Source: Echinicola soli
Lineage (GTDB): Bacteria > Bacteroidota > Bacteroidia > Cytophagales > Cyclobacteriaceae
Reading direction: 5' to 3'
DNA: 64,000 bases
Assembly: GCF_006575665.1 (NCBI RefSeq)
Contig: NZ_CP041253.1
Span: forward strand, 315,501 to 379,500
The position numbers were made by a program, and so were the translations under genes. Below the pieces are notes generated by a model that worked only from the letters and a program-made list of their open reading frames with translations, was not told where the DNA came from and made no database searches. Every line of letters begins with the position of its first letter. Position 1 is the first letter of the stretch. Below, piece after piece: positions 1 through 64,000 of the stretch.

Positions 1-600
1 TATTACAATGACTTCCCCATGCTCAACGTCTGGGACAGCAAAGGGGTGTTCTTCGTGATCAGGCACAAGGGAAACCTTGCCTTCAGCACCCTCGAAGAAC
101 GGGAGCTGCCCGAAACAACCGCCCAACATGTGCTCAAAGACGAAGAAATCGAACTGACCAACCCACAATCCAAAACCAAGTATAAGGGAAGGCTCAGAAG
201 AGTGGCCGTGTGGGATGAGGAAAACCGGCAGACCATTGAACTGATCACCAACAACTTTGCCTGGGCGGCCCAGACCATTGGGGACCTCTACAAATCAAGA
301 TGGGAGATTGAGGTGTTTTTTCGGGACATCAAGCAGCTATTGCATATCAAAACCTTTATCGGAACCTCTAAAAATGCAGTAATGATCCAGATATGGACGG
401 CTTTGATCACCATCCTGCTGATCAAAGTCATGAAGGCAACAGCTAAATTCGGCTGGCACCTGTCCAATCTGGTGGCCTTTATCCGGCTCAATATATTCGT
501 GAAAATCGAACTGCAAAAATGGCTTGATAGCCCATTTACGGAACCCGAAAAACCACCCCTGAAAATAGTACAGGGGGATCTGTTTGCTCAAACTCCTTAA
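1..600 (+). mobile_element. IS4-type DDE transposase, C-terminal part (runs off left edge)
   Basis: The reading frame is open from the first base of the window and ends with TAA at 598-600, so only about the last 199 residues are present. The C-terminal half holds the YREK signature of IS4-family transposases: Tyr-x2-Arg-x3-Glu-x6-Lys in the stretch YKSRWEIEVFFRDIK, whose second Glu is the third acidic catalytic residue. The two catalytic Asp residues would lie upstream of the window. The end of the IS was not determined, because the left inverted repeat needed for comparison is outside the window; the stretch at 601-670 is the likely place. Whether the transposase is intact cannot be judged. 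Confidence 0.85.
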
Positions 601-806
601 TATGTCCCCAATTTGCTTTCAAATACAGACTAAAGGGTAAATCAAAAATTATTTAGGACAGCATTGACATTGAAAATAAAACAGATTCCCCCAGGCACCC
701 AGGGAAATCGCTTTTGGATGAGCGACTGCGTATTCCACTAGTTACACCATTCTAACAATGCCTTTATCCCCGATACCACCGGGGCAGGCTATTCGGATCA
801 CGATAC

Positions 807-862
807 ATCGGGAAGGAATCTCTTATTTAAAATTGAGATCCCTCCTCAAGTCGGGATGACAA
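807..862. repeat. Imperfect inverted repeat in the gap between IS and pnp
   Basis: In the gene-free stretch 601-929, GGAAGGAATCTC near 821-832 is followed after a short AT-rich loop by GAGATCCCTCC at 835-845, so the DNA can fold into an imperfect hairpin ending in CGGGATGAC. The GGAAGGAATCTC arm recurs in the inverted repeat at 31721-31808. I see no gene, promoter or terminator that I can support in the rest of 601-929. Confidence 0.45.
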
Positions 863-929
863 CGAATTATAAATTGTGATTTATACAACATTTTTTTTAA
901 GAGCGATTGCCCTGCCCAGGCACCGGCCG

Positions 930-1772
930 CTACGCCATCTTACTGATCAGGGAAGCAATGATACGTGTCATCTTAGGTTCAGCAATCGCCGCCGCTGCTA
1001 TGACCTCTTGGATGGATATCTTCTTCACCTTTCCAGGTGAGCACAAATCAGTAATGGCAGACACCGCAAAAACGGGTAAATCCATCTGCCGTGCCACGAT
1101 CACTTCCGGAACAGTGCTCATCCCCACTGCATCAGCTCCAATGGTTCGCAGGTAACGGTACTCTGCCTTCGTCTCCAAGTTAGGGCCTTGTACTCCAGCA
1201 TATACTCCCTGATGAACCCTAATGTCTTCCGCTTTAGCAGCCTCAACTGCCACTTCCAGCATTTTCGGATCATACGGTTCGCTCATATCCGGAAACCGTA
1301 CTCCAAAAGCATCAAGGTTTTTGCCCCGTAATGGATTTTCGGGAAAAAGGTCTATATGATCAGTGATCAACATCACATCGCCTACTTCAAACTCCGGATC
1401 CAAGCCTCCTGCAGCATTGGAAACAATAAGTTTCTTTATTCCCAACTGCCTCATCACCCTGACAGGAAAGGTCACTTCTTTCATGGAATAGCCTTCATAA
1501 TAATGAAATCGTCCTTTCATCGCCACGACATTTACACCATTCAACACCCCGAAAATCAGTTCCCCGGCATGCGTCTCCACTGTGGAGACGGGAAAGTAGG
1601 GAATGTCTTTATAGGAAATGGTCTTGTGCACTTGAATTTTATCGATAAGCTGCCCCAAACCTGTTCCTAAAATAATCCCAACTTCTGGAGAGAGGCCTTG
1701 CTGCAGTGAAATGTACCTCACAGCTTCGGCTATCTGCTCGAGGTAAGGGACACTGGTATCTGCTTTTTTCAT
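930..1772 (-). CDS. Purine nucleoside phosphorylase (trimeric PNP type)
   Basis: Phosphorolyses purine nucleosides to base and ribose-1-phosphate in the cytoplasm (purine salvage). The protein has the low-molecular-weight PNP signatures in order: a phosphate-binding loop GIILGTGLGQL near the N-terminus, SNAAGGL in the middle, the purine-site stretch GPNLETKAEYR, and MSTVPEVIVAR. The usual base-recognition Asn of the 'ITN' motif is Asp here (SAITDLC), a change that in human PNP (N243D) widens specificity to adenosine. I chose the ATG at 1772, giving 280 residues of normal family length; the ORF is open 17 codons further upstream, but that stretch looks unlike the family. The gene stands alone, divergent from the FMN reductase. 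Confidence 0.9.
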   Translation of the reverse strand: MKKADTSVPYLEQIAEAVRYISLQQGLSPEVGIILGTGLGQLIDKIQVHKTISYKDIPYFPVSTVETHAGELIFGVLNGVNVVAMKGRFHYYEGYSMKEVTFPVRVMRQLGIKKLIVSNAAGGLDPEFEVGDVMLITDHIDLFPENPLRGKNLDAFGVRFPDMSEPYDPKMLEVAVEAAKAEDIRVHQGVYAGVQGPNLETKAEYRYLRTIGADAVGMSTVPEVIVARQMDLPVFAVSAITDLCSPGKVKKISIQEVIAAAAIAEPKMTRIIASLISKMA

Positions 1773-1908
1773 ATTTGATTGGTTTATGGAAATCTTTCCT
1801 TTTATTTTTAGTGTTGTACCCAAAAGAAGGTGTGCCTGTTGTGAACGCTAAAGATGGCAACAGGGTATCCTAAACACCAAATTTCAAAAGTAATAAGTAC
1901 TCATATTC

Positions 1909-2433
1909 ATGATAAAAATAATCATTGGTACCAATAGAAAAAATGCGTTATCCAAGACCATCGCTTCCCAGTACCAAGAAATTCTAAAAGAGAAGGGAGT
2001 CGAATCAAGCATCATTGACCTGAGAGAACTTCCTGATGATTTTGTATTTTCGGCCCTTTATGAAAACAATGGTCAAAACCAAGCCTACAATGCCCTTCAC
2101 GCAGACGTAAAAGCAGGTAGCAAATTTGTATTTATCGTTCCGGAGTATAACGGATCATTTCCAGGGATCCTAAAATCATTTATTGACGGGATGACTTATC
2201 CCAATACGTTCAGAGGTAAAAAGTGTGCCATGGTAGGCCTGTCTTCAGGAATAGGCGGCGGTGGCATCGCATTGAGCCACCTTACCGACATATTCCACTA
2301 CTTGGGCATGCACGTCCTGGCCAATAAGCCAAAACTTGCAAAAATTGAGGAAAATATGTCTAATAACTTGCTCACCAACAAGTTTTACATAGACCTTTTA
2401 AAAACCCAAGCAGCAATGTTGATTGACTTTTAG
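1909..2433 (+). CDS. NAD(P)H-dependent FMN reductase family protein
   Basis: A 174-residue flavodoxin-fold protein of the NADPH-dependent FMN reductase family. It starts with the beta1/phosphate-loop sequence IIIGTNRKNALSKTIA and carries the family's middle motif VPEYNGSFPGILKSFIDG, which contacts the flavin, followed by a glycine-rich SSGIGGGG turn. Members reduce FMN, quinones or azo compounds with NAD(P)H; the substrate here cannot be told from sequence. It is convergent with ftsZ: its TAG ends at 2433 and the ftsZ stop begins at 2434, so the two genes abut with no intergenic base and no visible terminator. Confidence 0.85.
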   Translation: MIKIIIGTNRKNALSKTIASQYQEILKEKGVESSIIDLRELPDDFVFSALYENNGQNQAYNALHADVKAGSKFVFIVPEYNGSFPGILKSFIDGMTYPNTFRGKKCAMVGLSSGIGGGGIALSHLTDIFHYLGMHVLANKPKLAKIEENMSNNLLTNKFYIDLLKTQAAMLIDF

Positions 2434-4050
2434 TTAATCAACATTATCATGTAAAAACCGGTTATTGCCCAGAATCTCATTATCATCATTTAAGTTGAAC
2501 TTAGAGATATTGGTTTCTGAGCTATGTTGCACATCCTGGAGTTTTACATTTTTTCTTAAATAAGCTGGCGTATCAAGCTTTTCTTTAAATTCATCAGGAG
2601 TTTGGTTGACCGCCCTGAGGTTTTTAAGCCGTTCAAATCGCTCATGTGCTCTTTGCATGGCCTTTTGCTTGATTTGCTCATAATATTCATTGGCATAACC
2701 TGTTTGTGATGCGCTATTGCTTTCCTGTAGCTGCGCTTTTGGCTGCGCTGGTTCATCATCATAAAGTGGTGTCACCTTTTTCTGCGGATTAGCAGGAACG
2801 AATTCAAACTCCCCATCTTCTTGGGCATGTTCGTTTTCGGTATCCACTTGGGGCTGCTGGTTGGCAGGGCTTGTGGATTGCTGCTCCTCCTGCTTGTGGT
2901 TATTGGCAGGAGTAGGCTGCTGAATGGTAAAGGTAAACGTCTGACCTGCAGAAGCGTTGTTTTCCTCTTCCACCTTGGTGGTCTTTCCGGAATCCAGGTC
3001 GATCACCTTTTTGGTGCTTTCTTCCTGCTGAGGCTTGGCTTCTTCGCCATAGGTTCCTTTGGCTAGCTGGCCCGCCTGAAAACCGGTAGCAATTACTGTC
3101 ACACGGATCGATTTTTTCAAATCCGGATCGATGCCTTGGCCAAAAATCACCTCTGCATCATCACCTGCCCTGTCTTGGATATATTCGGTGATCTCGCTCA
3201 ATTCATCCATAGAAAGTTCTTCTTCCTCACCGGACATAATCGACAATAGGATTTTTTGGGCACCTTTGATGTCCACATTGTTCAGCAATGGCGAAGCGAT
3301 GGCTTTCTCGGCTGCCTTGATGGCACGACCTTCCATCTCTTCGGTAGCAGAGCCCATCACGGCTGCCCCGGCATCTTTCATTACCGTCTTCACATCCTCA
3401 AAATCGACGTTTACATCCTGATGAACAGTGATGATCTCAGCGATGGATTTCGCAGCAGTGGTCAAGACGTTATCGGCTTTTCCAAATGCAGCGCGAATGG
3501 GCAGGTTGCCATAAACCTCTCGCAGTTTGTCATTAAGGATGACCAACACCGTATCACAATTGGACCTTAGTTCTTCGATCCCTTTTTGGGCGGCACCTGT
3601 CTTCTTACGGCCTTCAAAAATAAATGGAGCGGTCACTATTCCCACAGTAAGGATATCCATATCCTTGGCGATCTTTGCCAATACCGGAGCGGCTCCCGTA
3701 CCGGTTCCTCCGCCCATTCCAGCGGTAATGAATACCATCTTGGTATTGTCCGCCAATAGCTCCCGGATTTCTTCTTTGCTTTCCAGGGCTGCATTTTTGC
3801 CTTTTTCCGGATTGGCCCCTGCACCAAGTCCCTCGGTCAGGTTGGCGCCTATCTGTAGCTTTAACGGTACCGGGCTGCTCTTCAGCGCCTGGGCGTCCGT
3901 ATTGACTACCACAAACTCCACATCCTTTATTCCTTGTCCAAACATGTGGTTCACGGCATTGGAACCACCTCCTCCCACACCTATCACCTTGATGATAGAT
4001 TTGTGGTTTTTAGGAATATCAAATTTGTAATCTCTCATAGTATCTGACAT
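2434..4050 (-). CDS. ftsZ: Cell division GTPase FtsZ
   Basis: Tubulin-like GTPase that polymerises into the Z-ring at midcell. The N-terminal GTPase core (about residues 15-325) has the nucleotide loop GVGGGGSNAVNHM, the tubulin signature GGGTGTGAAP and the T7-loop region. At 538 residues it is much longer than the roughly 380-residue E. coli protein; the excess is a Gln/Glu/Asn-rich, low-complexity linker from about 330 to 480, as usual in Bacteroidetes. A conserved terminal peptide (DTPAYLRKNVKLQ) follows and is probably the FtsA-binding tail, with an unusual extra 35 residues after it. It is the last gene of the dcw operon, 67 bp after ftsA. Confidence 0.98.
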   Translation of the reverse strand: MSDTMRDYKFDIPKNHKSIIKVIGVGGGGSNAVNHMFGQGIKDVEFVVVNTDAQALKSSPVPLKLQIGANLTEGLGAGANPEKGKNAALESKEEIRELLADNTKMVFITAGMGGGTGTGAAPVLAKIAKDMDILTVGIVTAPFIFEGRKKTGAAQKGIEELRSNCDTVLVILNDKLREVYGNLPIRAAFGKADNVLTTAAKSIAEIITVHQDVNVDFEDVKTVMKDAGAAVMGSATEEMEGRAIKAAEKAIASPLLNNVDIKGAQKILLSIMSGEEEELSMDELSEITEYIQDRAGDDAEVIFGQGIDPDLKKSIRVTVIATGFQAGQLAKGTYGEEAKPQQEESTKKVIDLDSGKTTKVEEENNASAGQTFTFTIQQPTPANNHKQEEQQSTSPANQQPQVDTENEHAQEDGEFEFVPANPQKKVTPLYDDEPAQPKAQLQESNSASQTGYANEYYEQIKQKAMQRAHERFERLKNLRAVNQTPDEFKEKLDTPAYLRKNVKLQDVQHSSETNISKFNLNDDNEILGNNRFLHDNVD

Positions 4051-4117
4051 TATTTCCTCAATTTTTGGTGAACTGTATTTCTATTTTTCTAGGGTCACTA
4101 CCTATCTTAAAATGAGA

Positions 4118-5419
4118 TCAGTAGTTTTCCTCATCTCCTAAATCGTCTGTTATAAAATCCTTTAATCTTCTGCGAATACTGCCAAAGATATCCTTTCCCG
4201 GCAATTCAGCACGCTTTTCTTGCCTTCCTGGAACCTGACGCTGACGGTAAATGTCCTCTCTATCATCCAGTGCTTTAAAGCCTGCCAGCACCAATCCCAC
4301 CGTAGTGGCAAACATTGGGCTCTTCACTTCTTCGATCTTGGATTTGCCAAGGTGCTCATTTGGATAGCCAATACGCGTATCCAAGCCTGTCATATATTCA
4401 AAAAGCTGCCCTACTCCCTGTAGCTGCGAGCCACCGCCAGTAAGCACGATGCCTCCTGCCAGTTTTTTGTATAGACCGCTGGCCACAATTTCCGATTGGA
4501 CCATCTCGATGATCTCTTCCATTCTGGCTTCAATGATATGTGCCAGGTTCTTGACCGAAATCTCTTTTGGAGGACGGTTTCTCAAACCAGGAATGGAAAC
4601 AATTTCATTTGGGTTGGCCTCTTCCGATATGGCACGACCAAACTTCGTCTTCAGTAGCTCCGCCTGGTTCTGCATCACCATACATCCCTCCTTGATATCA
4701 GAAGTAATGATATTGCCACCAAATGGGATGACGGCGGTATGACGGATGATATTATCGTAGAAAATAGCTATGTCTGTGGTACCGCCACCAATATCCACCA
4801 AGCAGCAACCAGCCTCTTTGTCCAAATCACTGAGAACGGAAAGTGAACTTGCCAATGGCTCAAGAATCAGGTCTTTGGAATAAAGCTCTGCTCGTTTTAC
4901 GCATCGGTTGATATTATTGATAGCTGTGGTCTGGGCAGTGATGATATGGAAATCTGCTTCCAAGCGGGCTCCGGACATGCCCACAGGGTCTTTGATACCA
5001 TCTTCATAATCCACTGTATAATCCTGCGGCATCACGTGAATAATCGTATTTCCTGGAGGCACTACAATGTTCTCCATGTCATTGGAAAGGCGACGCACAT
5101 CCTCGATGGTAATCTCATCATCCTTGGTGTTTCGGATGATCACCCCGTGATGCACAGAGCTTCGGATATGTTGTCCGGCAATACCCACGATAACCTCGCG
5201 GATATCTACTTCTGCCATATCTGAAGCTTCATATACTGCCTTCTGAATAGCATTTACCGTCTTGTCAATATTGGTCACAATACCGCGGATCACACCATCC
5301 GAAACGGCCTTGCCCATGCCAAGAACTTCCAGTTTTCCAAATTCATTCTTGCGCCCGATGATCGCACAAATCTTCGTGGTGCCAATGTCCAGTCCTACGA
5401 TTAATTTTTCAGTTTCCAT
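4118..5419 (-). CDS. ftsA: Cell division protein FtsA (actin-like membrane tether)
   Basis: Actin-fold ATPase that links FtsZ filaments to the membrane. The start IVGLDIGTTKICAIIG is the phosphate-1 motif, LVDIGGGTTDIAIF is phosphate-2, and GGIVLTGGGSQLQGV is the adenosine motif near residue 330. At 433 residues it has normal length. The C-terminal stretch (IRRRLKDFITDDL) resembles the amphipathic membrane-targeting helix of the family. It lies 11 bp downstream of ftsQ and 67 bp upstream of ftsZ, the classical order ftsQ-ftsA-ftsZ. Confidence 0.97.
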   Translation of the reverse strand: METEKLIVGLDIGTTKICAIIGRKNEFGKLEVLGMGKAVSDGVIRGIVTNIDKTVNAIQKAVYEASDMAEVDIREVIVGIAGQHIRSSVHHGVIIRNTKDDEITIEDVRRLSNDMENIVVPPGNTIIHVMPQDYTVDYEDGIKDPVGMSGARLEADFHIITAQTTAINNINRCVKRAELYSKDLILEPLASSLSVLSDLDKEAGCCLVDIGGGTTDIAIFYDNIIRHTAVIPFGGNIITSDIKEGCMVMQNQAELLKTKFGRAISEEANPNEIVSIPGLRNRPPKEISVKNLAHIIEARMEEIIEMVQSEIVASGLYKKLAGGIVLTGGGSQLQGVGQLFEYMTGLDTRIGYPNEHLGKSKIEEVKSPMFATTVGLVLAGFKALDDREDIYRQRQVPGRQEKRAELPGKDIFGSIRRRLKDFITDDLGDEENY

Positions 5420-5430
5420 AGCTATATCAA

Positions 5431-6195
5431 TTATTCACAAATGATTTGATCCTTAAATTTCACGTTTACCCTAGAATAGGCATCCCAGCCTTTCTCGGGT
5501 ATGATTTCTTCATAGAATAAATTTATCCGTTCAAATTTATCCTCAATGTCTACAGGCTTGCCAAATTCAATTTCCTGTCGCCCTACCTGCTGAAACAAAC
5601 TTATATTTCCTTTCCTGTCTATTTCCAAGGAGGCAATCTGTGCACTCCAAAAGTCACTCCTATCAATAAAATAGATCAGGTCCAATAAATCCTGATGCTC
5701 TTTTCCCAAATCCTTCGCCGCCAACAAATCATCGACACCCTTCCCTTCGATGATCAGCACCCTGGAGGTATAGTGCGAGGATGTCGGCAAGATCAACCCC
5801 TCTGACGAAATATAACCGTCCGCTGCCAATGGCCTTGTAATTCGTGCCATCGGCCGGTATTGATCAATCCTCACCAGCACATCTCCCTTCAGGTCATTAT
5901 AGACCTCTGCATTCTTCACGAAGGGATGGCTCTCTACCTTTTCTTCCAGCTTACTTAACTGGATATTTTCAAGTTTAGCGCCCTCCGAAAGATTAGGGAA
6001 GGTTTTGAGCAGCATGGATGAAATCTCATCTTCCTCCACAAAGTACACATCACTGATGCCGTTCACTTTCACCGACAACCCATGGTAGCTGCGCTCAGCT
6101 CCTTTCTTCTCCACAAAACCTATAAATCCCACCAACACCAACAAAAGTGCAGTGAATATGGCCGATTGCTTTATTTTCAATTGCTTCAGTCCCAT
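5431..6195 (-). CDS. ftsQ: Cell division protein FtsQ/DivIB-like
   Basis: A bitopic membrane protein of 254 residues. A short basic N-terminus precedes a single transmembrane helix (about residues 11-27, FTALLLVLVGFIGFV), followed by a periplasmic POTRA-like region (VKNAEVYNDLKGDVLVRI) and a beta domain. Sequence similarity within the FtsQ family is weak, so the name rests mainly on topology, length and position between murC and ftsA. FtsQ joins the early and late divisome by binding FtsL and FtsB. Its ATG lies inside the 3' end of murC (10-base overlap), implying translational coupling. Confidence 0.85.
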   Translation of the reverse strand: MGLKQLKIKQSAIFTALLLVLVGFIGFVEKKGAERSYHGLSVKVNGISDVYFVEEDEISSMLLKTFPNLSEGAKLENIQLSKLEEKVESHPFVKNAEVYNDLKGDVLVRIDQYRPMARITRPLAADGYISSEGLILPTSSHYTSRVLIIEGKGVDDLLAAKDLGKEHQDLLDLIYFIDRSDFWSAQIASLEIDRKGNISLFQQVGRQEIEFGKPVDIEDKFERINLFYEEIIPEKGWDAYSRVNVKFKDQIICE

Positions 6196-7583
6196 TGCTC
6201 CATCAGGTTATTGATTGGATCCACTAATCGATCGATATCTCCCGCCCCCAAGGTCACCAGCACCGCTGGCCGTTGTTTATCCAAAAACTCCAGTAATTCA
6301 TCCTTGGAATGCAAAGACTTCTCCTTTGCGCTGATCTTATCCATCAGCATCTCCGCATTCACTCCTTCTATCGGCAGCTCCCTGGCAGGGTAGATATCCA
6401 ATAAAATCACTTCATCGGCCAGGGATAGTGCCTCTGAAAATCCGTCTGCAAAATCCCTCGTCCTGGTATACAGATGAGGCTGGAAAACTGCCGTAAGTTT
6501 TTGCTCGGGATACATCGCTCTCACTGACTTTAAAAAAGCCCTTATCTCCTCTGGATGATGGGCATAGTCATCGATGTAAACGCCCTTCTCATCCTGCCGC
6601 TTGATCTCAAATCGGCGCTTGACACCTTTAAACGTCTCAAGCCCCTCTCGGATGGCGGCTTCACTGATCCCGAAATGCAAGGCAATGGAAATTGATGCCA
6701 AGGCATTTTCCACATTGTGAAAGCCGGGCACACGTAAAACCAGCCCCTTGATGGTCTTCTCTTCGCTGACATAATCAAACTCAAAAGAGGCAATTCCAGC
6801 CTTGATATTCTCTGCCCTGACAGCCCCTTCTCCCAGTCCATATTGACGCAAAGTCAAACTGCCAAAATCATTCCTATTTAGCTTTTCAAGGGCATCTTTT
6901 TGAATAAATAACACCCCATCATCAGGAAGTAAACTGATGTACTTTTCGAAGTTTCTTGTAAGCTCCTGAGCATCACCATAAATATCCAAGTGATCGGCAT
7001 CCACACTCGTCACCACAGCCACATTCGGATGTAATCTCAAAAAGGAACGGTCAAACTCATCCGCCTCTACCACTACGATCGGTTGCTCCTCATTTTCCTC
7101 ATCATGTAGAATAAGGTTACTCTCATAATTCTGCGTAAGGCCGCCCAAAAAAGCGGCAATATTCTTACCAGCAAATTTCAGCATATGGGCCACCATACTG
7201 GAGGTTGTGGTTTTGCCATGGGTGCCGGCCACACCGACAGTATACATGGAAGACGTAATCATGCCAAGTACCTCCGAGCGCTTTTTCAGGTCAAAATCTT
7301 CCTTGATGAAGTGGTTGAGCTGTACGCTGTCTTTTGGTATCGCAGGCGTCCATACGATCAGCACATCTTCAGCATTTTCTTTGATGTTCGCAGGAATCGT
7401 ATCCACGGTATCCTCATAGGTAATCTGTATCCCTTCCTCTTCAAGCTTTCTGGTCAAAGGGGATGGTGTCCGGTCATACCCGCTCACAGGGATACCGATA
7501 TGGTTAAACCACCGGGCAATGGCACTCATGCCAATCCCGCCGATCCCCAGAAAATACACGCTATGTAACTTTTCCCAATTCAT
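6186..7583 (-). CDS. murC: UDP-N-acetylmuramate-L-alanine ligase MurC
   Basis: Adds L-Ala to UDP-MurNAc, the first amino acid of the peptidoglycan stem peptide, with ATP hydrolysis. It has the Rossmann-like UDP-binding N-terminus (FLGIGGIGMSAIARW), the central ATPase loop VAGTHGKTTTSSM typical of MurC (Gly-Thr-His rather than Gly-Thr-Asn), the DEFDRSF and DADHLDIYG motifs, and DDYAHHPEEI in the C-terminal domain. Its 465 residues match the family. Start and upstream murG stop share ATGA (4-base overlap). Confidence 0.97.
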   Translation of the reverse strand: MNWEKLHSVYFLGIGGIGMSAIARWFNHIGIPVSGYDRTPSPLTRKLEEEGIQITYEDTVDTIPANIKENAEDVLIVWTPAIPKDSVQLNHFIKEDFDLKKRSEVLGMITSSMYTVGVAGTHGKTTTSSMVAHMLKFAGKNIAAFLGGLTQNYESNLILHDEENEEQPIVVVEADEFDRSFLRLHPNVAVVTSVDADHLDIYGDAQELTRNFEKYISLLPDDGVLFIQKDALEKLNRNDFGSLTLRQYGLGEGAVRAENIKAGIASFEFDYVSEEKTIKGLVLRVPGFHNVENALASISIALHFGISEAAIREGLETFKGVKRRFEIKRQDEKGVYIDDYAHHPEEIRAFLKSVRAMYPEQKLTAVFQPHLYTRTRDFADGFSEALSLADEVILLDIYPARELPIEGVNAEMLMDKISAKEKSLHSKDELLEFLDKQRPAVLVTLGAGDIDRLVDPINNLMEQWD

Positions 7584-8662
7584 TTGATCAACGCTTCCAG
7601 TTTCTTTACAATCTCCCGGGCAGCATCTGGCTTGCCCATTTTCTTTATATTTTTGCCAAGGCGCTCCATTCCTTCAGGATCCGCCATAAGTCCGTCCACT
7701 TTTCCAACAAGTCCCTCCACAGCCTCATCATCGCTAAGTAATACCGCAGCATCTTTCTCTACACAGGCCAAGGCGTTTTTTGTCTGGTGGTCTTCGGCCA
7801 CGTTAGGAGACGGAATGAAAATCACCGGCTTGCCTACCAAGCTCAATTCTGACACCGACAAGGCACCCGCTCTGGAAACCACCAGATCTGCAGCCGCATA
7901 GGCCAAGTCCATTTCCCGAATAAACTCCAGCGCATGCACATGCGCCAGCCCCGCTGAGACCAACTTCGCTGTCATTTCTTCAATATAAAACTTCCCTGTC
8001 TGCCAAAGCACCTGATAGCCTTGCTCCTCAAAATGCTTCATCGACGCCACCACTGCATTATTGATGGTCCTGGCGCCCAAGCTTCCTCCCAACACCAACA
8101 CCACCTGTCGACCCGCTTCCAATCCAAAATGGCTCAGTGCCTGCTCTTTTTTGGCCCCAAGGTCCAAAATGTCCTTTCTCACTGGATTGCCGGTAAAATA
8201 AATCCTGTCAGCAGGAAAAAACTTTTCCATTCCCTCATACGCCACACAAAATGCCCTTGCCTTTTTGGCCAATAACTTGTTGGTCAACCCAGCGAAGGAA
8301 TTTTGCTCTTGGATCAGCGTGGGAATCCCTTGCTGTTGGGCCACGTATAGCAATGGTCCACTGGCATATCCTCCAACACCTACTACTGCATGAGGCTTAA
8401 ACCGCTTGATCAGTTTTTTGGCTTTGTTGATACTGTCCCAAAGCTTAAAGGGAAAGCTCAGGTTTTGCAGGGTAAGCCTGCGTTGAAGTCCTGCCACGGG
8501 TAAGCCTTCGATGGTATAACCTGCTTCCGGGACTTTTTGCATCTCCATTTTTCCTTCAGCACCGACGAAAAGGATTTCACTTTCCGGGTACCGCTCAGCC
8601 CAAGCATGGGCGATGGCTATAGCCGGATAAATATGTCCGCCTGTACCACCTCCACTGATCAT
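7580..8662 (-). CDS. murG: Lipid II synthase MurG (GlcNAc transferase)
   Basis: GT28 glycosyltransferase that transfers GlcNAc from UDP-GlcNAc to lipid I on the inner membrane face, giving lipid II. It shows the N-terminal GGGTGGHIYPAIA loop, the interdomain GGSLGART loop, and the donor-site region RAGALSVSELSLVGKP. The first ATG (8662) gives a protein beginning Met-Ile-Ser-Gly-Gly, which lacks most of the first beta strand of other MurG proteins. The frame stays open upstream to 8726 and would encode residues reading KETYRIMISGGG, but offers no ATG, GTG or TTG. See the separate finding on the start. Confidence 0.95.
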   Translation of the reverse strand: MISGGGTGGHIYPAIAIAHAWAERYPESEILFVGAEGKMEMQKVPEAGYTIEGLPVAGLQRRLTLQNLSFPFKLWDSINKAKKLIKRFKPHAVVGVGGYASGPLLYVAQQQGIPTLIQEQNSFAGLTNKLLAKKARAFCVAYEGMEKFFPADRIYFTGNPVRKDILDLGAKKEQALSHFGLEAGRQVVLVLGGSLGARTINNAVVASMKHFEEQGYQVLWQTGKFYIEEMTAKLVSAGLAHVHALEFIREMDLAYAAADLVVSRAGALSVSELSLVGKPVIFIPSPNVAEDHQTKNALACVEKDAAVLLSDDEAVEGLVGKVDGLMADPEGMERLGKNIKKMGKPDAAREIVKKLEALIK

Positions 8663-8700
8663 GATTCGATATGTTTCCTTCGCTTCGATAAATTTTTTAT

Positions 8701-9870
8701 TTACTGCGCCATCTGCATGGCATTTTTATTTCCTACATTCATTTCTCCTACAAAACCATCTTCATGATCTCCTCGGCTGACACTCAGGATAATTCCCAGC
8801 GAAACCCCTGTAAACAACAGGGACGTCCCCCCCATGCTGAGCAATGGCAATGGCTGACCGGTAATCGGTCCCAGTCCCACTGCCACGGCCATATTGACCA
8901 TGGCCTGGATGACCAACGCAAAGCTTAACCCGGCCGAAAGCAGCCCTCCAAATGGCCGATTGGAAATCGCCACCACTCGCATTCCCCGATAGAGCAATGC
9001 CAGGTACAGGAACAGCACCACGCCTCCACCCACCATTCCATATTCCTCAATGATAATGGCATAGATAAAATCAGAGTACGGATGGGGAAGGGAATTTCGC
9101 TGTTCGCTATTGCCAGGGCCCTTACCTGCCACTCCTCCCGTAGCGATCGCCATATAAGATTGCTGTGCCTGATAAGGAATATCTTCATCTGACATAAAGT
9201 TTTCTATCCTGGAAAAGAAGGTTCCGCCCCTTTGCCCCAAGAATATCGCTGATGTAAGTGCCAAAAAGCCGATCAGGCAAACAGCGATCAAAAACTTCAC
9301 AGGCACCCTTCCTATAAACATCAGTAACAAGCACGTACACAACAGCATGACCGCTGTGGACATATTGGCCAGGCCTATCAATAGACAGATCAACCCGATC
9401 CATATCATCACTGGAATAAAGGTCTTCTTAAAGTCCTGGATATTTTTCTGTCGCTTGCCCAGCATTCCTGCCACTGCTGCGATCAATGCCAACTTCGCCA
9501 AATCCGAGGGCTGAAAAGCCTGGTTGATGATAGGAATGGTCAACCACCTGTTTGCATCGTTTACATTTGAACCAAACAGATAGGTAAAGGCCAATAGTGG
9601 CACAGATACCCATAAAGCCATCAAGCTCAATTTCGAATAATATTTATAAGGCAAACGGTGCGCCGCCCACATCACCACCAAACTCAGCAACACCAACGAG
9701 GAGTGCTTGATTAGGTAGGCTTCTGTGTTTCCGCCCATCCTCCGATAAGCCAGGGATCCGGTGGCAGAATACACGACCAGGATACTGACGATCGATAGCA
9801 CCAGCACAATCCCCCAAATGATGGGATCACCTTTAAGGTTTTTATCTATCCATGCTTTGACACCTGTCAT
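8701..9870 (-). CDS. ftsW: Lipid II polymerase FtsW (SEDS family)
   Basis: Integral membrane SEDS glycosyltransferase that polymerises lipid II at the septum with the class B PBP FtsI. The 389 residues contain about ten hydrophobic segments. Family motifs are visible: ANRWL after the third helix, PSDLAKLALI, the long periplasmic loop with PYQAQQSYMAIATGG, and HPYSDFIYAIIIEEYG, followed by GLGPITGQPLPLLSMGG near the C-terminus. Placement between murD and murG and pairing with ftsI favour FtsW over RodA. It overlaps murD by four bases at its start. Confidence 0.95.
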   Translation of the reverse strand: MTGVKAWIDKNLKGDPIIWGIVLVLSIVSILVVYSATGSLAYRRMGGNTEAYLIKHSSLVLLSLVVMWAAHRLPYKYYSKLSLMALWVSVPLLAFTYLFGSNVNDANRWLTIPIINQAFQPSDLAKLALIAAVAGMLGKRQKNIQDFKKTFIPVMIWIGLICLLIGLANMSTAVMLLCTCLLLMFIGRVPVKFLIAVCLIGFLALTSAIFLGQRGGTFFSRIENFMSDEDIPYQAQQSYMAIATGGVAGKGPGNSEQRNSLPHPYSDFIYAIIIEEYGMVGGGVVLFLYLALLYRGMRVVAISNRPFGGLLSAGLSFALVIQAMVNMAVAVGLGPITGQPLPLLSMGGTSLLFTGVSLGIILSVSRGDHEDGFVGEMNVGNKNAMQMAQ

Positions 9871-11216
9871 ATTGCCTTTAACTTCAAGTTATTTACTGCT
9901 TTCTTAAATTGATCTCCGCGGTCCTCATAGTTTTTGAACAAGTCAAAACTCGCACAGGCCGGAGATAATAGCACCACGTCTCCATTCGCTCCTCTTTCCA
10001 GTCCCCACTGTACTGCAGACGTAATATCCTGTGTTTCCAAAATCTCTGGAATCACTCCTTCAAAAGCCGCCTTCAGCTTATCATTATCTTTGCCCAGGCA
10101 GATCAAAACTTTTACATGATCTTTCACCACCGGCATTAATGTTTCATAATCATTGCCTTTATCTACACCTCCCGCTATCCAGATCAGCGGCTCCTTGAAG
10201 GTGGATAAGGCATATACCGTTGCATCCACATTGGTGCCTTTGCTGTCATTGATAAAGGTCACTCCTTCCAGTTCCCTCACTTTCTCCATACGGTGAGGGG
10301 CATTTTTAAAATCGGCCAACCCTGCTTTCAATGCTTCTTCGTTTACCCCTGCCAACAATGCAGCGGTAGCGGCACACATGACATTCAGCATATTATGGTT
10401 TCCCTTAAGGGCCATCTCGCTTTCCGGAATTGAAATCATACGATTTCTGAAATTGAGCTTCACCTCTGCGCCGTTGAACAGGCCACCATCTTTTCCAATG
10501 TTCTCCAAGGACACTTCATGTACCTTAGGCCGAATATTCATGCTGCTCATTCCCCGCCAGATATGCTGGTCCTCGCGGTAATAAATAAAATCATCCTCCT
10601 CTCCCATTTGTTTTAGCACAGCTAACTTGGCCTGGATGTAATTGTCCATTTTATAGTCATACCGATCCAAATGATCAGGGGTAATATTAGTCAGCACCGC
10701 GATTTTTGGCCGTAAGGTCATAAACCCATCGATCTGGAAACTGCTTACTTCCAGCACCCACCAGTCATGATCACCATGTACGAGTTGACTGGCCCAACTC
10801 TGACCTACATTCCCTCCTAGCCCTACATCCAAGCCACCATTCTTCATCAAATGGTAGGTCAGCATGGCGGTCGTGGTCTTTCCATTGGTGCCTGTAATAG
10901 CGATCACCTTACCTTGGGAAAAACCAAAAGCAAATTCCAATTCGTCAATGACAGGCGTTCCCTGCTCCATGGCTGCCTTTACCACTGGATGTGAATAAGG
11001 AATTCCTGGGCTTTTGATCAGCTCGGGAAAACCCACCAGTTTTTCCGATTCGTGGCCTCCTTCCTCATAATCGATCCCTGCTTCCTCCAGCTGGAGTTTC
11101 CTGCTGTCTTTTATACTGCCCCCGTCTGAGACAAAAACCTCATAGCCGTTCACCTTGGCCAGCAATGCTGCGCCAACCCCACTTTCTCCTGCTCCCAAAA
11201 TGGCTATTCTCTTCAT
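9867..11216 (-). CDS. murD: UDP-MurNAc-L-alanine-D-glutamate ligase MurD
   Basis: Adds D-Glu to UDP-MurNAc-L-Ala. The N-terminal domain begins IAILGAGESGVGAALLAK; the central ATPase loop is ITGTNGKTTTAMLTYHL; NITPDHLDRYDYKMDNYIQAK is the conserved ATP/magnesium region; and the C-terminal domain contains HRMEKV and NDSKGTNVDAT, both typical of MurD. At 449 residues it has the normal length. It sits three bases after mraY and its stop overlaps the ftsW start (ATGA). Confidence 0.97.
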   Translation of the reverse strand: MKRIAILGAGESGVGAALLAKVNGYEVFVSDGGSIKDSRKLQLEEAGIDYEEGGHESEKLVGFPELIKSPGIPYSHPVVKAAMEQGTPVIDELEFAFGFSQGKVIAITGTNGKTTTAMLTYHLMKNGGLDVGLGGNVGQSWASQLVHGDHDWWVLEVSSFQIDGFMTLRPKIAVLTNITPDHLDRYDYKMDNYIQAKLAVLKQMGEEDDFIYYREDQHIWRGMSSMNIRPKVHEVSLENIGKDGGLFNGAEVKLNFRNRMISIPESEMALKGNHNMLNVMCAATAALLAGVNEEALKAGLADFKNAPHRMEKVRELEGVTFINDSKGTNVDATVYALSTFKEPLIWIAGGVDKGNDYETLMPVVKDHVKVLICLGKDNDKLKAAFEGVIPEILETQDITSAVQWGLERGANGDVVLLSPACASFDLFKNYEDRGDQFKKAVNNLKLKAI

Positions 11217-11219
11217 TTC

Positions 11220-12431
11220 TTATCGTAGTTTTAATGTTGCCAAAGTAATGATGGCCAGCAAAATCCCTACTATCCAAAAGCGGGTTACGATCTTGGATTC
11301 TGGAACTCCACCTTTTTGATAGTGGTGGTGCAAGGGGGACATACGAAAAATCCTCCTGCCTTCACCATATTTCCTTTTGGTGTATTTGAAATAGCTTACC
11401 TGCATGATCACAGACAGATTTTCTATCACAAAAATCCCACATAACACTGGGATCAACAGCTCCTTGCGCAAGGTCAGGCAAAGTACGGCGATCACCCCTC
11501 CGAGCATCAGGCTTCCCGTATCTCCCATAAATACTTGGGCCGGAAAGGAATTGTACCAAAGAAACCCTACACAAGCTCCCAGGAAAGCGGCACAGAAAAT
11601 CACCAGCTCACCGGAATTGGGGATAAACATCACATTCAGGTACTGGGAGAAAATCGCATTGCCACTGATATAGGCAAAGATGGCAATGGCCAAACCTATG
11701 ATCGCCGAAGTACCTGCTGCCAAGCCATCTATTCCATCAGTGATGTTCGCGCCATTGGAAACTGCGGTGATGATAAAAATCACCAGCAGGATATACAGAT
11801 AAGGCGTCACATCATCTCCCAAGAAGCCCAAGAAGTTCTCATAGTTGAGCTCGTTGTTCTTCATAAAGGGAATAGTAGTCTTCATGGCTTTCACATCTTC
11901 AAAAGCTGGAGTTTCCACTACGCCTTCTTCGATGGACACGGGGTTTTGGAATTCCCGAACGACCACATCTTCATGAAAATACAAGGTAGCACCTACGATG
12001 ATGCCAATGCCGATCTGTCCGATGATCTTGAACTTACCGGCAAGCCCCTCTTTGTTTTTTCTAAATACCTTGATAAAATCATCCAGGAAACCTATCCCTC
12101 CTAACCAAATCACCGTCACAAGTAACAGGATGATGTACACATTATATACATCGGCAAAAAGCAAAGTGGGCAGGATAATCGCCGCGATCATCATCAAACC
12201 GCCCATGGTAGGGGTTCCTTTTTTTTCGGTTTGCCCTTCCAGACCAAGGTCACGGACGGTTTCCCCGATCTGCTTCCTCCTGATCCAATTGATCATGCTT
12301 TTACCAAATGTGATCGTAATGATCAGTGAAAACATTGCCGCCATCCCAGCACGAAAGGAAATGTACCTAAACACCCCCGTCCCAGGAAAGTCGTATGCAC
12401 TGTCGATATAATCAAAAAGATGGTAAAGCAT
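11220..12431 (-). CDS. mraY: Phospho-MurNAc-pentapeptide transferase MraY
   Basis: Membrane enzyme that moves phospho-MurNAc-pentapeptide from UDP to undecaprenyl phosphate, making lipid I. Signature motifs are GTPTMGGLM, the acidic [16 protein letters not shown] loop that binds magnesium, [15 protein letters not shown], and the C-terminal [10 protein letters not shown]. The protein is 403 residues, about 40 longer than E. coli MraY. The excess is an insertion near residues 165-215, between predicted helices, as commonly seen in Bacteroidetes. The gene lies three bases downstream of murE. Confidence 0.97.
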
Positions 12432-12434
12432 TCT

Positions 12435-13898
12435 TTATTTCGTATGTATCAATTCCATTAATTCCTTTACAATTTTCAGATCATCAAATGGATACTTTAC
12501 CCCTTTGATTTCCTGATAGGTTTCGTGACCCTTTCCGGCCACTAAAATGATGTCCCCCTTTTGGGCCATGACACAGGCTGTCTTGATTGCTTCCTTCCGG
12601 TCAGCAATCACCACGGTCTTTTTGTATGCCACAGGATTGACCCCCTCTTCCATTTCATGGATGATCGCCATGGGATCCTCATCGCGCGGATTGTCGGAAG
12701 TCAGCACCACCTTATCGCTCATTTCTGTAGCGATTTTGGCCATTACCGGACGTTTTGTCTTGTCGCGGTTTCCTCCGCATCCGACCACTGTAATCACCTT
12801 TTCGACACCTGTACGAACGCCCTGGATGGTTTTAAGCACATTCTCCAAAGCATCCGGTGTATGGGCGTAGTCCACAATCGCCGTGATGCCTTCGACATTC
12901 AGCTGATCGAACCTCCCTTGTGCCCCCTTGATGCTGGACAACTGCCTCAATACCTCCTCTTCCTCTTCGCCCAGCAAAATGGCCACTCCCATCACACTGG
13001 TAATGTTATAGGCATTAAACTCCCCAATCATCCTAAACCAAGCCTGACGGCCATTTAGGTCCAGTTCCAGCCCTTGCAGCGTATTGCTGAGCACTTTGGC
13101 CTTAAAATCAGTAGGGTATTTTAAGCCAAACGTGTGTTTGTTTGCCTTGGTGTTCTGCATCATCACCATCCCTCGTTTATCATCTGCATTGACCAGCGCA
13201 AAAGCACCTTTTGGAAGCTCATCAAACAGCTTCTTCTTGGCTTTGATGTATTCGTCAAACGTCCCATGATAATCCAAATGGTCATGGGAAATATTCGTAA
13301 AGACTGCTCCTGCAAGCTTCAAACCTGCCATCCGCTCCTGCACGATGGCATGGGAACTTGCTTCCATAAAACAATGGGTACATCCTTCCCTTACCATTTG
13401 TGCCATGAGCTTATTGATCGCTACACTATCAGGGGTGGTGTGGGTGGCCGGGATCACCTCGCCATTGATTTTATTCTCGACGGTACTCAACATGCCCACC
13501 ATGTATCCCAGCTCCATAAAGAGCTTGTGCAATAGCGTCACACAAGTGGTCTTTCCATTGGTGCCCGTTACGGCCACTACTTTTAGCTTCTCCGTGGGAT
13601 GGTCATAGAAATTAGACGCCATGATGCCCATGGATTTTGCCGAATCGACCACTTGGACATAGGTAATGTCCGAAACCAATTCCGAGGGCAAGTCTTCGCA
13701 GACAATGGCTATAGCGCCACTGCTAATGGCTCTGGCAATAAATCCATGCCCATCCACTTGTGTTCCTTTGGCGGCCACAAAAACATCTCCTTCACTTACC
13801 TTCCGGCTATCGAAGACAATATCCTTCACCACTACTTCCATATCTCCGGTAGTAGAGGTCAGTGATACTTTGTACAATATGTCCTTTAATGTCTTCAT
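12435..13898 (-). CDS. murE: UDP-MurNAc-tripeptide synthetase MurE, meso-DAP type
   Basis: Adds the third amino acid of the stem peptide. The substrate loop reads TSDNPRDEDP; the DNPR motif identifies meso-diaminopimelate as the amino acid, so the wall is of the Gram-negative A1gamma kind. The ATPase loop is VTGTNGKTTCVTLLHKL, and HTTPDS and NISHDHLDYHGTFDEYIKAK are the expected UDP-substrate and metal-binding regions. It has 487 residues. Its ATG overlaps the last base of the ftsI stop codon. No murF follows; murF is not in this window. Confidence 0.97.
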   Translation of the reverse strand: MKTLKDILYKVSLTSTTGDMEVVVKDIVFDSRKVSEGDVFVAAKGTQVDGHGFIARAISSGAIAIVCEDLPSELVSDITYVQVVDSAKSMGIMASNFYDHPTEKLKVVAVTGTNGKTTCVTLLHKLFMELGYMVGMLSTVENKINGEVIPATHTTPDSVAINKLMAQMVREGCTHCFMEASSHAIVQERMAGLKLAGAVFTNISHDHLDYHGTFDEYIKAKKKLFDELPKGAFALVNADDKRGMVMMQNTKANKHTFGLKYPTDFKAKVLSNTLQGLELDLNGRQAWFRMIGEFNAYNITSVMGVAILLGEEEEEVLRQLSSIKGAQGRFDQLNVEGITAIVDYAHTPDALENVLKTIQGVRTGVEKVITVVGCGGNRDKTKRPVMAKIATEMSDKVVLTSDNPRDEDPMAIIHEMEEGVNPVAYKKTVVIADRKEAIKTACVMAQKGDIILVAGKGHETYQEIKGVKYPFDDLKIVKELMELIHTK

Positions 13899-16009
13899 TA
13901 ACCTAAAACGATTCGTATTGAGCCTCCTTTGGGCACATTGGATCCGGCATGGATGGATTGGCTTTTCACCCTTCCACTGCCAGAATAATTGACTTTTAAT
14001 CCTTTGTTTTCCAACACATATAATGCATCACGTAATGTCATCCCCGAAACATCCGGCACCACGGGCGCTTCCACTTTATTGGATTTCCAAGAGATGGAAT
14101 GGTTGACCAGGGATGACTGCACCCACTGTTCATCACCATTATAATGGTTTGAAAGGCCAAATCGGTTACAAATCATCTGCAACTCATCCACTTTTCCTGC
14201 CTGGATATAAGGAAATACGTCGTCTCCTTTCCGTGTTTTGGGAGAAGCAATTTCTTTATCCTTATTTAACTCCAGGTCCTGCGCATAAATCTTATCTGCG
14301 ATTTCCTTAAAAACCGGTGCCGACACATCACCTCCATACGCATTAAACCCCTTAGGGCTGTCGATGACGATGATCATGCTATACTTTGGCTTATCGGCAG
14401 GGAAATATCCCGCAAAAGAAGTATAGTATTTCCGGGTATACCGTCCATTTACCAGTTTTTGGGCAGTACCGGTCTTACCGGCAATCTTATAATCACTGTC
14501 GTTGATATTTCGGGCTGTTCCGCGGACCACGACACCTTCCAGCAATTCCTGTAATTGCCCGATGGTCCTTTCTGAAGCAATACTCTTACGGATCACTTCA
14601 GTATCATATTCTTCTTCCACACTGTTTCCTCGCTGGATACGTTCCACGATCATTGGCTTGACCGCTCTTCCACCATTCGCCACGGCATTGTATAGGGTCA
14701 GTGTATGAAGCGGGGTGAGCTTTAGCTCATAGCCAATGGACATCCATGGCAAAGTCGTCCCGTACCAATTTTTCTTGTTTTTGGGATCTTTAAAATAGGG
14801 CACACCTTCACCCTTTAGCTGAAACCCCAAAGGCTTATCCAGCCCCACCTGCTCCACATAGCCTAAAAACTTGGCCGGATCCACACCAAACTGCTCATCC
14901 ACCAATCGTGAAATCCCCACATTGGAGGACTTTTCAAACGCCTGTCTGACCGTTAGTTTTCCGTACCCTCCATACTTAGCATCCCGCATGGTCTGGTTAT
15001 AAAACTTATAATTCCCATCGCCAGTATTCACTGTATCGGTCAGGTTTACCTTTCCTTCTTCGAGTAAAGCCAATATGGACAACAACTTAAACGTCGATCC
15101 AGGCTCGGTAAGTCCTTGCTCCCCGATGGCATAGTTATAATATTCTCCGTAACCGTAGCCACTGTCCTTCTTCTCCAGGTTTGCAATGGCTTTGATATGC
15201 CCTGTTTTCACTTCCATGACCACCACACAGCCATATTGGGCATCTTTGTTCAATAGCTGTCTCAACAGCGCAGACTCTGCCACATCCTGGATATTGATAT
15301 CAATGGTCGTGACCACATCATAACCATCTTCAGGTCTGATATCTTCCGCATCATGCACCGGCTTCCAGGTGCCTCCTGCAATTTTTTGGAAGAGGGCTTC
15401 TCCATTTTTCCCTTCCAGATAGCCATTAAAGCTGTATTCCAGCCCAGCACCATAATGGTCTTCATTTAAAAAGCCAATTGTCCTTCCCGCCAGATTTTTG
15501 AAAGGGTTATAGCGCTTTTCTACTTTTTCGAAAATCACGCCTCCCCCCATTCTTCCATTGCGGAAAATGGGCCACGTTGACATCACCTGTTTTTCTTGGT
15601 AACCTATCTGTCTCCTGTTCAAGACAATGTACCTTCTGCCCTCCAAGCGTGCATCATTGATCATCCGCTTATACGCATTGGCGGATTTATCCTTGTAAAA
15701 TGCGGACAACTTTCTGGATAAGGAATCGATCCCTGCCCGATAGTTGTCTTCATCGGATATACCAGGATCCAGTGCCACCCGATAGAAGGGCAGACTGGTA
15801 GCCAATAAGCTTCCGTCGTCACTATAGATATTCCCGCGTGTAGCACTGACCTTTCGGTACTGAAGGTTGATATCATCGGCTTTCTGCCGCCATTTATCAC
15901 CATCCACAAACTGAACATGGGCTATCCTGTAAAGAATAGCCCCTGCAAAAAGCACTACCGCCAAAAAGGCTAGTCTTACCCTCAGTAATATGGATTTCTT
16001 AATGTTCAT
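13898..16009 (-). CDS. ftsI: Division transpeptidase FtsI (PBP3-like) with PASTA domain
   Basis: Class B penicillin-binding protein that cross-links septal peptidoglycan with FtsW. A single N-terminal anchor helix (about residues 11-30) is followed by the PBP dimerisation domain and a transpeptidase domain with the three active-site motifs: Ser305-Thr-Phe-Lys308 (STFK), SSN near 365 and KTGTAQK near 515. The last 65 residues form a PASTA domain (VVPDVSGMTLRDALYVL), which is lacking in E. coli FtsI but found in Bacteroidetes and in Gram-positive PBPs. At 703 residues it is full length. The start overlaps ftsL by four bases. Confidence 0.96.
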   Translation of the reverse strand: MNIKKSILLRVRLAFLAVVLFAGAILYRIAHVQFVDGDKWRQKADDINLQYRKVSATRGNIYSDDGSLLATSLPFYRVALDPGISDEDNYRAGIDSLSRKLSAFYKDKSANAYKRMINDARLEGRRYIVLNRRQIGYQEKQVMSTWPIFRNGRMGGGVIFEKVEKRYNPFKNLAGRTIGFLNEDHYGAGLEYSFNGYLEGKNGEALFQKIAGGTWKPVHDAEDIRPEDGYDVVTTIDINIQDVAESALLRQLLNKDAQYGCVVVMEVKTGHIKAIANLEKKDSGYGYGEYYNYAIGEQGLTEPGSTFKLLSILALLEEGKVNLTDTVNTGDGNYKFYNQTMRDAKYGGYGKLTVRQAFEKSSNVGISRLVDEQFGVDPAKFLGYVEQVGLDKPLGFQLKGEGVPYFKDPKNKKNWYGTTLPWMSIGYELKLTPLHTLTLYNAVANGGRAVKPMIVERIQRGNSVEEEYDTEVIRKSIASERTIGQLQELLEGVVVRGTARNINDSDYKIAGKTGTAQKLVNGRYTRKYYTSFAGYFPADKPKYSMIIVIDSPKGFNAYGGDVSAPVFKEIADKIYAQDLELNKDKEIASPKTRKGDDVFPYIQAGKVDELQMICNRFGLSNHYNGDEQWVQSSLVNHSISWKSNKVEAPVVPDVSGMTLRDALYVLENKGLKVNYSGSGRVKSQSIHAGSNVPKGGSIRIVLG

Positions 16010-16407
16010 TTATCCCTGATAATCTTTTTTGGAGGTTCTTCGATTTCGTAAATGTTTAAAACCTTGATCTTTCTGGCCACCTCTGATTGTTTGCTGCTGA
16101 ACATATATTCTGCTTCCAGTGTGGTGACATCAGCCCTCAGGTCTTCCACTTCCTGCTGAAGATCCTCTATTTCCCGTATGGTACTCTCTGCTTTATGATT
16201 GCTCCAGATATAAATCAGTGCAATAAAGGCAGCGTACAGAAAAGGGGGGACCAGCTTCACCGGAATTCCTTCTCCCAGGATATTGCTCATCTTCAGCTTC
16301 TCCTCGATCAGTGCAAAGACATTCCTGCTATTGGCAGGTTTCCCGGACACCCGGGTTTCATTGCCTCCCTTTTTCTTTATTCTCTTTTTAAAAGTATTCC
16401 CTTCCAT
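16006..16407 (-). CDS. ftsL: FtsL-like small division protein
   Basis: A 133-residue bitopic protein: a basic N-terminus, one transmembrane helix near residues 53-69 (PPFLYAAFIALIYIWS), and then a heptad-rich coiled coil (IREIEDLQQEVEDLRADVTTLEAEY). This topology and the place between rsmH and ftsI fit FtsL, which pairs with FtsB/FtsQ and activates FtsWI. Sequence identity with proteobacterial FtsL is not recognisable by eye; Bacteroidetes copies are often annotated as 'FtsL-like putative cell division protein'. It starts two bases after rsmH and overlaps ftsI by four bases. Confidence 0.8.
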   Translation of the reverse strand: MEGNTFKKRIKKKGGNETRVSGKPANSRNVFALIEEKLKMSNILGEGIPVKLVPPFLYAAFIALIYIWSNHKAESTIREIEDLQQEVEDLRADVTTLEAEYMFSSKQSEVARKIKVLNIYEIEEPPKKIIRDK

Positions 16408-16409
16408 GT

Positions 16410-17318
16410 CTATACTTTTTTTGCAATTCTCAATTTGGCACTTCTCGCACGGTTGTTCTTGGTGACCTCCTCAGGACGAGCCTGAATGGCCTTTCTGCTT
16501 ACCGGCTCCAGTGGACGAATCAGGTTTCCATAAAAATCCTTTTCTACCTCTCCCTGAAATTTCCCTTTGCTGACAAAATTCTTTACCATTCTATCCTCAA
16601 GGGAATGGTAGCTCATCACCACCAATCGTCCCTCAGGCTTTAGCACCTCTACTGTTTGCCCCAACACATCTTCCAGCGCCCCCATCTCATCATTCACCTC
16701 GATCCGCAAAGCCTGAAAGACCTGGGCAAAATATTTGAATTCCCTTCCCCTTGGTGCCAGCTTCTGCAGCAGTTGCTTGAACTGCTCTGTGGTTTCAAAA
16801 GGCTTATTTGCCCGCTCTGCCACCACCGCCTGTGCCAGGGATTTGGCATTTCTCACTTCCCCATACATCCCAAAAAGCCTATGGAGAGCTGCTTCCTCAT
16901 AAGTATTGAGCACATCGCGGGCAGACACACTGCCCAACTGGTTCATTCGCATATCCAAACTCCCTTCAAAACGGGTACTGAACCCTCTGGAAGGCTCATC
17001 GATCTGGTGGGAGGAAATCCCAAGATCGGCCAAAATCCCGTCCACTTTACTCACTCCGTACAGCCGGAGGTACCTTGCCAAATCCCTAAAGTTGGCCTGG
17101 ACAAATGTAAACCGGTCGTCATCAGGAGCGTTTGCGACAGCATCCTCATCCTGGTCAAAACCATACAGCCTACCTTCTGGCCCTAAGTGTTTAAGAATTT
17201 CTTTGGAATGGCCTCCTCCACCGAAGGTTAGGTCCACATAGACCCCATCTGGGCGAATGGCCAAGCCCTCCACACACTCGTGGAGCATTACTGGAATATG
17301 ATACGCTGTTGCACTCAT
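16410..17318 (-). CDS. rsmH: 16S rRNA m4C1402 methyltransferase RsmH (MraW)
   Basis: SAM-dependent enzyme that N4-methylates C1402 of 16S rRNA in the ribosomal P site. The N-terminus HIPVMLHECVEGL and the SAM loop DLTFGGGGHSKEIL are diagnostic; DGILADLGISSHQID is the catalytic-site region, and YHSLEDRMVKNF lies near the C-terminus. It has 302 residues, normal for the family. It is the second gene of the dcw operon, as in most bacteria, and abuts the mraZ stop directly. Confidence 0.97.
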   Translation of the reverse strand: MSATAYHIPVMLHECVEGLAIRPDGVYVDLTFGGGGHSKEILKHLGPEGRLYGFDQDEDAVANAPDDDRFTFVQANFRDLARYLRLYGVSKVDGILADLGISSHQIDEPSRGFSTRFEGSLDMRMNQLGSVSARDVLNTYEEAALHRLFGMYGEVRNAKSLAQAVVAERANKPFETTEQFKQLLQKLAPRGREFKYFAQVFQALRIEVNDEMGALEDVLGQTVEVLKPEGRLVVMSYHSLEDRMVKNFVSKGKFQGEVEKDFYGNLIRPLEPVSRKAIQARPEEVTKNNRARSAKLRIAKKV

Positions 17319-17768
17319 TTATTTAGTATCTGACAAATACTCTCTTGCCTGATCGGCAAACACTTCAGGATCGTTTATCAAGAAATTATCATATCGCTCA
17401 GGATCCCAGATCTCAATGGTCTTCCCCATGCCCACCACTATTACTTCCTTGCTTATACCAGCAAACCCCAGCAATGGCTTGGGGATCAAAAACCTACCCG
17501 CAGTGTCCAGCTCAATTTCTGTGTTTCCACGGTAAAAGCTCCGCTTGAAATTCCTCTGCTTGGGGTCAAAGTCATCCAGTGCAGACACTTTATTGTCCAA
17601 TTTACGGTACTCATTCAAGGGATAGAGCACCAAACACGGGTCAAACCCCCTGCGCATAACAAGCTCATTACCAAAAGTATCCGGCAATGCCGCCTTTAGT
17701 TTGGCAGGCAAAACCAGACGTCCTTTGGCGTCAAGCTTGCAATAATATTCGCTAGAGAAATTCCCCAT
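17319..17768 (-). CDS. mraZ: Transcriptional regulator MraZ
   Basis: First gene of the dcw operon. The protein has two SpoVT/AbrB-like halves, each with the DxxxR motif: DAKGRLVLPAKL near residue 13 and DTAGRFLIPKPL near 89. MraZ forms a ring-shaped oligomer, binds direct repeats upstream of its own gene and represses the operon. At 149 residues it has standard length. The cognate repeats are visible 56-82 bp upstream of the start (17824-17850), so autoregulation is likely. Confidence 0.96.
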   Translation of the reverse strand: MGNFSSEYYCKLDAKGRLVLPAKLKAALPDTFGNELVMRRGFDPCLVLYPLNEYRKLDNKVSALDDFDPKQRNFKRSFYRGNTEIELDTAGRFLIPKPLLGFAGISKEVIVVGMGKTIEIWDPERYDNFLINDPEVFADQAREYLSDTK

Positions 17769-17823
17769 GTTACTATCGATCGATCTTCTTCAAATACAAA
17801 AGTAATAAAAGCAATCACACAAT

Positions 17824-17850
17824 CCACCACCTTTCCCCACTTTTTCCCAC
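17824..17850 (-). promoter_or_regulatory. MraZ operator: three GTGG(G) repeats at 10-bp spacing
   Basis: Read on the minus strand, this stretch contains GTGGGAAAAA, GTGGGGAAAG and GTGGTGG in direct succession, so a GTGG core recurs every 10 bp, three times. In E. coli MraZ binds three TGGGN repeats separated by 5 bases upstream of mraZ, the same architecture. The site lies about 56 bp before the mraZ ATG and just downstream of the predicted promoter. Confidence 0.75.
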
Positions 17851-17857
17851 TTCTTTA

Positions 17858-17888
17858 TAAATGTATCTAAAAGTTTAATTTTTACCAA
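17858..17888 (-). promoter_or_regulatory. Putative dcw operon promoter (Bacteroidetes type)
   Basis: On the minus strand, TTG at 17888-17886 is followed after 20 bases by TACATTTA at 17865-17858, close to the Bacteroidetes -33/-7 consensus TTG-N19-21-TAnnTTTG. The predicted start of transcription falls at the upstream edge of the MraZ repeats, where bound MraZ would block initiation. From 17889 to 18221 I see no gene or other site that I can support. Confidence 0.5.
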
Positions 17889-18221
17889 TAATTACACAAA
17901 AAAATATATAAGTTATCAACTGATTTCCACCATGTTACGGCATAAGGCAGTCATACTAAAAACCGATCAAAAAGGGCTTATTTTGTACATAGAGGTGGAT
18001 TTATATAAAAACCAAGATTTCATAAAACCTACAAACCATGTGATCCTACGCCTTGTGGGGGGATTTCCCATAAAACTCCAAAATTCTCATTTATGGGCTC
18101 ACTATTGATGAAAAGAGCACTATAAATACCTTAAAAAGTTTACAAAAAACGGAAAAGACCCTTCAATAATCCCCCATTATTCATACATAAAAAATGAATT
18201 GTGCTACACAAACTAAGGTCT

Positions 18222-19196
18222 TTACTTTTTACGCTCAATGGTATATTTTACCAAATTGGCCAAAGATTCTTTGTAGTCCGAACTTGGCTGCCCTTCTAAA
18301 ATCGCCAAGGCCTCGTCAAAAAACCGGGTCATCACTTCCTGGGCATACTCCAGCCCTCCCGAAGCCTTTACAAACTCAATCACTTGATTGACAGCCTTTT
18401 TGTCCTCGTTCTTATTGCGTATCAGGTAAATGATGCGTTTCTTATCCGTCCAGCTTGCATGGTTTAAGGCATAGATCAGGGGAAGGGTCATCTTCTTCTC
18501 TTTAATGTCAATCCCCACTGGTTTGCCTACCTCATCTTCCCCATAGTCAAAAAGATCGTCCTTGATCTGAAATGCCATTCCCACTTTCTCCCCAAACTCC
18601 CGCATTCGCTCCACCGTCCCATGGTCTGCACCGGATGTCAGAGCGCCCACGGCACAACATGACGCAATCAAACTAGCGGTTTTTTGTCGGATAATGGTAT
18701 AATATACTTCCTCTGTGATGTCCAGATTACGGGCTTTGGCGATCTGCAGCAGCTCCCCTTCACTCATCTCCCTCACGGCATTGGAAACTTCTTTCAGCAA
18801 GTCAAAATCGCCATTGTCGACACTGAGGAGCAAACCTCTCGACAATAAATAATCCCCCACCAGTACCGCAATCTTATTTTTCCATAGTGCATTAACCGAA
18901 AAAAATCCCCGACGGTAATTGGCATCATCCACCACATCATCATGCACCAGCGTCGCGGTATGCAACAATTCGATCAACGCCGCACCGCGGTAAGTGGATT
19001 CACTGATACCTCCCGCCACCCCTGCTGTGAGAAACACAAACATAGGCCGCATTTGTTTGCCTTTGCGCTTGACGATATAACTGGTGATGTGGTCCAAAAG
19101 CTTGACCTTGCTCTTCATAAAAGAACGAAACTTCTTTTCGAAGTCGATCATTTCCTCCGCAATGGGGGCTTGGATATGTTTAAGGTCTGGCTTCAT
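18222..19196 (-). CDS. Long-chain polyprenyl diphosphate synthase
   Basis: Head-to-tail prenyltransferase that extends an allylic diphosphate with isopentenyl diphosphate, probably making the side chain of menaquinone. The first aspartate-rich motif is HDDVVDDANYRRG and the second is KDDLFDYGED; GKQMRPMFVFL is the conserved N-terminal IPP-binding stretch. The residue before the first motif region is not bulky, which suggests a long product, but length cannot be assigned by eye. I chose the ATG at 19196 (324 residues); the open frame continues nine codons upstream. Similar to IspB/octaprenyl synthases. Confidence 0.9.
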   Translation of the reverse strand: MKPDLKHIQAPIAEEMIDFEKKFRSFMKSKVKLLDHITSYIVKRKGKQMRPMFVFLTAGVAGGISESTYRGAALIELLHTATLVHDDVVDDANYRRGFFSVNALWKNKIAVLVGDYLLSRGLLLSVDNGDFDLLKEVSNAVREMSEGELLQIAKARNLDITEEVYYTIIRQKTASLIASCCAVGALTSGADHGTVERMREFGEKVGMAFQIKDDLFDYGEDEVGKPVGIDIKEKKMTLPLIYALNHASWTDKKRIIYLIRNKNEDKKAVNQVIEFVKASGGLEYAQEVMTRFFDEALAILEGQPSSDYKESLANLVKYTIERKK

Positions 19197-19562
19197 CACT
19201 ATTTTAGAGATGCAATAATACAATCAAATAAGCCATTGACAAAATGGATGTAGGGATTATCAGCTATTTTATTGGATCATTTGAACCGCAGAACCTTCCC
19301 CGGCTTGCCGGGAGGCGCAATGCTCATAGATAGGATTGGTATAACTGATCACTGTTGCTGATGCCTGCACTGAGCAAAAACTGAAGAGTGCAATTCGGAA
19401 TCCCCATGCGGTGGATTTGTTCGCGGCGGATCCTTTTGGGGCAATCCTCCTCAGACGGGCTGATGCCCAAGAAATGTACCAAACCCTTTCAGAACGTAGT
19501 AGTCGTGACACAGGTCTATCTTCTTATTTCCCCACAAAGCAACGGCCACCTGACATCTACCA
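19197..19562. other. Gene-free stretch with a small GC-rich hairpin
   Basis: No gene can be supported here. A short minus-strand reading frame (19269-19511) has no family resemblance. A GC-rich inverted repeat, CCCGGC-TT-GCCGGG, lies at 19299-19312 without a following T run. Two other minus-strand frames give peptide-like stretches interrupted by stops, so this may be a decayed gene, but I could not identify a parent family. Confidence 0.4.
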
Positions 19563-20483
19563 TCAAAAAGTATAATAAAAATACATACTTCCTAAAAACT
19601 GACCTTCTGCCAGTGAGGTTTCTTGTGTCCGGTAAAAGAACCGGTAAGCAAATCCCACTTTTGGGTACGCTAGCACCAACTGCCCAAAAAATTCATTGAC
19701 ATTTCTTATTGGGTCCATCGTGGCCAAATCAAATGCAAAGGATTTTTTGGTCCCCTGTAAGGTTGCATTCCAATACACCCGCCTAAAACTTGCTCCACCT
19801 TGGAAATAAAGCTCCCTTTTACCCGCCTTTCCCACTCGGCTACCCGCTATAAAACTCTCCGGAGCACGATTAAACTTCCCTATTCTAAAGGAGGGAGTAA
19901 TCCCCAAACTCCGGTCGTAATTCCCCAAGGCTATCCTTGGCTGGAGCCAAAAATCAACTTTTCCTTCCCGAAATACATTGACTGCGCCCTCCAGCTTGAC
20001 ATTCGCCAAGGCACCACTTTGGATCTGGTACTTCCAGCCTCTGGGCTGAGGAAATCCAAAAAGGGTATGGTACCACACTTGCACATCCTCTGCTTTGGAA
20101 CCAGGCCCTATTTTCCCAAAAAGCAAATTGCCCGATAGCCATCCACGGTTGATAAAGCGCTGATAACCGACTTCCCCATAAAGCACCCCCGCATATGGGC
20201 GATCATATATTCTGATATCATTAGAGGTGTACCGCTCAGGGGTATAAATCTGCTGGGAAATGGTCACATTTAACCTGCCCTTTTTTGACAAGTAATGACT
20301 GTATCCAAAAAACACTCCATTGGTATAGTAACGGTCAAAATGGGAAAACGCCAGTGCGTCATTATCTACACGCAAGGAAAACTGGTGCTTTCTTATTGCT
20401 CCCGTATCTGTTTGCCCGAAGGAAAAAGAGGCAATCAAACTCAAAAAACATAAGAAAAAGAAGATTATTTTGAGCTTCTTCAA
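19563..20483 (-). CDS. LpxR-like outer membrane lipid A deacylase (DUF2219 family)
   Basis: A 306-residue outer-membrane beta-barrel protein with a signal peptide (about residues 1-23, ending SFSFGQ). Directly after it comes RVDNDALAFSHFDRYYTNG, which matches the DUF2219/LpxR start (Asn-Asp pair, then DRYYTNG), followed by DRPYAG and, further on, VWYHTLFGFPQPRGW, which contains the candidate catalytic His. LpxR removes the 3'-acyloxyacyl chain of lipid A in Salmonella. The activity here is inferred from family only. The start is TTG (20483), placed directly before MKKLKII. It ends in an aromatic residue (F), usual for barrel proteins. Confidence 0.8.
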   Translation of the reverse strand: MKKLKIIFFFLCFLSLIASFSFGQTDTGAIRKHQFSLRVDNDALAFSHFDRYYTNGVFFGYSHYLSKKGRLNVTISQQIYTPERYTSNDIRIYDRPYAGVLYGEVGYQRFINRGWLSGNLLFGKIGPGSKAEDVQVWYHTLFGFPQPRGWKYQIQSGALANVKLEGAVNVFREGKVDFWLQPRIALGNYDRSLGITPSFRIGKFNRAPESFIAGSRVGKAGKRELYFQGGASFRRVYWNATLQGTKKSFAFDLATMDPIRNVNEFFGQLVLAYPKVGFAYRFFYRTQETSLAEGQFLGSMYFYYTF

Positions 20484-20621
20484 TTTTTTAGTAATTATTA
20501 GGCGATCAGCTGTTAAATTATTAAAAAAACTTTATTTTGGTTACATTACCGTGTATTTGTTGATTATTGAGATAAAACTTCCTTAATAATTCACCTCACT
20601 ACCAAAGCTTCATTTTTTCAT

Positions 20622-20629
20622 TATCTTTG
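20622..20629 (+). promoter_or_regulatory. Candidate -7 box (TATCTTTG) before acyltransferase gene
   Basis: TATCTTTG matches the Bacteroidetes -7 consensus TAnnTTTG exactly and lies 24 bp before the TTG start at 20653. No clear TTG -33 element is found at the expected spacing, so support is weak. Confidence 0.35.
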
Positions 20630-20652
20630 AAAAATCATCAACGAAAATCCCC

Positions 20653-22353
20653 TTGACTGACGATTATATCAAACAAAAATACGACCCGATTCTTCCTCGA
20701 AAAGATGAATGGCCAGTGGTGAAGTTAGCCAAAAGCCGCAAGGACTTTGTCCAAAACGTAGCTTCCTTCAGCAAAGATAAAATCATCAGCATGACCGGCA
20801 ATAACCTTGATTTGCTCAAGGAAGAACTGGAAACGACACTTTACCGTGAAAAGCTGCGCGTCAAACAGAACCCTTGGCTCGTAGACCCAGACGATGAAGA
20901 GGAGTTTTGGTCTGGTGTAAAGTCCGCCTTGGTCCAGATATCCTTCGAAAGCCAAGCAACTGAAGAGGAAAGAAAAGTCGCTTACCATAAGATTCTGGAA
21001 AGCATCACTACACGATATTCGGAAGAAATCGCCAGTAACTTTAAGCACAGCCATTATAAGGCTACGCGCAAGATGGTAACCTTTGGCTTTTCCCGGTTGC
21101 TAAATGCGGGCCGGGTAAAAGGACTGGGATCGATCTTCAGTAAGCAATACACCCTTCAGGACAAAATCCAGATCATCGGCGAGACAGAACGGCTAAGGGA
21201 CTTGGCATCAAAGGGCACCATCGTCATGGTACCCACCCACTTCAGCAACTTGGACAGTATTCTTATCGGCTGGACGATCAGCACTTTGGGCATGCCGCCA
21301 TTCCTCTACGGTGCCGGACTAAACCTTTTCAATATCCAGATTTTTGCCTATTTCATGAATGCCCTTGGCGCATACAAAGTGGACCGGAGAAAGAAAAATC
21401 TGTTATACCTGGAAACCTTAAAGAGCTACTCCAGTGAAGCCATTCAATTTGGCTGTCACAGTTTGTTTTTTCCTGGCGGAACCCGCTCCAGAAGTGGCAA
21501 GATAGAAAACAAACTCAAGCTGGGCCTGCTCAGCACAGCCGTGGAAGCACAGCGTGCCAATTATGAAAAAGGCTTTAATGATATCAGCGGCAAAATATTC
21601 ATCGTGCCAGTCACCATCAATTACCATTTTACCCTGGAAGCTCCCAGCCTGATCCGCGAACACCTGAGCCTTACCGGCCAAGAGCGATATTACAAGGAAA
21701 CTGATGAATTTTCTAATTCTTATAAGATTTCAAAGTTTCTGATCAAATTCTTTACCAAAGGCTCTGATATCTCTGTTTCCATAGGACAGCCAATGGATAT
21801 ATTGGGCAATTACGTGGACTTGGAAGGTAACAGCACCGACCGCGATGGCAGAATGATCGATTGCCGTGACTATTTTATGTCCAACGGAAAGGTGAGCGTG
21901 GATCCTCAGCGGGAGGAAGTCTATACCCAGATCCTTGGTGACCGCATCGTCGAAGAATTCCATAAAATCAACCGGGTTTTCAGCAGTCACCTGGTCGCCT
22001 TTACGGCTTTTCAGATGATCAAGAAGCAAAACAGCAAAATGGATCTTTTCAGCTTGCTGCGACTTCCCGAAGAAGACTTGGTCATCGACTACAGTGATTT
22101 TCGTTCCACCTGCCAAACAGTGCTTAATCGCCTGATGGAAATCCGGGCCAAAGGTCTCGTGCATGTGGCGCCCCACTTGAAACAGGACATCGACAAAATC
22201 ATCGCCCATGGACTGGCAAACGTCGGAATGTATCATTCCAAGCGGCCGCTGATCAAAACCAGTGATGATAAAATCACTACCCAGGACATGAGCCTTTTGT
22301 ATTACTACCACAACAGACTGGATGGTTATGACCTTGAAAAACTCTTCAAATAA
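20653..22353 (+). CDS. Glycerol-3-phosphate acyltransferase-like protein (PlsB/PlsC fold)
   Basis: A 566-residue acyltransferase. The HX4D catalytic motif is clear (THFSNLD, about residue 196), the second motif region is GAYKVDRRKKN, and the third reads FFPGGTRSRSG, where the Glu of the usual PEGTRS or EGGRS motif is Gly. PVTINYHF near residue 320 corresponds to motif IV. The long N- and C-terminal extensions resemble PlsB more than the 250-residue PlsC. It overlaps gpsA, whose product makes glycerol-3-phosphate, which supports a role in the first acylation of phospholipid synthesis. The start is TTG; no ATG lies upstream in frame. Confidence 0.8.
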   Translation: MTDDYIKQKYDPILPRKDEWPVVKLAKSRKDFVQNVASFSKDKIISMTGNNLDLLKEELETTLYREKLRVKQNPWLVDPDDEEEFWSGVKSALVQISFESQATEEERKVAYHKILESITTRYSEEIASNFKHSHYKATRKMVTFGFSRLLNAGRVKGLGSIFSKQYTLQDKIQIIGETERLRDLASKGTIVMVPTHFSNLDSILIGWTISTLGMPPFLYGAGLNLFNIQIFAYFMNALGAYKVDRRKKNLLYLETLKSYSSEAIQFGCHSLFFPGGTRSRSGKIENKLKLGLLSTAVEAQRANYEKGFNDISGKIFIVPVTINYHFTLEAPSLIREHLSLTGQERYYKETDEFSNSYKISKFLIKFFTKGSDISVSIGQPMDILGNYVDLEGNSTDRDGRMIDCRDYFMSNGKVSVDPQREEVYTQILGDRIVEEFHKINRVFSSHLVAFTAFQMIKKQNSKMDLFSLLRLPEEDLVIDYSDFRSTCQTVLNRLMEIRAKGLVHVAPHLKQDIDKIIAHGLANVGMYHSKRPLIKTSDDKITTQDMSLLYYYHNRLDGYDLEKLFK

Positions 22354-23392
22354 TATTGAAAAACCTGTCGGTGTTATCGGTATTGGCAGCTTTGGTACCG
22401 CCATCGCCAATATCCTCGCCGAAAAAAACAACGTCATCGTCTACGCCAGAAAACAGGAAATCGTGGACGAGATCAATGAACAACACAGTGCAGAAGGCAG
22501 GGCGCTAAACCAAAGCATCTCGGCTACTACCGACCCTCAAACCCTTTGTGAGATGTGTGAGGTGATGTTTCCGGTGGTTTCCTCCTCTGGCTTTAGGGAT
22601 GTCATGAAGAAATTCGCCCCCTTCCTTCACCCTTACCATATCCTGATCCACGGTACCAAGGGGCTGGTGCTCAACCTTCCTGAAGGCAGGAATCTGGACA
22701 ACGTATCCAAAATCCACCGCGAAAACATCTGGACGATGAGCGAGGTGATCCAAAATGAAACCGTCGTAGTCCGCGTAGGCTGCTTGGCAGGCCCTAACCT
22801 GGCAAAGGAACTCGCCAAAGGCCAACCTGCCGCCACCGTGGTCGCCAGCCGCTTTAACGAAGTCATCCTCGAAGGCCAACGACTCCTTCGCTCCGACAGG
22901 TTCCAGGTATACGGCAATCAGGACATCATCGGCGTGGAACTAAGCGGCGTACTCAAAAACACCATTGCCATTGCCTCAGGAGCCTTGGCTGGACTGGGAT
23001 TGGGAGAAAATGCCAAGGGACTGCTTATCTCACGGGGCATGGTAGAAATGATCCACCTGGGCAATGCACTTGGCGGCCAAACCCAGTCTTTTGTAGGATT
23101 GGCAGGCATCGGAGATTTGGTCACCACCTGTAGTTCCACCTTCTCCAGAAACTATACTGTCGGCTACCGACTCGCCAAGGGAGAGACATTAGATGCCATT
23201 AATGACAGCATGGATGAAGTGGCCGAAGGAATCAATACGGTACGGTTATTGAAAACCTTCCTGGAAGGGACCGGCATGCGAGCGCCCATTACCGAAAACC
23301 TGTACAAGGTCCTCTTCGAAGGATTTAAGGTAGAAGATGCGCTGTACTACTTAATGAAATATCCGTTCAATGTGGACATCGATTTCTTATGA
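22322..23392 (+). CDS. gpsA: NAD(P)-dependent glycerol-3-phosphate dehydrogenase GpsA
   Basis: Reduces dihydroxyacetone phosphate to sn-glycerol-3-phosphate, the phospholipid backbone. It has the Rossmann loop GVIGIGSFGTAIANIL, the AGPNLAKELAKG stretch, and GVELSGVLKNTIAIASG with the catalytic Lys, followed by GLAGIGDLVTTCSSTFSRN. Its 356 residues are normal. The ATG overlaps the last 32 bases of the acyltransferase gene, so the two are translationally linked. A second ATG two codons downstream is equally possible. Confidence 0.95.
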   Translation: MVMTLKNSSNNIEKPVGVIGIGSFGTAIANILAEKNNVIVYARKQEIVDEINEQHSAEGRALNQSISATTDPQTLCEMCEVMFPVVSSSGFRDVMKKFAPFLHPYHILIHGTKGLVLNLPEGRNLDNVSKIHRENIWTMSEVIQNETVVVRVGCLAGPNLAKELAKGQPAATVVASRFNEVILEGQRLLRSDRFQVYGNQDIIGVELSGVLKNTIAIASGALAGLGLGENAKGLLISRGMVEMIHLGNALGGQTQSFVGLAGIGDLVTTCSSTFSRNYTVGYRLAKGETLDAINDSMDEVAEGINTVRLLKTFLEGTGMRAPITENLYKVLFEGFKVEDALYYLMKYPFNVDIDFL

Positions 23393-23442
23393 TCCTTGTC
23401 CCAACTTATTTTTGTACCAAATACATGAATGCAAAGACCCCT

Positions 23443-24336
23443 ATGAAAGCGCCATCATTCACCTTCCTTTTTACCCTGTTGCTCACCACGCTGTCCTGTA
23501 GCTCAAACAAGTCTACCCTGCTTCTTATGGGTACTGCCCCGACGTTGGTAGCGGACGACTATGCCTTTACCGAAGGACCTGCCGTAGCGCCAAATGGTGA
23601 CGTTTATTTCACCGATCAGCCCAACAACCGCATTTACCGTTGGTCTGCGGAGACAGAGAAGGTCGCGCTGTATATGGAAAATGCCGGACGATCCAATGGG
23701 CTTTATTTTGACCATAAAGGGAATTTGCTCGCTTGTGCAGATGAAAACTTCGAGCTTTGGCAAATTGACAACAATCAAGAGGTAAAAGTATTGGCAGATG
23801 GTTTTGGCCAGAAAAACTTCAATGGCCCCAACGACCTATGGGTCGACAAAAAAGGCGGCATCTACTTTACAGACCCATATTACCAGCGCGATTACTGGAC
23901 ACGACAAGCACCCGAAATGGACCAACAACGCGTTTATTATCGCTCTCCCAAAGGAGAAATCAAGGTGGCGGCAGACCACTTCATCAGGCCAAACGGTATC
24001 ATTGGCACCAAAAAAGGAAAAACACTCTACATTGCGGATATTGGCGATAAAAAAACCTATCGGTACGAAGTCCAAAAAGACGGCCGTCTCAGTGAGCGCC
24101 AGCTATTCGTCAACATGGGATCGGACGGTATGACCATCGATGAAAATGGAAACCTCTACCTCACCGGCAATGGCGTGACGATCTTTAATCCTGAAGGCGA
24201 GCAAATCGGCCAGATTCCCATTCCCCAAAAATGGACTGCAAATGTCACCTTTGGCGGAAAAGACCGCAAGACCCTCTTCATCACGGCCGGGCCGGCCGTG
24301 TACACCCTGAAGCTGAATGTTTCCGGCGTAAAGTAA
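23443..24336 (+). CDS. SMP-30/gluconolactonase-family lipoprotein
   Basis: A six-bladed beta-propeller of the SMP-30/gluconolactonase/LRE-like family. The three metal-ligand positions are recognisable: Glu in FTEGPAV, Asn in FNGPNDLWVD and Asp in MGSDGMTID. The N-terminus (MKAPSFTFLFTLLLTTLSC) is a lipoprotein signal with the modified Cys at residue 19, so the protein is likely anchored in the envelope. I chose the ATG at 23443; an upstream ATG at 23389 overlaps the gpsA stop (ATGA) and would put 18 residues before the signal peptide. Members hydrolyse sugar lactones or organophosphates; the substrate is unknown. Confidence 0.8.
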   Translation: MKAPSFTFLFTLLLTTLSCSSNKSTLLLMGTAPTLVADDYAFTEGPAVAPNGDVYFTDQPNNRIYRWSAETEKVALYMENAGRSNGLYFDHKGNLLACADENFELWQIDNNQEVKVLADGFGQKNFNGPNDLWVDKKGGIYFTDPYYQRDYWTRQAPEMDQQRVYYRSPKGEIKVAADHFIRPNGIIGTKKGKTLYIADIGDKKTYRYEVQKDGRLSERQLFVNMGSDGMTIDENGNLYLTGNGVTIFNPEGEQIGQIPIPQKWTANVTFGGKDRKTLFITAGPAVYTLKLNVSGVK

Positions 24337-24362
24337 ATATTTCCACCCCAACAACATCCTCA

Positions 24363-24545
24363 TTATTGCGATGACCAGCGGGAAGTAGTAATCCCATATT
24401 TGGAAGATAAGATTGCTTCGCCCCACATCCCTTTCGCAATCACGACAGAAAACCGTCATCGCGAACACCGTGGTAGCGAAGTGAAGCGGTCTTTTGTTCA
24501 TAAGCGAGATTGCTTCATTCCGCTATCGCTTCATTCACAATGATG
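24363..24545. repeat. Two adjacent REP-like elements (TCATTGCGA family)
   Basis: The space after the SMP-30 gene holds two diverged copies of a repeat with the ends CGTCAT(T/C)GCGA and TCGCAATGACG and a middle GAGATTGCTTC. The first lies at about 24363-24452 (ATTGCGATGACC, then GATTGCTTCGCC and TTTCGCAATCACG), the second at about 24462-24545 (CGTCATCGCGAACACCG, then GAGATTGCTTCATTCCGC and CACAATGATG). Related copies are at 29008-29041 and 41246-41353. Confidence 0.65.
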
Positions 24546-24607
24546 CAAGGCACACACCAGTTGTTCCGACAGCTGTGCTGCAGAACTTCCAGCATTGAGT
24601 TTCCACC

Positions 24608-25702
24608 TCAATTATACATTTCCTGGGCCTTAAACATTTCATATTCACCATCCTTAAACGGATAATCCCAGCAACCCATGCGGTGAAAAAGCTGCCCCCC
24701 AAAGCCTTTCTTGTAAAGGTGGACCCCGTGCAGCGGATGGGAGCTGTCAAGGTTTGGCGCACAGCCAAACATGTCATACTCTATACAACCAAACTCCTTA
24801 GCACGCTTGATCGCCTCCCACTGAAGTGCATAGCTGGCCATCGCCTGGCGCTTGTCAGATGCAGAGGCGCCAAAAAGATAAGTAGCCCGCTTGTGGCTAA
24901 GCACCAGCAGCATCGAGGCCAACTCCTGTCCTTCATGCGATGCCATCAACAGACAGACCCTGACCTGCTCATCCTGATGCGCAAACAGTTCCAAGAAGTA
25001 ATCCTTTGATTGGTAGACAATTTGCTTCCGCAGTGCCGTCTCTTCATAAAGTGCATACCAGTCATCCAACTTCTCCACTCCATATTCACGTACTTCCACT
25101 CCTCTTTTGCTTGCCTGACGAATATTGTAGCGCGTATTGTAGCGCATCTCGTACAGCAATTCTTCCGGCCCACGTTCTAAATCCAGGAAAAATGTGTTTT
25201 TCGGCAGGGCATCGCCTGGACTCTTGCGGAGGTTCCAGTGGTCAGTATTAAAATTCACGCGAAATTCTTGTGTCTGAGCAGAAGGCGGCCCCTGCCAATT
25301 GCCATGGGTATCATAAAACTCCTCCTCGCCGGCCCATTGGTTTTCCCATAGGAGATCGTAGCGAATAAAAACACAGTTATCCGGCAAATGCGCTCTCAAA
25401 GACTCCGACAGCTTCTCTAGAAAAAGCCCCTGATGCTCAAACTGGGGCTCCAGTTTGGGGCCATAAGGCACATAGGCAAAACAATGTCCCTCCCCGATAT
25501 ACTTGATCAGGATCAGCAAATCCTCCTCAAGCTGCTGTAGGGACTGGGCATAGGGATCCAGCAGCTCCTTGGACACCGTCAGCCGAAAGCCATTCGGTTC
25601 GAAGCCCTGCTTATTTTTGACCTTTGCCCAGAAAGGTGTCTGTGGCAAAATATTGGTCGTATTGATCTGGTCAACTGATTTTCGCTCCGCAGTACAGGTC
25701 AT
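24608..25702 (-). CDS. FemAB/FemX-like aminoacyl- or peptidyl-transferase
   Basis: A 364-residue protein of the FemABX class, with two GNAT-like domains. EMRYNTRYNIRQASKRGVEV (around residues 185-205) is the conserved transition between them, and the C-terminal half has LLVLSHKRATYLFGAS and GCIEYDMFGCAPN, as in lipid II interpeptide-bridge enzymes. In Gram-positives these use aminoacyl-tRNA to extend the stem peptide; in Bacteroidetes with directly cross-linked peptidoglycan the role is unclear. The GTG at 25705 is directly followed by ATG at 25702, which I used. The gene stands alone. Confidence 0.75.
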   Translation of the reverse strand: MTCTAERKSVDQINTTNILPQTPFWAKVKNKQGFEPNGFRLTVSKELLDPYAQSLQQLEEDLLILIKYIGEGHCFAYVPYGPKLEPQFEHQGLFLEKLSESLRAHLPDNCVFIRYDLLWENQWAGEEEFYDTHGNWQGPPSAQTQEFRVNFNTDHWNLRKSPGDALPKNTFFLDLERGPEELLYEMRYNTRYNIRQASKRGVEVREYGVEKLDDWYALYEETALRKQIVYQSKDYFLELFAHQDEQVRVCLLMASHEGQELASMLLVLSHKRATYLFGASASDKRQAMASYALQWEAIKRAKEFGCIEYDMFGCAPNLDSSHPLHGVHLYKKGFGGQLFHRMGCWDYPFKDGEYEMFKAQEMYN

Positions 25703-26027
25703 CACTTTTCAATTTTTCCATCAGCAAGGAACGCCATCGCCTCCACTCGCCATCAAACAAGCCGCAAAGCTAAAAAATCATCCAAACACCAAAAAATATT
25801 TTGTTTGCTTTTCTATAAATCAAGCTGTTCCGAATAAAAACTCAACCTCCCAAAATACAAAAAGGGAAAAAGCCTTCTCCATAATTACCCCATCCGCAGC
25901 ACCGATTCGTTCAACACTACATTCATGCCTGCCGTGGTAGGTTCGGCCGTTCCGGCCATTACATACATTCTTTCCTTGCCCGTGGTCAGTACCTACGGCA
26001 CTGTTAGGATGCTGTATTCACTTTCTG
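25703..26027. other. Gene-free stretch upstream of FemAB-like gene
   Basis: About 325 bp before the next recognisable element. The composition is mixed, with an AT-rich start and a GC-richer part from about 25880. No gene, terminator or clear promoter can be supported on either strand. Confidence 0.4.
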
Positions 26028-26133
26028 TTACCAAGCTAATGCTCCTAGCGGAGCATCCAAGCTAACAATTCTTTCCGCTAAAATAGTGAGATGTGTGTCC
26101 TGGCTAATACCGCAAGGTATTAAAGCTTGGTAA
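26028..26133. repeat. 106-bp structured element with nested inverted repeats
   Basis: Outer arms TTACCAAGCT (26028-26037) and AGCTTGGTAA (26124-26133) are perfect inverted repeats. Inside are two perfect hairpins: ATGCTCC-TAGC-GGAGCAT (26039-26056) and AATACC-GCAA-GGTATT (26106-26121), the second with a stable GNRA-type GCAA loop. No coding frame crosses it. This is the form of a MITE/REP-type element or a structured RNA. Confidence 0.6.
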
Positions 26134-26135
26134 TA

Positions 26136-26405
26136 TCAAGTTGTCTCTAGGCCTCTCGGCTCTAGGCAGGTACAAACCTGTTTCCCTGATCTATCCCCAC
26201 AAGCGGGACAGAAATCCTCAAAATAATTGCCTGCCAAGTGATATTGATATTTGTTTATTTCACTTTCAATGATAAAATCCGAAATTTCATAATCATCGTT
26301 GAAAAATAGTCCATTGATGTATCTTTTAATCGGATGAAACAAGTCCTTTGGGTATTTTCCAAACAATAAAATCCCATAGTCTTTCGAGATGCTATAAAAG
26401 TCCAC
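26136..26405 (-). CDS. Small hypothetical protein, possibly a gene remnant
   Basis: An 89-residue frame with a GTG start and a stop codon eight codons upstream. The first 65 residues (AT-rich, Phe/Tyr/Asp-rich) look like real protein sequence. The last 24, containing a CPAC-GDRSG-KQVCTC cluster, are encoded by GC-richer DNA next to the structured element and may be out-of-gene read-through or a small zinc ribbon. I do not recognise a family. It may be the 3' remnant of a gene disrupted by the neighbouring repeat. Confidence 0.35.
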   Translation of the reverse strand: MDFYSISKDYGILLFGKYPKDLFHPIKRYINGLFFNDDYEISDFIIESEINKYQYHLAGNYFEDFCPACGDRSGKQVCTCLEPRGLETT

Positions 26406-26505
26406 GAAAGTTATTGCGTCCTTGATTTAAAAATCCGATTTTATGCAAGTATCTTGTTATTCTAGACCCTCTGTATAAATAACCAAAGCATTGACCAATC
26501 TCTCT

Positions 26506-27480
26506 TTATTCCTCCAGCAGCTCAAAGCTATTAAAATAGGAATTAACAATCCGCAGGAAACCTTTCTGATGATTAGCTCTATTTGGGTATTCAGCAGATA
26601 ACCTGTACATTCTCCCCTCTTCTTTTATCCAAAGGTCTTCTATTATCTTGTAATCTAACGTATCAACAGCCGTCACTCTTTTCGAAAAAGCTAACGTATC
26701 ATCCTTTACGGACAAAACGGCCAAAGAGTCCCAGTCATAATTGTATATTTCCATACCATCTGAATCTTCTGGCTTATCAATATTGGAAATCGTTTCGGAT
26801 TTAATAATAGAAAAGGACAGCATCATATCATATTTCTCTAACCAATACATGTCCATATCATCAGTACCATTCTTCCATTTACTATTCTTGGTATCAGTAT
26901 AAGGCAAGTATATTTTTATACCAAGCCCTTCCTCTAACTTCCCGCAACATTCCTGAGAGGATGATAGTAAAGAGTCTATCCTAAACTCCCAATAACGCTG
27001 AACTCCCCAGTTTAGGCCATGTGCTGATTCATCATCATATTCTTTTTGTAGATGCCGCTCATCCCTTCTAATCTCTGAAAGTAAACCTGATATATCATCA
27101 TCACTAAAATCTTGCTTTTCAATCAACCAATTCATCTTTCGGGAAAAATACTCGGTAATATTAAAATGATACTGTTCATGATTCAACAAGTAATCAGACA
27201 AATATCTTGGTCTACTCTTCCATGAATGATTCTGATTCATTGCTGAGTAGGCTTTATATTGGTTTTCCACAGAATCATATTCTACAAAAACATTGGACTG
27301 TATGGTAGCGCCCCATTTTGAAAACGGCTTTGCAACTCCCCGGAAATCGTCCCAGGTCAATGCCCTCCATTTCTCCCATTTATTTGGTGCGTTAAAGCTC
27401 GAACTGAACAAAGGAATTAGTGCCAATATTGTCAATGATAAAGAGATTGTCGCTAACTTATATTTTAAAAAATTTGACAT
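26506..27480 (-). CDS. Putative zinc peptidase, DUF922-like
   Basis: A 324-residue protein with an N-terminal membrane or signal segment (about residues 8-28) and then LTWDDFRG, the opening of the DUF922 family. The HExxH zinc motif His101-Glu-Gln-Tyr-His105 (NHEQYHFNITE) follows at the expected place, which supports a secreted or periplasmic metallopeptidase-like protein. The C-terminal 150 residues are not recognisable. The gene is clearly more AT-rich than the housekeeping genes around it. Its start overlaps the 3' end of the upstream membrane-protein gene by 16 bases, so the two form an operon. Confidence 0.6.
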   Translation of the reverse strand: MSNFLKYKLATISLSLTILALIPLFSSSFNAPNKWEKWRALTWDDFRGVAKPFSKWGATIQSNVFVEYDSVENQYKAYSAMNQNHSWKSRPRYLSDYLLNHEQYHFNITEYFSRKMNWLIEKQDFSDDDISGLLSEIRRDERHLQKEYDDESAHGLNWGVQRYWEFRIDSLLSSSQECCGKLEEGLGIKIYLPYTDTKNSKWKNGTDDMDMYWLEKYDMMLSFSIIKSETISNIDKPEDSDGMEIYNYDWDSLAVLSVKDDTLAFSKRVTAVDTLDYKIIEDLWIKEEGRMYRLSAEYPNRANHQKGFLRIVNSYFNSFELLEE

Positions 27481-28091
27481 TTCATCTTTATTAATAAGTA
27501 TTTGATAAAATCCACAATTGTTTCAAAAAGCAAAATTGAAAAGACGGTAAATATGGCTAAAAATACAATTACTTGAGCATTCAATGGCAGCGGAAACACG
27601 CTATCATACACGACATATTCGTAAACGCTGTAAAACAACATAAAGCTCAGGAAAAAAAACAAATCCACCATTGACCTTCCTAATAGATCATTTGACCTTT
27701 TGTGCTCTTTAAAATAGAGAACATGATTTATAATGATGAAAACAAAGAATAAAAACAACTTTAAAAATGGGTAATACTCTACAAATACGAATTCATCCTT
27801 ATAATAATTTAATATTTGGAATAGTGCCATGCACAATAAAGTAGACGAAATCACTGTCAGAACATCCCGATAACTGAACGACCTAGCAAATAAGATAGGC
27901 CCAAAAGGATTATTCCTTTTGCAGGCAGTTCTAGCTACGCTAATTTCTTCTCTCGGATCTTCATCAGATTCCCCAAGCAGCTTTTCAGCAGCCCTAACAG
28001 CTTCTTCTCGATAATCGGCTCTATTATTTATTATTTGCTGTAGTTCCCTTCTGGTTTTACGCTTATATCTTTCAATGAACTGGCGTTCCAT
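27465..28091 (-). CDS. Unknown four-helix membrane protein
   Basis: A 208-residue protein. Residues 1-45 are a charged helical segment (ELQQIINNRADYREEAVRAA) of a kind seen at the N-terminus of many uncharacterised Bacteroidetes membrane proteins. Four strongly hydrophobic segments follow, near residues 75-95, 103-122, 138-157 and 170-195, and the protein ends with a short basic tail. No function can be assigned. It is AT-rich and overlaps the DUF922-like gene, so the pair probably acts together at the envelope. Confidence 0.65.
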   Translation of the reverse strand: MERQFIERYKRKTRRELQQIINNRADYREEAVRAAEKLLGESDEDPREEISVARTACKRNNPFGPILFARSFSYRDVLTVISSTLLCMALFQILNYYKDEFVFVEYYPFLKLFLFFVFIIINHVLYFKEHKRSNDLLGRSMVDLFFFLSFMLFYSVYEYVVYDSVFPLPLNAQVIVFLAIFTVFSILLFETIVDFIKYLLIKMKCQIF

Positions 28092-28155
28092 TTGCTCAAA
28101 AAAGTTACATTTACCTAAAATTCAACTTCTTAATTTATCCTTTTTTTTCATATTA

Positions 28156-28959
28156 TCAACCATTTGCAATTAATCGCTTCGCCCAGTCCTTCACCTTTTC
28201 ATTCGCCGTGATGACAAACTCCTGCCCCTTGGCGGCGGACTGGAAATATCCAGGGCGAAAGCTATTGCTAGTATGGTAGCTGATCGACACTTCCTTAAAG
28301 CAACTGGGCAGTTGCCACCTGCTTTTGGAAAATCCCGGTTTGGTCAATTGAAGGCCTTGGTGAAAATTCAGGATCCCTCCACCTGGCCTTTCCGGCAAAA
28401 AGCTTAGCTGTTCACTGGCACGGTAGATACAGTTGTTCTTCATCTCCCGAAATCGCTCTTGTGCATGGGCATGATAATGCATTTCTGAACGAAAGGCATC
28501 AAACTGATCCACCACCTCCCCCACTTCCAGGTACCCAAATATCAAATGCACTACAGGAGCCCCTTTCTGATAGACCAGCCCATCGTCGCCCATTTCAGCC
28601 TGCCTGAACGTCCCAAAAAACAGGAACAGATCCCCTTTTCCCACACCGCACTTTGCCAGGTGACCTTGGGCTGCACCGGTCTGCCCCAGCAATGGGCGCC
28701 ATGTCGGATCCCGGGGGAGCACCTTACGGTCCAAATCTGGATCAAGATGACAGGTAGACGCACCGCTGAGCTTAGTGGCTGGATGAAGGGAACGGATGAT
28801 ATCCCAATAGGTATGTTCTCCATGTCTTAGGTCCTCAAATGCCAGGGTATCACGAGGCTCAGGTATGGGCAAACTCAGCAAGGCACCGTCCGGCAAGATC
28901 GGACTGGGCTGTCCTCCATACTGGGCATCAAAACCTTTCCTGCTTAAAATAATGCGCAA
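28156..28959 (-). CDS. Nmad3-like (nucleotide modification associated domain 3) protein
   Basis: A 267-residue protein. The N-terminus (IILSRKGFDAQYGGQPSPI, then LPDGALLSLPIPEP) matches my recollection of the Nmad3 family, predicted by comparative genomics to accompany modified-base biosynthesis in phages and bacteria. It continues with FLFFGTFR, HLIFGYLEVGEV and HYHAHAQERF. No modification enzyme, methylase or restriction gene lies beside it, so it is an orphan here. The start is TTG at 28959. The GC-richer composition differs from the AT-rich pair downstream. Family assignment is by eye; biochemical function is unknown. Confidence 0.65.
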   Translation of the reverse strand: MRIILSRKGFDAQYGGQPSPILPDGALLSLPIPEPRDTLAFEDLRHGEHTYWDIIRSLHPATKLSGASTCHLDPDLDRKVLPRDPTWRPLLGQTGAAQGHLAKCGVGKGDLFLFFGTFRQAEMGDDGLVYQKGAPVVHLIFGYLEVGEVVDQFDAFRSEMHYHAHAQERFREMKNNCIYRASEQLSFLPERPGGGILNFHQGLQLTKPGFSKSRWQLPSCFKEVSISYHTSNSFRPGYFQSAAKGQEFVITANEKVKDWAKRLIANG

Positions 28960-29007
28960 AACAACCTTCGTTTGATAAAGAAATTATCATCCCGCTTCTG
29001 TTTTAAT

Positions 29008-29041
29008 ACCCGGGATCGCATCATTGCGTTCGCGATGACGT
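29008..29041. repeat. Short REP-like element
   Basis: The sequence contains GGGATCGCATCATTGCG and CGCGATGACG, a compact copy of the TCATTGCGA/TCGCAATGA repeat ends seen at 24363-24545 and 41246-41353. It lies in the small gap between two minus-strand genes. Confidence 0.5.
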
Positions 29042-29065
29042 CTTTTCCCTGCAATTTCAGCAATA

Positions 29066-29749
29066 TCATAAACTACAGTCACCACCGATCACTTCTTCCT
29101 TGGTGGGATTATAGGCATTCTTTTTTACGATAAAGTCTTTTGACAGTCCTTCATTTTCCAATAACTCCTTTATGGCGCAAAAATCGGTTAGGGAGGGGTT
29201 ATCATAGCAGGTCAGTTCATCTCCCATGTCCGTCACGGACTCCAAGCCTATGAGGCTCTTTAGCTGGGCATTTTTTGCAACATATAGTTCACCTTCCACT
29301 GATTCCAACATTTCCAATCCTTCAAAAGTCTCCAAGGAAGGATTTAGTGTCACAAAAAAGAGTTCTCCGACAAATTCCAACTGACCAAGTCCTGTTAGGT
29401 CTTTCAATACCTCATTCCTATGAAAATAGAGCTGTCCTTCGACCCGTTTCAGGCCATTCAATCCTCCAATGTCAGCGAGTGTTTCATTATACTGGATCAG
29501 CACATCTCCTTCCACCACTTCAATATGCTCCAATCCATCCAAGTCCACAATATCACCTTCCAGGTCTTGGATCACCAGGTCCCCCGTAATTCGAACGTAG
29601 TTATCATCAAATTCGTCAATCATCGCCTGTGAAGTCAAGGACACCTTCCCTTCAAAAACTGTTTCTACAGGCGGATCAGGGACCTGTTCCTCCTTACTAC
29701 AGCTCCAAAATAAAACAACTAAACCTATCGCAATTAATACTTTTTTCAT
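29066..29749 (-). CDS. Lipoprotein with receptor L-domain-like repeats
   Basis: A 227-residue protein from the ATG at 29749. The signal peptide MKKVLIAIGLVVLFWSC ends in a lipobox Cys. The rest is a set of short beta-helical repeats of about 22-24 residues, each with a pattern like LxGLxxLxxVeGxLxx (GDLVIQDLEGDIVDLDGLEH, and DIGGLNGLKRVEGQLYFHRN). This resembles the receptor L domain or LRR-like solenoids often seen in Bacteroidetes surface proteins. It is probably surface-anchored and may bind a ligand; none can be named. An in-frame start seven codons upstream is less likely. Confidence 0.7.
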   Translation of the reverse strand: MKKVLIAIGLVVLFWSCSKEEQVPDPPVETVFEGKVSLTSQAMIDEFDDNYVRITGDLVIQDLEGDIVDLDGLEHIEVVEGDVLIQYNETLADIGGLNGLKRVEGQLYFHRNEVLKDLTGLGQLEFVGELFFVTLNPSLETFEGLEMLESVEGELYVAKNAQLKSLIGLESVTDMGDELTCYDNPSLTDFCAIKELLENEGLSKDFIVKKNAYNPTKEEVIGGDCSL

Positions 29750-29925
29750 TAACTGTATTCCTTTATTCAAACCTCGATTTATTAATTTATCAAGCCCTAG
29801 AAAAGGGATTTTTCCTTTAATCCTTGCGCTAAAACAACCCTACCTAACCTCCCCACCGTGGCGGGGAAGAATATCTGCACATTGTTCGAGACTCAGTACT
29901 CATATCTCACTACTTTACTTTCTTG

Positions 29926-31512
29926 CTATTCCTCATGGGACAGCGGAACCAGCTTTGCTGAAAGATCAGGACGGTCCATCTCGGGGTCAAAAGGGTACAT
30001 CGGTCGTTTTATCCGTTCATACTCCAGTCTCATAAGGTCCTGGTCCACGCCTCCAGGTGTCAGTGCCAGCAGCCAACCGGCACGCATATCGTATAGCTCT
30101 GGGACCAAGTAGCCTATTTTCACCACTACAATATCCGTATCTGTAGGTTTTAACCCCAGCTCGGTAAAATCGGATTTATAATGGTATGGCTTTCTCTTTT
30201 TTGTAACGATGATGTTTACACTGCCGCACTTGACCACCACCTCTGTTTCCGCATGGCGGTCTCCTTTTTTAATGGACTCTACTGATCCTTTGAGCATAAT
30301 AGGCCCCTCAAAGCGGTCATCTACTTCAGCCCCTACAGGTGCTTCCACATGGCCTCCGACACCCACTTTTTCGGCCGCCTCTACCAACTTCGGGCCTGGA
30401 ATGGATGCATAGATCACTGAAGGGCCGCTTTCTTCCTTGAATTCTGGCCTATCGAGTATTTTCCGCAGTGTCCATGTGACGTCTCCCGCTCCACCGGCAG
30501 TGGGATTATCCCCGGAGTCACTGATCATAAATGGCTTTTCATCACTGGCAATCGCTGAATCCAAGGCTTCCTTTAGGGTCGCTGTAGGCGCTACAAAGTC
30601 AAAATCTCCCCTGGCCTCCCAAAACTTTGCTGCCAAGTCTTCCGCTGTACTGATGACCCTCTCTTGGTCATCTCCCGTGACCATGACCACCCCGTGGTTT
30701 CGCGGCTCATCCGCCCACGCATAACCGATCCAAATGGCAGCATCTACGACCCCTTCTTGATTGGCTGCCGGAGCCACTTCTGCGTACAAGCTCCTTCCTG
30801 GCTCCACTCTTGTACTGGTCTTTTCGCCCGGCAATAGAATAGGAACGGGCACATAGGCCTTGTAAGCAGGCTTGCCCTTTCCGGATTCTATGCGCGAAAG
30901 CAAATTGTCCATGGCACGCTTCTTTGACTCCAATGCATCCTCATGGGGTGCCATGCGATAGCAGGTGATCAAGTCGGAATGCTTCGCCAATTTCAGCGAA
31001 ACATTGCCATGAAGGTCCATAGAGGTGGAAATAATAGGTTCCTTACCGATCACCGCACGAATCCGCTCTATCATGTCACCTTCGGGATCATCCAGTCCCT
31101 GTACACTCATGGCACCATGGATATCAAAGAACAGCCCATCGTAGGGACCGTTTTTCTCCAACATGTCCAACGTCTTCTCCATCAACGATTCATACGCTTC
31201 CATACTTACAATCCCGCCAGGAATGGCTTTACCAGTCAGTGTAGGCACCCAATCGGCACGTTGACGGTTTTCTGTGCCTTCTGCCATAAAAGGATAGTTG
31301 CTAAAGATTTCTTCGCCAGTTTTCGCATGAAAGGCTGGAGCTTCTGTCACGGCAGGAGAAAAGGTGCTCGATTCAATGGCCAATCCAGCAATCGCAATGC
31401 GGGGTAAATTTACCTTCTCCGACTTTTGCTCAGAAGAGCTGCTACAGCCAAATAACAATACCAGCGAACAAAATATACTACATGTCAAAACTAGGGTGAA
31501 TGATTTTATCAT
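29926..31512 (-). CDS. M81 family metallopeptidase (MlrC/microcystinase-like) lipoprotein
   Basis: A 528-residue protein with a lipoprotein signal (hydrophobic residues 5-21, then FGCSSSS). Afterwards PRIAIAGLAIESSTFSP is the usual M81/MlrC start, FFDIHGAMSVQG contains the Asp-x-His metal ligands, and SMDLHGNVS with TCYRMAPHED carries further ligands. The C-terminal MlrC domain includes SDSGDNPTAGGAGD. MlrC acts on linearised microcystin products in Sphingomonas; elsewhere family members are thought to cleave modified peptides. Export by lipoprotein signal is common in the Bacteroidetes members. Monocistronic by spacing. Confidence 0.85.
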   Translation of the reverse strand: MIKSFTLVLTCSIFCSLVLLFGCSSSSEQKSEKVNLPRIAIAGLAIESSTFSPAVTEAPAFHAKTGEEIFSNYPFMAEGTENRQRADWVPTLTGKAIPGGIVSMEAYESLMEKTLDMLEKNGPYDGLFFDIHGAMSVQGLDDPEGDMIERIRAVIGKEPIISTSMDLHGNVSLKLAKHSDLITCYRMAPHEDALESKKRAMDNLLSRIESGKGKPAYKAYVPVPILLPGEKTSTRVEPGRSLYAEVAPAANQEGVVDAAIWIGYAWADEPRNHGVVMVTGDDQERVISTAEDLAAKFWEARGDFDFVAPTATLKEALDSAIASDEKPFMISDSGDNPTAGGAGDVTWTLRKILDRPEFKEESGPSVIYASIPGPKLVEAAEKVGVGGHVEAPVGAEVDDRFEGPIMLKGSVESIKKGDRHAETEVVVKCGSVNIIVTKKRKPYHYKSDFTELGLKPTDTDIVVVKIGYLVPELYDMRAGWLLALTPGGVDQDLMRLEYERIKRPMYPFDPEMDRPDLSAKLVPLSHEE

Positions 31513-31808
31513 AAATGCAATTAGGTTTTATAATCTTCTGCAAAGTGTCCTACAAGACATGGAAATCAAGTAGTCAGTTGTCGAAAATCTGCCGTTGGGT
31601 CAGATACAAATAAATTGGCAGACGCGTGTAATTTGTGTTGGTTACCTGTGGTTCCTGATGTTTGTGCACCAAAGTTGAGTTAATCTATTCACCTAATTTA
31701 AGTAAAAAAATCTAACTACTCCTACTTTGTCAGGCTCGGGTTAAGTACAAGGATTCCTCCTTTCGTCGGAAGGAATCTCCTAAAATAATCGCAACATGAC
31801 AAAGTAGG
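31513..31808. repeat. Gene-free stretch with an 88-bp inverted-repeat element
   Basis: Arms CCTACTTTGTCA (31721-31732) and TGACAAAGTAGG (31797-31808) are perfect 12-bp inverted repeats. Between them GATTCCT (31752-31758) pairs with AGGAATC (31771-31777), so the element folds into a long stem with a nested hairpin. The GGAAGGAATCTC part recurs at 821-832. There is no coding content, and the rest of the stretch (31513-31720) shows nothing that I can support. Confidence 0.6.
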
Positions 31809-31832
31809 GCTAATTAAAACACAAGATTATAT

Positions 31833-33068
31833 TCACTTCTGTTCCAATCGCCCCAGCCTTTTCATCAGGGGCGGATGGGAGTAATTGATAAATACATGAA
31901 GGGGGTGGGGATTGATCTGGGTAAGGGTTTTGACAGACAGTGTTTTCAATCCTTCCGCCAATGGTGCCGCCGAATACGTCTCCATGGCATATTGATCCGC
32001 CTCGTACTCATTCTTCCTGCTCAGCATATTCATTCCGATACCCAACAAGGTGGAAATCGGTGAAAACAACAGCACAAACCCTATCAAATTAAGGTGTACC
32101 GCTGCACGCTCACCTCCCAAGGACAAGCTGATGGTCTCACTATTGACAAAGAGGGATAGCACAAACAGCATGACCCCGGTTTGCAGGACACTGATCACCA
32201 TGCTCTGGAGGATATGCTTCTTCTTGTAGTGGCCGATTTCGTGGGCCAGCACGGCAGTCAGTTCCTCTGTCGTGTGCTGCGCTATCAAGGTATCGTACAA
32301 AACCACCTTTTTGCGCTTGCCCATGCCGGAAAAGAAGGCATTGGCCTTGGTCGAACGGGTGCTGCCATCAATGACAAATACATTGTCCAGTGAAAACCCT
32401 ACCGAGGATGCGTAAGAAAGGATGCTGTCCTTAAGGGCCCCATCCTCCAGTGGTGTCAGCTTATTGAACAGGGGCAGTATCCAAGAAGTATAAAACAAAT
32501 TCAGCATGATCATAAAGAAAGCAGCTACCGCCCAAAAGTACACCCAAAAGGATTCCCCAAGGGTATTGACTAACCAAAGCAACAAGGCGAGCAAGCCTCC
32601 TCCGAGAACTATCCCAAGGGCATAACCTTTCAGCTTATCCAGCACAAAGGTCTTTTTGGTGGTTTTATTGAAACCATAATCTTCTTCGATCTTAAAGGTA
32701 TGGTAATAATCAAAAGGCAAGGAAAGCACATCCGAAGCTATGAACAACACACCAAAAAAGATCATGGACTGCCAAATGGGGGAAGCGACCAAGCTTGCCA
32801 CCATTGTATCCAGCCAACCAAAAAAGCCCCATTGCAAACAGGCCACTGTGACCAAAAAGGACAATCCACCAGTCAAGAGGCCAAATCGGTAATTGCTCCT
32901 TTGATAGTCCTTGGATTCCTGGAGTTTCTCTTGGCTTAGGTGGCTGCGCAATGTAGCGGGGACATCACCTACGCGCTGCCGGACATTGAGCCAGCTGGTC
33001 AGCTTATCAAATAAAAACCCCGCTACGACCACACCGATCAATACGTATTTCAGTTGTTCTGCATTCAT
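31833..33068 (-). CDS. M48 family metalloprotease (Ste24/CAAX protease 1-like)
   Basis: Membrane zinc protease of 411 residues. The active site is VLAHEIGHYKKKH (HExxH) near residue 280, and the third ligand Glu lies in NEYEADQYAM about 75 residues on. Multiple transmembrane segments surround it (N-terminal helix, paired helices near 65-125 and 145-200, and 290-345). The N-terminal domain RKNEY/FDYYHTFKIEEDYGFN is typical of the Ste24 branch. In bacteria these likely act in membrane protein quality control. It is followed 12 bp upstream by porP/sprF but is probably functionally separate. Confidence 0.9.
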   Translation of the reverse strand: MNAEQLKYVLIGVVVAGFLFDKLTSWLNVRQRVGDVPATLRSHLSQEKLQESKDYQRSNYRFGLLTGGLSFLVTVACLQWGFFGWLDTMVASLVASPIWQSMIFFGVLFIASDVLSLPFDYYHTFKIEEDYGFNKTTKKTFVLDKLKGYALGIVLGGGLLALLLWLVNTLGESFWVYFWAVAAFFMIMLNLFYTSWILPLFNKLTPLEDGALKDSILSYASSVGFSLDNVFVIDGSTRSTKANAFFSGMGKRKKVVLYDTLIAQHTTEELTAVLAHEIGHYKKKHILQSMVISVLQTGVMLFVLSLFVNSETISLSLGGERAAVHLNLIGFVLLFSPISTLLGIGMNMLSRKNEYEADQYAMETYSAAPLAEGLKTLSVKTLTQINPHPLHVFINYSHPPLMKRLGRLEQK

Positions 33069-33080
33069 GCAGCAAAACTA

Positions 33081-34130
33081 TTAAAATTTGGGACAAGGAA
33101 GAATAGTATTTCTTAGCCGCGGCGCCCCGGGGTTACGATCAGGGAATCGATAAGACACGCTGATCTCATGCGCTCCGCCAGATTGGATCCCCAGTTGGGA
33201 CATGGTATAGTCAAAACTGTACCCCACATCCAGCCCGGTGGGAAGGCTCAGTCCAAGCAAAAGTACGATAGCATCCCGATTGGTTTCGCTATTGAGCGGC
33301 TTATAGGGCAACCCCCTGTACCAAACTCCAAAGATCAATGGCTCGGCATAAACATAAGCTCCCAAGTCCAACTGTTCGAAAACACCTTGTTTTTTATAGT
33401 TGATCGTTGGGACAAAATACCGTTGTTTATACGTATGGGTAAAGTCACGCTTCATGGCTCCATGCCCCAGTCCGATCCGGTAGCCCCCGTGAAAGGAGAG
33501 TTTATAGGGCAATGGACTTTCCCCTTCCAGAAAAGACTGGTTGGGTTGGTTAATGTGGTGGATGGCACCTCCAAGCCAAAGGTCTTCGGTAAAGAGCAGG
33601 CCACCAAAAGACAGGGAAAGCAAGTTGATCGGCTCTCCAAGACCTGTAAGGTCTGTATTACCGGGAAATATAGGGCCAAATGGATCCTGCGGATTGATCT
33701 GGTTGGCGAATACCAGGTTTTCGTAATACCCTACCTCCCTGCGGATATAGCTGCCCTCAAAACCAGGGCGGAAATAAACGGATTCGCCGAGCTTCAGCTC
33801 ATAAGCATACATGGCCGAGATGGTCAATGAACGCAAATCTGCCGCTCCCTGGACATCGTTCATCACCATCAGGCCGAAGCCGCTATTGTACTTTTCCAAA
33901 AAAGTATCGGCGTAGACCGAAAATGTATTGTACTGGGCGTCCAAACCTGGCCACTGGCTGCGGTAATTGGCACCAATACGCGTCTGAAGATCCGATCCGG
34001 CAAAAGCAGGATTCAGGTATAGTGGGGCCGCGTAATATTGACTGTATTGCGGATCCTGCCCAAAACCATTGCGGGTAGAGAACATTAATGCTAAGACGCA
34101 AAAAACTAGATATATATAAGACCTAAACAA
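33081..34130 (-). CDS. PorP/SprF family type IX secretion outer membrane protein
   Basis: An outer membrane beta-barrel of 349 residues with a signal peptide ending NGFGQ, followed directly by DPQYSQYYAAPLYLNPAFAG, the hallmark start of PorP/SprF proteins. SprF-type proteins help type IX secretion deliver one specific partner, often a giant adhesin encoded next to them. Here the divergent neighbour (34212-39830) is such a giant cargo, so the pair probably works as a cargo and its dedicated outer-membrane partner. The start is TTG at 34130, giving the signal peptide; the next ATG would cut it away. Confidence 0.9.
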   Translation of the reverse strand: MFRSYIYLVFCVLALMFSTRNGFGQDPQYSQYYAAPLYLNPAFAGSDLQTRIGANYRSQWPGLDAQYNTFSVYADTFLEKYNSGFGLMVMNDVQGAADLRSLTISAMYAYELKLGESVYFRPGFEGSYIRREVGYYENLVFANQINPQDPFGPIFPGNTDLTGLGEPINLLSLSFGGLLFTEDLWLGGAIHHINQPNQSFLEGESPLPYKLSFHGGYRIGLGHGAMKRDFTHTYKQRYFVPTINYKKQGVFEQLDLGAYVYAEPLIFGVWYRGLPYKPLNSETNRDAIVLLLGLSLPTGLDVGYSFDYTMSQLGIQSGGAHEISVSYRFPDRNPGAPRLRNTILPCPKF

Positions 34131-34211
34131 AGATTTGTTCGTTTATTTGAGTAACGTTAAGCTTATTAAACGGCTGTCCCGTGCATCGTGTTTTAAAGCT
34201 CCCCGTAATAT

Positions 34212-37200
34212 ATGAAAAGGACTCCTTTTGACATAAACTTAAGATTCATTTATCTGTTTTTACCGTTATTATTGTGTCTGGCTACCCAAATATTCGTTTA
34301 CGGTCAAGGCTACAATGATAATGAATGGATCTTTGGATACTGTGGGCCAAACACGGAAAACAATTATATCTCTTTTGGCAAGGGAGACAATCCCAATGTC
34401 AATACGCTACCTGGAAGCATTGTAGTAGGACAAGACAATAATGCCATTGCCATTGACCCGCTGACGGGCGAACCGCTTTTTTACACTAACGGAGAACTGG
34501 TGTATAATTATCTAAACCAACCCATCCAAGGAGCTCCCAATGGTATTAATGGTGATTTTGAAGGTACGCAGACGGTGGCCATTGCCCCTTTAAGTTACGA
34601 TCCTGAAGGAGATCGGCTTTTTTATACATTTTACATTAGTCCATCAGGACAATTACTGTATTCTGTCATGGACATGAATGCACAAGGTGCAGCACCGGCA
34701 GATTCGCCACCAGCGGGTGAAGTGACCACCCTTGACGAACCTATTGGCCCGGCCTCTGGTGCCATCGCCGTAGTAAAAACACCCAGCTCCCCCAGCTATC
34801 TGATCAGTTTTGAAAGTGGAGAATTGATCTCCAGGGAAATCACGGAAACTGAAGGGGTATTTAACCAAACAGACAGCAGCCCTATAACCTTTGCGCCAGA
34901 AAAAATTGCTTTTGATGAGAATTCAGGCACCTTGGCCCTGATTCCAGAAAATGCCTCCGACCCGATTGTGCTGATGGACTTTGACACCAGCACAGGTAGT
35001 TTTTCAAACCCACGACCATTGGACCAATCCACTGGTGATGCTTCCGAAAATTATGGCGGAACAGGGCTTTCTCCCGATGGCGATTATTTTTATTATTCCA
35101 AAGATGACCAATTGCTAAGAATCCCTACTGACACGCTAGATGCCGATCCACAGGTGGTACCCACCACCAGTCCATCCGGAAACAACATCAGCCAAATCCA
35201 CGACATTAAAGTAGGCCCTGACGGCCAATTGTATTATATCTATCAAGAGGAAAATGATGATGCCTTTTATGTGGGCACCGTCGAAAACCCCGACAATACC
35301 GTTCTGGAAGAACTTACCGTAGACGACAATCCATTTGAAGGCACTGATTTTTGCGGAGACACTTTCCCGACCTTTGCTCCAAATGCAGACATCGACGTTT
35401 CAGTGGATTTCACCTATTCACCGGAAATGCCCTGTATGAACAATCCGCTGCAGATCACTTCACAGCTTACACCTCCCAATATCCCCGTGGAGTCATATGA
35501 GTGGGAGCTCAGCCCGCCTCCTACTGACCAAGACGGGGAAGAAATCGAACTGGACCTGACTGAAGAGCACCTGCTCCTGCCTGCTGATGCGACCAGCGAA
35601 CAAAATATCAACGTCACCCTTACGGTAACCTTGGCAGATGGCAGCACGCAGACTTCCAGCCAATCCATCACCTTTCAGGAAAACAACCTACAGGCCAGCT
35701 TTACCCCTTCGGACACTACTACCTGCCTGACCTGCATCGACCTAAATGAAATGCTGGAGGTCAGCTCCGGTGAAGAAGGCCAAGGTGGCTCCGGTGGCGG
35801 AGGCGGTGGTGGTATCCCCGGTATCCCTGGAGGGGGCGGCGGCGGAGGTGGCCAAGATGGCGGCTCCGACTATGAATATTTCTGGTCCAACAAAAAAGAG
35901 GAAGGCTGGATCCCTGAAGGTGCTAACGAAGTCTGTGATCCAGGCACCTATTGGGTGCTTGCCCGTGAACAAGGCTCTTCATGCTACGTCTACGCCGAAA
36001 CTACCGTCAAAATGTGGGATCCTGTGGCCAACGAAAAAGTAGATGACCAAACCAATAATATCTGGTATTTCGGCAATAATGCCGGACTGGACTTTAACCC
36101 TGATCCTGACGACCCCAATGCTCCTTCTCCACGCCCTGTAGAAGTCCCTGATGGACATCCGGGCTGGACCATTCCAGAGGGAACGACCACCATTTCGGAC
36201 CAAGCAGGACAGGTGCTGTTCTACACTGATGGCCAGACGGTCTGGGACCTGAACGGCAATCCCATGCAGGATGGCACAAATATCGGCGGCGACAATACCT
36301 CCGCCCAAAGTGTCATTGCCGTAAAAGTACCGCAGGAACAAACCCTGTATTACCTCTTCACCACCCAAACTTCTGGTGGCAACTCAACCACCAAATTTTC
36401 CCTGGTGGATATCAAAGGGGAAAACCAAAACGGCGTGGGCAGTGTGGTCAGCGGGGACAACTTTCTCTTTAGTCCGGGCACCGAGCAGTCTGCTGCCATT
36501 GCCTCGGGAGACACCACTTGGGTGATGTTCCATGAAATGGGCAATAATACTTTCCGAGCATACCCCACCACCTCCCAAGGGATTGGGCAGGTAGTGACCA
36601 GCGACGTGGGCACCACTCACAGTTTTGGCAATTCGGCAGGCTCAATGAAGTTCAGTCCTGATGGTGAAAAATTGGCCGTGACCATCATCGACGGTAATGG
36701 ATGCAGCTTTGTGGATGTCTTCGATTTTGATGAAGAATCCGGCGAACTGAGTGAATATGCTACCCTTGACCTGGGCTGCGACGATGAGGTTTACGGACTG
36801 GAATTTGGGGGGGACAGCAATAAGATCTTTGTCTCCTACCAAAACGGCAAGGGCATCGAAGAATACCAAATCCAAGCTCCCAGTGATGACGACGATGACA
36901 ACAACTGCCCATCCTGCTTCGAAAACGCTGCTGACCAAGCCGCACTGGAACAATGCATTGAGGACAATGTCAATCTGCTGGCCAACAGCTCTGGCACTAA
37001 CTTTGGTGCCATCCAAATGGGACCAAACGGCCAAATTTACGTCGCCATCCCAGGTGCCACCAACATCGGCACAATCAACCCCGGCTCAGATTGTGACAAT
37101 TCCACTTACAGTCAACAACAGGCCGTCTCCACCGAAGGCGGCACCAGCAACCTTGGGCTCCCTGCTTATGCCCAAAACAGCGGCAGTAATATTCCCGACC

Positions 37201-39830
37201 CTGAAATAGCAGGCCCGGAAAGCCTGTGTTTGCAAGATGGTTTAGCCCTGGGGGAATTTGAAGGTGGCGGAGAACCGGATATTGACACCTACACCTGGAC
37301 CATTCTGGATATGGATGGCCAAGAAGTGTTTTCCACTTCCGGACCTGGCGATGAATACCAGATCATGGAATATGAATTTGATTCGGCAGGTACTTATACC
37401 GTCACCTTGGACGTGGAGCGCTGCGGAAACCCCGATTATTATAACGGCGAGCTGACCGTGGAAGTCATTGGTCCTCCACCATTGACGCTGACCGACGATA
37501 TTACGCTTTGTAGCGGCAGCCCGGTTACGCTGACGGCCATTGATGATTATGATCCTGCTGAAGGGCTTTACATCTTCGAATGGACCAATGCGGCGGGGGA
37601 AATCCTGGGCAATACCAATTCTATCGAAGTTACCGAGGAAAGCATTTACACTGTCAGTGTAGTGCTGGCCAATACTGACGAGGAAGACCCGACCTTTCAG
37701 GCCTGTTCTGCTTCCGCTTCCGTCTTTGTTGGCCCTGCGTTTGATTTTGAGCTGACACAAGATGCAGAAACATCCTGTTATGAGGAAAATTATATCAATT
37801 TCGCCCCGGATACGCCCGTTTCGGGCGAATGGGCCTACCAGTTGCAGGGCTCCACAGAAGCCCCTACTGTTTTGGGAGAGGGCTACGAATGGGAAGTAGC
37901 AGTGGAAGCGCTTCCTGCTCCCGGAACCTATGACATTATATTCAGAGCAGAAGACCCGATCTTGGAAGGTTGTACAGTAGAAAAACGTGCCGAACTGGTC
38001 GTGGCTCCCTTGCCTGAAGTTGAGGTCAATGTCATCTCCCCCACCAGTGACTGTGACGATCCCAGTGGGAGCTTTGAATTCACCATGCTTTCGGATGCAG
38101 AGACGGTTAAGATAGTAGAGCTGAATGAGGAATTTCCCAATGTAAGCGAAGGGGAAACCATCGGCCCATTCGAGGACTTGGCTCCTGGAGTGTATACCAT
38201 TACGGCAGAAAACGAAGGATGTACTTATACGGAAACAGTCAGCATCGAAAACACCAATCCGCCGGATGGGCTGGATGACTTCAGTATTGTGACTACGGCC
38301 GAGCGCTGTACCAGTGACGGTATATTGGATGGAAGAATATCGATCACGTTCCCTGTGGATGGCTCCATCACTTCAGCTAACTATGTCATCACCAGGGAAG
38401 AGGACGGGGAGCAGTTTACCGGCTCTACGGACAATATGCCTTTAGCGGTTCCTCATGGCACCTATGCCATTGAAATCTCCACACCGGATGGTTGTGCAGT
38501 GACAGCACCTCAGACGTATGAAATCCAAGAAAAAGCATTGGTCAACTTCAGCGTGCCTTCGGCACCATTGGCTTGTGAAATTTTCTTCTTTGAGCCAGAA
38601 AACGCAGACGATATCGACTACACCATCACAGGCCCTGATGGCATGGACATCAGTCCCCAGCCAAATGGCCTTTATCCATTGGGCCAAGAAGGAGTTTACC
38701 AGGTCCGGGGAGAAGATCCAAATGGGGTGGATTGTCCTCGGGTCCGGGAAATGGATTTGACATTGACCGGTCAGGTGGAGTATTCTTTGGAAGGCCCATT
38801 TTATGACTGTGAAACCGGACTTAGGTATGAAGCGGAAATAGATCCTGCTTTTGATGAAGCAGACTATGTTTATCTCTGGAGGACCTTTCCGCAGGGAGAG
38901 ATCATAGGACGAGAACGGATCTTTACGCCTACCCGTGAAGGCACCTATACCTTGGATGTACAGCCCCGAAATGGTGCCGGCTGCCCTGCTCCTTGGATAG
39001 AATTTGACGTTCCGGTCATCGTCCGTAACATTCCGGTCGAACTTACCTTGGAAACAGGCATTTGCTCGGATAGTCCGGAGGGCACTCTTAGTGCTGGCTT
39101 TGACGCACCAGCGTCCGCCAATATTGAAGTCGCCTGGTTTAGGACGGATCAAAATGGCAACTTCACTATTAGAATGTCTGAATTTGATGGTGAATCAACC
39201 ATTTCCGTTACAGAAGCCGATACCTATCAAGTCCAATTGATCAATTCCACCAACGGCCAACAATGTACCGTGGGCTCGGATGAAATCACTGTATTGAGTT
39301 CTGATGCCGAACCGCCTCAGCTGGAAGAAAGCTATACCATTTGTGCCGCAGAAGGCATTACAGAAACCTTGGAAACAGAAGGAAACTGGCAGACCTATGA
39401 ATGGTGGAGAGAGGATCAGCTCATCAGCACTGACCCCACTTTCACCCCGACCGAAAAAGGAAATTACACATTGATCGTAACGGATGCGGCAGCTTGCTCA
39501 TTTGCGGTTACCTTTGAGGTCATCGAAGACTGTGGTCTACAGGTCACCACGCCTGACGCCCTTATTCCCGGAGATCCGGAGCGGAATTTCGTCGTCTATG
39601 TCAATGACTTTGTGGACGAGATTTCGGTATTGATCTATAATCGCTGGGGCGAGCTGATTTTCCACTGTATCCAGCAAAACATTCCTGAAAATGCCCCGTT
39701 CTGCCCCTGGGACGGAAAAGTCAACGACAAAAAAGTACCTGTCGGAACCTATCCGGTGGTAATCAAGTTAAAAAGCAATGCCCAAGGAATAGAACAAACC
39801 ATTAAAAAAGCTATAGTTGTAATTGAATAA
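34212..39830 (+). CDS. Giant type IX-secreted adhesin-like protein (type B C-terminal domain)
   Basis: 1872 residues with a signal peptide (about 1-32, ending FVYGQ). Two related modules follow: one starting NEWIFGYCGPN (about residue 37) and one starting NIWYFGNNAGLDF (about 617), each continuing to LFYTNG or LFYTDG. Between them, residues 519-552, is a glycine-rich linker. From about 1000 on there are repeated Ig/PKD-like beta domains with paired Cys. The last 85 residues (ISVLIYNRWGELIFH, then WDGKVNDKKVPVGTY) are the 'gliding motility-associated' type B sorting domain. It is probably a surface adhesin, like SprB, served by the divergent PorP/SprF protein. Confidence 0.85.
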   Translation: MKRTPFDINLRFIYLFLPLLLCLATQIFVYGQGYNDNEWIFGYCGPNTENNYISFGKGDNPNVNTLPGSIVVGQDNNAIAIDPLTGEPLFYTNGELVYNYLNQPIQGAPNGINGDFEGTQTVAIAPLSYDPEGDRLFYTFYISPSGQLLYSVMDMNAQGAAPADSPPAGEVTTLDEPIGPASGAIAVVKTPSSPSYLISFESGELISREITETEGVFNQTDSSPITFAPEKIAFDENSGTLALIPENASDPIVLMDFDTSTGSFSNPRPLDQSTGDASENYGGTGLSPDGDYFYYSKDDQLLRIPTDTLDADPQVVPTTSPSGNNISQIHDIKVGPDGQLYYIYQEENDDAFYVGTVENPDNTVLEELTVDDNPFEGTDFCGDTFPTFAPNADIDVSVDFTYSPEMPCMNNPLQITSQLTPPNIPVESYEWELSPPPTDQDGEEIELDLTEEHLLLPADATSEQNINVTLTVTLADGSTQTSSQSITFQENNLQASFTPSDTTTCLTCIDLNEMLEVSSGEEGQGGSGGGGGGGIPGIPGGGGGGGGQDGGSDYEYFWSNKKEEGWIPEGANEVCDPGTYWVLAREQGSSCYVYAETTVKMWDPVANEKVDDQTNNIWYFGNNAGLDFNPDPDDPNAPSPRPVEVPDGHPGWTIPEGTTTISDQAGQVLFYTDGQTVWDLNGNPMQDGTNIGGDNTSAQSVIAVKVPQEQTLYYLFTTQTSGGNSTTKFSLVDIKGENQNGVGSVVSGDNFLFSPGTEQSAAIASGDTTWVMFHEMGNNTFRAYPTTSQGIGQVVTSDVGTTHSFGNSAGSMKFSPDGEKLAVTIIDGNGCSFVDVFDFDEESGELSEYATLDLGCDDEVYGLEFGGDSNKIFVSYQNGKGIEEYQIQAPSDDDDDNNCPSCFENAADQAALEQCIEDNVNLLANSSGTNFGAIQMGPNGQIYVAIPGATNIGTINPGSDCDNSTYSQQQAVSTEGGTSNLGLPAYAQNSGSNIPDPEIAGPESLCLQDGLALGEFEGGGEPDIDTYTWTILDMDGQEVFSTSGPGDEYQIMEYEFDSAGTYTVTLDVERCGNPDYYNGELTVEVIGPPPLTLTDDITLCSGSPVTLTAIDDYDPAEGLYIFEWTNAAGEILGNTNSIEVTEESIYTVSVVLANTDEEDPTFQACSASASVFVGPAFDFELTQDAETSCYEENYINFAPDTPVSGEWAYQLQGSTEAPTVLGEGYEWEVAVEALPAPGTYDIIFRAEDPILEGCTVEKRAELVVAPLPEVEVNVISPTSDCDDPSGSFEFTMLSDAETVKIVELNEEFPNVSEGETIGPFEDLAPGVYTITAENEGCTYTETVSIENTNPPDGLDDFSIVTTAERCTSDGILDGRISITFPVDGSITSANYVITREEDGEQFTGSTDNMPLAVPHGTYAIEISTPDGCAVTAPQTYEIQEKALVNFSVPSAPLACEIFFFEPENADDIDYTITGPDGMDISPQPNGLYPLGQEGVYQVRGEDPNGVDCPRVREMDLTLTGQVEYSLEGPFYDCETGLRYEAEIDPAFDEADYVYLWRTFPQGEIIGRERIFTPTREGTYTLDVQPRNGAGCPAPWIEFDVPVIVRNIPVELTLETGICSDSPEGTLSAGFDAPASANIEVAWFRTDQNGNFTIRMSEFDGESTISVTEADTYQVQLINSTNGQQCTVGSDEITVLSSDAEPPQLEESYTICAAEGITETLETEGNWQTYEWWREDQLISTDPTFTPTEKGNYTLIVTDAAACSFAVTFEVIEDCGLQVTTPDALIPGDPERNFVVYVNDFVDEISVLIYNRWGELIFHCIQQNIPENAPFCPWDGKVNDKKVPVGTYPVVIKLKSNAQGIEQTIKKAIVVIE

Positions 39831-39832
39831 AT

Positions 39833-40585
39833 ATGATCGCATTGATTTCTCCGGCAAAGACGCTGGATATGAGTACTACTGACATTCCACTGGCCACGCA
39901 GCCAGACTTTAAGACCGACATCAAAGCCCTGGTCAGCATCATGAAAAAAAAATCTGCCGGTGACATTAAGCAACTAATGAAAGTAAGCGATAATATCGCC
40001 CAGCTGAATGAAGAACGCTACCATAATTTTCACAAGGATTTTACTTCCAAAAACTCCAAGCAGGCACTACTGGCCTTCAAAGGGGACGTTTATCGCAGCA
40101 TGGCCGTAGACGATTACTCGGAAGAAGACCTTGCCTTTGCCCAAGACCATCTACGCATCCTTTCTGGGCTCTACGGACTCCTAAAACCCATGGACCTGAT
40201 CCAGCCTTATCGTTTGGAAATGGGCATCAGTCTGGAAAACAAAAAAGGCAAAAACCTCTATGAATACTGGGGCACCAAAATCTCCAAAGCCATCAACAAA
40301 GCTGCTGAGGGCCAACCTGTGATCAATTTGGCATCACAGGAATATGCCAAATCCGTGGACAAAAAAGCACTAAAATCCCCCATGATCCAAGTCAACTTCA
40401 AAGAGCACCGGGATGGCAAATACAAAATCATCGGCATCTTTGCGAAGCAGGCGAGGGGCATGATGGCGGATCATATCATCAAGCATAAAATCACCGATCC
40501 TGAACAATTGAAGCTATTTAACCGGGAAGGTTATGAATTTTCCGAACCACAGAGCAAGGAAAATGAGTGGATTTTCGTTAGGTAA
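39833..40585 (+). CDS. yaaA: Peroxide stress protein YaaA (DUF328)
   Basis: A 250-residue protein beginning MIALISPAKTLDM, the invariant start of the YaaA/UPF0246 family. Further conserved stretches are ALLAFKGDVYRSM, LRILSGLYGLLKPMDLIQPYRLEMG, NLASQEYAKSV and KQARGMMADHIIK. E. coli YaaA limits intracellular free iron during hydrogen peroxide stress and has DNA-binding activity. The ATG lies two bases after the stop of the giant adhesin gene, so it can be co-transcribed with it, though a functional link is not apparent. A terminator follows at 40610-40646. Confidence 0.93.
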   Translation: MIALISPAKTLDMSTTDIPLATQPDFKTDIKALVSIMKKKSAGDIKQLMKVSDNIAQLNEERYHNFHKDFTSKNSKQALLAFKGDVYRSMAVDDYSEEDLAFAQDHLRILSGLYGLLKPMDLIQPYRLEMGISLENKKGKNLYEYWGTKISKAINKAAEGQPVINLASQEYAKSVDKKALKSPMIQVNFKEHRDGKYKIIGIFAKQARGMMADHIIKHKITDPEQLKLFNREGYEFSEPQSKENEWIFVR

Positions 40586-40609
40586 TTAAATAGAATAATA
40601 GTTAAAGAG

Positions 40610-40646
40610 AATCCCGTGACGACCCATTGGTCTCCGGGATTTTTTT
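40610..40646 (+). terminator. Rho-independent terminator after yaaA
   Basis: AATCCCG (40610-40616) pairs with CGGGATT (40635-40641) and is followed by a run of T to 40646. It closes the adhesin-yaaA transcription unit just before the RlpA gene. Confidence 0.7.
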
Positions 40647-40664
40647 ACACCTCGATCATTTCTC

Positions 40665-41030
40665 ATGAAAAAGCATCTTTTTGTTGGACTTGTAATAGTA
40701 TTCCTGATGAGTGCTTGCTCTGCAAGCCGTAAGACCACCTCCAGCCGCATCGAAAAAGGCCAAGCCAGTTACTATGCCGATAAGTTCATAGGCCGGAAAA
40801 CAGCAAGTGGAGAGCGCTATCAGGCCGGGAAAATGACCGCGGCACATCGCTCCCTACCGTTCGGCACTGTCGTAAAAGTCAAAAATCTCCGCAACGGAAA
40901 AACCGTCAAGGTCCGCATCAACGACCGGGGGCCGTTTGTCCGGGGACGTATCATCGATGTGTCCAAAAAAGCAGCAAGGCAACTGGACATGATCCGCTCC
41001 GGTGTGGTACCGGTGGAGGTGAGGTATTAA
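40665..41030 (+). CDS. RlpA-family septal ring lytic transglycosylase-like lipoprotein
   Basis: A small 121-residue lipoprotein (signal [14 protein letters not shown] with lipobox Cys at residue 18) consisting of a single double-psi beta-barrel RlpA domain. Conserved features are [52 protein letters not shown] and AARQL. The catalytic Asp of the family (NDRGPF) is present. It lacks the SPOR domain of longer RlpA proteins. RlpA cleaves denuded glycan strands in Pseudomonas; activity varies across species. Confidence 0.9.
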
Positions 41031-41140
41031 GGGAAGGTTTGAAGGTTCTGACAAGAATGTAGTCTGGAGCACACCCTATTATGTCCCATCTTCCTATGTG
41101 CTTGTTTCAGAAATATTGCAGCATATATCCCCCTTTCGGA

Positions 41141-41225
41141 TCAAGCGGAAAAGTTGGGGGGATTAGGCTTGGTTTCGATAGCATGCAGATGATGCAGATT
41201 AATAAGATTTACGCTGATTTTTTAT
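41141..41225 (+). repeat. Dispersed repeat, part B (first copy)
   Basis: About 85 bp beginning TCAAGCGGAAAAGTTG and including TTGGTTTCGATAGCA and TGCAGATTAATAAGATTT, almost identical to the reverse complement of 51232-51316. A partial further copy of the start (AAGCGAAAAAGTTGAGGG) appears at about 41486-41503. The whole stretch 41031-41723 is without genes. Confidence 0.75.
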
Positions 41226-41245
41226 AATAAACGCGATTTAAAATA

Positions 41246-41353
41246 CCGTCATAGCGAGGAAGTATAGCCTGTCCCGAGCTATCGGGAACGTGGCAATCCC
41301 GTATTAAGAAAACGAGATTGCTTCACTCCGTTGCTCTGCATTCGCAATGACGG
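41246..41353. repeat. REP-like element inserted in the dispersed repeat
   Basis: 108 bp bounded by CCGTCATAGCGA and TCGCAATGACGG, an 11-of-12 inverted repeat, with an internal GAGATTGCTTC and a hairpin CCCGAGCTATCGGG (41272-41285). It separates parts B and A of a repeat that are contiguous in the copy at 51.1-51.3 kb. It belongs to the same family as the elements at 24363-24545 and 29008-29041. Confidence 0.7.
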
Positions 41354-41378
41354 ATTTATACTGATTTTATAATCTACA

Positions 41379-41470
41379 CATTCCTATTGCTACATTAAAG
41401 AGAAATATGCTTACCAAAACCACCTGGAAATCTCTCATCTTCCAGAAATATAGCTTGGTCCTCAAAATGT
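41379..41470 (+). repeat. Dispersed repeat, part A (first copy)
   Basis: Contains CATTCCTATTGCTA and a 29-bp block (41397-41425) identical to the reverse complement of 51175-51203. The motif CAGAAATATxGCTTG within it recurs at about 41108 and 41664 in the same gap and in the second copy. Confidence 0.75.
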
Positions 41471-41723
41471 GCTAAAAAGGAGGCAAGCGAAAAAGTTGAG
41501 GGCATGAATCCCTTTATTTCAATAGGATTTCTTTTTTGTTTTTTTGCCACAAAGATTCTAAGACCCAAAGCTGTTTGTTTTCCATGAAATTTGAAATCCG
41601 CCTACAAAAAACTTCGTGTCTTGGCGACTTCGTGGCGACATACCAAATGAATATAAATCTTCTCCCGCCCCCAGAAATATTGCTTGCCCCCCTTTCCCCA
41701 GTAAACTCCCTTATGGAACAAAT

Positions 41724-41755
41724 AAAAAAAGCTACCTCATTTGAAGTAGCTTTTT
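41724..41755. terminator. Bidirectional terminator downstream of pgk
   Basis: GCTAC (41731-41735) pairs with GTAGC (41746-41750). The stem is flanked by an A run on the left and a T run on the right, so it can end transcription from both strands. It lies 24 bp after the pgk stop on the minus strand. Confidence 0.7.
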
Positions 41756-41778
41756 GGATTCATATCAAAAATTAGTGA

Positions 41779-42978
41779 TCAAGGCTCTAGCGCCTTCACA
41801 CCTGGCAATTCTTTTCCTTCCATGTACTCGAGCAAAGCACCTCCTCCTGTGGATACAAAAGATACTTTTTCACCAAAACCGAATTTATTCACTGCAGCAG
41901 CAGAATCACCGCCACCGATCAAGCTGAATGCGCCTCCTTCAGTAGCGGCCACTACCGCCTCAGCTACAGCTTTGGTTCCTTTGTCGAAGCTTTCCATCTC
42001 GAAAACACCCATTGGTCCGTTCCAAAGGATGGTTTTGGAATCTTTGATGACATCGGCAAAAATCTTTCTGGTTTCTTCTCCAATGTCAAGGCCCATCCAG
42101 CCATCTGGGATCTGGCCGCTTTTGGAAACTCCTTGTTCTGCATCATTGGCAAATTCCTTGGATGTAATGTTGTCCACTGGCAGGTACAAGTTCACACCTT
42201 TGGCCTTGGCTTTCGCTTCCAGCTCTTTGGTCAGCTCCATCTTGTCCGCTTCCAGCAGCGAATCACCAATGCTTCCTCCTTTTGCCTTGGCAAAGGTATA
42301 GGACATTCCTCCTCCAATAATCAGGTTATCCACCTTATCGAGTAATTTCTCGATGATCAATATCTTGTCGGAGATTTTGGCCCCGCCCATGATCGCTGTC
42401 AATGGTCTCACGGGGTTACCAAGCACTTTATCGGCATTCTCCAATTCAGAAAGCATTAGGTAGCCACACACCTTGTCATTGAAGTTTTCTGCAACAATGG
42501 CGGTAGAAGCATGGGCACGGTGTGCTGTTCCGAATGCATCGTTCACATAAATATCGCCAAGCGTCGCCAGTTTTTTGGCAAATCCAGCATCTCCTTTTGT
42601 TTCCTCGTCATAGAAACGAAGATTTTCCAGCAGCAGTACCTCGCCACCTTTCAGGGCAGCAGCTACTTGCATCGCTTCATCGCCGATACAGTCAGGAGCA
42701 AATTTCACCGGATGGTCCAGTGCTTTCTCCAAATCCAGCAGGATATGTTTTAGCGAAAATCGTTCATCAGTTCCGCCTTTTGGACGGCCTAGGTGAGACA
42801 TCAAAATCACCGACCCCCCATCATTCAATATCTTGTTGATGGTAGGCAATGCCGCTTGGATCCGAGTGTCATCAGTAACTTTAAAATTAGCGTCCAGCGG
42901 CACGTTAAAGTCCACTCGTACCAACGCTCTTTTCCCTTCAAAATTAAGGTTGTCAACAGATTTTATCCTACTGTTCAT
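41779..42978 (-). CDS. pgk: Phosphoglycerate kinase
   Basis: Glycolytic enzyme that transfers phosphate between 1,3-bisphosphoglycerate and ADP. Signature motifs in order: [12 protein letters not shown] (substrate-binding Asp/Asn), [22 protein letters not shown], the hinge region [13 protein letters not shown], and the nucleotide-binding [10 protein letters not shown] and [17 protein letters not shown]. Its 399 residues are normal for bacterial PGK. It is monocistronic, with a strong terminator at 41724-41755. Confidence 0.97.
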
Positions 42979-43293
42979 GGTTAAATAGGTTTTATATGAT
43001 TTATTTCTTTAAGTTATTGTAAAATACCGGCCCTTCGACTCTAACTGGCGCAAAACCAGGCTTCGCTGGCTGTCTGACAGCTTCACTCAGGAACCGATTT
43101 GGTGAAATCCCCTCTGTCACCTATCAGGGGAAGCCTCAGCCAGTTGGAAATCCTTATACCTTGTTCACTGGGCAATCTGTACAATACTTTTGCCCATCTT
43201 TATTCTTGATTCTTTACTCTAATCTTGCTACTAGCTACTTGGGTCTCATAACTAGTATCTCAATACTCATGTCTGTTGTATCAAGTCTCACAC
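42979..43293. other. Gene-free stretch with a 104-bp inverted-repeat structure
   Basis: TAACTGGC (43042-43049) is inverted as GCCAGTT (43139-43145). Inside are GCTGTC-T-GACAGC-type and CCCCT...AGGGG pairings, so the stretch can form a branched stem. It has no coding frame that I can support. It may be another intergenic repeat element or a structured leader; no second copy was found in this window. Confidence 0.4.
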
Positions 43294-44256
43294 CTAACGT
43301 GCAGCTGCCCTTCTCAGTCGATCATTAACGGCTTTCCCAAGGCCTTTTTCGGGCATTTCGCCAGACAAGATCACACTTACATCCTGCTTATCCAAATACC
43401 GCATAGCTGCAAACAAATTCTGTGCTGCTTCTTTATAATCCCCCGATGCACTCAACGTACGCTGGTAATCAGCCGGTACGCCATCAAAAGCCTTGCTAAA
43501 ACTTAGCACGCCAAATTTCTCGCCTTTCTCCAAATAATGTGGTACCAACTGCTCCAAATCACCTACAACAAATGGAATTCGTGGAGCATAGTGGCTTTTT
43601 AACATTCCAGGGGACTTCGGATTACTACTGGACTGTGGCAAAATCAGGACATTTCCTACCACCTTTTTGATGTCAGAAACCTCTACCCCACCTAAGCGGT
43701 AGATAGTGATCTGTCCTTCTTCCACTCCTACAATCGTACTTTCCAGTCCTATCTGGCAATTGCCACCATCCAGCACATAGTCGATCTTTCCATCCAGTTG
43801 GTCCACCACATGACTTGCACATGTAGGGCTAATATAGCCAAAAGGATTGGCACTTGGTGCTGCCAAAGGGAAATCCAATGACAACAGCAGCTCCCGGGTC
43901 AACGGATGGCTGGGAACCCTCACGGCCACTTGGTCCAGTCCGCTCGTTACCAAATCGGGAACGATGTTCTTCTTCGGAAGAAGCAGTGTCAAAGGTCCAG
44001 GCCAAAACGCTTTGGCGAGCGCTTCCAGCTCTGACGGCATCGCTGTAGTATATTCACTGATCTGCTCGATGCTGCCTGTATGTACAATCAGCGGATCAAA
44101 GCTTGGTCGGTTTTTGGTTTCGAATATTTTACTTACAGCTTCTGCATTCAGGGCATTTCCTGCCAATCCATACACCGTTTCTGTAGGAATCCCTACCAGC
44201 TCGCCCTTTTCCAAGAGCCATTTGGCCTTGTTGATATCCTTTCCGATTGTAGTCAT
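43294..44256 (-). CDS. L-threonylcarbamoyladenylate synthase (Sua5/YrdC type)
   Basis: Makes threonylcarbamoyl-AMP, the first step of t6A37 tRNA modification. The N-terminal YrdC domain (about 1-200) has GELVGIPTETVYGLAGNA, KNRPSFDPLIVH, FWPGPLTLLL and the substrate-binding SANPFGYISPT; a linker PGMLKSHYAP leads to the C-terminal Sua5 domain. With 320 residues it is the long Sua5 form, not the short TsaC. Its ATG overlaps the last base of the TPR lipoprotein stop, so the two are co-expressed. Confidence 0.93.
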   Translation of the reverse strand: MTTIGKDINKAKWLLEKGELVGIPTETVYGLAGNALNAEAVSKIFETKNRPSFDPLIVHTGSIEQISEYTTAMPSELEALAKAFWPGPLTLLLPKKNIVPDLVTSGLDQVAVRVPSHPLTRELLLSLDFPLAAPSANPFGYISPTCASHVVDQLDGKIDYVLDGGNCQIGLESTIVGVEEGQITIYRLGGVEVSDIKKVVGNVLILPQSSSNPKSPGMLKSHYAPRIPFVVGDLEQLVPHYLEKGEKFGVLSFSKAFDGVPADYQRTLSASGDYKEAAQNLFAAMRYLDKQDVSVILSGEMPEKGLGKAVNDRLRRAAAR

Positions 44257-44978
44257 TAAGATTCCGATTCGGTATCACAAAATTCATCGATCCATTCCTT
44301 GGCATCCTCATAGCCCAGTCCAAGGGACGTTTTCAGATGCATGCAGCCTTCCTCCTTTTTATTCAACGCACTCATCTCTGTAACACCTAAAAGGTAAAAA
44401 GCTGCTCCATTCGTATCATCGATTGCTACGGATCGCTTCAGCGCATTGATGGCTTCCAGCGGATTGTTATTTCCCACCAGGGCTTTTGCTCTGTTAAAAT
44501 GTACCAATGCTTGGTTTGGATCCACCTGAAGGGCATTGTCAAAATCCAAGATGGCATCTTCATACTGCTCCATCCCCAAAAGCGCCAATCCTCGATTGTA
44601 ATAAATATCGGTTTGATTGGGATCCAAGGAGCTGGCCATATTATAATTGATCACTGCATCCTTAAATGCTTTCTTCTCCAGGTAGGCATTTCCAAGATTC
44701 AAGTAAGGCTTATAAGAAGTAGAATCTTTCTCCATGGCCACTTCAAAATTTTCAATGGCCTCATCCCATTTTCCCTGTTCAAAAAATGCTACTCCTTTGG
44801 CATTATGGGCTTCTGTATTGTTAGGATTTTTCTGGATTACCCGATCAAAATAGGTAATCGCCTCATCGAACTTTTCCAATCTCATTTCCTTTATGCCGGC
44901 ATCATATAGTTCCTGCTCAGAGGGAGAACACCCCAATAGCAATACCACCATCAAAGGAATAATAAATAGCTTTTTCAC
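44256..44978 (-). CDS. TPR-repeat lipoprotein
   Basis: A lipoprotein with six to seven tetratricopeptide repeats of 34 residues (for example FDEAITYFDRVIQKNPNNTE and YEDAILDFDNALQVDPNQA), which form a helical solenoid for protein binding. I start it at the GTG at 44978 because that puts MKKLFIIPLMVVLLLGC, a clean lipoprotein signal, at the N-terminus; a TTG seven codons upstream is the other choice. A candidate -7 box TATCTTTG (minus strand, 44997-45004) lies just upstream and also favours the shorter form. Partners are unknown. Confidence 0.85.
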   Translation of the reverse strand: MKKLFIIPLMVVLLLGCSPSEQELYDAGIKEMRLEKFDEAITYFDRVIQKNPNNTEAHNAKGVAFFEQGKWDEAIENFEVAMEKDSTSYKPYLNLGNAYLEKKAFKDAVINYNMASSLDPNQTDIYYNRGLALLGMEQYEDAILDFDNALQVDPNQALVHFNRAKALVGNNNPLEAINALKRSVAIDDTNGAAFYLLGVTEMSALNKKEEGCMHLKTSLGLGYEDAKEWIDEFCDTESES

Positions 44979-45149
44979 TTTTAATAATTTTTCAGACAAA
45001 GATACGAATTATAAGCAATTTGACAGCTTATTAATCCGATCTTTAGCAGATAGGCAATCCTCACCGGTAAAAAAAGAACCAACAGACACTTGGTCTACAC
45101 TTATTCCCCCTCCACATCGAATGTAGGCAGGTTTAGCGTTGACGGGACA

Positions 45150-45701
45150 TTAGCACACGACCTCTGACTTGCTGGTTTTTTCCAGCATTCTCAATATCGA
45201 GTCGTTGGCCTTGACCACATCTGGAATAGTCTCATACTTCACCCAGGCTAAGTCTTTACTCTCCTCACTAATGGTAAGTGGCTCGTCCATGGCCGCCTCG
45301 ATCAAGAAGCGTACATCATAGTGAAAATGCTGCGGATCACGGTCATTGGCAGGAATGATATGCTTGTCTATATCAAAAATCCCCCTGTCCACGAGTTTTA
45401 ACGATATCAAGCCGCTCTCCTCCCGGGCTTCATTCATGGCCACTTCCAAGAGGTTCTCATTGCCATCTGCATGTCCACCGAGCTGAAGCCAGCGGTTCAG
45501 CTTTCGGTGATGGGTAAGCAATGCGTGTGTCCTGGTCTTGTTTACGATCCAAGCGGACGCGGTAAAATGTCCTTCTTTGCGATCCCTAAGAAAGGCCAAA
45601 GGATCATCAGTCAGTTCGATAAATTGCTCAACAAACAACTGCTCGTCTTCAAACGGCGTCCGATAACTTTTCAGTGCTCTTTTAAGTTCTTCTCTATTCA
45701 T
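45150..45701 (-). CDS. Nudix hydrolase
   Basis: A 183-residue Nudix-fold protein from the ATG at 45701, seven bases after the upstream gene; a start 15 codons earlier would overlap that gene. The Nudix box reads GHADGNE, seven residues, then NEAREESGL, so the Gly, the Glu and the EE pair of GX5EX7REUXEEXGU are present, but the first Arg of REUxEE is Asn. Members hydrolyse nucleoside diphosphates linked to other groups; the substrate cannot be told. It is co-directional and close to the hypothetical gene upstream. Confidence 0.8.
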   Translation of the reverse strand: MNREELKRALKSYRTPFEDEQLFVEQFIELTDDPLAFLRDRKEGHFTASAWIVNKTRTHALLTHHRKLNRWLQLGGHADGNENLLEVAMNEAREESGLISLKLVDRGIFDIDKHIIPANDRDPQHFHYDVRFLIEAAMDEPLTISEESKDLAWVKYETIPDVVKANDSILRMLEKTSKSEVVC

Positions 45702-45708
45702 AGGATGA

Positions 45709-46290
45709 TTACTGCGGATTAAATATAGCTTCAATAAAGGATTCAAATGAGCGGGCCTTGGTGTACAGCCTGTCCGAATAGACAGTTACCAAAATCTTGA
45801 TCATTTGAGGCTTGTGATTTACCGACACTTTTTCTATAGCAACATTCCCAAAAAGTTGGTCGGTACGTTCTGCCGTGAAGGTTGCTTTGGGCTTTAGGTA
45901 TTGTTTTTCGGTGGTGTTTACCCCGGAGGCTTTTTCTTGAATCGTCCGGTCCAAACTCACCCTTTCATACCCTAAAGCTACAATTCGCTGGCCAAAAGCA
46001 AAGAAAAGTCGGGAAAAAGTTTCCGAATTCAGCGGTAAATCATACGATATCGCTATTCCATTGGCATATGGAGACCTAAAAACCTGTAATTCAGGAACAG
46101 TTTCCTCACCATTTTTTTGATGGTGATAATTATTATAAATCAGTTCAAAAACATCCTTTCCTTCCGGTGATTCCATCCAATTCAGTAATGCCTTCACCTC
46201 TCCTTCTTCCTGTACAAAGTTCTCCTTATGGGTCAAAGCTGTATTCTTATCAGCAAACAGCTTTTTTAAAATATCGTCTACAAATTTCAT
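45709..46290 (-). CDS. Conserved-looking protein of unknown function
   Basis: A 193-residue soluble protein with no signal peptide, no transmembrane segment and no motif that I recognise. It has a mixed alpha/beta pattern, with a well-formed middle (SPYANGIAISYDLPLNSETF, and FFAFGQRIVALGYERVSLDR). It lies directly after recQ (recQ stop at 46291) and seven bases before the Nudix gene, so it is part of the same minus-strand run. Codon use and composition resemble the neighbours. Confidence 0.7.
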   Translation of the reverse strand: MKFVDDILKKLFADKNTALTHKENFVQEEGEVKALLNWMESPEGKDVFELIYNNYHHQKNGEETVPELQVFRSPYANGIAISYDLPLNSETFSRLFFAFGQRIVALGYERVSLDRTIQEKASGVNTTEKQYLKPKATFTAERTDQLFGNVAIEKVSVNHKPQMIKILVTVYSDRLYTKARSFESFIEAIFNPQ

Positions 46291-48210
46291 TCAGTTATTG
46301 ATTTTTATCCTGCCGTCAGCCAAACTCACGATTTGGCCTTCATCTTCCATCGTCCTCAAAAGGTTGACAGCGTATTCATCAGTTGTGGATAATTTCGCTT
46401 TGGCAAGTAGCTCCTGATAGGTAAACGCATCTCCATCCGCTAAAGTTTGAATAAGCTTCTCTCTCGCCTGTTCCAGGTAGCTTGGTGCATTTGCTGCCTT
46501 CTTTCTTTCCAGGCATACATCACACACGCCACATTGCTCGTCGGTCACTTCTCCGAAATAGGCTAGCAGCTGTTGGGTGCGGCATGTTTGGAAATTGGTC
46601 ACGTAGCCGACCATGGCCTTGGCTTTTTCCACACTGGTGTCCCTTCGTTCGGCGATCCGCTTGGTATTCAAGGGAAGGCGTCCCGCATCATGCCGATGGG
46701 TCAAAAAGGTCACTTGTGGCTGGTCTTTTTTCTTATTATAGGCCGCAATGTCCAGATTATCCATCCGTTCCAGCAGTTTTACCACTTCTTTTTCCGGAAT
46801 ATTGAGCACGCTGGCGAGCTTATCTTCCCGAATCTTCAGGTACTCGGAAAAGAGTTCCCCTCCATACATCCTCAACAGTACCTTGATCACTGGATCCAAG
46901 GCCGCATGAGCAATCTGATATTCATATAACCGGCTCTGACCGATGAGAAAATGAAACGTACTTGGACTATAATACCCCTCACTAAGCTCTACCAACGCTT
47001 CTCCCTGGAGGATTTTTAGTGCATTGTATGTCAACAGCAAATCCAGGTTATAGGTATTGGTAAAAGCAGTGATATCAAAGTCATAACTCACCATCAGACT
47101 ACTGCCTACTGCAATGCGGTAATAATTGGCAAGGCTTTGGTATACCCGCTTGATAAAGTCAATGGGAGGATAGGATTGCTCTGCTCGCTCCACCAAAACA
47201 TCGAGGTCCTTGTCATGGTAAATCAGTACCGCAAAGGCCTTCCATTCATCACGCCCCGCCCTTCCGGCTTCCTGGTAATAGTTCTCCAGGTTTTCTGGCA
47301 AATCCACATGGATAACGATACGTACATCCGGCTTGTCAATCCCCATACCGAAGGCATTGGTAGCGACTATTACCCTCACTTTGTTATTTTTCCAATCCAT
47401 CTGTCGCTGTTCCCGCAGTGCTTTTTCCAGACCTGCGTGATAAAAAGTTGCCGAAACCCCTAACCGATATAGCGCTTGGGCCAGCTCTTTGGTGGCCTTC
47501 CTGCTTCTTACATACACGATGGCCGAGCCACTTACTTTTTGCAGGATTTCAATGGCTTTTTCAAGCTTGTTCTCGGCTTTACGAACAGCATAAGACAGGT
47601 TCTTTCGGGAAAAGGACTTTACAAAAACTGCAGGATCCTTTAACTCCAACTTTTCCATGATATCTGCCTTGACCTGCATGGTCGCTGAGGCAGTGAGGGC
47701 AATAAAAGGCACCTTAGGATGATATTCCCGCAGTGCGGCAATTTCCAAATAAGGAGGCCTGAAATCATACCCCCATTGGGAAATACAATGGGCCTCGTCA
47801 ATGGCCACCATACTGACTTTCATGCGCTTAAACCGCTCGATGAACAGGTCCGATTTCAATCGCTCAGGCGAGACATAAAGAAACTTATAATTGCCATAGA
47901 TACAGTTGTCCAGCGTAGTGTCAATCTCCCTTTTTCGCATGCCTGAGTAAATGGCCGTGGCCAGCACTCCCCGCTTCCGCAAATTATCCACTTGGTCTTT
48001 CATCAGGGCTATCAAGGGACTAACGACAATGCAGATTCCTTCCTGCATCAATGCAGGCACTTGGAAGCAAATGGATTTCCCTCCGCCTGTGGGCAAAAGC
48101 GCCAATGTATCCTTCCCAGACGCTACCGAAAGGACAATATCCAGCTGCATGGGTCTGAAATCATCATACCCAAACACCTTTTTCAATACCGAAAGCGCCT
48201 TTGTCTTCAA
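46291..48210 (-). CDS. recQ: ATP-dependent DNA helicase RecQ
   Basis: A 3'-5' superfamily 2 helicase in DNA repair. Walker A is LLPTGGGKSICFQ, the Walker B/DEAH box AIDEAHCISQWGYDFRP matches the RecQ signature (including aromatic-loop residues), and motif VI is YYQEAGRAGRDEW. The RecQ-Ct zinc-binding Cys residues are in CRTQQLLAYF, then CGVCDVC. Its 639 residues end in a winged-helix-like segment without an HRDC domain. The start is TTG at 48210, one base after the enoyl-CoA hydratase stop. Co-transcription with the neighbours is likely. Confidence 0.95.
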   Translation of the reverse strand: MKTKALSVLKKVFGYDDFRPMQLDIVLSVASGKDTLALLPTGGGKSICFQVPALMQEGICIVVSPLIALMKDQVDNLRKRGVLATAIYSGMRKREIDTTLDNCIYGNYKFLYVSPERLKSDLFIERFKRMKVSMVAIDEAHCISQWGYDFRPPYLEIAALREYHPKVPFIALTASATMQVKADIMEKLELKDPAVFVKSFSRKNLSYAVRKAENKLEKAIEILQKVSGSAIVYVRSRKATKELAQALYRLGVSATFYHAGLEKALREQRQMDWKNNKVRVIVATNAFGMGIDKPDVRIVIHVDLPENLENYYQEAGRAGRDEWKAFAVLIYHDKDLDVLVERAEQSYPPIDFIKRVYQSLANYYRIAVGSSLMVSYDFDITAFTNTYNLDLLLTYNALKILQGEALVELSEGYYSPSTFHFLIGQSRLYEYQIAHAALDPVIKVLLRMYGGELFSEYLKIREDKLASVLNIPEKEVVKLLERMDNLDIAAYNKKKDQPQVTFLTHRHDAGRLPLNTKRIAERRDTSVEKAKAMVGYVTNFQTCRTQQLLAYFGEVTDEQCGVCDVCLERKKAANAPSYLEQAREKLIQTLADGDAFTYQELLAKAKLSTTDEYAVNLLRTMEDEGQIVSLADGRIKINN

Positions 48211-48211
48211 T

Positions 48212-48988
48212 TTACCAGTCGATTTTTTTCTTTTCCAAAAACGCTTTTATTCCCTGTTTACAATCTTCCGTCTCACGGGCTTTGGCATTCATCCGTGCAG
48301 CATAGTCCAGGGCTTCCTCCATGGACATGTCCTGAACTTCGGTGATCATCTTTTTGGTCATGGCCATGGCCTCACCTGAGTTCCGTTCAATAAGTCCCTG
48401 AGCCACTTGGTAAACGTTTTCTTCCAGCTCATCTGCTTCGAAAACATCATTGACAAGCCCTGTCTCCCGAGCATCGGCTGCCTCCACTAGTTCTCCGGTA
48501 AGCAAGAGCTCCTTGGCCTTTCCTTCTCCAAGCTTTCGCAAAAGAAACACCAATACCATCGCAGGCACAAAACCAATTCTCACCTCGGTATATCCCATTT
48601 TGGCCTGGGGCACAGCATAGGCAAAATCACACACGGAAATCAATCCACAGCCCCCGGCCAGTGCATGCCCCTGCACTTGGGCTATGACCACTTTGGGGAA
48701 GGTATAGATTCTGTAAAAGAGTTCTTTTAGTCTTTCACTATCTTCCAGATTCTCCTCAAAAGTATTGTCCTGCATCCTTTTGATATCTTCCAAATCGGCT
48801 CCAGAGCAAAACACCTTGCCTTCTGCTTTGATAATGGTTACCTTCACTTCATCAGCAGTCTCACACTTATCCAGTGCCTGCTGAAGTCCACTGACCATGG
48901 CGGCATTCAGTGCATTCCGCTTTTCGGGCCTGGCCAAAATCACGTAGCCAACACGGCCTTTTTGCTCAAATTTTACTTGCTCTTCCAT
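48212..48988 (-). CDS. Enoyl-CoA hydratase/isomerase family protein
   Basis: Crotonase-fold enzyme, 258 residues from the ATG at 48988. Typical motifs are RPEKRNALNAAM, CSGADLEDI (oxyanion-hole Gly/Ala), VQGHALAGGCGLISVCDFAYA and EVRIGFVPA. The catalytic Glu position is occupied by Glu in MGYTEVRIGFVP, consistent with hydratase activity. The substrate is a fatty or amino-acid derived acyl-CoA that cannot be named. A start at 49057 would overlap comEC by four bases and adds 23 residues that do not resemble the family. Confidence 0.9.
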   Translation of the reverse strand: MEEQVKFEQKGRVGYVILARPEKRNALNAAMVSGLQQALDKCETADEVKVTIIKAEGKVFCSGADLEDIKRMQDNTFEENLEDSERLKELFYRIYTFPKVVIAQVQGHALAGGCGLISVCDFAYAVPQAKMGYTEVRIGFVPAMVLVFLLRKLGEGKAKELLLTGELVEAADARETGLVNDVFEADELEENVYQVAQGLIERNSGEAMAMTKKMITEVQDMSMEEALDYAARMNAKARETEDCKQGIKAFLEKKKIDW

Positions 48989-49053
48989 AATTTGGGGAGT
49001 TGATTGAATGAAGATAGGGTGTCCAAGCTGTTCTTCCAAAAAAATAGATTCGC

Positions 49054-51012
49054 TCACTCAAAAATAAGTCTTACGCCACCCTTCTTGGTGGACAATTCAC
49101 TTGTTTCAGCCATTTTACTCCAGCCGTCACCATTGTAAAAAGCCGCTGATATTCCTGTATTTTCCTCCAACCGGATCCCTCCATTCTGTGCCGTCACCAC
49201 ATGGCCATTGGGCAAGAAAACCAGAAACCCTTCGCCTTGACCAGCAAAAACCATCGGAAGTAATGCGGAAGGTTTGCTTGCCATTCTATGGGGTAGGACC
49301 TGATAATCGAGGTCTTTTTCGGGAACAAATTGCTGGAAGAAACCGGCAAAATCCCCTGAATGATAATCCATCGCCACTCCCTCTCCAATGCTATACACAT
49401 AGAGCTTCTCTCGATGATCCCGGCCAAAGTACGACCACCAACTCCCAGCAATAAGCCCAACAATGACCAAAACGGCACCATAGGCAAATGCTTTTTTTCT
49501 TTTTACCAAAAACAGGTAAAGGCATGCCATTATCCCCCAAAGCAAAATCACAGTCGTCGCTTTCAGGGTTATCCCTTCTGTCTGGGCGTAAGGAAGGGTA
49601 TCGAAGAGAAAAACACCCCCATTCATAACTTTTAGCAATTGTTCTAAAAGCCAGCCCAGCGGCCACCATGTCCAGCCTACCAATGAAAGCAACATAAACG
49701 GCAAACCAACCGCCATGACCAAAAAAGCATTTGGAATGACCCACAAATTGGAAAGTAAAAAATAATTGGGAAAGACATGAAAATAATAAGCAGACAATGG
49801 AAAAGTCGCCAGTTGGGCGGCTATGCTGACCGAAGTAATTTCCCACAGATAATACATGACCTTGTTTTTGGGCAGCCAAATAGACACAATGGCCGGCTGC
49901 AAGATCAAAATCCCAAACATGGCCGCATAGGAAAGCTGAAACCCCACTTCAAAGATAATGAACGGATTGAAAAGCATCAGCAATAACGCTGAAATGGCCA
50001 AGGTGTTAAATACAGAAGAGCTTCTGGACTGCATTTGAGCAAGTGAAAGCACGGTAAACATCGTCGCTGCCCGCATGACGGATGGAGACATTCCTGTGAG
50101 CATCGCGTAAATCCATATGAGCAGCACCACGACTGACAAGAACAACATACGCTTCCCAGTAGAAAGCTGTGAAGGTTTAAAAAACAACAGGAAAAAGCCA
50201 TAGATCATCCCCACATGCAGGCCAGAAACCGCCAGCACATGCATGGCTCCTGCCGTGACGTAGGCCTCACTGACCGCTTCGCCCAAATCAGCTTTTTGCC
50301 CTAGCAGCAGGGCTTTTCCCACTTCCAACGCATGATTATCCTCAAAAGTCTGCGCTAGAAGCTTTCCAAGCCTTTCCCGCACTAGCAGTATTGAGCCAGA
50401 CAGCGAGAACCGGCCCTCCGTCCCCAACCTTATAACTTTATCATTCACAAAATGCTGATGATACACCTGCTTCCTAGCCATAAACCTCCGGTAATCAAAC
50501 CCTTTGGGATTTTTGGGAGGAGCGATGCGCTGGGGAGCTCCGATAACCCAAATCACGTCTCCTGGGCGCAACGGACTTTCCAACCGGTGATAGATCAATA
50601 CCTTACCAGAGGCTTTTTGATAGCCGGCGCTTGTTTGGACATACTTGACGGCCAGTTCATTCCCATAGGTACTGGTCTTGGGCTCATCTGGCGAAATCAC
50701 CTCTCCCATATACCCCTGCACCTCACCCATATGCAAAAGATGGTCGTCATCGGTGGCGATATCCTTCCGAGCGGTAAATGCATATCCAGCAATAATCAAC
50801 AGCAGATAGGCCAAAAGTGGAAAAAACACCCGAAATTTAAAACGATTACTCCTTCCATTAACGATCGCCAGCCCCAGGTAAATCAGCAAAATCGTAGCCA
50901 TCACTATCCAAAGCACCACGGAGGAAAATATGCTTCCAAAAACCGTGTAGCACACAATCCCTACGACAAAAAACAGGACGTACCTCAAGAAAGGAAATTC
51001 ATTAAACTTCAT
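49054..51012 (-). CDS. ComEC/Rec2 family DNA-uptake channel protein
   Basis: A polytopic inner-membrane protein of 652 residues. The N-terminal DUF4131 region is followed by the Competence domain with GAMHVLAVSGLHVGMIYG, the family signature, and GMSPSVMRAATMF. Around ten hydrophobic helices follow. ComEC carries one DNA strand into the cytoplasm during natural transformation. The protein ends about 120 residues after the last helix and lacks the metallo-beta-lactamase domain of Bacillus ComEC, as is usual in Bacteroidetes. It heads the minus-strand run down to the Nudix gene. Confidence 0.9.
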   Translation of the reverse strand: MKFNEFPFLRYVLFFVVGIVCYTVFGSIFSSVVLWIVMATILLIYLGLAIVNGRSNRFKFRVFFPLLAYLLLIIAGYAFTARKDIATDDDHLLHMGEVQGYMGEVISPDEPKTSTYGNELAVKYVQTSAGYQKASGKVLIYHRLESPLRPGDVIWVIGAPQRIAPPKNPKGFDYRRFMARKQVYHQHFVNDKVIRLGTEGRFSLSGSILLVRERLGKLLAQTFEDNHALEVGKALLLGQKADLGEAVSEAYVTAGAMHVLAVSGLHVGMIYGFFLLFFKPSQLSTGKRMLFLSVVVLLIWIYAMLTGMSPSVMRAATMFTVLSLAQMQSRSSSVFNTLAISALLLMLFNPFIIFEVGFQLSYAAMFGILILQPAIVSIWLPKNKVMYYLWEITSVSIAAQLATFPLSAYYFHVFPNYFLLSNLWVIPNAFLVMAVGLPFMLLSLVGWTWWPLGWLLEQLLKVMNGGVFLFDTLPYAQTEGITLKATTVILLWGIMACLYLFLVKRKKAFAYGAVLVIVGLIAGSWWSYFGRDHREKLYVYSIGEGVAMDYHSGDFAGFFQQFVPEKDLDYQVLPHRMASKPSALLPMVFAGQGEGFLVFLPNGHVVTAQNGGIRLEENTGISAAFYNGDGWSKMAETSELSTKKGGVRLIFE

Positions 51013-51114
51013 AAATGCTGAAAAAAGTCATTTTATAAATTAACAAATCCCAGACTGTTAATCAAATCCCCTTTCCAGGACGGAAAAAAGGTTATTAGAT
51101 GAGAGCCTTCACTT

Positions 51115-51318
51115 TCCACTAAAAGCACCATCAATTGCGGACCAAGCAATATTTCCGAAGGACGAGAAACTTCTAGGTGGTTTTGGTAAGCATATTTCTC
51201 TTTCATCTAGCAATAGGAATGCGTACTCCAGTATAAAAAAATCAGCGCAAATCTTATTAATCTGCACCATCTGCGTGCTATCGAAACCAACCCTAATCCC
51301 TCAACTTTTTCGCTTGAC
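51115..51318 (-). repeat. Dispersed repeat, parts B and A contiguous (second copy, inverted)
   Basis: On the minus strand this reads part B (51316 to 51232) followed directly by part A (51217 to about 51120), matching 41141-41225 and 41379-41470. A block of 29 bp (51175-51203) is identical to 41397-41425. No REP-like element separates the parts here. The rest of the gap 51013-51345 shows nothing further. Confidence 0.75.
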
Positions 51319-51345
51319 CATCAATTGCTAAAATCAATAATTCCG

Positions 51346-51379
51346 AAAAAATAAAAAAGGCTACCCATTATGGATAGCC
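51346..51379 (-). terminator. Rho-independent terminator after DUF3575-like gene
   Basis: On the minus strand GGCTATCC and GGGTAGCC (plus positions 51372-51379 and 51359-51366) form an eight-pair stem with one mismatch, followed by TTTTTTATTTTTT. It lies about 30 bp after the stop of the gene ending at 51410. Confidence 0.7.
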
Positions 51380-51409
51380 CGCTTTTTTTCCTTTAAAATC
51401 AGTTGATTT

Positions 51410-51952
51410 CTAGAACCTGTAACCAATGCTGATACCGGCATTTACCTCCACAGCTGAAAATCTGTCATTCACCTCTTCGCTAAAGCCCCTCACGATATTT
51501 ACATAAGGTGCTATCGCAAATTTGTCGCGCTGCACCCATTTGTATCCAGCACCAATTCCGATCATGCCGCTATTCATGTCAGTAACAGCAATGCCACCAT
51601 TACCATCTGGCTCTGTAAAATCTCCAAAACGGTACTTAAAGAAGGGATAAACATAGATGTTTCCTTGCTCAGGATCATTGTTCAGGAAGTAGAAATTATA
51701 AGAAACCAATAAACTACTGGTATTAAACTTCTTCCCATCGCCTTGTCCATTATAGCCAAAGCGGTCATTGATCAGGTACTCCACTCCAATGGACTGATCG
51801 CTGTCCACAAATCGCTCATAACCGATTTCCACCGATCCCTGAACGATTGTATTCAAAATATTCAATTTGATTTCATTTGGGTTGTAATCCGTTTGGGCGT
51901 AAGCCCCCATCATCATGCCAGAAAACAGGACAATTAGTAATAGCTTTTTCAT
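51410..51952 (-). CDS. Small outer membrane beta-barrel protein (DUF3575-like)
   Basis: A 180-residue protein with a signal peptide (cleavage after GAYAQ), followed by NEIKLNILNTIVQGSVEIGYERF, the usual start of DUF3575-type barrels. Alternating hydrophobic/polar strands follow, and the chain ends in a terminal GISIGYRF with C-terminal Phe. Eight strands are plausible, suggesting an OmpW/OmpX-like small barrel in the outer membrane. Function is unknown. It is monocistronic, with its own terminator. Confidence 0.75.
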   Translation of the reverse strand: MKKLLLIVLFSGMMMGAYAQTDYNPNEIKLNILNTIVQGSVEIGYERFVDSDQSIGVEYLINDRFGYNGQGDGKKFNTSSLLVSYNFYFLNNDPEQGNIYVYPFFKYRFGDFTEPDGNGGIAVTDMNSGMIGIGAGYKWVQRDKFAIAPYVNIVRGFSEEVNDRFSAVEVNAGISIGYRF

Positions 51953-52037
51953 AATATGATAAATTCAAATAATAGGTATATATAAATAATAAAAACTTGG
52001 TAAATCCTACCCCGAAGTACAAATCATGACAAACACA

Positions 52038-52478
52038 TCACAAATATCGCTCCATTTTGTAATGGAGAATATCGCATTCGGAAAAAATATCTCCTACTTT
52101 TTCAAAACCAAACTTAGCGTAAAGCGGAACGGCTTGCAGCTGAGCATGGAGATAGAGGTATTTTCCATCGGTACCCTCTGCGGAAGCTATATCGTCCAGG
52201 GTAGCCTTCACCAGTGCCTGGCCCACCCCTTTTCCTCTTGCTTCTGCCAAAACGGCAAAACGCTCCAACTTAATTCCCTTTTCCGTAACTCGCCATCGGG
52301 CCGTCCCCACTGGCACATTGTCTAAAATGGCAAGGACGTGCGTGGAAATTTCTTCAAATTCATCGTACTCTTCTGCCGGGGGCACATTCTGACCAACCAC
52401 AAAAACCTCTTGGCGAATGCCAAACACCTTGTCCAATGTGCCCTTATCCGTTACCTTTTTTACGGTTATTTTGTTCAT
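52038..52478 (-). CDS. GNAT family N-acetyltransferase
   Basis: A 146-residue GNAT protein from the ATG at 52478. VRWRVTEKGIKLERFAVL forms the beta4 region, and EARGKGVGQALV is the acetyl-CoA pyrophosphate-binding loop (R/Q-x-x-G-x-G/A). The N-terminal FGIRQEVFVVGQNVP resembles the ElaA/YjgM-type branch, with unknown substrate. The start lies within the 3' end of phoH (35-base overlap), so translation is coupled. Upstream in-frame ATGs are deeper in phoH and less likely. Confidence 0.85.
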   Translation of the reverse strand: MNKITVKKVTDKGTLDKVFGIRQEVFVVGQNVPPAEEYDEFEEISTHVLAILDNVPVGTARWRVTEKGIKLERFAVLAEARGKGVGQALVKATLDDIASAEGTDGKYLYLHAQLQAVPLYAKFGFEKVGDIFSECDILHYKMERYL

Positions 52479-53436
52479 CTTTAAACTGCTCCTTTTGCTG
52501 ATCATCCCGATCGTAAGCTTCAATAATGGATTTCACTAACTTGTGCCTGATGACGTCTTTCCCGCTGAGATTGACCAGCCCAATACCCTTGACATCCTTC
52601 AGGACACGTAATGCTTCCCTTAATCCGGATATTTGCTTGGACGGCAGGTCCACTTGGCTTTGATCACCATTGATAATCACCTTGGAATTTGGCCCCATAC
52701 GGGTCAAAAACATTTTGATCTGCTCTCTTGTGGTATTTTGTGCTTCATCGAGTAGCACGAAAGCATCGTTCAGTGTCCTTCCTCTCATATACGCCAGCGG
52801 GGCAATTTCGATTACGCGATTTTCCTGATAAAATTTCAGTTTTTCTGCCGGTACCATATCGCCTAAAGCATCATAAATTGGCCTCAGGTAAGGATCCAGC
52901 TTTTCTTGTAAATCGCCGGGCAAAAAGCCTAAGTTTTCCCCAGCTTCTACTGCTGGCCGAGTGATAATGATCCGTTTCACTTCCCTGTTTTTCAAAGCTC
53001 TTACAGCCAAGGCCACAGCGATATAGGTCTTCCCAGTCCCTGCAGGGCCTAGGGCAAAAACCAGGTCATTCTTGTAGGCAGCATCCACCAGTTTTCGTTG
53101 GTTGGTGGACTTTGGTTTGATGGCCAGCCCCTTGTTGCCATAGACGATGATGTCATTTTTAGGGTCTTCCTCAAAGGGCACTCCTTCCAGCTCGATATAT
53201 TCCTTTACATTTTCCGGAGTGACCTGACCAAACCGGTTGAAATGTTGCAGCAACATATTAAGTACATCGTTAATGCGGATGATTTCAGGTGCCCTGCCCT
53301 GAATGCGAATTTCATTTCCGCGAGAAACAATTTTGCTTTTGGGAAATGCCGCAGCGATCTGGCGGATGTTCTCATTCTCAGTGCCGAGAAAATCCAAAAG
53401 CGGAATATTTTCTAAAGTAATTACCTTTTCTACCAA
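52444..53436 (-). CDS. PhoH-like RNA helicase/ATPase
   Basis: A 330-residue protein of the PhoH/YbeZ family. A small N-terminal KH-like region (about 20-100) precedes the ATPase domain: Walker A ALGPAGTGKTYIA, RPAVEAGENLGFLPGD and Walker B VLLDEAQNTTREQIK are diagnostic. YbeZ acts with the RNase YbeY in ribosome and rRNA quality control; ybeY is not adjacent here. The start is TTG (53436). It is divergent from the SAM-adenosyltransferase gene, and the intervening 104 bp contain an 18-bp perfect palindrome. Confidence 0.93.
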   Translation of the reverse strand: MVEKVITLENIPLLDFLGTENENIRQIAAAFPKSKIVSRGNEIRIQGRAPEIIRINDVLNMLLQHFNRFGQVTPENVKEYIELEGVPFEEDPKNDIIVYGNKGLAIKPKSTNQRKLVDAAYKNDLVFALGPAGTGKTYIAVALAVRALKNREVKRIIITRPAVEAGENLGFLPGDLQEKLDPYLRPIYDALGDMVPAEKLKFYQENRVIEIAPLAYMRGRTLNDAFVLLDEAQNTTREQIKMFLTRMGPNSKVIINGDQSQVDLPSKQISGLREALRVLKDVKGIGLVNLSGKDVIRHKLVKSIIEAYDRDDQQKEQFKDEQNNRKKGNG

Positions 53437-53465
53437 TCCGTTAATATGTATTTAGGGTTGTCAGA

Positions 53466-53516
53466 TTATTCTTGCAAGAATAAAATTTCTATTTTTGTTT
53501 ATACTTTACAAAAGTA
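53466..53516. promoter_or_regulatory. Divergent regulatory region with an 18-bp perfect palindrome
   Basis: TTATTCTTGCAAGAATAA (53466-53483) is a perfect 18-bp palindrome. Next to it, TATTTTTG (53490-53497, plus) and TACTTTTG (53516-53509, minus) fit the -7 consensus TAnnTTTG for the two divergent genes. Clear TTG -33 elements at the right spacing are lacking. The palindrome is a candidate binding site for a dimeric regulator. Confidence 0.45.
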
Positions 53517-53540
53517 CAAAAATTTAATTGACTTCGTTCT

Positions 53541-54320
53541 ATGGCCTTAGTAACATTCCTGTCAGATTTTGGAGATAGCGATTATTATGTACCTGCCGTC
53601 AAAGCTAGGATGTTATCCATTAACCCTCAGCTTCATATCATCGATATCACCCATAAGATTGACGCTTATGATATCGCACATGCGGCTTTTATCCTGCGAT
53701 CTGTCTACAAGGAATTCCCCAAGGGCACCATTCACTTGGTCGCTCTCAACAGTACCAGTAGCATGACAGACGGTTTTATCGGTGTCAAACTGGAAGAACA
53801 TATCTTCGTGGGACCAAACAATGGGGTCCTCAGCATGCTGGCGGATTATGATCCGGGTATCGTCGTGAAATTTGCCGACATCCATATCAAAGACAGCACC
53901 TTCCCTGCCAAAGATATCCTCGCACCCATCGCTGCTAAAGTAGCCAGTGGGGCAGCGATACATGATTTTGGTGGACCGCTCCAAGCCATCCGCAAAATGA
54001 TGCCGCGTCAAATCAAAGCGACCAAAAAGCAGATCGTCGGTCATGTCCTGCGCATGGACGGGTATGGCAACCTGATCACCAATATTCCCAAAAATGTCTT
54101 TGAACAGCTCAACCCTGGCAAATTCACCCTTGAGTTTAGCCGTGAAGTGATAACCGAGCTCCATCCATCCTATGATAGTGTAGAGCCTGGAGATTGCTTT
54201 GCGTTATTTAATAGCCTTGACTTTTTGGAAATAGGCATTAATCATGGCCATGGAGGTGATTTGCTGGGATTAAAATACGACAGCCCCGTGGTCATCAATT
54301 TCCATAGGGAAGAAGAATAA
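53541..54320 (+). CDS. SAM hydroxide adenosyltransferase (DUF62 family)
   Basis: A 259-residue protein that begins VTFLSDFGDSDYYVPAVKA, the N-terminal signature of DUF62. The family (fluorinase-like fold) hydrolyses S-adenosylmethionine to adenosine and methionine by using hydroxide as the nucleophile. Other conserved parts are DITHKIDAYDIAHAAF, the halves' linker FVGPNNGVLSML and the C-terminal domain DGYGNLITNIP. It stands alone on the plus strand, upstream of the tRNA-Leu. Confidence 0.92.
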   Translation: MALVTFLSDFGDSDYYVPAVKARMLSINPQLHIIDITHKIDAYDIAHAAFILRSVYKEFPKGTIHLVALNSTSSMTDGFIGVKLEEHIFVGPNNGVLSMLADYDPGIVVKFADIHIKDSTFPAKDILAPIAAKVASGAAIHDFGGPLQAIRKMMPRQIKATKKQIVGHVLRMDGYGNLITNIPKNVFEQLNPGKFTLEFSREVITELHPSYDSVEPGDCFALFNSLDFLEIGINHGHGGDLLGLKYDSPVVINFHREEE

Positions 54321-54414
54321 AAATACAGCACAAATAACTACATGAACACTAAACACTTACCCATATCAGGGGTTATCCCTATTGAAAAAAATTAAAATTA
54401 GTAGGCTGTAGTTA

Positions 54415-54445
54415 TTGCATAGAAAAAAATCTTTGTCCATATTTG
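54415..54445 (+). promoter_or_regulatory. Promoter of tRNA-Leu
   Basis: TTG (54415-54417) and CATATTTG (54438-54445) are 20 bases apart, one mismatch from the Bacteroidetes -33/-7 pair TTG-N20-TAnnTTTG. Transcription would begin near 54452, about 40 bases before the tRNA. Confidence 0.5.
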
Positions 54446-54492
54446 CATCCCGTTCGGAATGGAATGGGGAAAAGCATAGTGAAAACTATCAA

Positions 54493-54576
54493 GCCTTGGT
54501 GGCGGAATTGGTAGACGCGTTGGTCTCAAACACCAATGAGGTAACACTCGTGCCGGTTCGACTCCGGCCCAAGGTA
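54493..54576 (+). tRNA. tRNA-Leu (anticodon CAA)
   Basis: A class II tRNA of 84 bases. The acceptor arms GCCTTGG and CCAAGGT pair (with a G-U at the first position), followed by discriminator A. The anticodon stem-loop is TTGGT-CTCAAAC-ACCAA, giving anticodon CAA for UUG codons. There is a long variable arm (GAG/CTC stem), and the T arm is GCCGG-TTCGACT-CCGGC. CCA is not encoded. Its 3' end (from 54561) is also the left attachment site of an integrative element, so the tRNA is rebuilt by the element. Confidence 0.95.
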
Positions 54577-54577
54577 C
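54561..54577 (+). other. attL: 17-bp direct repeat in tRNA-Leu 3' end
   Basis: ACTCCGGCCCAAGGTAC, covering the 3' T-arm strand and acceptor of the tRNA, is repeated exactly at 58006-58022 on the far side of the integrase. This is the classic footprint of site-specific integration into a tRNA 3' end. Confidence 0.9.
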
Positions 54578-54578
54578 A

Positions 54579-54614
54579 AAAAGCCCCTTCAGATGAAAAT
54601 TTGAAGGGGCTTTT
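54579..54614 (+). terminator. Terminator of tRNA-Leu, supplied by the element
   Basis: AAAAGCCCCTTC (54579-54590) and GAAGGGGCTTTT (54603-54614) form a perfect 12-bp stem with a T tail. It lies two bases inside the element's left end, so the incoming element provides a replacement terminator for the tRNA. Confidence 0.85.
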
Positions 54615-54623
54615 CTATTTTTA

Positions 54624-54641
54624 GGCAAACCATTGGCAAAC
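54624..54641 (+). repeat. Candidate integrase arm-type site, left copy
   Basis: GGCAAACCATTGGCAAAC is repeated exactly at 57841-57858. Within it the core GGCAAAC occurs twice, 11 bp apart. The position just inside the left end fits an arm-type integrase binding site. Confidence 0.6.
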
Positions 54642-54761
54642 GGTTTTAATTTTCTATCTAATAAGACTTTGTCCTTTCTCTCTCTGTTTCGGGTATTTCC
54701 CCAACTCTTTCCTCTTTCCGAAAAAGTCAAAAGTTTCTCATCTAATCTTCTGACGATACAG

Positions 54762-54788
54762 AAAAGCCACCTTACTCCGATGGCTTTT
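54762..54788 (-). terminator. Terminator of the toxin-antitoxin-chaperone operon
   Basis: AAAAGCCA (54762-54769) pairs with TGGCTTTT (54781-54788). On the minus strand the stem ends in TTTT and overlaps the last codons of the SecB-like gene. Confidence 0.55.
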
Positions 54789-55239
54789 TTTGCAATTCCT
54801 CCTTACTCAAAACCACATCCTCATAGAGAATCTTCGTCAAATCAATAGTAGGTAGAATAAACTCTTCAAAATTAGTCTTTTTCAACTTCTCGTGTAACAC
54901 ACCTCTTGCCGTTCCCGCAGTAATCGTTGCTAAATGCCTACATAAACCCATAGGAAGTTCTATATCACTATTTTTCTTTTTTGAAGTGTAAAATGAATTG
55001 AAGTCTTCTTCCTTAATTTCAAAATCACAAGCAACCTCTAAAATTATAAAAGGTTTTTCCTTGCAAGAAAACTGAATACTTATCCCAACTAAAACTGTTT
55101 GTTTTATGTCATCAGCCTTTATTGGAACCCCAACCTTCAACCCAACATCACAATTGTCCTCGTAATTTTCCTTCAATACCGCAAACTGTAATGTTTCGAT
55201 ATCAATTAATTTGAATTGAATATTTTTTTTCACTGCCAT
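54772..55239 (-). CDS. SecB-like chaperone (TAC chaperone candidate)
   Basis: A 155-residue protein with no signal peptide. The middle is beta-rich (VLVGISIQFSCKEKPFIILE, then ACDFEI), and the C-terminal half (LATITAGTARGVLHEK, then NFEEFILPTID) parallels the SecB fold, where an ARE-I-L helix is followed by F..L.LP.IN. This is a by-eye family call. It is the third gene of the operon, two bases after the HTH gene. In Mycobacterium TAC systems a SecB-like chaperone binds and protects the antitoxin; the same role is inferred here. An ordinary export SecB is less likely given the context. Confidence 0.65.
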   Translation of the reverse strand: MAVKKNIQFKLIDIETLQFAVLKENYEDNCDVGLKVGVPIKADDIKQTVLVGISIQFSCKEKPFIILEVACDFEIKEEDFNSFYTSKKKNSDIELPMGLCRHLATITAGTARGVLHEKLKKTNFEEFILPTIDLTKILYEDVVLSKEELQKKPSE

Positions 55240-55241
55240 AC

Positions 55242-55691
55242 TTAACTTGCCTCTGAATATTCATTCTGCCCATATTTACCTCTTGGATTAATAAATACAG
55301 CAGTATTAAAAGCCCCAAGCTTCTCATCAATCCTTATTTCATTAACCACTTTATACTCGGCACGTTCCTTTTTCACAACTTCTTCATCTTCTGATAAAAT
55401 TGTCAACAATTGTATCCCTAAAGCTTTTTCCAATTTCACAATAGTACTGTAGGTAAAATTCTCCTCTCCCTTCACAATTTTACTTACTTGTTGAGCAGAT
55501 ACATTCATCTCTCTAGCCAAATCTGCCTTTCTCCAGCCAAGCTCATCTAGCCTCTCCAAAACCCTAAATGCAGTTTCTGAAGACCTCCTCAGCCAATCTC
55601 TATTCTCCCTTCTCCATTCAACTTTTTCTTTCCATCCAGATCTAGGAGACTTATTTGCTAATTCACGGATTTTCTTTTCTAGATTATTCAT
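55242..55691 (-). CDS. HTH (XRE/HigA-like) antitoxin candidate
   Basis: A 149-residue protein with a helix-turn-helix at about residues 50-100 (WRKADLAREMNVSAQQVSKI, then TYSTIVKLEKALGIQLL), an XRE-type fold as in HigA antitoxins. About 50 residues follow the HTH, ending with an extended, hydrophobic-aromatic tail (KLGAFNTAVFINPRGKYGQN). Such a tail is the place where TAC antitoxins carry their chaperone-addiction segment. It starts four bases after the toxin-like gene and probably represses the operon through the palindrome at 56246-56261. Confidence 0.7.
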   Translation of the reverse strand: MNNLEKKIRELANKSPRSGWKEKVEWRRENRDWLRRSSETAFRVLERLDELGWRKADLAREMNVSAQQVSKIVKGEENFTYSTIVKLEKALGIQLLTILSEDEEVVKKERAEYKVVNEIRIDEKLGAFNTAVFINPRGKYGQNEYSEAS

Positions 55692-55695
55692 ATCA

Positions 55696-56241
55696 CTATA
55701 TATCTAAATAGCCAAAATTCAATTCAGGATTATCTTTTTCTAGAAACCCCTTAACCAATTTAAGCTTTTTTAACTCATCATTTGTATGTTTTCTATATTC
55801 CATCCTATCTGTCAGTTTAATTGCTCCTCCTGTTACAATAATCATTGACCGATATCTAATTGCATATATTCTTAAATAGCTCTTTCTCTCCTCACCTTTT
55901 CCTTTTAGACTCTGCTTCTCATAAGATTTCTGGCCTTTTTCTCTATTATCTAATGGCTGGAATAGTTTTTCTAGTGTTGCATTTTCTTCTTGAGAGGCTG
56001 CATCATATAAAACATCAAACAATTCATTTGCATAGTCTTTTGCTTCCCTTACTACACGTTTTAAAATACATTTACCATATTTAATTTGATAGTCTCTTTG
56101 AAATCTCTTAAAAAAATCTCGCAAATATTCATTAGAAGTCCACTGATCATACAATAAACTAAGTGCATCCTCTTCATCACCATCATATTTTATCGAAAGA
56201 AGGTTATTTTTTGGAATATCAAAGGTACGAACTATTTCCAT
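55696..56241 (-). CDS. Putative toxin of the TAC operon (HigB/RelE-like C-terminus)
   Basis: A 181-residue protein, first gene of the operon. Residues 1-115 are helical and not recognisable. The C-terminal part (SYLRIYAIRYRSMIIVTGGAIKLT, shown in two steps: SYLRIYAIRYRSM and IIVTGGAIKLTDRM) has the beta-strand pattern and basic residues of HigB/RelE-type toxins, followed by a helical tail. The larger size and N-terminal extension set it apart from the 90-110-residue RelE proteins. Position before an HTH antitoxin is the HigBA order. RNase activity is inferred, not shown. Confidence 0.6.
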   Translation of the reverse strand: MEIVRTFDIPKNNLLSIKYDGDEEDALSLLYDQWTSNEYLRDFFKRFQRDYQIKYGKCILKRVVREAKDYANELFDVLYDAASQEENATLEKLFQPLDNREKGQKSYEKQSLKGKGEERKSYLRIYAIRYRSMIIVTGGAIKLTDRMEYRKHTNDELKKLKLVKGFLEKDNPELNFGYLDI

Positions 56242-56245
56242 TTAC

Positions 56246-56279
56246 TAAACCTATAAGTTTACTTTTTTGTTCAAAAATA
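56246..56279 (-). promoter_or_regulatory. Promoter and operator of the TAC operon
   Basis: On the minus strand TATTTTTG (56279-56272) matches the -7 consensus TAnnTTTG exactly, 31 bp before the toxin ATG. Between them AAAC-C-TATA-A-GTTT (56247-56260, plus strand) is a near-perfect palindrome that could bind the HTH antitoxin. No convincing -33 TTG is seen. The rest of the gap to 56531 is very AT-rich and holds no gene that I can support. Confidence 0.4.
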
Positions 56280-56531
56280 CAATTACATAAAATTTTCTTA
56301 CTTTAAAAGCAGCAACAATATGAAAACAAAAACTCTGAAATTCAAGAATCATAATAAAAACTCCTTTGATGATTAATTTTAATGTTACCATTATATGGAA
56401 CAATTATTAAATCACTTTTCATAATTCTTTCAATACAAACATCAAAAGCATCACTAAAAATTTAAATTCTTCTTTATATTTCACAGTTATAAAGTTTCCT
56501 ATTACTGGCATCTAAATTAACTTGACGTTTG

Positions 56532-57803
56532 TTATGGACTAACTTGCGCAGCACTAATATACCGCAGAAACATTTTGGCATTTTCATCCATATCCTTGGG
56601 CTTATTAATATAGGATAGAAAAGTACTTTCCTTGGAATGGCCTGTAATCCCCATCAAGACCGTCGTAGGCACTTTCTCGTAGTAATTGGTAGCAAAAGAC
56701 CTGCGGCAAGTATGGGAGGTAATGAGCTCATGTTTCGGGTATTTCCCCGGCTCTTTCCTTTTGGTCTCCTTATTAAACTTCTTTCCTTCCAGGATTTCGT
56801 CAAGTTCTGCTGTTTTTCCTATTTCTTTAATATACTCATTAAATTTCGCCTGGCTAATCCTATGAGGAAATCCTTCCTCTAACACCCTTTCCACTTCCTT
56901 GGTAAGGGGAACAGGAATCACCTTCCCTGTTTTTTGTTGCTTGACATCGAATACCCGGCACTCCCCAGTATCTCGAATCATCTTTTCCGTTAGTTGAAGT
57001 AAATCACCAACCCGTTGTCCTATTTCACAACCTATCAGCAACCATTTCCGAGCGTTGATCAGTGCCTCCCTTTCCAATTTAGTTTTTCTGATTGCTTCTA
57101 GATCATCAAACGTAAGCGTTACTATATTTCTCTCTTCGTTAGACTCTGAAAGGCTCTCTATTAAGTGAATCTTGGGATTGACTTTAATTCCAATTTTTTC
57201 AGCATCTTTTGCGATACTTTTTAGTAGAGATATACACTTTCCTGTGTTATTGATGGAATATTTCTTTGTTTGAAACAGCCAGCTTTTAAAACGTTCGGCA
57301 AAGGCAAGGTCTATTTCCATAAATCGAACAGGTTTTTTGAGCACTTTCTCATACTCCTGAAGGATATTTTTAAACGTTTGATAATTTTTAATCGTGTTCT
57401 CGGACAGCCCCACTTTACTCCGTCCCTTGATCTTCCTACTTGGCGCATTTTGGATAATGTAATCAAGATGACAAATAAACAAATCACTATCATCTGACTC
57501 CTCACGATTGAAGCATCGATCTATTTGCTGATCAAAAAACTCTCTGGAAAACGAAGCTCCTGCTGCTTGGACTTCATTGATCCGATCCATCAAAAAAGCT
57601 TCAAGCACCCTAAGCTGCTTGACCATTTGCTTGTTTGCTTCATCATTTTGCTTGGGATACCCCTTTGCACTACTCCAATTTCTGGGATGTATGAAAAAAC
57701 CCGTTTTGCAGTAATAGGCATCTCCCCTTTTTATAGATATGGTTACATAAACCGGAACTGGTTTATCCAATTTACTTTTAAGTCGATATTTAATACTGGC
57801 CAT
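56532..57803 (-). CDS. Tyrosine recombinase (integrase) of the element
   Basis: A phage-type integrase of about 423 residues from the ATG at 57803. An N-terminal arm-binding domain (Bacteroidetes type, SIKYRLKSKLDKPVPVYV start, then GFFIHPRNWS) is followed by a SAM-like core-binding domain and a catalytic domain. Numbering from the upstream ORF start, the catalytic set is complete: Arg278 (IGQRVGDLL), Lys near 305 (QKTGK), His378-Thr-Cys-Arg381, His403 (MGITGHS) and Tyr412 (FLSYI). It lies next to the right end of the element, as expected. The farther in-frame start at 57845 would overlap the arm-type repeat. Confidence 0.93.
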   Translation of the reverse strand: MASIKYRLKSKLDKPVPVYVTISIKRGDAYYCKTGFFIHPRNWSSAKGYPKQNDEANKQMVKQLRVLEAFLMDRINEVQAAGASFSREFFDQQIDRCFNREESDDSDLFICHLDYIIQNAPSRKIKGRSKVGLSENTIKNYQTFKNILQEYEKVLKKPVRFMEIDLAFAERFKSWLFQTKKYSINNTGKCISLLKSIAKDAEKIGIKVNPKIHLIESLSESNEERNIVTLTFDDLEAIRKTKLEREALINARKWLLIGCEIGQRVGDLLQLTEKMIRDTGECRVFDVKQQKTGKVIPVPLTKEVERVLEEGFPHRISQAKFNEYIKEIGKTAELDEILEGKKFNKETKRKEPGKYPKHELITSHTCRRSFATNYYEKVPTTVLMGITGHSKESTFLSYINKPKDMDENAKMFLRYISAAQVSP

Positions 57804-57840
57804 AAGATAGAATGAGGTGTTTGCCAAAGTTACTATATTT

Positions 57841-57858
57841 GGCAAACCATTGGCAAAC
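57841..57858 (+). repeat. Candidate integrase arm-type site, right copy
   Basis: GGCAAACCATTGGCAAAC, identical to 54624-54641. A further half-site in inverse orientation (GTTTGCCAA) lies at about 57819-57827. All are just upstream of the integrase start, so integrase binding could also regulate its own gene. Confidence 0.6.
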
Positions 57859-58005
57859 CAATTCGCTATTTTATGCTATTTATTTAAATATCATGCTATT
57901 TCAAATCTTGTTCACAAAACAAAAAAACAATCTCAAATTCATTATTACAGGGGTTTTTAAGATCAGAAAGACAGGTTTCAAAAAACGAAAAATCCAACTA
58001 TTACT

Positions 58006-58022
58006 ACTCCGGCCCAAGGTAC
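58006..58022 (+). other. attR: second copy of the 17-bp repeat
   Basis: ACTCCGGCCCAAGGTAC, identical to 54561-54577. It is the original tRNA-Leu 3' end, displaced by the insertion and now without its 5' part. Confidence 0.9.
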
Positions 58023-58024
58023 TA

Positions 58025-58053
58025 AAAAGCTCTCTTTCTGGAGAGCTTTTTTT
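58025..58053. terminator. Bidirectional terminator: original tRNA-Leu terminator and end of TlpA-like gene
   Basis: AAAAGCTCTC (58025-58034) pairs with GAGAGCTTTT (58041-58050), with A and T runs on both sides. It stands at the same distance from attR as the element's own terminator does from attL, so it was probably the pre-insertion tRNA terminator. On the minus strand it ends the gene that stops at 58056. Confidence 0.8.
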
Positions 58054-58055
58054 GG

Positions 58056-59396
58056 TTATAGTAAAACGTAATTTTTCACAAACAACTTCCAGTCCGCTCC
58101 CAAGGGAATGACCACATATTGCCCTTCCGGGGTGACCAACACCTTAGTGGGAAAGGAAGATACTCCAAACGCATTCAAATCTTTACGATCAATTTCAGCC
58201 ACGGGAAAAGTATAGTCATTCTCATCCATAAAGCGGGAAAGGTTTTCAGACATAAATGAAAGTGTATAGACCAATAACTTAGGAACGCCTCCCCTTGTAA
58301 GGTTTTCATGGTAAAAAGCCTGTACTTCCGGCATCTCCTTTATACAGGGGGGACACCATGTGCCCCAAAAGTCAAACATCAGCCATTTTTCTTGTTTATC
58401 GGAAAAGTTGATCTTGTCGTGTTTAGAAAAGCGAAACTTCAAATTGGGCACCTCAGCACCTTGACTATTGATATGGGCCTGCCAGTATACCGGAAAATCC
58501 TGCTTTCCACCGTGATCGGCATAGTAGTTCATCAGCAATTTCATATTGGTATCCGATGGATAGGCAAAGGCAATCGACGCCATCTGCTCTAAGGCCGCAG
58601 CATGCTCTCCTTCTTTATCAAGCCAGGAAAAATATTCAATACGGTACTTCAAAAGCTCCATTTGACCTGTAAACAAAAAGGCATCCATCTGAAAAGCCCG
58701 CTTTTCCGCTAAATCCATCTGATCAGGACTGTATTGAGCTGATTTTCCCAAATATTCCGGATTTTGATCAAAATGCTCATAACGATAATGATAACTTTGG
58801 GCAAGCAAGTAGCGGCTCCATGCTCTCTCAGTCAAGGTGAGTTGGTCTCTATTGTCAGATTCATGACACTCGCAGGCTTCCAAGTTTGCGACTACCTTTT
58901 TGAGTACTTCCTGCTGCCGTTTCTTTGAAACAAACGGCTTGTCTTCCAACTCTTTCAAGGTCATTAGCATGTAGGTCTCCGCTTTGGAATTTGCAAATCC
59001 AGTACCTTCCTCCAGATAAGCGGTCAAATCCGTAAAGCTCTCATTTACCCTTACTGAATCATTACTGTAGCGCACCTTTCCCCACAAATACAATGGTGTC
59101 AGCATTTCCTTGATTTCGGGATCTCCCTTTGAAATAAGCACCTTTAAAAAGCTTAACACCTTGATGCCATAATCGTCTTCTATCAGCCGTTTGCTCAATA
59201 CACGGTGATGAGCATCCCAAAAATAGGGGACATAGACACGGTACATCTCCAGCGAAAGCGGAAGGGCGTTCATGATTTCCTCTTTCTTCAGCTTATCACT
59301 AAGGTCATTGTACAAGGGAGCAGCTCCATTTGGCGTTTGACAAAAAGCCGAAACGCTTATCACACTTATTAACAGTACAATTAAAAATCTTCTCAT
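58056..59396 (-). CDS. TlpA-like thioredoxin-fold protein
   Basis: A 446-residue periplasmic protein. The signal peptide is MRRFLIVLLISVISVSAFC. Residues about 25-300 form a helical, TPR-like or unclassified domain with no motif that I recognise. The C-terminal 150 residues are a TlpA/ResA thioredoxin domain with FDFWGTWCPPCIKEMPEV, where the two Cys of the CPPC active site are intact, and a cis-Pro region SSFPTKVLVTP. It is likely a periplasmic thiol-disulfide reductase of the kind common in Bacteroidetes; the partner is unknown. Confidence 0.85.
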   Translation of the reverse strand: MRRFLIVLLISVISVSAFCQTPNGAAPLYNDLSDKLKKEEIMNALPLSLEMYRVYVPYFWDAHHRVLSKRLIEDDYGIKVLSFLKVLISKGDPEIKEMLTPLYLWGKVRYSNDSVRVNESFTDLTAYLEEGTGFANSKAETYMLMTLKELEDKPFVSKKRQQEVLKKVVANLEACECHESDNRDQLTLTERAWSRYLLAQSYHYRYEHFDQNPEYLGKSAQYSPDQMDLAEKRAFQMDAFLFTGQMELLKYRIEYFSWLDKEGEHAAALEQMASIAFAYPSDTNMKLLMNYYADHGGKQDFPVYWQAHINSQGAEVPNLKFRFSKHDKINFSDKQEKWLMFDFWGTWCPPCIKEMPEVQAFYHENLTRGGVPKLLVYTLSFMSENLSRFMDENDYTFPVAEIDRKDLNAFGVSSFPTKVLVTPEGQYVVIPLGADWKLFVKNYVLL

Positions 59397-59585
59397 AAAA
59401 GGGTTATTGTCAATTAACTATAATAACAGTCATATAATAAAGAAATAAAATTATCTGGAATAAAGCCAGCCTTAAAGACATCCATCAATGCAACCAAATT
59501 AAGCGAATGACGGCCCCCTATAAACTTGATAATCAACAGACAAAAACACTACAGCCCTCGCAAGCACAGCCCAATCCCTTAACTA

Positions 59586-59616
59586 GGCTGATCCTTCGAT
59601 TCTGATCTGATCAGCC
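59586..59616. other. Inverted repeat between two minus-strand genes
   Basis: GGCTGATC (59586-59593) and GATCAGCC (59609-59616) form an 8-bp perfect stem with a 15-base loop, 44 bp after the HTH/membrane gene's stop. No T run follows, so it is a weak terminator candidate or an operator. The stretch 59397-59659 is otherwise without features. Confidence 0.35.
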
Positions 59617-59659
59617 CCAGCTTAATTCAAGGTGCGGATTAGATTTTATCAACCACCCG

Positions 59660-60457
59660 CTAAAACCCAACCCTAACCTCTTCTTTTCCCTGCACATGCC
59701 GAAACAACAGGTAAATGCAGGCAATATCAAAAGCCGCTAAAGTAAATACACCAAGCAAAGTAAGAACTACCGTAATAAACATAATAGCCGTAATCAAGCC
59801 TAAGATCCCAATAGCTTGATAATGCTGCCCCAAAGACTTTTTGGACAGCACCAAGCCAATGGAAAAAGGAATCAAGGAAATCCCAAAAGCCACCACCTCC
59901 AGTACACCAAACCAAATATCTTCTGCCCCTACCACTTTACCGGAATAGATGTCAGCACCAATAATGCCTGCATTGACCAACATCACAAACACCGCCCCAA
60001 ACTGGAGCACTTTGTTGTCTGTTCGCTGGCCGACCAGGTAAAAACCATAGGCAAAGGCAACATAGGAGATCAGCACAACGGTTTTAAGCAGGGTGTAATA
60101 TCCGGGCTGCTGCATTTCTGTATTTGCCATCAGGGCGATTTCCCAAAGCACCTCATAAGAAGACGACAAAAAATAGATTACGCCTGCCATCCCCGCCCAC
60201 CACAATTGGCGCTTATCGACTGCCGAGAAAATAGGCTTTGCTGTTGGCTGAGGCCCTTCGGGTTCATTGGCGGGCAGCTGGATATCAAGTACTTCCATGA
60301 TGGTCTTTACGGTAAATGCACGCGGTGTCACTTCTCCTGCTTCGATGCGCTGGATGGTGCGCACATTGATATTACAGCGCTCTACCAGTTCTTCTTGGGT
60401 CATTCCTTTGGAAAGTCGCTGCTGCTGAATGACCTTTCCCAATTCAGGTTGTTTCAT
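59660..60457 (-). CDS. HTH (XRE) regulator with membrane domain
   Basis: A 265-residue protein from the ATG at 60457. The N-terminal XRE-type helix-turn-helix (about residues 5-60: QQQRLSKGMTQEELVERCNI, then VRTIQRIEAGE) is joined to a hydrophobic domain with six to seven transmembrane segments from residue 85 on. This is the architecture of membrane-tethered XRE proteins that are widespread in Bacteroidetes; they may sense an envelope signal, but no ligand is known. The start 15 codons upstream adds an unrelated stretch. Confidence 0.8.
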   Translation of the reverse strand: MKQPELGKVIQQQRLSKGMTQEELVERCNINVRTIQRIEAGEVTPRAFTVKTIMEVLDIQLPANEPEGPQPTAKPIFSAVDKRQLWWAGMAGVIYFLSSSYEVLWEIALMANTEMQQPGYYTLLKTVVLISYVAFAYGFYLVGQRTDNKVLQFGAVFVMLVNAGIIGADIYSGKVVGAEDIWFGVLEVVAFGISLIPFSIGLVLSKKSLGQHYQAIGILGLITAIMFITVVLTLLGVFTLAAFDIACIYLLFRHVQGKEEVRVGF

Positions 60458-60595
60458 CGTTAATAGTGTTTGATTGACCATCGCAAATTGGAATATATTC
60501 ATCTAATATTGCCCGAAAAACAACCGGATTTGACCCGACTTTTACCCGACATTGCGCCGAAAACCACCAATAAAGCCGTTTTTAAAATTTTCCCG

Positions 60596-63500
60596 CTACC
60601 TAAGCAAATACATTTTTCCATATCCTTTTTTGAAGGCTTTGTCTCCAGCCGTAGCGCGGTGCTCGACAAATTGCCCATCCTTCCGCACCAGCACTCGGTA
60701 AATATACACCCCATTGGCCAGTTGATCACCAAACTCATCCTTCCCATCCCAAGCATATTCGGAAATGTTATTGCCAATCTTTACGGGACCTAGCTCCTCT
60801 TGCAGGATTTCGCGGACCACCTTGCCCGTTACCGTCATGATCTGGATTTTTATTTCATCCGGAGGCACCGCCCCAGTCACCGTAAACACAAAACGTACAC
60901 TCGTGCTAAAGGGATTTGGATAGGGATAAAAATGGGTAATGGTAGACTCATTGATCACCTCAAAGGTCACCTCATAAGGTTTCTCTCCTGCTTTATTGCC
61001 ACTGGCATCTTCCGCATTGATTCGCAGGGTGTAGACACCATCCTCCAATGGCCCTGGCTGATACTCCACTTTAAAATCAGTATTTTCTGTGGCGTCAAAC
61101 CACTTCAGGCTAGGATCACTGAAAGCCACCCGTTCGAAGACACAGGTTTCACAATTCCTTTTTAAATGCACTTCCACCCCGGTAGTATCCTGCTTCAGCA
61201 GCGTTTCATTTTCATCCTTCACCAAAGCCGCTATCAGAACATTGGGAGAAACAATGTCTCCATCCATGATATAGACCCCATCAAAGCTTACGTCCAGCAC
61301 GGGGTTTTGGTCATCAGCAGCCACCAGCAGGTAATCTGCCAAGTCCAGTACATTATTTTTATAGGACTGTTCCAAATACTCTCTGGGGTTCACCGCCACA
61401 TTGAGTGAGTTTTTTCCGGCCTTACCAAATGAATCAAATTCCAATTCAAATGCATAGGACTCCCCTGCTTTCACTGCAGGGATTTTCCGCTCAAATTCCT
61501 CGATGGAATTGTGGTTTTTATTATGCCAGGACCATCTCAGCGTAAGTGAATCTGTAAAGTCATAATTGGAAATATTCACAAATTCGAATGCTACCGTGGC
61601 CTCCTCACCTTCCTGTAAATCGAGCATTTCCTCCTTATCTTTTAACAGCAGCACCCCTTCGGGAACGCCCGTATAATTTACCTGCCACTGCATCAGTTGA
61701 TGAGGAATGCGCTCTTCGGATTCCTCCAGTCTGTATTGCAACCGGAGAAATGGATACATGTCAGCGTTGATATCTTCCAGCCTTACTTCACCATCCACGA
61801 TATTCTCAAAAAGTACGGTCTCTGCACCTGAGGCAGACACGCCGATCACATCAAAGGCAAATTGCTCTGCACCCAAGTCACCAACTGTTTTGGTCTGATT
61901 GTAGAATGCCGCCCAAGATGACGCAGGACCCACACGACGGGTAGCCACGCTTCCATGGTCATAAAAGCCTTTCATCTGTGTGGAAAAACTGATGGACTGC
62001 TCAGCAGCCGGCACTTCAGAAGCCTTGTCAGCAAGCACCTCCACCGCTTCACCAGGAGCCATCCCCTTTCTTCCAAAAAGGATATACGGATCACCATTTT
62101 TCAAATTACGCAAAGTGGCTTCATTGGCACCAATTTCCCGCATTTTCAAAAAAGCAGCATCCGGCCAATCCTCAAAGCCCATACTGCCCACCGAAAAAAT
62201 AACGACATAATCGCCTTCCTTCAGGCCATCGATATAATCCATCAGCACGGTCTGGCCTTCCCCCGTAATCCATCCACTCCGGATGTTTTGTATGATCTGT
62301 GGCGTTTTCCCACAGCTTCGCGGATCGAGCACATCAAAATCCTCCAGCGGAATCACCAAATAAGGAGCCAAGCTTCGCTGGTCAAAAGCCATTAAGCCAA
62401 AGGAATTATTGGTGCATCGACGCTGAAAAAGGTCCTGGTTATACGGAATACCATCCAGCTCAATCTGCACTTGCCCATATGCCAGCCCTTCTGTCTGTGC
62501 CCCGAAAGTAAACACCTCCACCTCACGCTTAGTACCCAAATATTCCCATTGACCGGCTGTCTGATTGATCGTGAGATTATAGAGCTGGTCTTCTGCAAGC
62601 TGTGCAAACTCCCGCTGAATCCATCCTTCTGGGCCGTCAGGGATATACGAAAAGCTGCTCCTTGTCCATGCTTTGCTTTCACCTTCACGCTGCTCCAAAA
62701 ATTTCGTACGCCAATAAAACGTAACGGTATCAGAAACATTGATTCGGTCACCGATACTTTGCTGCCATCTGGCGATCCCACGAGTGGTCACCCGTTTTTC
62801 CTTTCGCCAAGCTGAGCTAAAATCCGGCATTACATCCAGCTGGAAAACAATTGTCCTGTCCTCAGTCGCTTTGCCCGGCACCTGCGCAATCAGCTCCACT
62901 TCCCCATCATGGTGAATGGCATAGTCCAACGGACTTAGGTTTTGCGTGCCACTGGAGGTAATAAACTTATTTGCGACAATGGTATTATTGGCATAGGTAA
63001 GTTCCGGAATGGCCCTTTCTGTATTCAGCGAGATGGTAAAGACATTGTCCCCAGCGGAGACCAAGCCAACATTGGGAACGGCAAAATGTACCGTATCACG
63101 ATAAAATACCGGTGCCAGTTTTTGAATATCATAATTAACTACCGTCCCGTCGGGAAGCTGCCTGCTGATCTTAAAGTCAAGTGTATCCTGATTCACAATC
63201 CCGAGATTTCGCACTACAAAACTAAGGTCCAACGTATCTGTCAAAGAGGTCACAGGTGCTCCCTCTGCATCTCCTAAATCCACCTCTTCCGCATTCAGGG
63301 AGTAATCTGCTTTCTTGGCAGGAAATATTCGTACAGCAGGATCCCCGAGCATGATCATCTGATTGGCATGGGACTGGTTAATGGAGGAAGTACCATAGCG
63401 ATCATAAAATCGCTTGTCCCCTGCCAGCTTTACCTTTCCGATGGGCTGGTAAATCAAGGAGGAATCAGCAAAAGCCGCATGATAAAACGACTCCGAATAT

Positions 63501-64000
63501 CGCCTCAAAAACACATCCACCCCAATACTGGAATGCGCCATAAAATTGGAAGCTCCCCGATCAGGAGTCAAAATCCAATCCTCACCAAAAGTATAGGCAC
63601 CTCCAAAAGCATTTCCTGCATCACAGCCGTTCAGCAAGAGCACAGGGTATTTGCCCTTGTTATCATAGCCTAGCTCATCCTGACTTACGAAACCAATATC
63701 GATATCAGTAGTAGAGGTCGCCGCATGCCCAAAAAACGTCACCATGCTCACGCCTTCATTGACCTTATCGGAGATATTGATCAGCTCGACTTCTGTGTTG
63801 CTGCGTTTTCGATAAGTGGTCACCTCTCCACCAAAGTACGGCCCTTCTGCAGTGCTTTCGAATCCCTTGACAAAATTATAATATCGCTCAAGCTCAAACG
63901 CTGAAAGCCCACCACTCAGGTGAACCATATCTTTTTGCCAAGTCGCTGAAGTCCCTAGTGCTTCTTTCTCCTTTATCTTGTTCAGATAGTGATTGATCTC
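60596..64000 (-). CDS. C25 (gingipain/PorU-like) cysteine peptidase, C-terminal part
   Basis: The frame runs open to the right edge, so the N-terminal part is missing; at least 1134 residues are present. Near the start of the visible part the C25 catalytic dyad is clear: His in VTFFGHAATS and Cys in LLLNGCDAGNAFGG. Several beta-sandwich domains follow, and the C-terminus (FYPYPNPFSTSVRF, then YAWDGKDEFGDQLANGVYIYRVLV) is a type A-like/FlgD-like sorting domain. It may be a type IX-secreted protease or a PorU-type sortase (the PorU2 group is an option). The full N-terminus would be needed to decide. Confidence 0.85.
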   Translation of the reverse strand, partial: EINHYLNKIKEKEALGTSATWQKDMVHLSGGLSAFELERYYNFVKGFESTAEGPYFGGEVTTYRKRSNTEVELINISDKVNEGVSMVTFFGHAATSTTDIDIGFVSQDELGYDNKGKYPVLLLNGCDAGNAFGGAYTFGEDWILTPDRGASNFMAHSSIGVDVFLRRYSESFYHAAFADSSLIYQPIGKVKLAGDKRFYDRYGTSSINQSHANQMIMLGDPAVRIFPAKKADYSLNAEEVDLGDAEGAPVTSLTDTLDLSFVVRNLGIVNQDTLDFKISRQLPDGTVVNYDIQKLAPVFYRDTVHFAVPNVGLVSAGDNVFTISLNTERAIPELTYANNTIVANKFITSSGTQNLSPLDYAIHHDGEVELIAQVPGKATEDRTIVFQLDVMPDFSSAWRKEKRVTTRGIARWQQSIGDRINVSDTVTFYWRTKFLEQREGESKAWTRSSFSYIPDGPEGWIQREFAQLAEDQLYNLTINQTAGQWEYLGTKREVEVFTFGAQTEGLAYGQVQIELDGIPYNQDLFQRRCTNNSFGLMAFDQRSLAPYLVIPLEDFDVLDPRSCGKTPQIIQNIRSGWITGEGQTVLMDYIDGLKEGDYVVIFSVGSMGFEDWPDAAFLKMREIGANEATLRNLKNGDPYILFGRKGMAPGEAVEVLADKASEVPAAEQSISFSTQMKGFYDHGSVATRRVGPASSWAAFYNQTKTVGDLGAEQFAFDVIGVSASGAETVLFENIVDGEVRLEDINADMYPFLRLQYRLEESEERIPHQLMQWQVNYTGVPEGVLLLKDKEEMLDLQEGEEATVAFEFVNISNYDFTDSLTLRWSWHNKNHNSIEEFERKIPAVKAGESYAFELEFDSFGKAGKNSLNVAVNPREYLEQSYKNNVLDLADYLLVAADDQNPVLDVSFDGVYIMDGDIVSPNVLIAALVKDENETLLKQDTTGVEVHLKRNCETCVFERVAFSDPSLKWFDATENTDFKVEYQPGPLEDGVYTLRINAEDASGNKAGEKPYEVTFEVINESTITHFYPYPNPFSTSVRFVFTVTGAVPPDEIKIQIMTVTGKVVREILQEELGPVKIGNNISEYAWDGKDEFGDQLANGVYIYRVLVRKDGQFVEHRATAGDKAFKKGYGKMYLLR

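Follow-up and report, generated by a model that had tools for sequence, protein, structure and literature searches.

A 3.4-kb tRNA-Leu(CAA) genomic island carrying a candidate chaperone-controlled toxin-antitoxin operon

What does an integrase-bearing segment gain, or bring to its host, when its only recognised cargo is a single toxin-antitoxin operon with a chaperone? This question is raised by a 3.4-kb segment of a Bacteroidota genome, consisting of an integrase and one operon (four genes) and lying within the 64-kb stretch of DNA analysed here, hereafter the window. We consider it likely that the segment is a small tRNA-Leu(CAA) genomic island and that its cargo is a chaperone-controlled toxin-antitoxin operon, triggered by phage, whose toxin stops translation.

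The island and its integration site

The only tRNA gene that ARAGORN detects in the window is a tRNA-Leu(CAA) with a restored 3′ end (54493..54577, + strand), and the same gene precedes it in all 11 genomes of the genus. Its terminal 17-mer, ACTCCGGCCCAAGGTAC, occurs as a direct repeat at attL (54561..54577, +) and attR (58006..58022, +). These are the only two copies in the 5.55-Mb genome, and a reversed-sequence control contains none. The repeat encloses the operon and a tyrosine recombinase, as the original prediction had proposed, and the tRNA 3′ end found at both ends supports an integrative element in tRNA-Leu. The repeat is beyond chance: an exact 18-nt sequence, GGCAAACCATTGGCAAAC, recurs just inside both island ends (54624..54641 and 57841..57858, both +) as putative left and right arm-type sites of the integrase. 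In addition, the tRNA of another genome of the genus, G047, ends in a different 17-mer, present twice at a distance of 19,565 bp and flanking an integrase 71% identical to that of the window. The segment has a GC content of 34.8% and the operon of 33.4%, compared to 45.4% for the window.

The recombinase has an open frame at 56532..57845 (−) and matches Phage_integrase (E 3.7e-12), Phage_int_SAM_5 and Arm-DNA-bind_5 in Pfam as well as phrog_1 (E 2e-25). The gene, predicted to be complete, is present, with one correction: the listed start is a TTG (437 aa), and an ATG at 57803, the position at which the aligned G047 integrase begins, is a candidate in its place (423 aa). An integrase specific for tRNA-Leu(CAA) would have inserted the segment at the tRNA 3′ end, the segment's own copy restoring the tRNA. 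As in other tRNA genomic islands with tyrosine integrases, the integrase lies inside, the tRNA is restored and the displaced fragment sits at the far end. The window island differs in its size of 3.4 kb and in having one operon as recognised cargo. "Minimal integrative element" thus holds as a description of its anatomy, and the island illustrates how little DNA can suffice to carry one toxin-antitoxin-chaperone (TAC) operon.

The tRNA-Leu(CAA) site is filled in two of the 11 genus genomes (G000 and G047) and unfilled in two (G198 and G196), which supply the empty attB for which the original prediction had proposed a search among relatives. In both unfilled sites the tRNA is followed directly by a hairpin similar to that right of attR (58024..58051, +), which we read as the displaced host terminator. 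A different hairpin terminator (54579..54614, +) follows the tRNA in the window and is probably derived from the element. The other seven sites are read as probable scars because an element-type hairpin follows the tRNA; within 20 kb, neither a second exact copy of the core nor this integrase is present in any of them. For the same reason, we rejected the interpretation of single-copy cores as empty sites in seven of nine cases. Core matches with up to three mismatches in G197, G200, G196 and G047 look like chance.

The seven scar-like sites also bear on the history of the island, which may be a fixed remnant: a larger island that lost other cargo and mobility genes and whose integrase no longer excises. 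We take this reading seriously without quite favouring it. An integrase gene scrap (KRKELGKYPK; 54685..54716, −) is 91% identical over 32 nt to 56731..56762 (tblastn E 4e-4, searched against the island segment alone), and the window element lacks an excisionase-like HTH_17 gene and further genes present in the 19.6-kb G047 element. An excisionase or mobilisation gene is usual, though not universal, in mobile islands, and none was recognised among the four genes or the five other ORFs scanned. Against a fixed remnant, the integrase frame is open, and both pairs of repeats are free of mismatches, the cores over 17 bp and the arm sites over 18 bp. Being a statement about history, this reading is compatible with the phage-defence explanation of the operon developed below.

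Toxin, antitoxin and SecB-like chaperone

The operon lies on the minus strand and has the gene order of a TAC, as predicted: a toxin (55696..56241, 181 aa), an HTH antitoxin (55242..55691, 149 aa) and a SecB-like chaperone (54772..55239, 155 aa), separated by 4 and 2 bases. With the toxin gene first and an XRE-type HTH antitoxin second, the layout is of the HigB/HigA type. The antitoxin matches HTH_3 (E 1.3e-10) and reaches E 8e-8 against TIGR02607 (HigA), yet scores 32 bits where the cut-off is 47.7. Beyond its HTH core extend 58 residues, a C-terminal tail resembling a chaperone-addiction domain in tail comparisons.

For the outer two proteins, the family calls of the original prediction are supported by predicted folds. 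The third protein is predicted to adopt a SecB fold, and its sequence profile gave no SecB match in the PDB. The RelE/HigB link of the first protein holds by predicted fold but not by sequence profiles: with an E-value limit of 1, the toxin has no hit to any Pfam or NCBIfam family, and none of the 10 PDB matches listed for its profile bears a RelE-type name. With no curated family match, we call the toxin HigB-like by fold and do not assign it to the HigB family. The modelled fold would place it in a known toxin superfamily, as for a TAC member, and gene order and modelled folds are shared with HigB1-HigA1-Rv1957 of M. tuberculosis, although the sequence-profile PDB searches returned no match to the chains of that system. 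PADLOC PDC-M64C models match the chaperone (E 9.9e-16) and the HTH protein (E 1.6e-13), and a PDC-M64B model matches the toxin at E 0.014 only; the name PDC-M64 was not found in the literature searched.

The likely operator is a near-palindromic box (56246..56261; minus-strand sequence TAAACTTATAGGTT) that lies 6 nt before the toxin start. It is present in 30 of 33 toxin loci at no more than two mismatches (shuffled mean 0.135) and is the sole site at no more than one mismatch in the 64-kb window. Matches to sigma-70-like promoters were at chance level.

Antitoxin tails and chaperones among relatives

Separation of the three genes in most genomes had been named as evidence against a TAC, and the outcome is divided. 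In the family sample, which includes the window, a SecB gene is next in 14 of 18 toxin-HTH loci, but it is so in just 18 of 69 usable loci on genome contigs of a wider sample. The latter came from a toxin alignment search that gave 426 relatives and is skewed to near ones, as it comprises the 80 best matches; six loci without an HTH gene and five with less than 600 bp downstream were dropped. The remaining loci of the 69 are two-gene systems, many in Bacteroidales and mostly with shorter antitoxins. The family/class and 80-locus samples share at least six contigs (L024/L199, L026/L204, L021/L205, L027/L206, L029/L213 and L033/L215). A single-sequence chaperone scan of genome contigs gave no match.

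Antitoxin length follows the chaperone: all 25 antitoxins from loci with SecB measure 144-179 aa, and all 10 copies lacking SecB measure 102-139 aa (Mann-Whitney p 5e-6). These counts include two loci with broken toxins (L023 and L036) and three tandem copies from one genome (L125); they leave out the fusion L129/L136, L035 with its remnant of SecB, and L037, which has toxin debris but no HTH gene. L133, which lacks a toxin ORF, was also dropped before counting. The lack of SecB is less certain in L123 and L128 because they lie near contig ends. The final two antitoxin residues are apolar in 23 of 25 antitoxins with SecB and in 0 of 10 without. The window antitoxin ends in EAS, relatives such as P0086, P0089 and P0093 end in YAMAA, and the host tmRNA tag is GESNYAMAA. 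Tail presence tracks SecB presence, as for an addiction-type extension to which the chaperone would bind.

The chaperones are of two types, 12-20% identical to each other. Type 2 reaches Pfam SecB at E 0.01 only, below the cut-off, and type 1 with an hhalign probability of 56%; the type-2 SecB of L020 has no PADLOC match. Tails differ between chaperone types and HTH cores are similar (P0091, which could not be split, is not included). On the toxin tree, SecB presence or absence changes at least eight times, and L024 (no SecB) and L026 (type 2) have toxins 88% identical. This suggests that gain, loss and exchange have affected tail and chaperone jointly among relatives. The window toxin groups with the type-2 clade (support 0.81) and the window HTH with L025 (support 0.56); toxin identity is 50% to L025 compared to 42-45% to type-2 loci.

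We hypothesize, at even balance, a Bacteroidota-wide RelE-fold toxin-antitoxin family, part of it sharing the operator, in which tail and SecB form a plug-in unit that is often gained, lost or exchanged. Each SecB type would be matched to its tail, tails would imitate the ssrA tag of their lineage with the chaperone masking the degron, and the window island would be a pared-down form of this module, a self-contained, integrase-borne cassette for defence. Chaperone addiction has been transferred between toxin-antitoxin systems artificially in the laboratory, according to PMC5105189. Natural relatives with a similar toxin and HTH core have SecB type 1, SecB type 2 or no chaperone, which makes the chaperone's contribution, phage sensing or mere stability, testable in matched pairs. 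Separately, in G471 (L129/L136) a fused HTH-SecB ORF adjoins a split toxin and may represent decay.

A probable role in phage defence and its alternatives

Of 17 relatives, 6 have type I restriction genes no more than 5 kb away, as against none of 18 control stretches (Fisher p 0.008), using queries drawn from outside TAC loci and controls from 14 carrier genomes at positions picked by number, not randomly. We prefer this count to one of 8 of 17 for restriction or DrmD neighbours, which was set aside because its queries came from the loci themselves. An hsdR N-terminus lies directly downstream of L126 and L131, and DrmD-like genes are also close to relatives. Because of the link to restriction genes, we favour phage defence over element stability as the likelier of the two proposed functions, and the operon probably acts as a switch of a known type for phage defence.

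In such a switch, the toxin would probably be an mRNA-cutting RNase working on the ribosome, and the antitoxin would bind it and repress the operon through the box. The tail probably destabilises the antitoxin and leaves it accessible to a ClpXP-type protease, from which the SecB-like chaperone would protect it by binding the tail. Once the chaperone is drawn off, most likely by a phage structural protein, the antitoxin would be degraded and the toxin would halt translation.

Alternatively, the operon could benefit the element rather than the host: as an addiction module, it would punish cells that lose the island through excision and have at most a secondary role against phages. This is a common behaviour of toxin-antitoxin pairs carried on mobile DNA; here the operon is the only recognised cargo, relatives occur on three plasmid records, and an integrase of 27% identity lies ~5 kb from L029, the two being separated by an excisionase-like HTH_17 gene. 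We nevertheless regard this as unlikely, given the restriction genes near relatives. An integrase-like ORF of this type is found at just 3 of 100 TA/TAC loci, two of them on the same contig (the profile, built from five such integrases, may miss others). Furthermore, both sister elements at the same tRNA (G047 and G050) bear type I restriction genes, accompanied by McrBC in one and by a SIR2-like gene in the other. In the toxin search, G050 does not figure among the matching genomes, and the single match in G047 falls in another part of that genome, outside its tRNA-Leu element. Still less probable is a stress or growth-control system carried by chance, with no defence or stability role: the operon shares gene order and predicted folds with Rv1955-1957, and the broken toxins of L023 (in-frame stop), L035 and L036 (both shortened) fit a dispensable function, but restriction and DrmD-like genes near relatives argue against it.

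Phage defence by TACs is less new than had been implied, as CmdTAC, MqsRAC and HigBAC are described in published reports, which for CmdTAC and HigBAC give a phage structural protein as the trigger that draws off the chaperone. CmdTAC / PD-T4-9 (PMC11618068, PMC9519451) likewise combines a SecB-like chaperone and an antitoxin tail (CmdA ends in LAA) with defence; its toxin, as described there, is an mRNA ADP-ribosyltransferase of a different fold from the window toxin. HigBAC of E. coli C496 (PMC11980606) likewise joins a HigB-like toxin, an HTH antitoxin and a SecB-like chaperone with the phage-sensing logic proposed here. Compared to that account, the window toxin has 181 aa and lacks a Pfam match, and its operon belongs to another phylum and resides on a four-gene tRNA-Leu island.

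A compact element at tRNA-Leu(CAA)

In agreement with the original prediction, a 17-bp copy of the tRNA-Leu(CAA) 3′ end lies at each end of the 3.4-kb segment (tRNA, 54493..54577; attL core, 54561..54577; attR core, 58006..58022). The gene calls likewise matched, giving three minus-strand genes separated by 4 and 2 bases, for a toxin (55696..56241), an HTH antitoxin (55242..55691) and a SecB-like chaperone (54772..55239), preceded by an integrase gene (56532..57845). The 17-mer core occurs twice in the whole genome. The element is AT-rich (GC 34.8% vs 45.4% for the window), and an 18-nt repeat inside both of its ends is placed as integrase arm sites would be, making these putative arm sites. 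The stretch separating the tRNA from the chaperone gene contains an integrase-gene scrap (54685-54716; 91% identical to 56731-56762), possibly a leftover of an earlier insertion; no similar scrap was found in the approximately 1 kb covered at the left end of the related elements in G047 and G050.

The same upstream neighbor followed by tRNA-Leu(CAA) is present in 11/11 genomes of the genus. In one of them (G047), a 71%-identical integrase occupies the same tRNA, and that genome's own tRNA variant is repeated, with copies 19,565 bp apart. In G050, from another genus of the family, there is a 51%-identical integrase, and 25 bp of the same tRNA are repeated at a distance of 18.2 kb. In the window and in G047, a hairpin lies to the right of attR; in G198 and G196, a hairpin of this type comes immediately after the tRNA, and we take these two sites to be unfilled. 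Seven genomes (G197, G200, G199, G111, G169, G146 and G190) carry the element-type hairpin after the tRNA and a single exact core, with no such integrase within 20 kb, and we read these sites as probable scars. The approximately 1.1 kb following tRNA-Leu at the G190 site (L074, 5210-6375) includes a stretch that reads as repeated.

Integrases of this type (E up to 1e-40) were present in 6/196 family-sample genomes, the window's own counted. A 37%-identical integrase in G133 (L078, 2152-8562) lies between 18-bp repeats, one of which lies at the 3′ end of tRNA-Ala(GGC); this element is a relative with a different tRNA target.

Antitoxin length, probable operator box and SecB

Toxin relatives were found in 19/196 family and 19/395 class genomes, own genome counted in each, and are encoded on 426 stretches of the species collection, for which the figures below come from the best 80 of 426. 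Where toxin and HTH genes occur together in the family sample (18 loci, window included), a SecB gene is next in 14 (8 type 1 and 6 type 2, the types being 12-20% identical among members compared); three others are without SecB, and one has a SecB remnant.

With the family and class samples taken together, 25/25 loci with SecB encode an antitoxin of 144-179 aa, vs 102-139 aa for 10/10 copies without it, and parsimony on the toxin tree requires at least eight changes in SecB presence. The 80-locus sample gave 147-180 aa in 17/18 loci with SecB vs 98-145 aa in 49/51 without; the 18th SecB locus (L210) looks frameshifted, and the exceptions without SecB are L224 (171 aa) and L252 (348 aa). The latter, an antitoxin-like HTH protein encoded from position 7500, has a long extra C-terminal part.

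In 30/33 family and class loci, a box matching TAAACYTRYAGGTT with no more than 2 mismatches precedes the toxin start by 5-6 nt, whereas 200 mononucleotide shuffles gave 0.135 such loci on average and 2 at most; in the remaining three loci, the start is called as TTG. At up to 1 mismatch, the box has one place in the window. It was present in 18/18 loci with SecB vs 9/51 without in the 80-locus sample and therefore marks a subgroup of relatives. Such a loop-less palindrome would be less in keeping with an RNA hairpin than with an HTH dimer bound to DNA, and HigA proteins are described as autoregulating via palindromes (PMC11980606).

G403 carries three tandem toxin-HTH pairs without SecB (L125/L135/L137), each with the box before the toxin. 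In G471, HTH and SecB domains share one 291-aa ORF (L129/L136; L129, 1787-2662), and the adjacent toxin is divided between two frames. An IMG/VR contig (L195, 1780-2732) has a toxin-HTH pair in which no SecB was recognized, with neighbors that, by reading, resemble phage genes.

Antitoxin C-termini

The last two antitoxin residues are apolar in 23/25 proteins with SecB vs 0/10 without (family and class samples), a trend that is weaker in the 80-locus sample (15/18 vs 20/51). The CmdTAC paper describes TAC antitoxins as ending in LAA-like ClpXP signals (PMC11618068). Antitoxin relatives end in YAMAA, YAMAG, YAMVA and NYALAA, among others, and many listed homologues are without such ends. The host tmRNA tag is GESNYAMAA, and ARAGORN, run on 30 tmRNA loci from genomes with a TAC, assigned tags ending in AMAA or ALAA to 27, none to 2 and an odd 21-residue peptide, probably a misprediction, to one (L190, G164). 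The window antitoxin ends in NEYSEAS, so for this copy such a signal would be no more than a possibility.

Function and restriction neighbors

The operon parts fit a TAC, a kind of system already known. The antitoxin would repress the operon, the SecB-like chaperone would keep the system silent by acting on the antitoxin's tail, and drawing off the chaperone would release it; for published TACs, the reported trigger of release is a capsid or tail protein of a phage (PMC11618068; PMC11980606). We consider defence the likeliest function, about twice as probable as element stability or stress control. An earlier study already placed most TAC chaperones in regions that show signs of horizontal transfer (PMC4257090), and among the open-licence papers listed in our searches there was no stand-alone four-gene carrier.

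Of 17 relatives, 6 (L020, L022, L026, L028, L032 and L036) have type I restriction genes no more than 5 kb away, vs 0/18 control stretches; those of L020 were named by PADLOC. In L020, L022 and L036, 21 bases separate the end of an hsdS-like gene from the start of the operon, with hsdM approximately 1.3 kb away. A DrmD-like gene lies approximately 25 bases from the L031 operon, and an hsdR N-terminus is directly downstream in L126 and L131. In the G047 element, an McrBC gene accompanies genes for type I MTase and specificity functions; the G050 element has a SIR2-like gene as well as type I specificity and R subunits.
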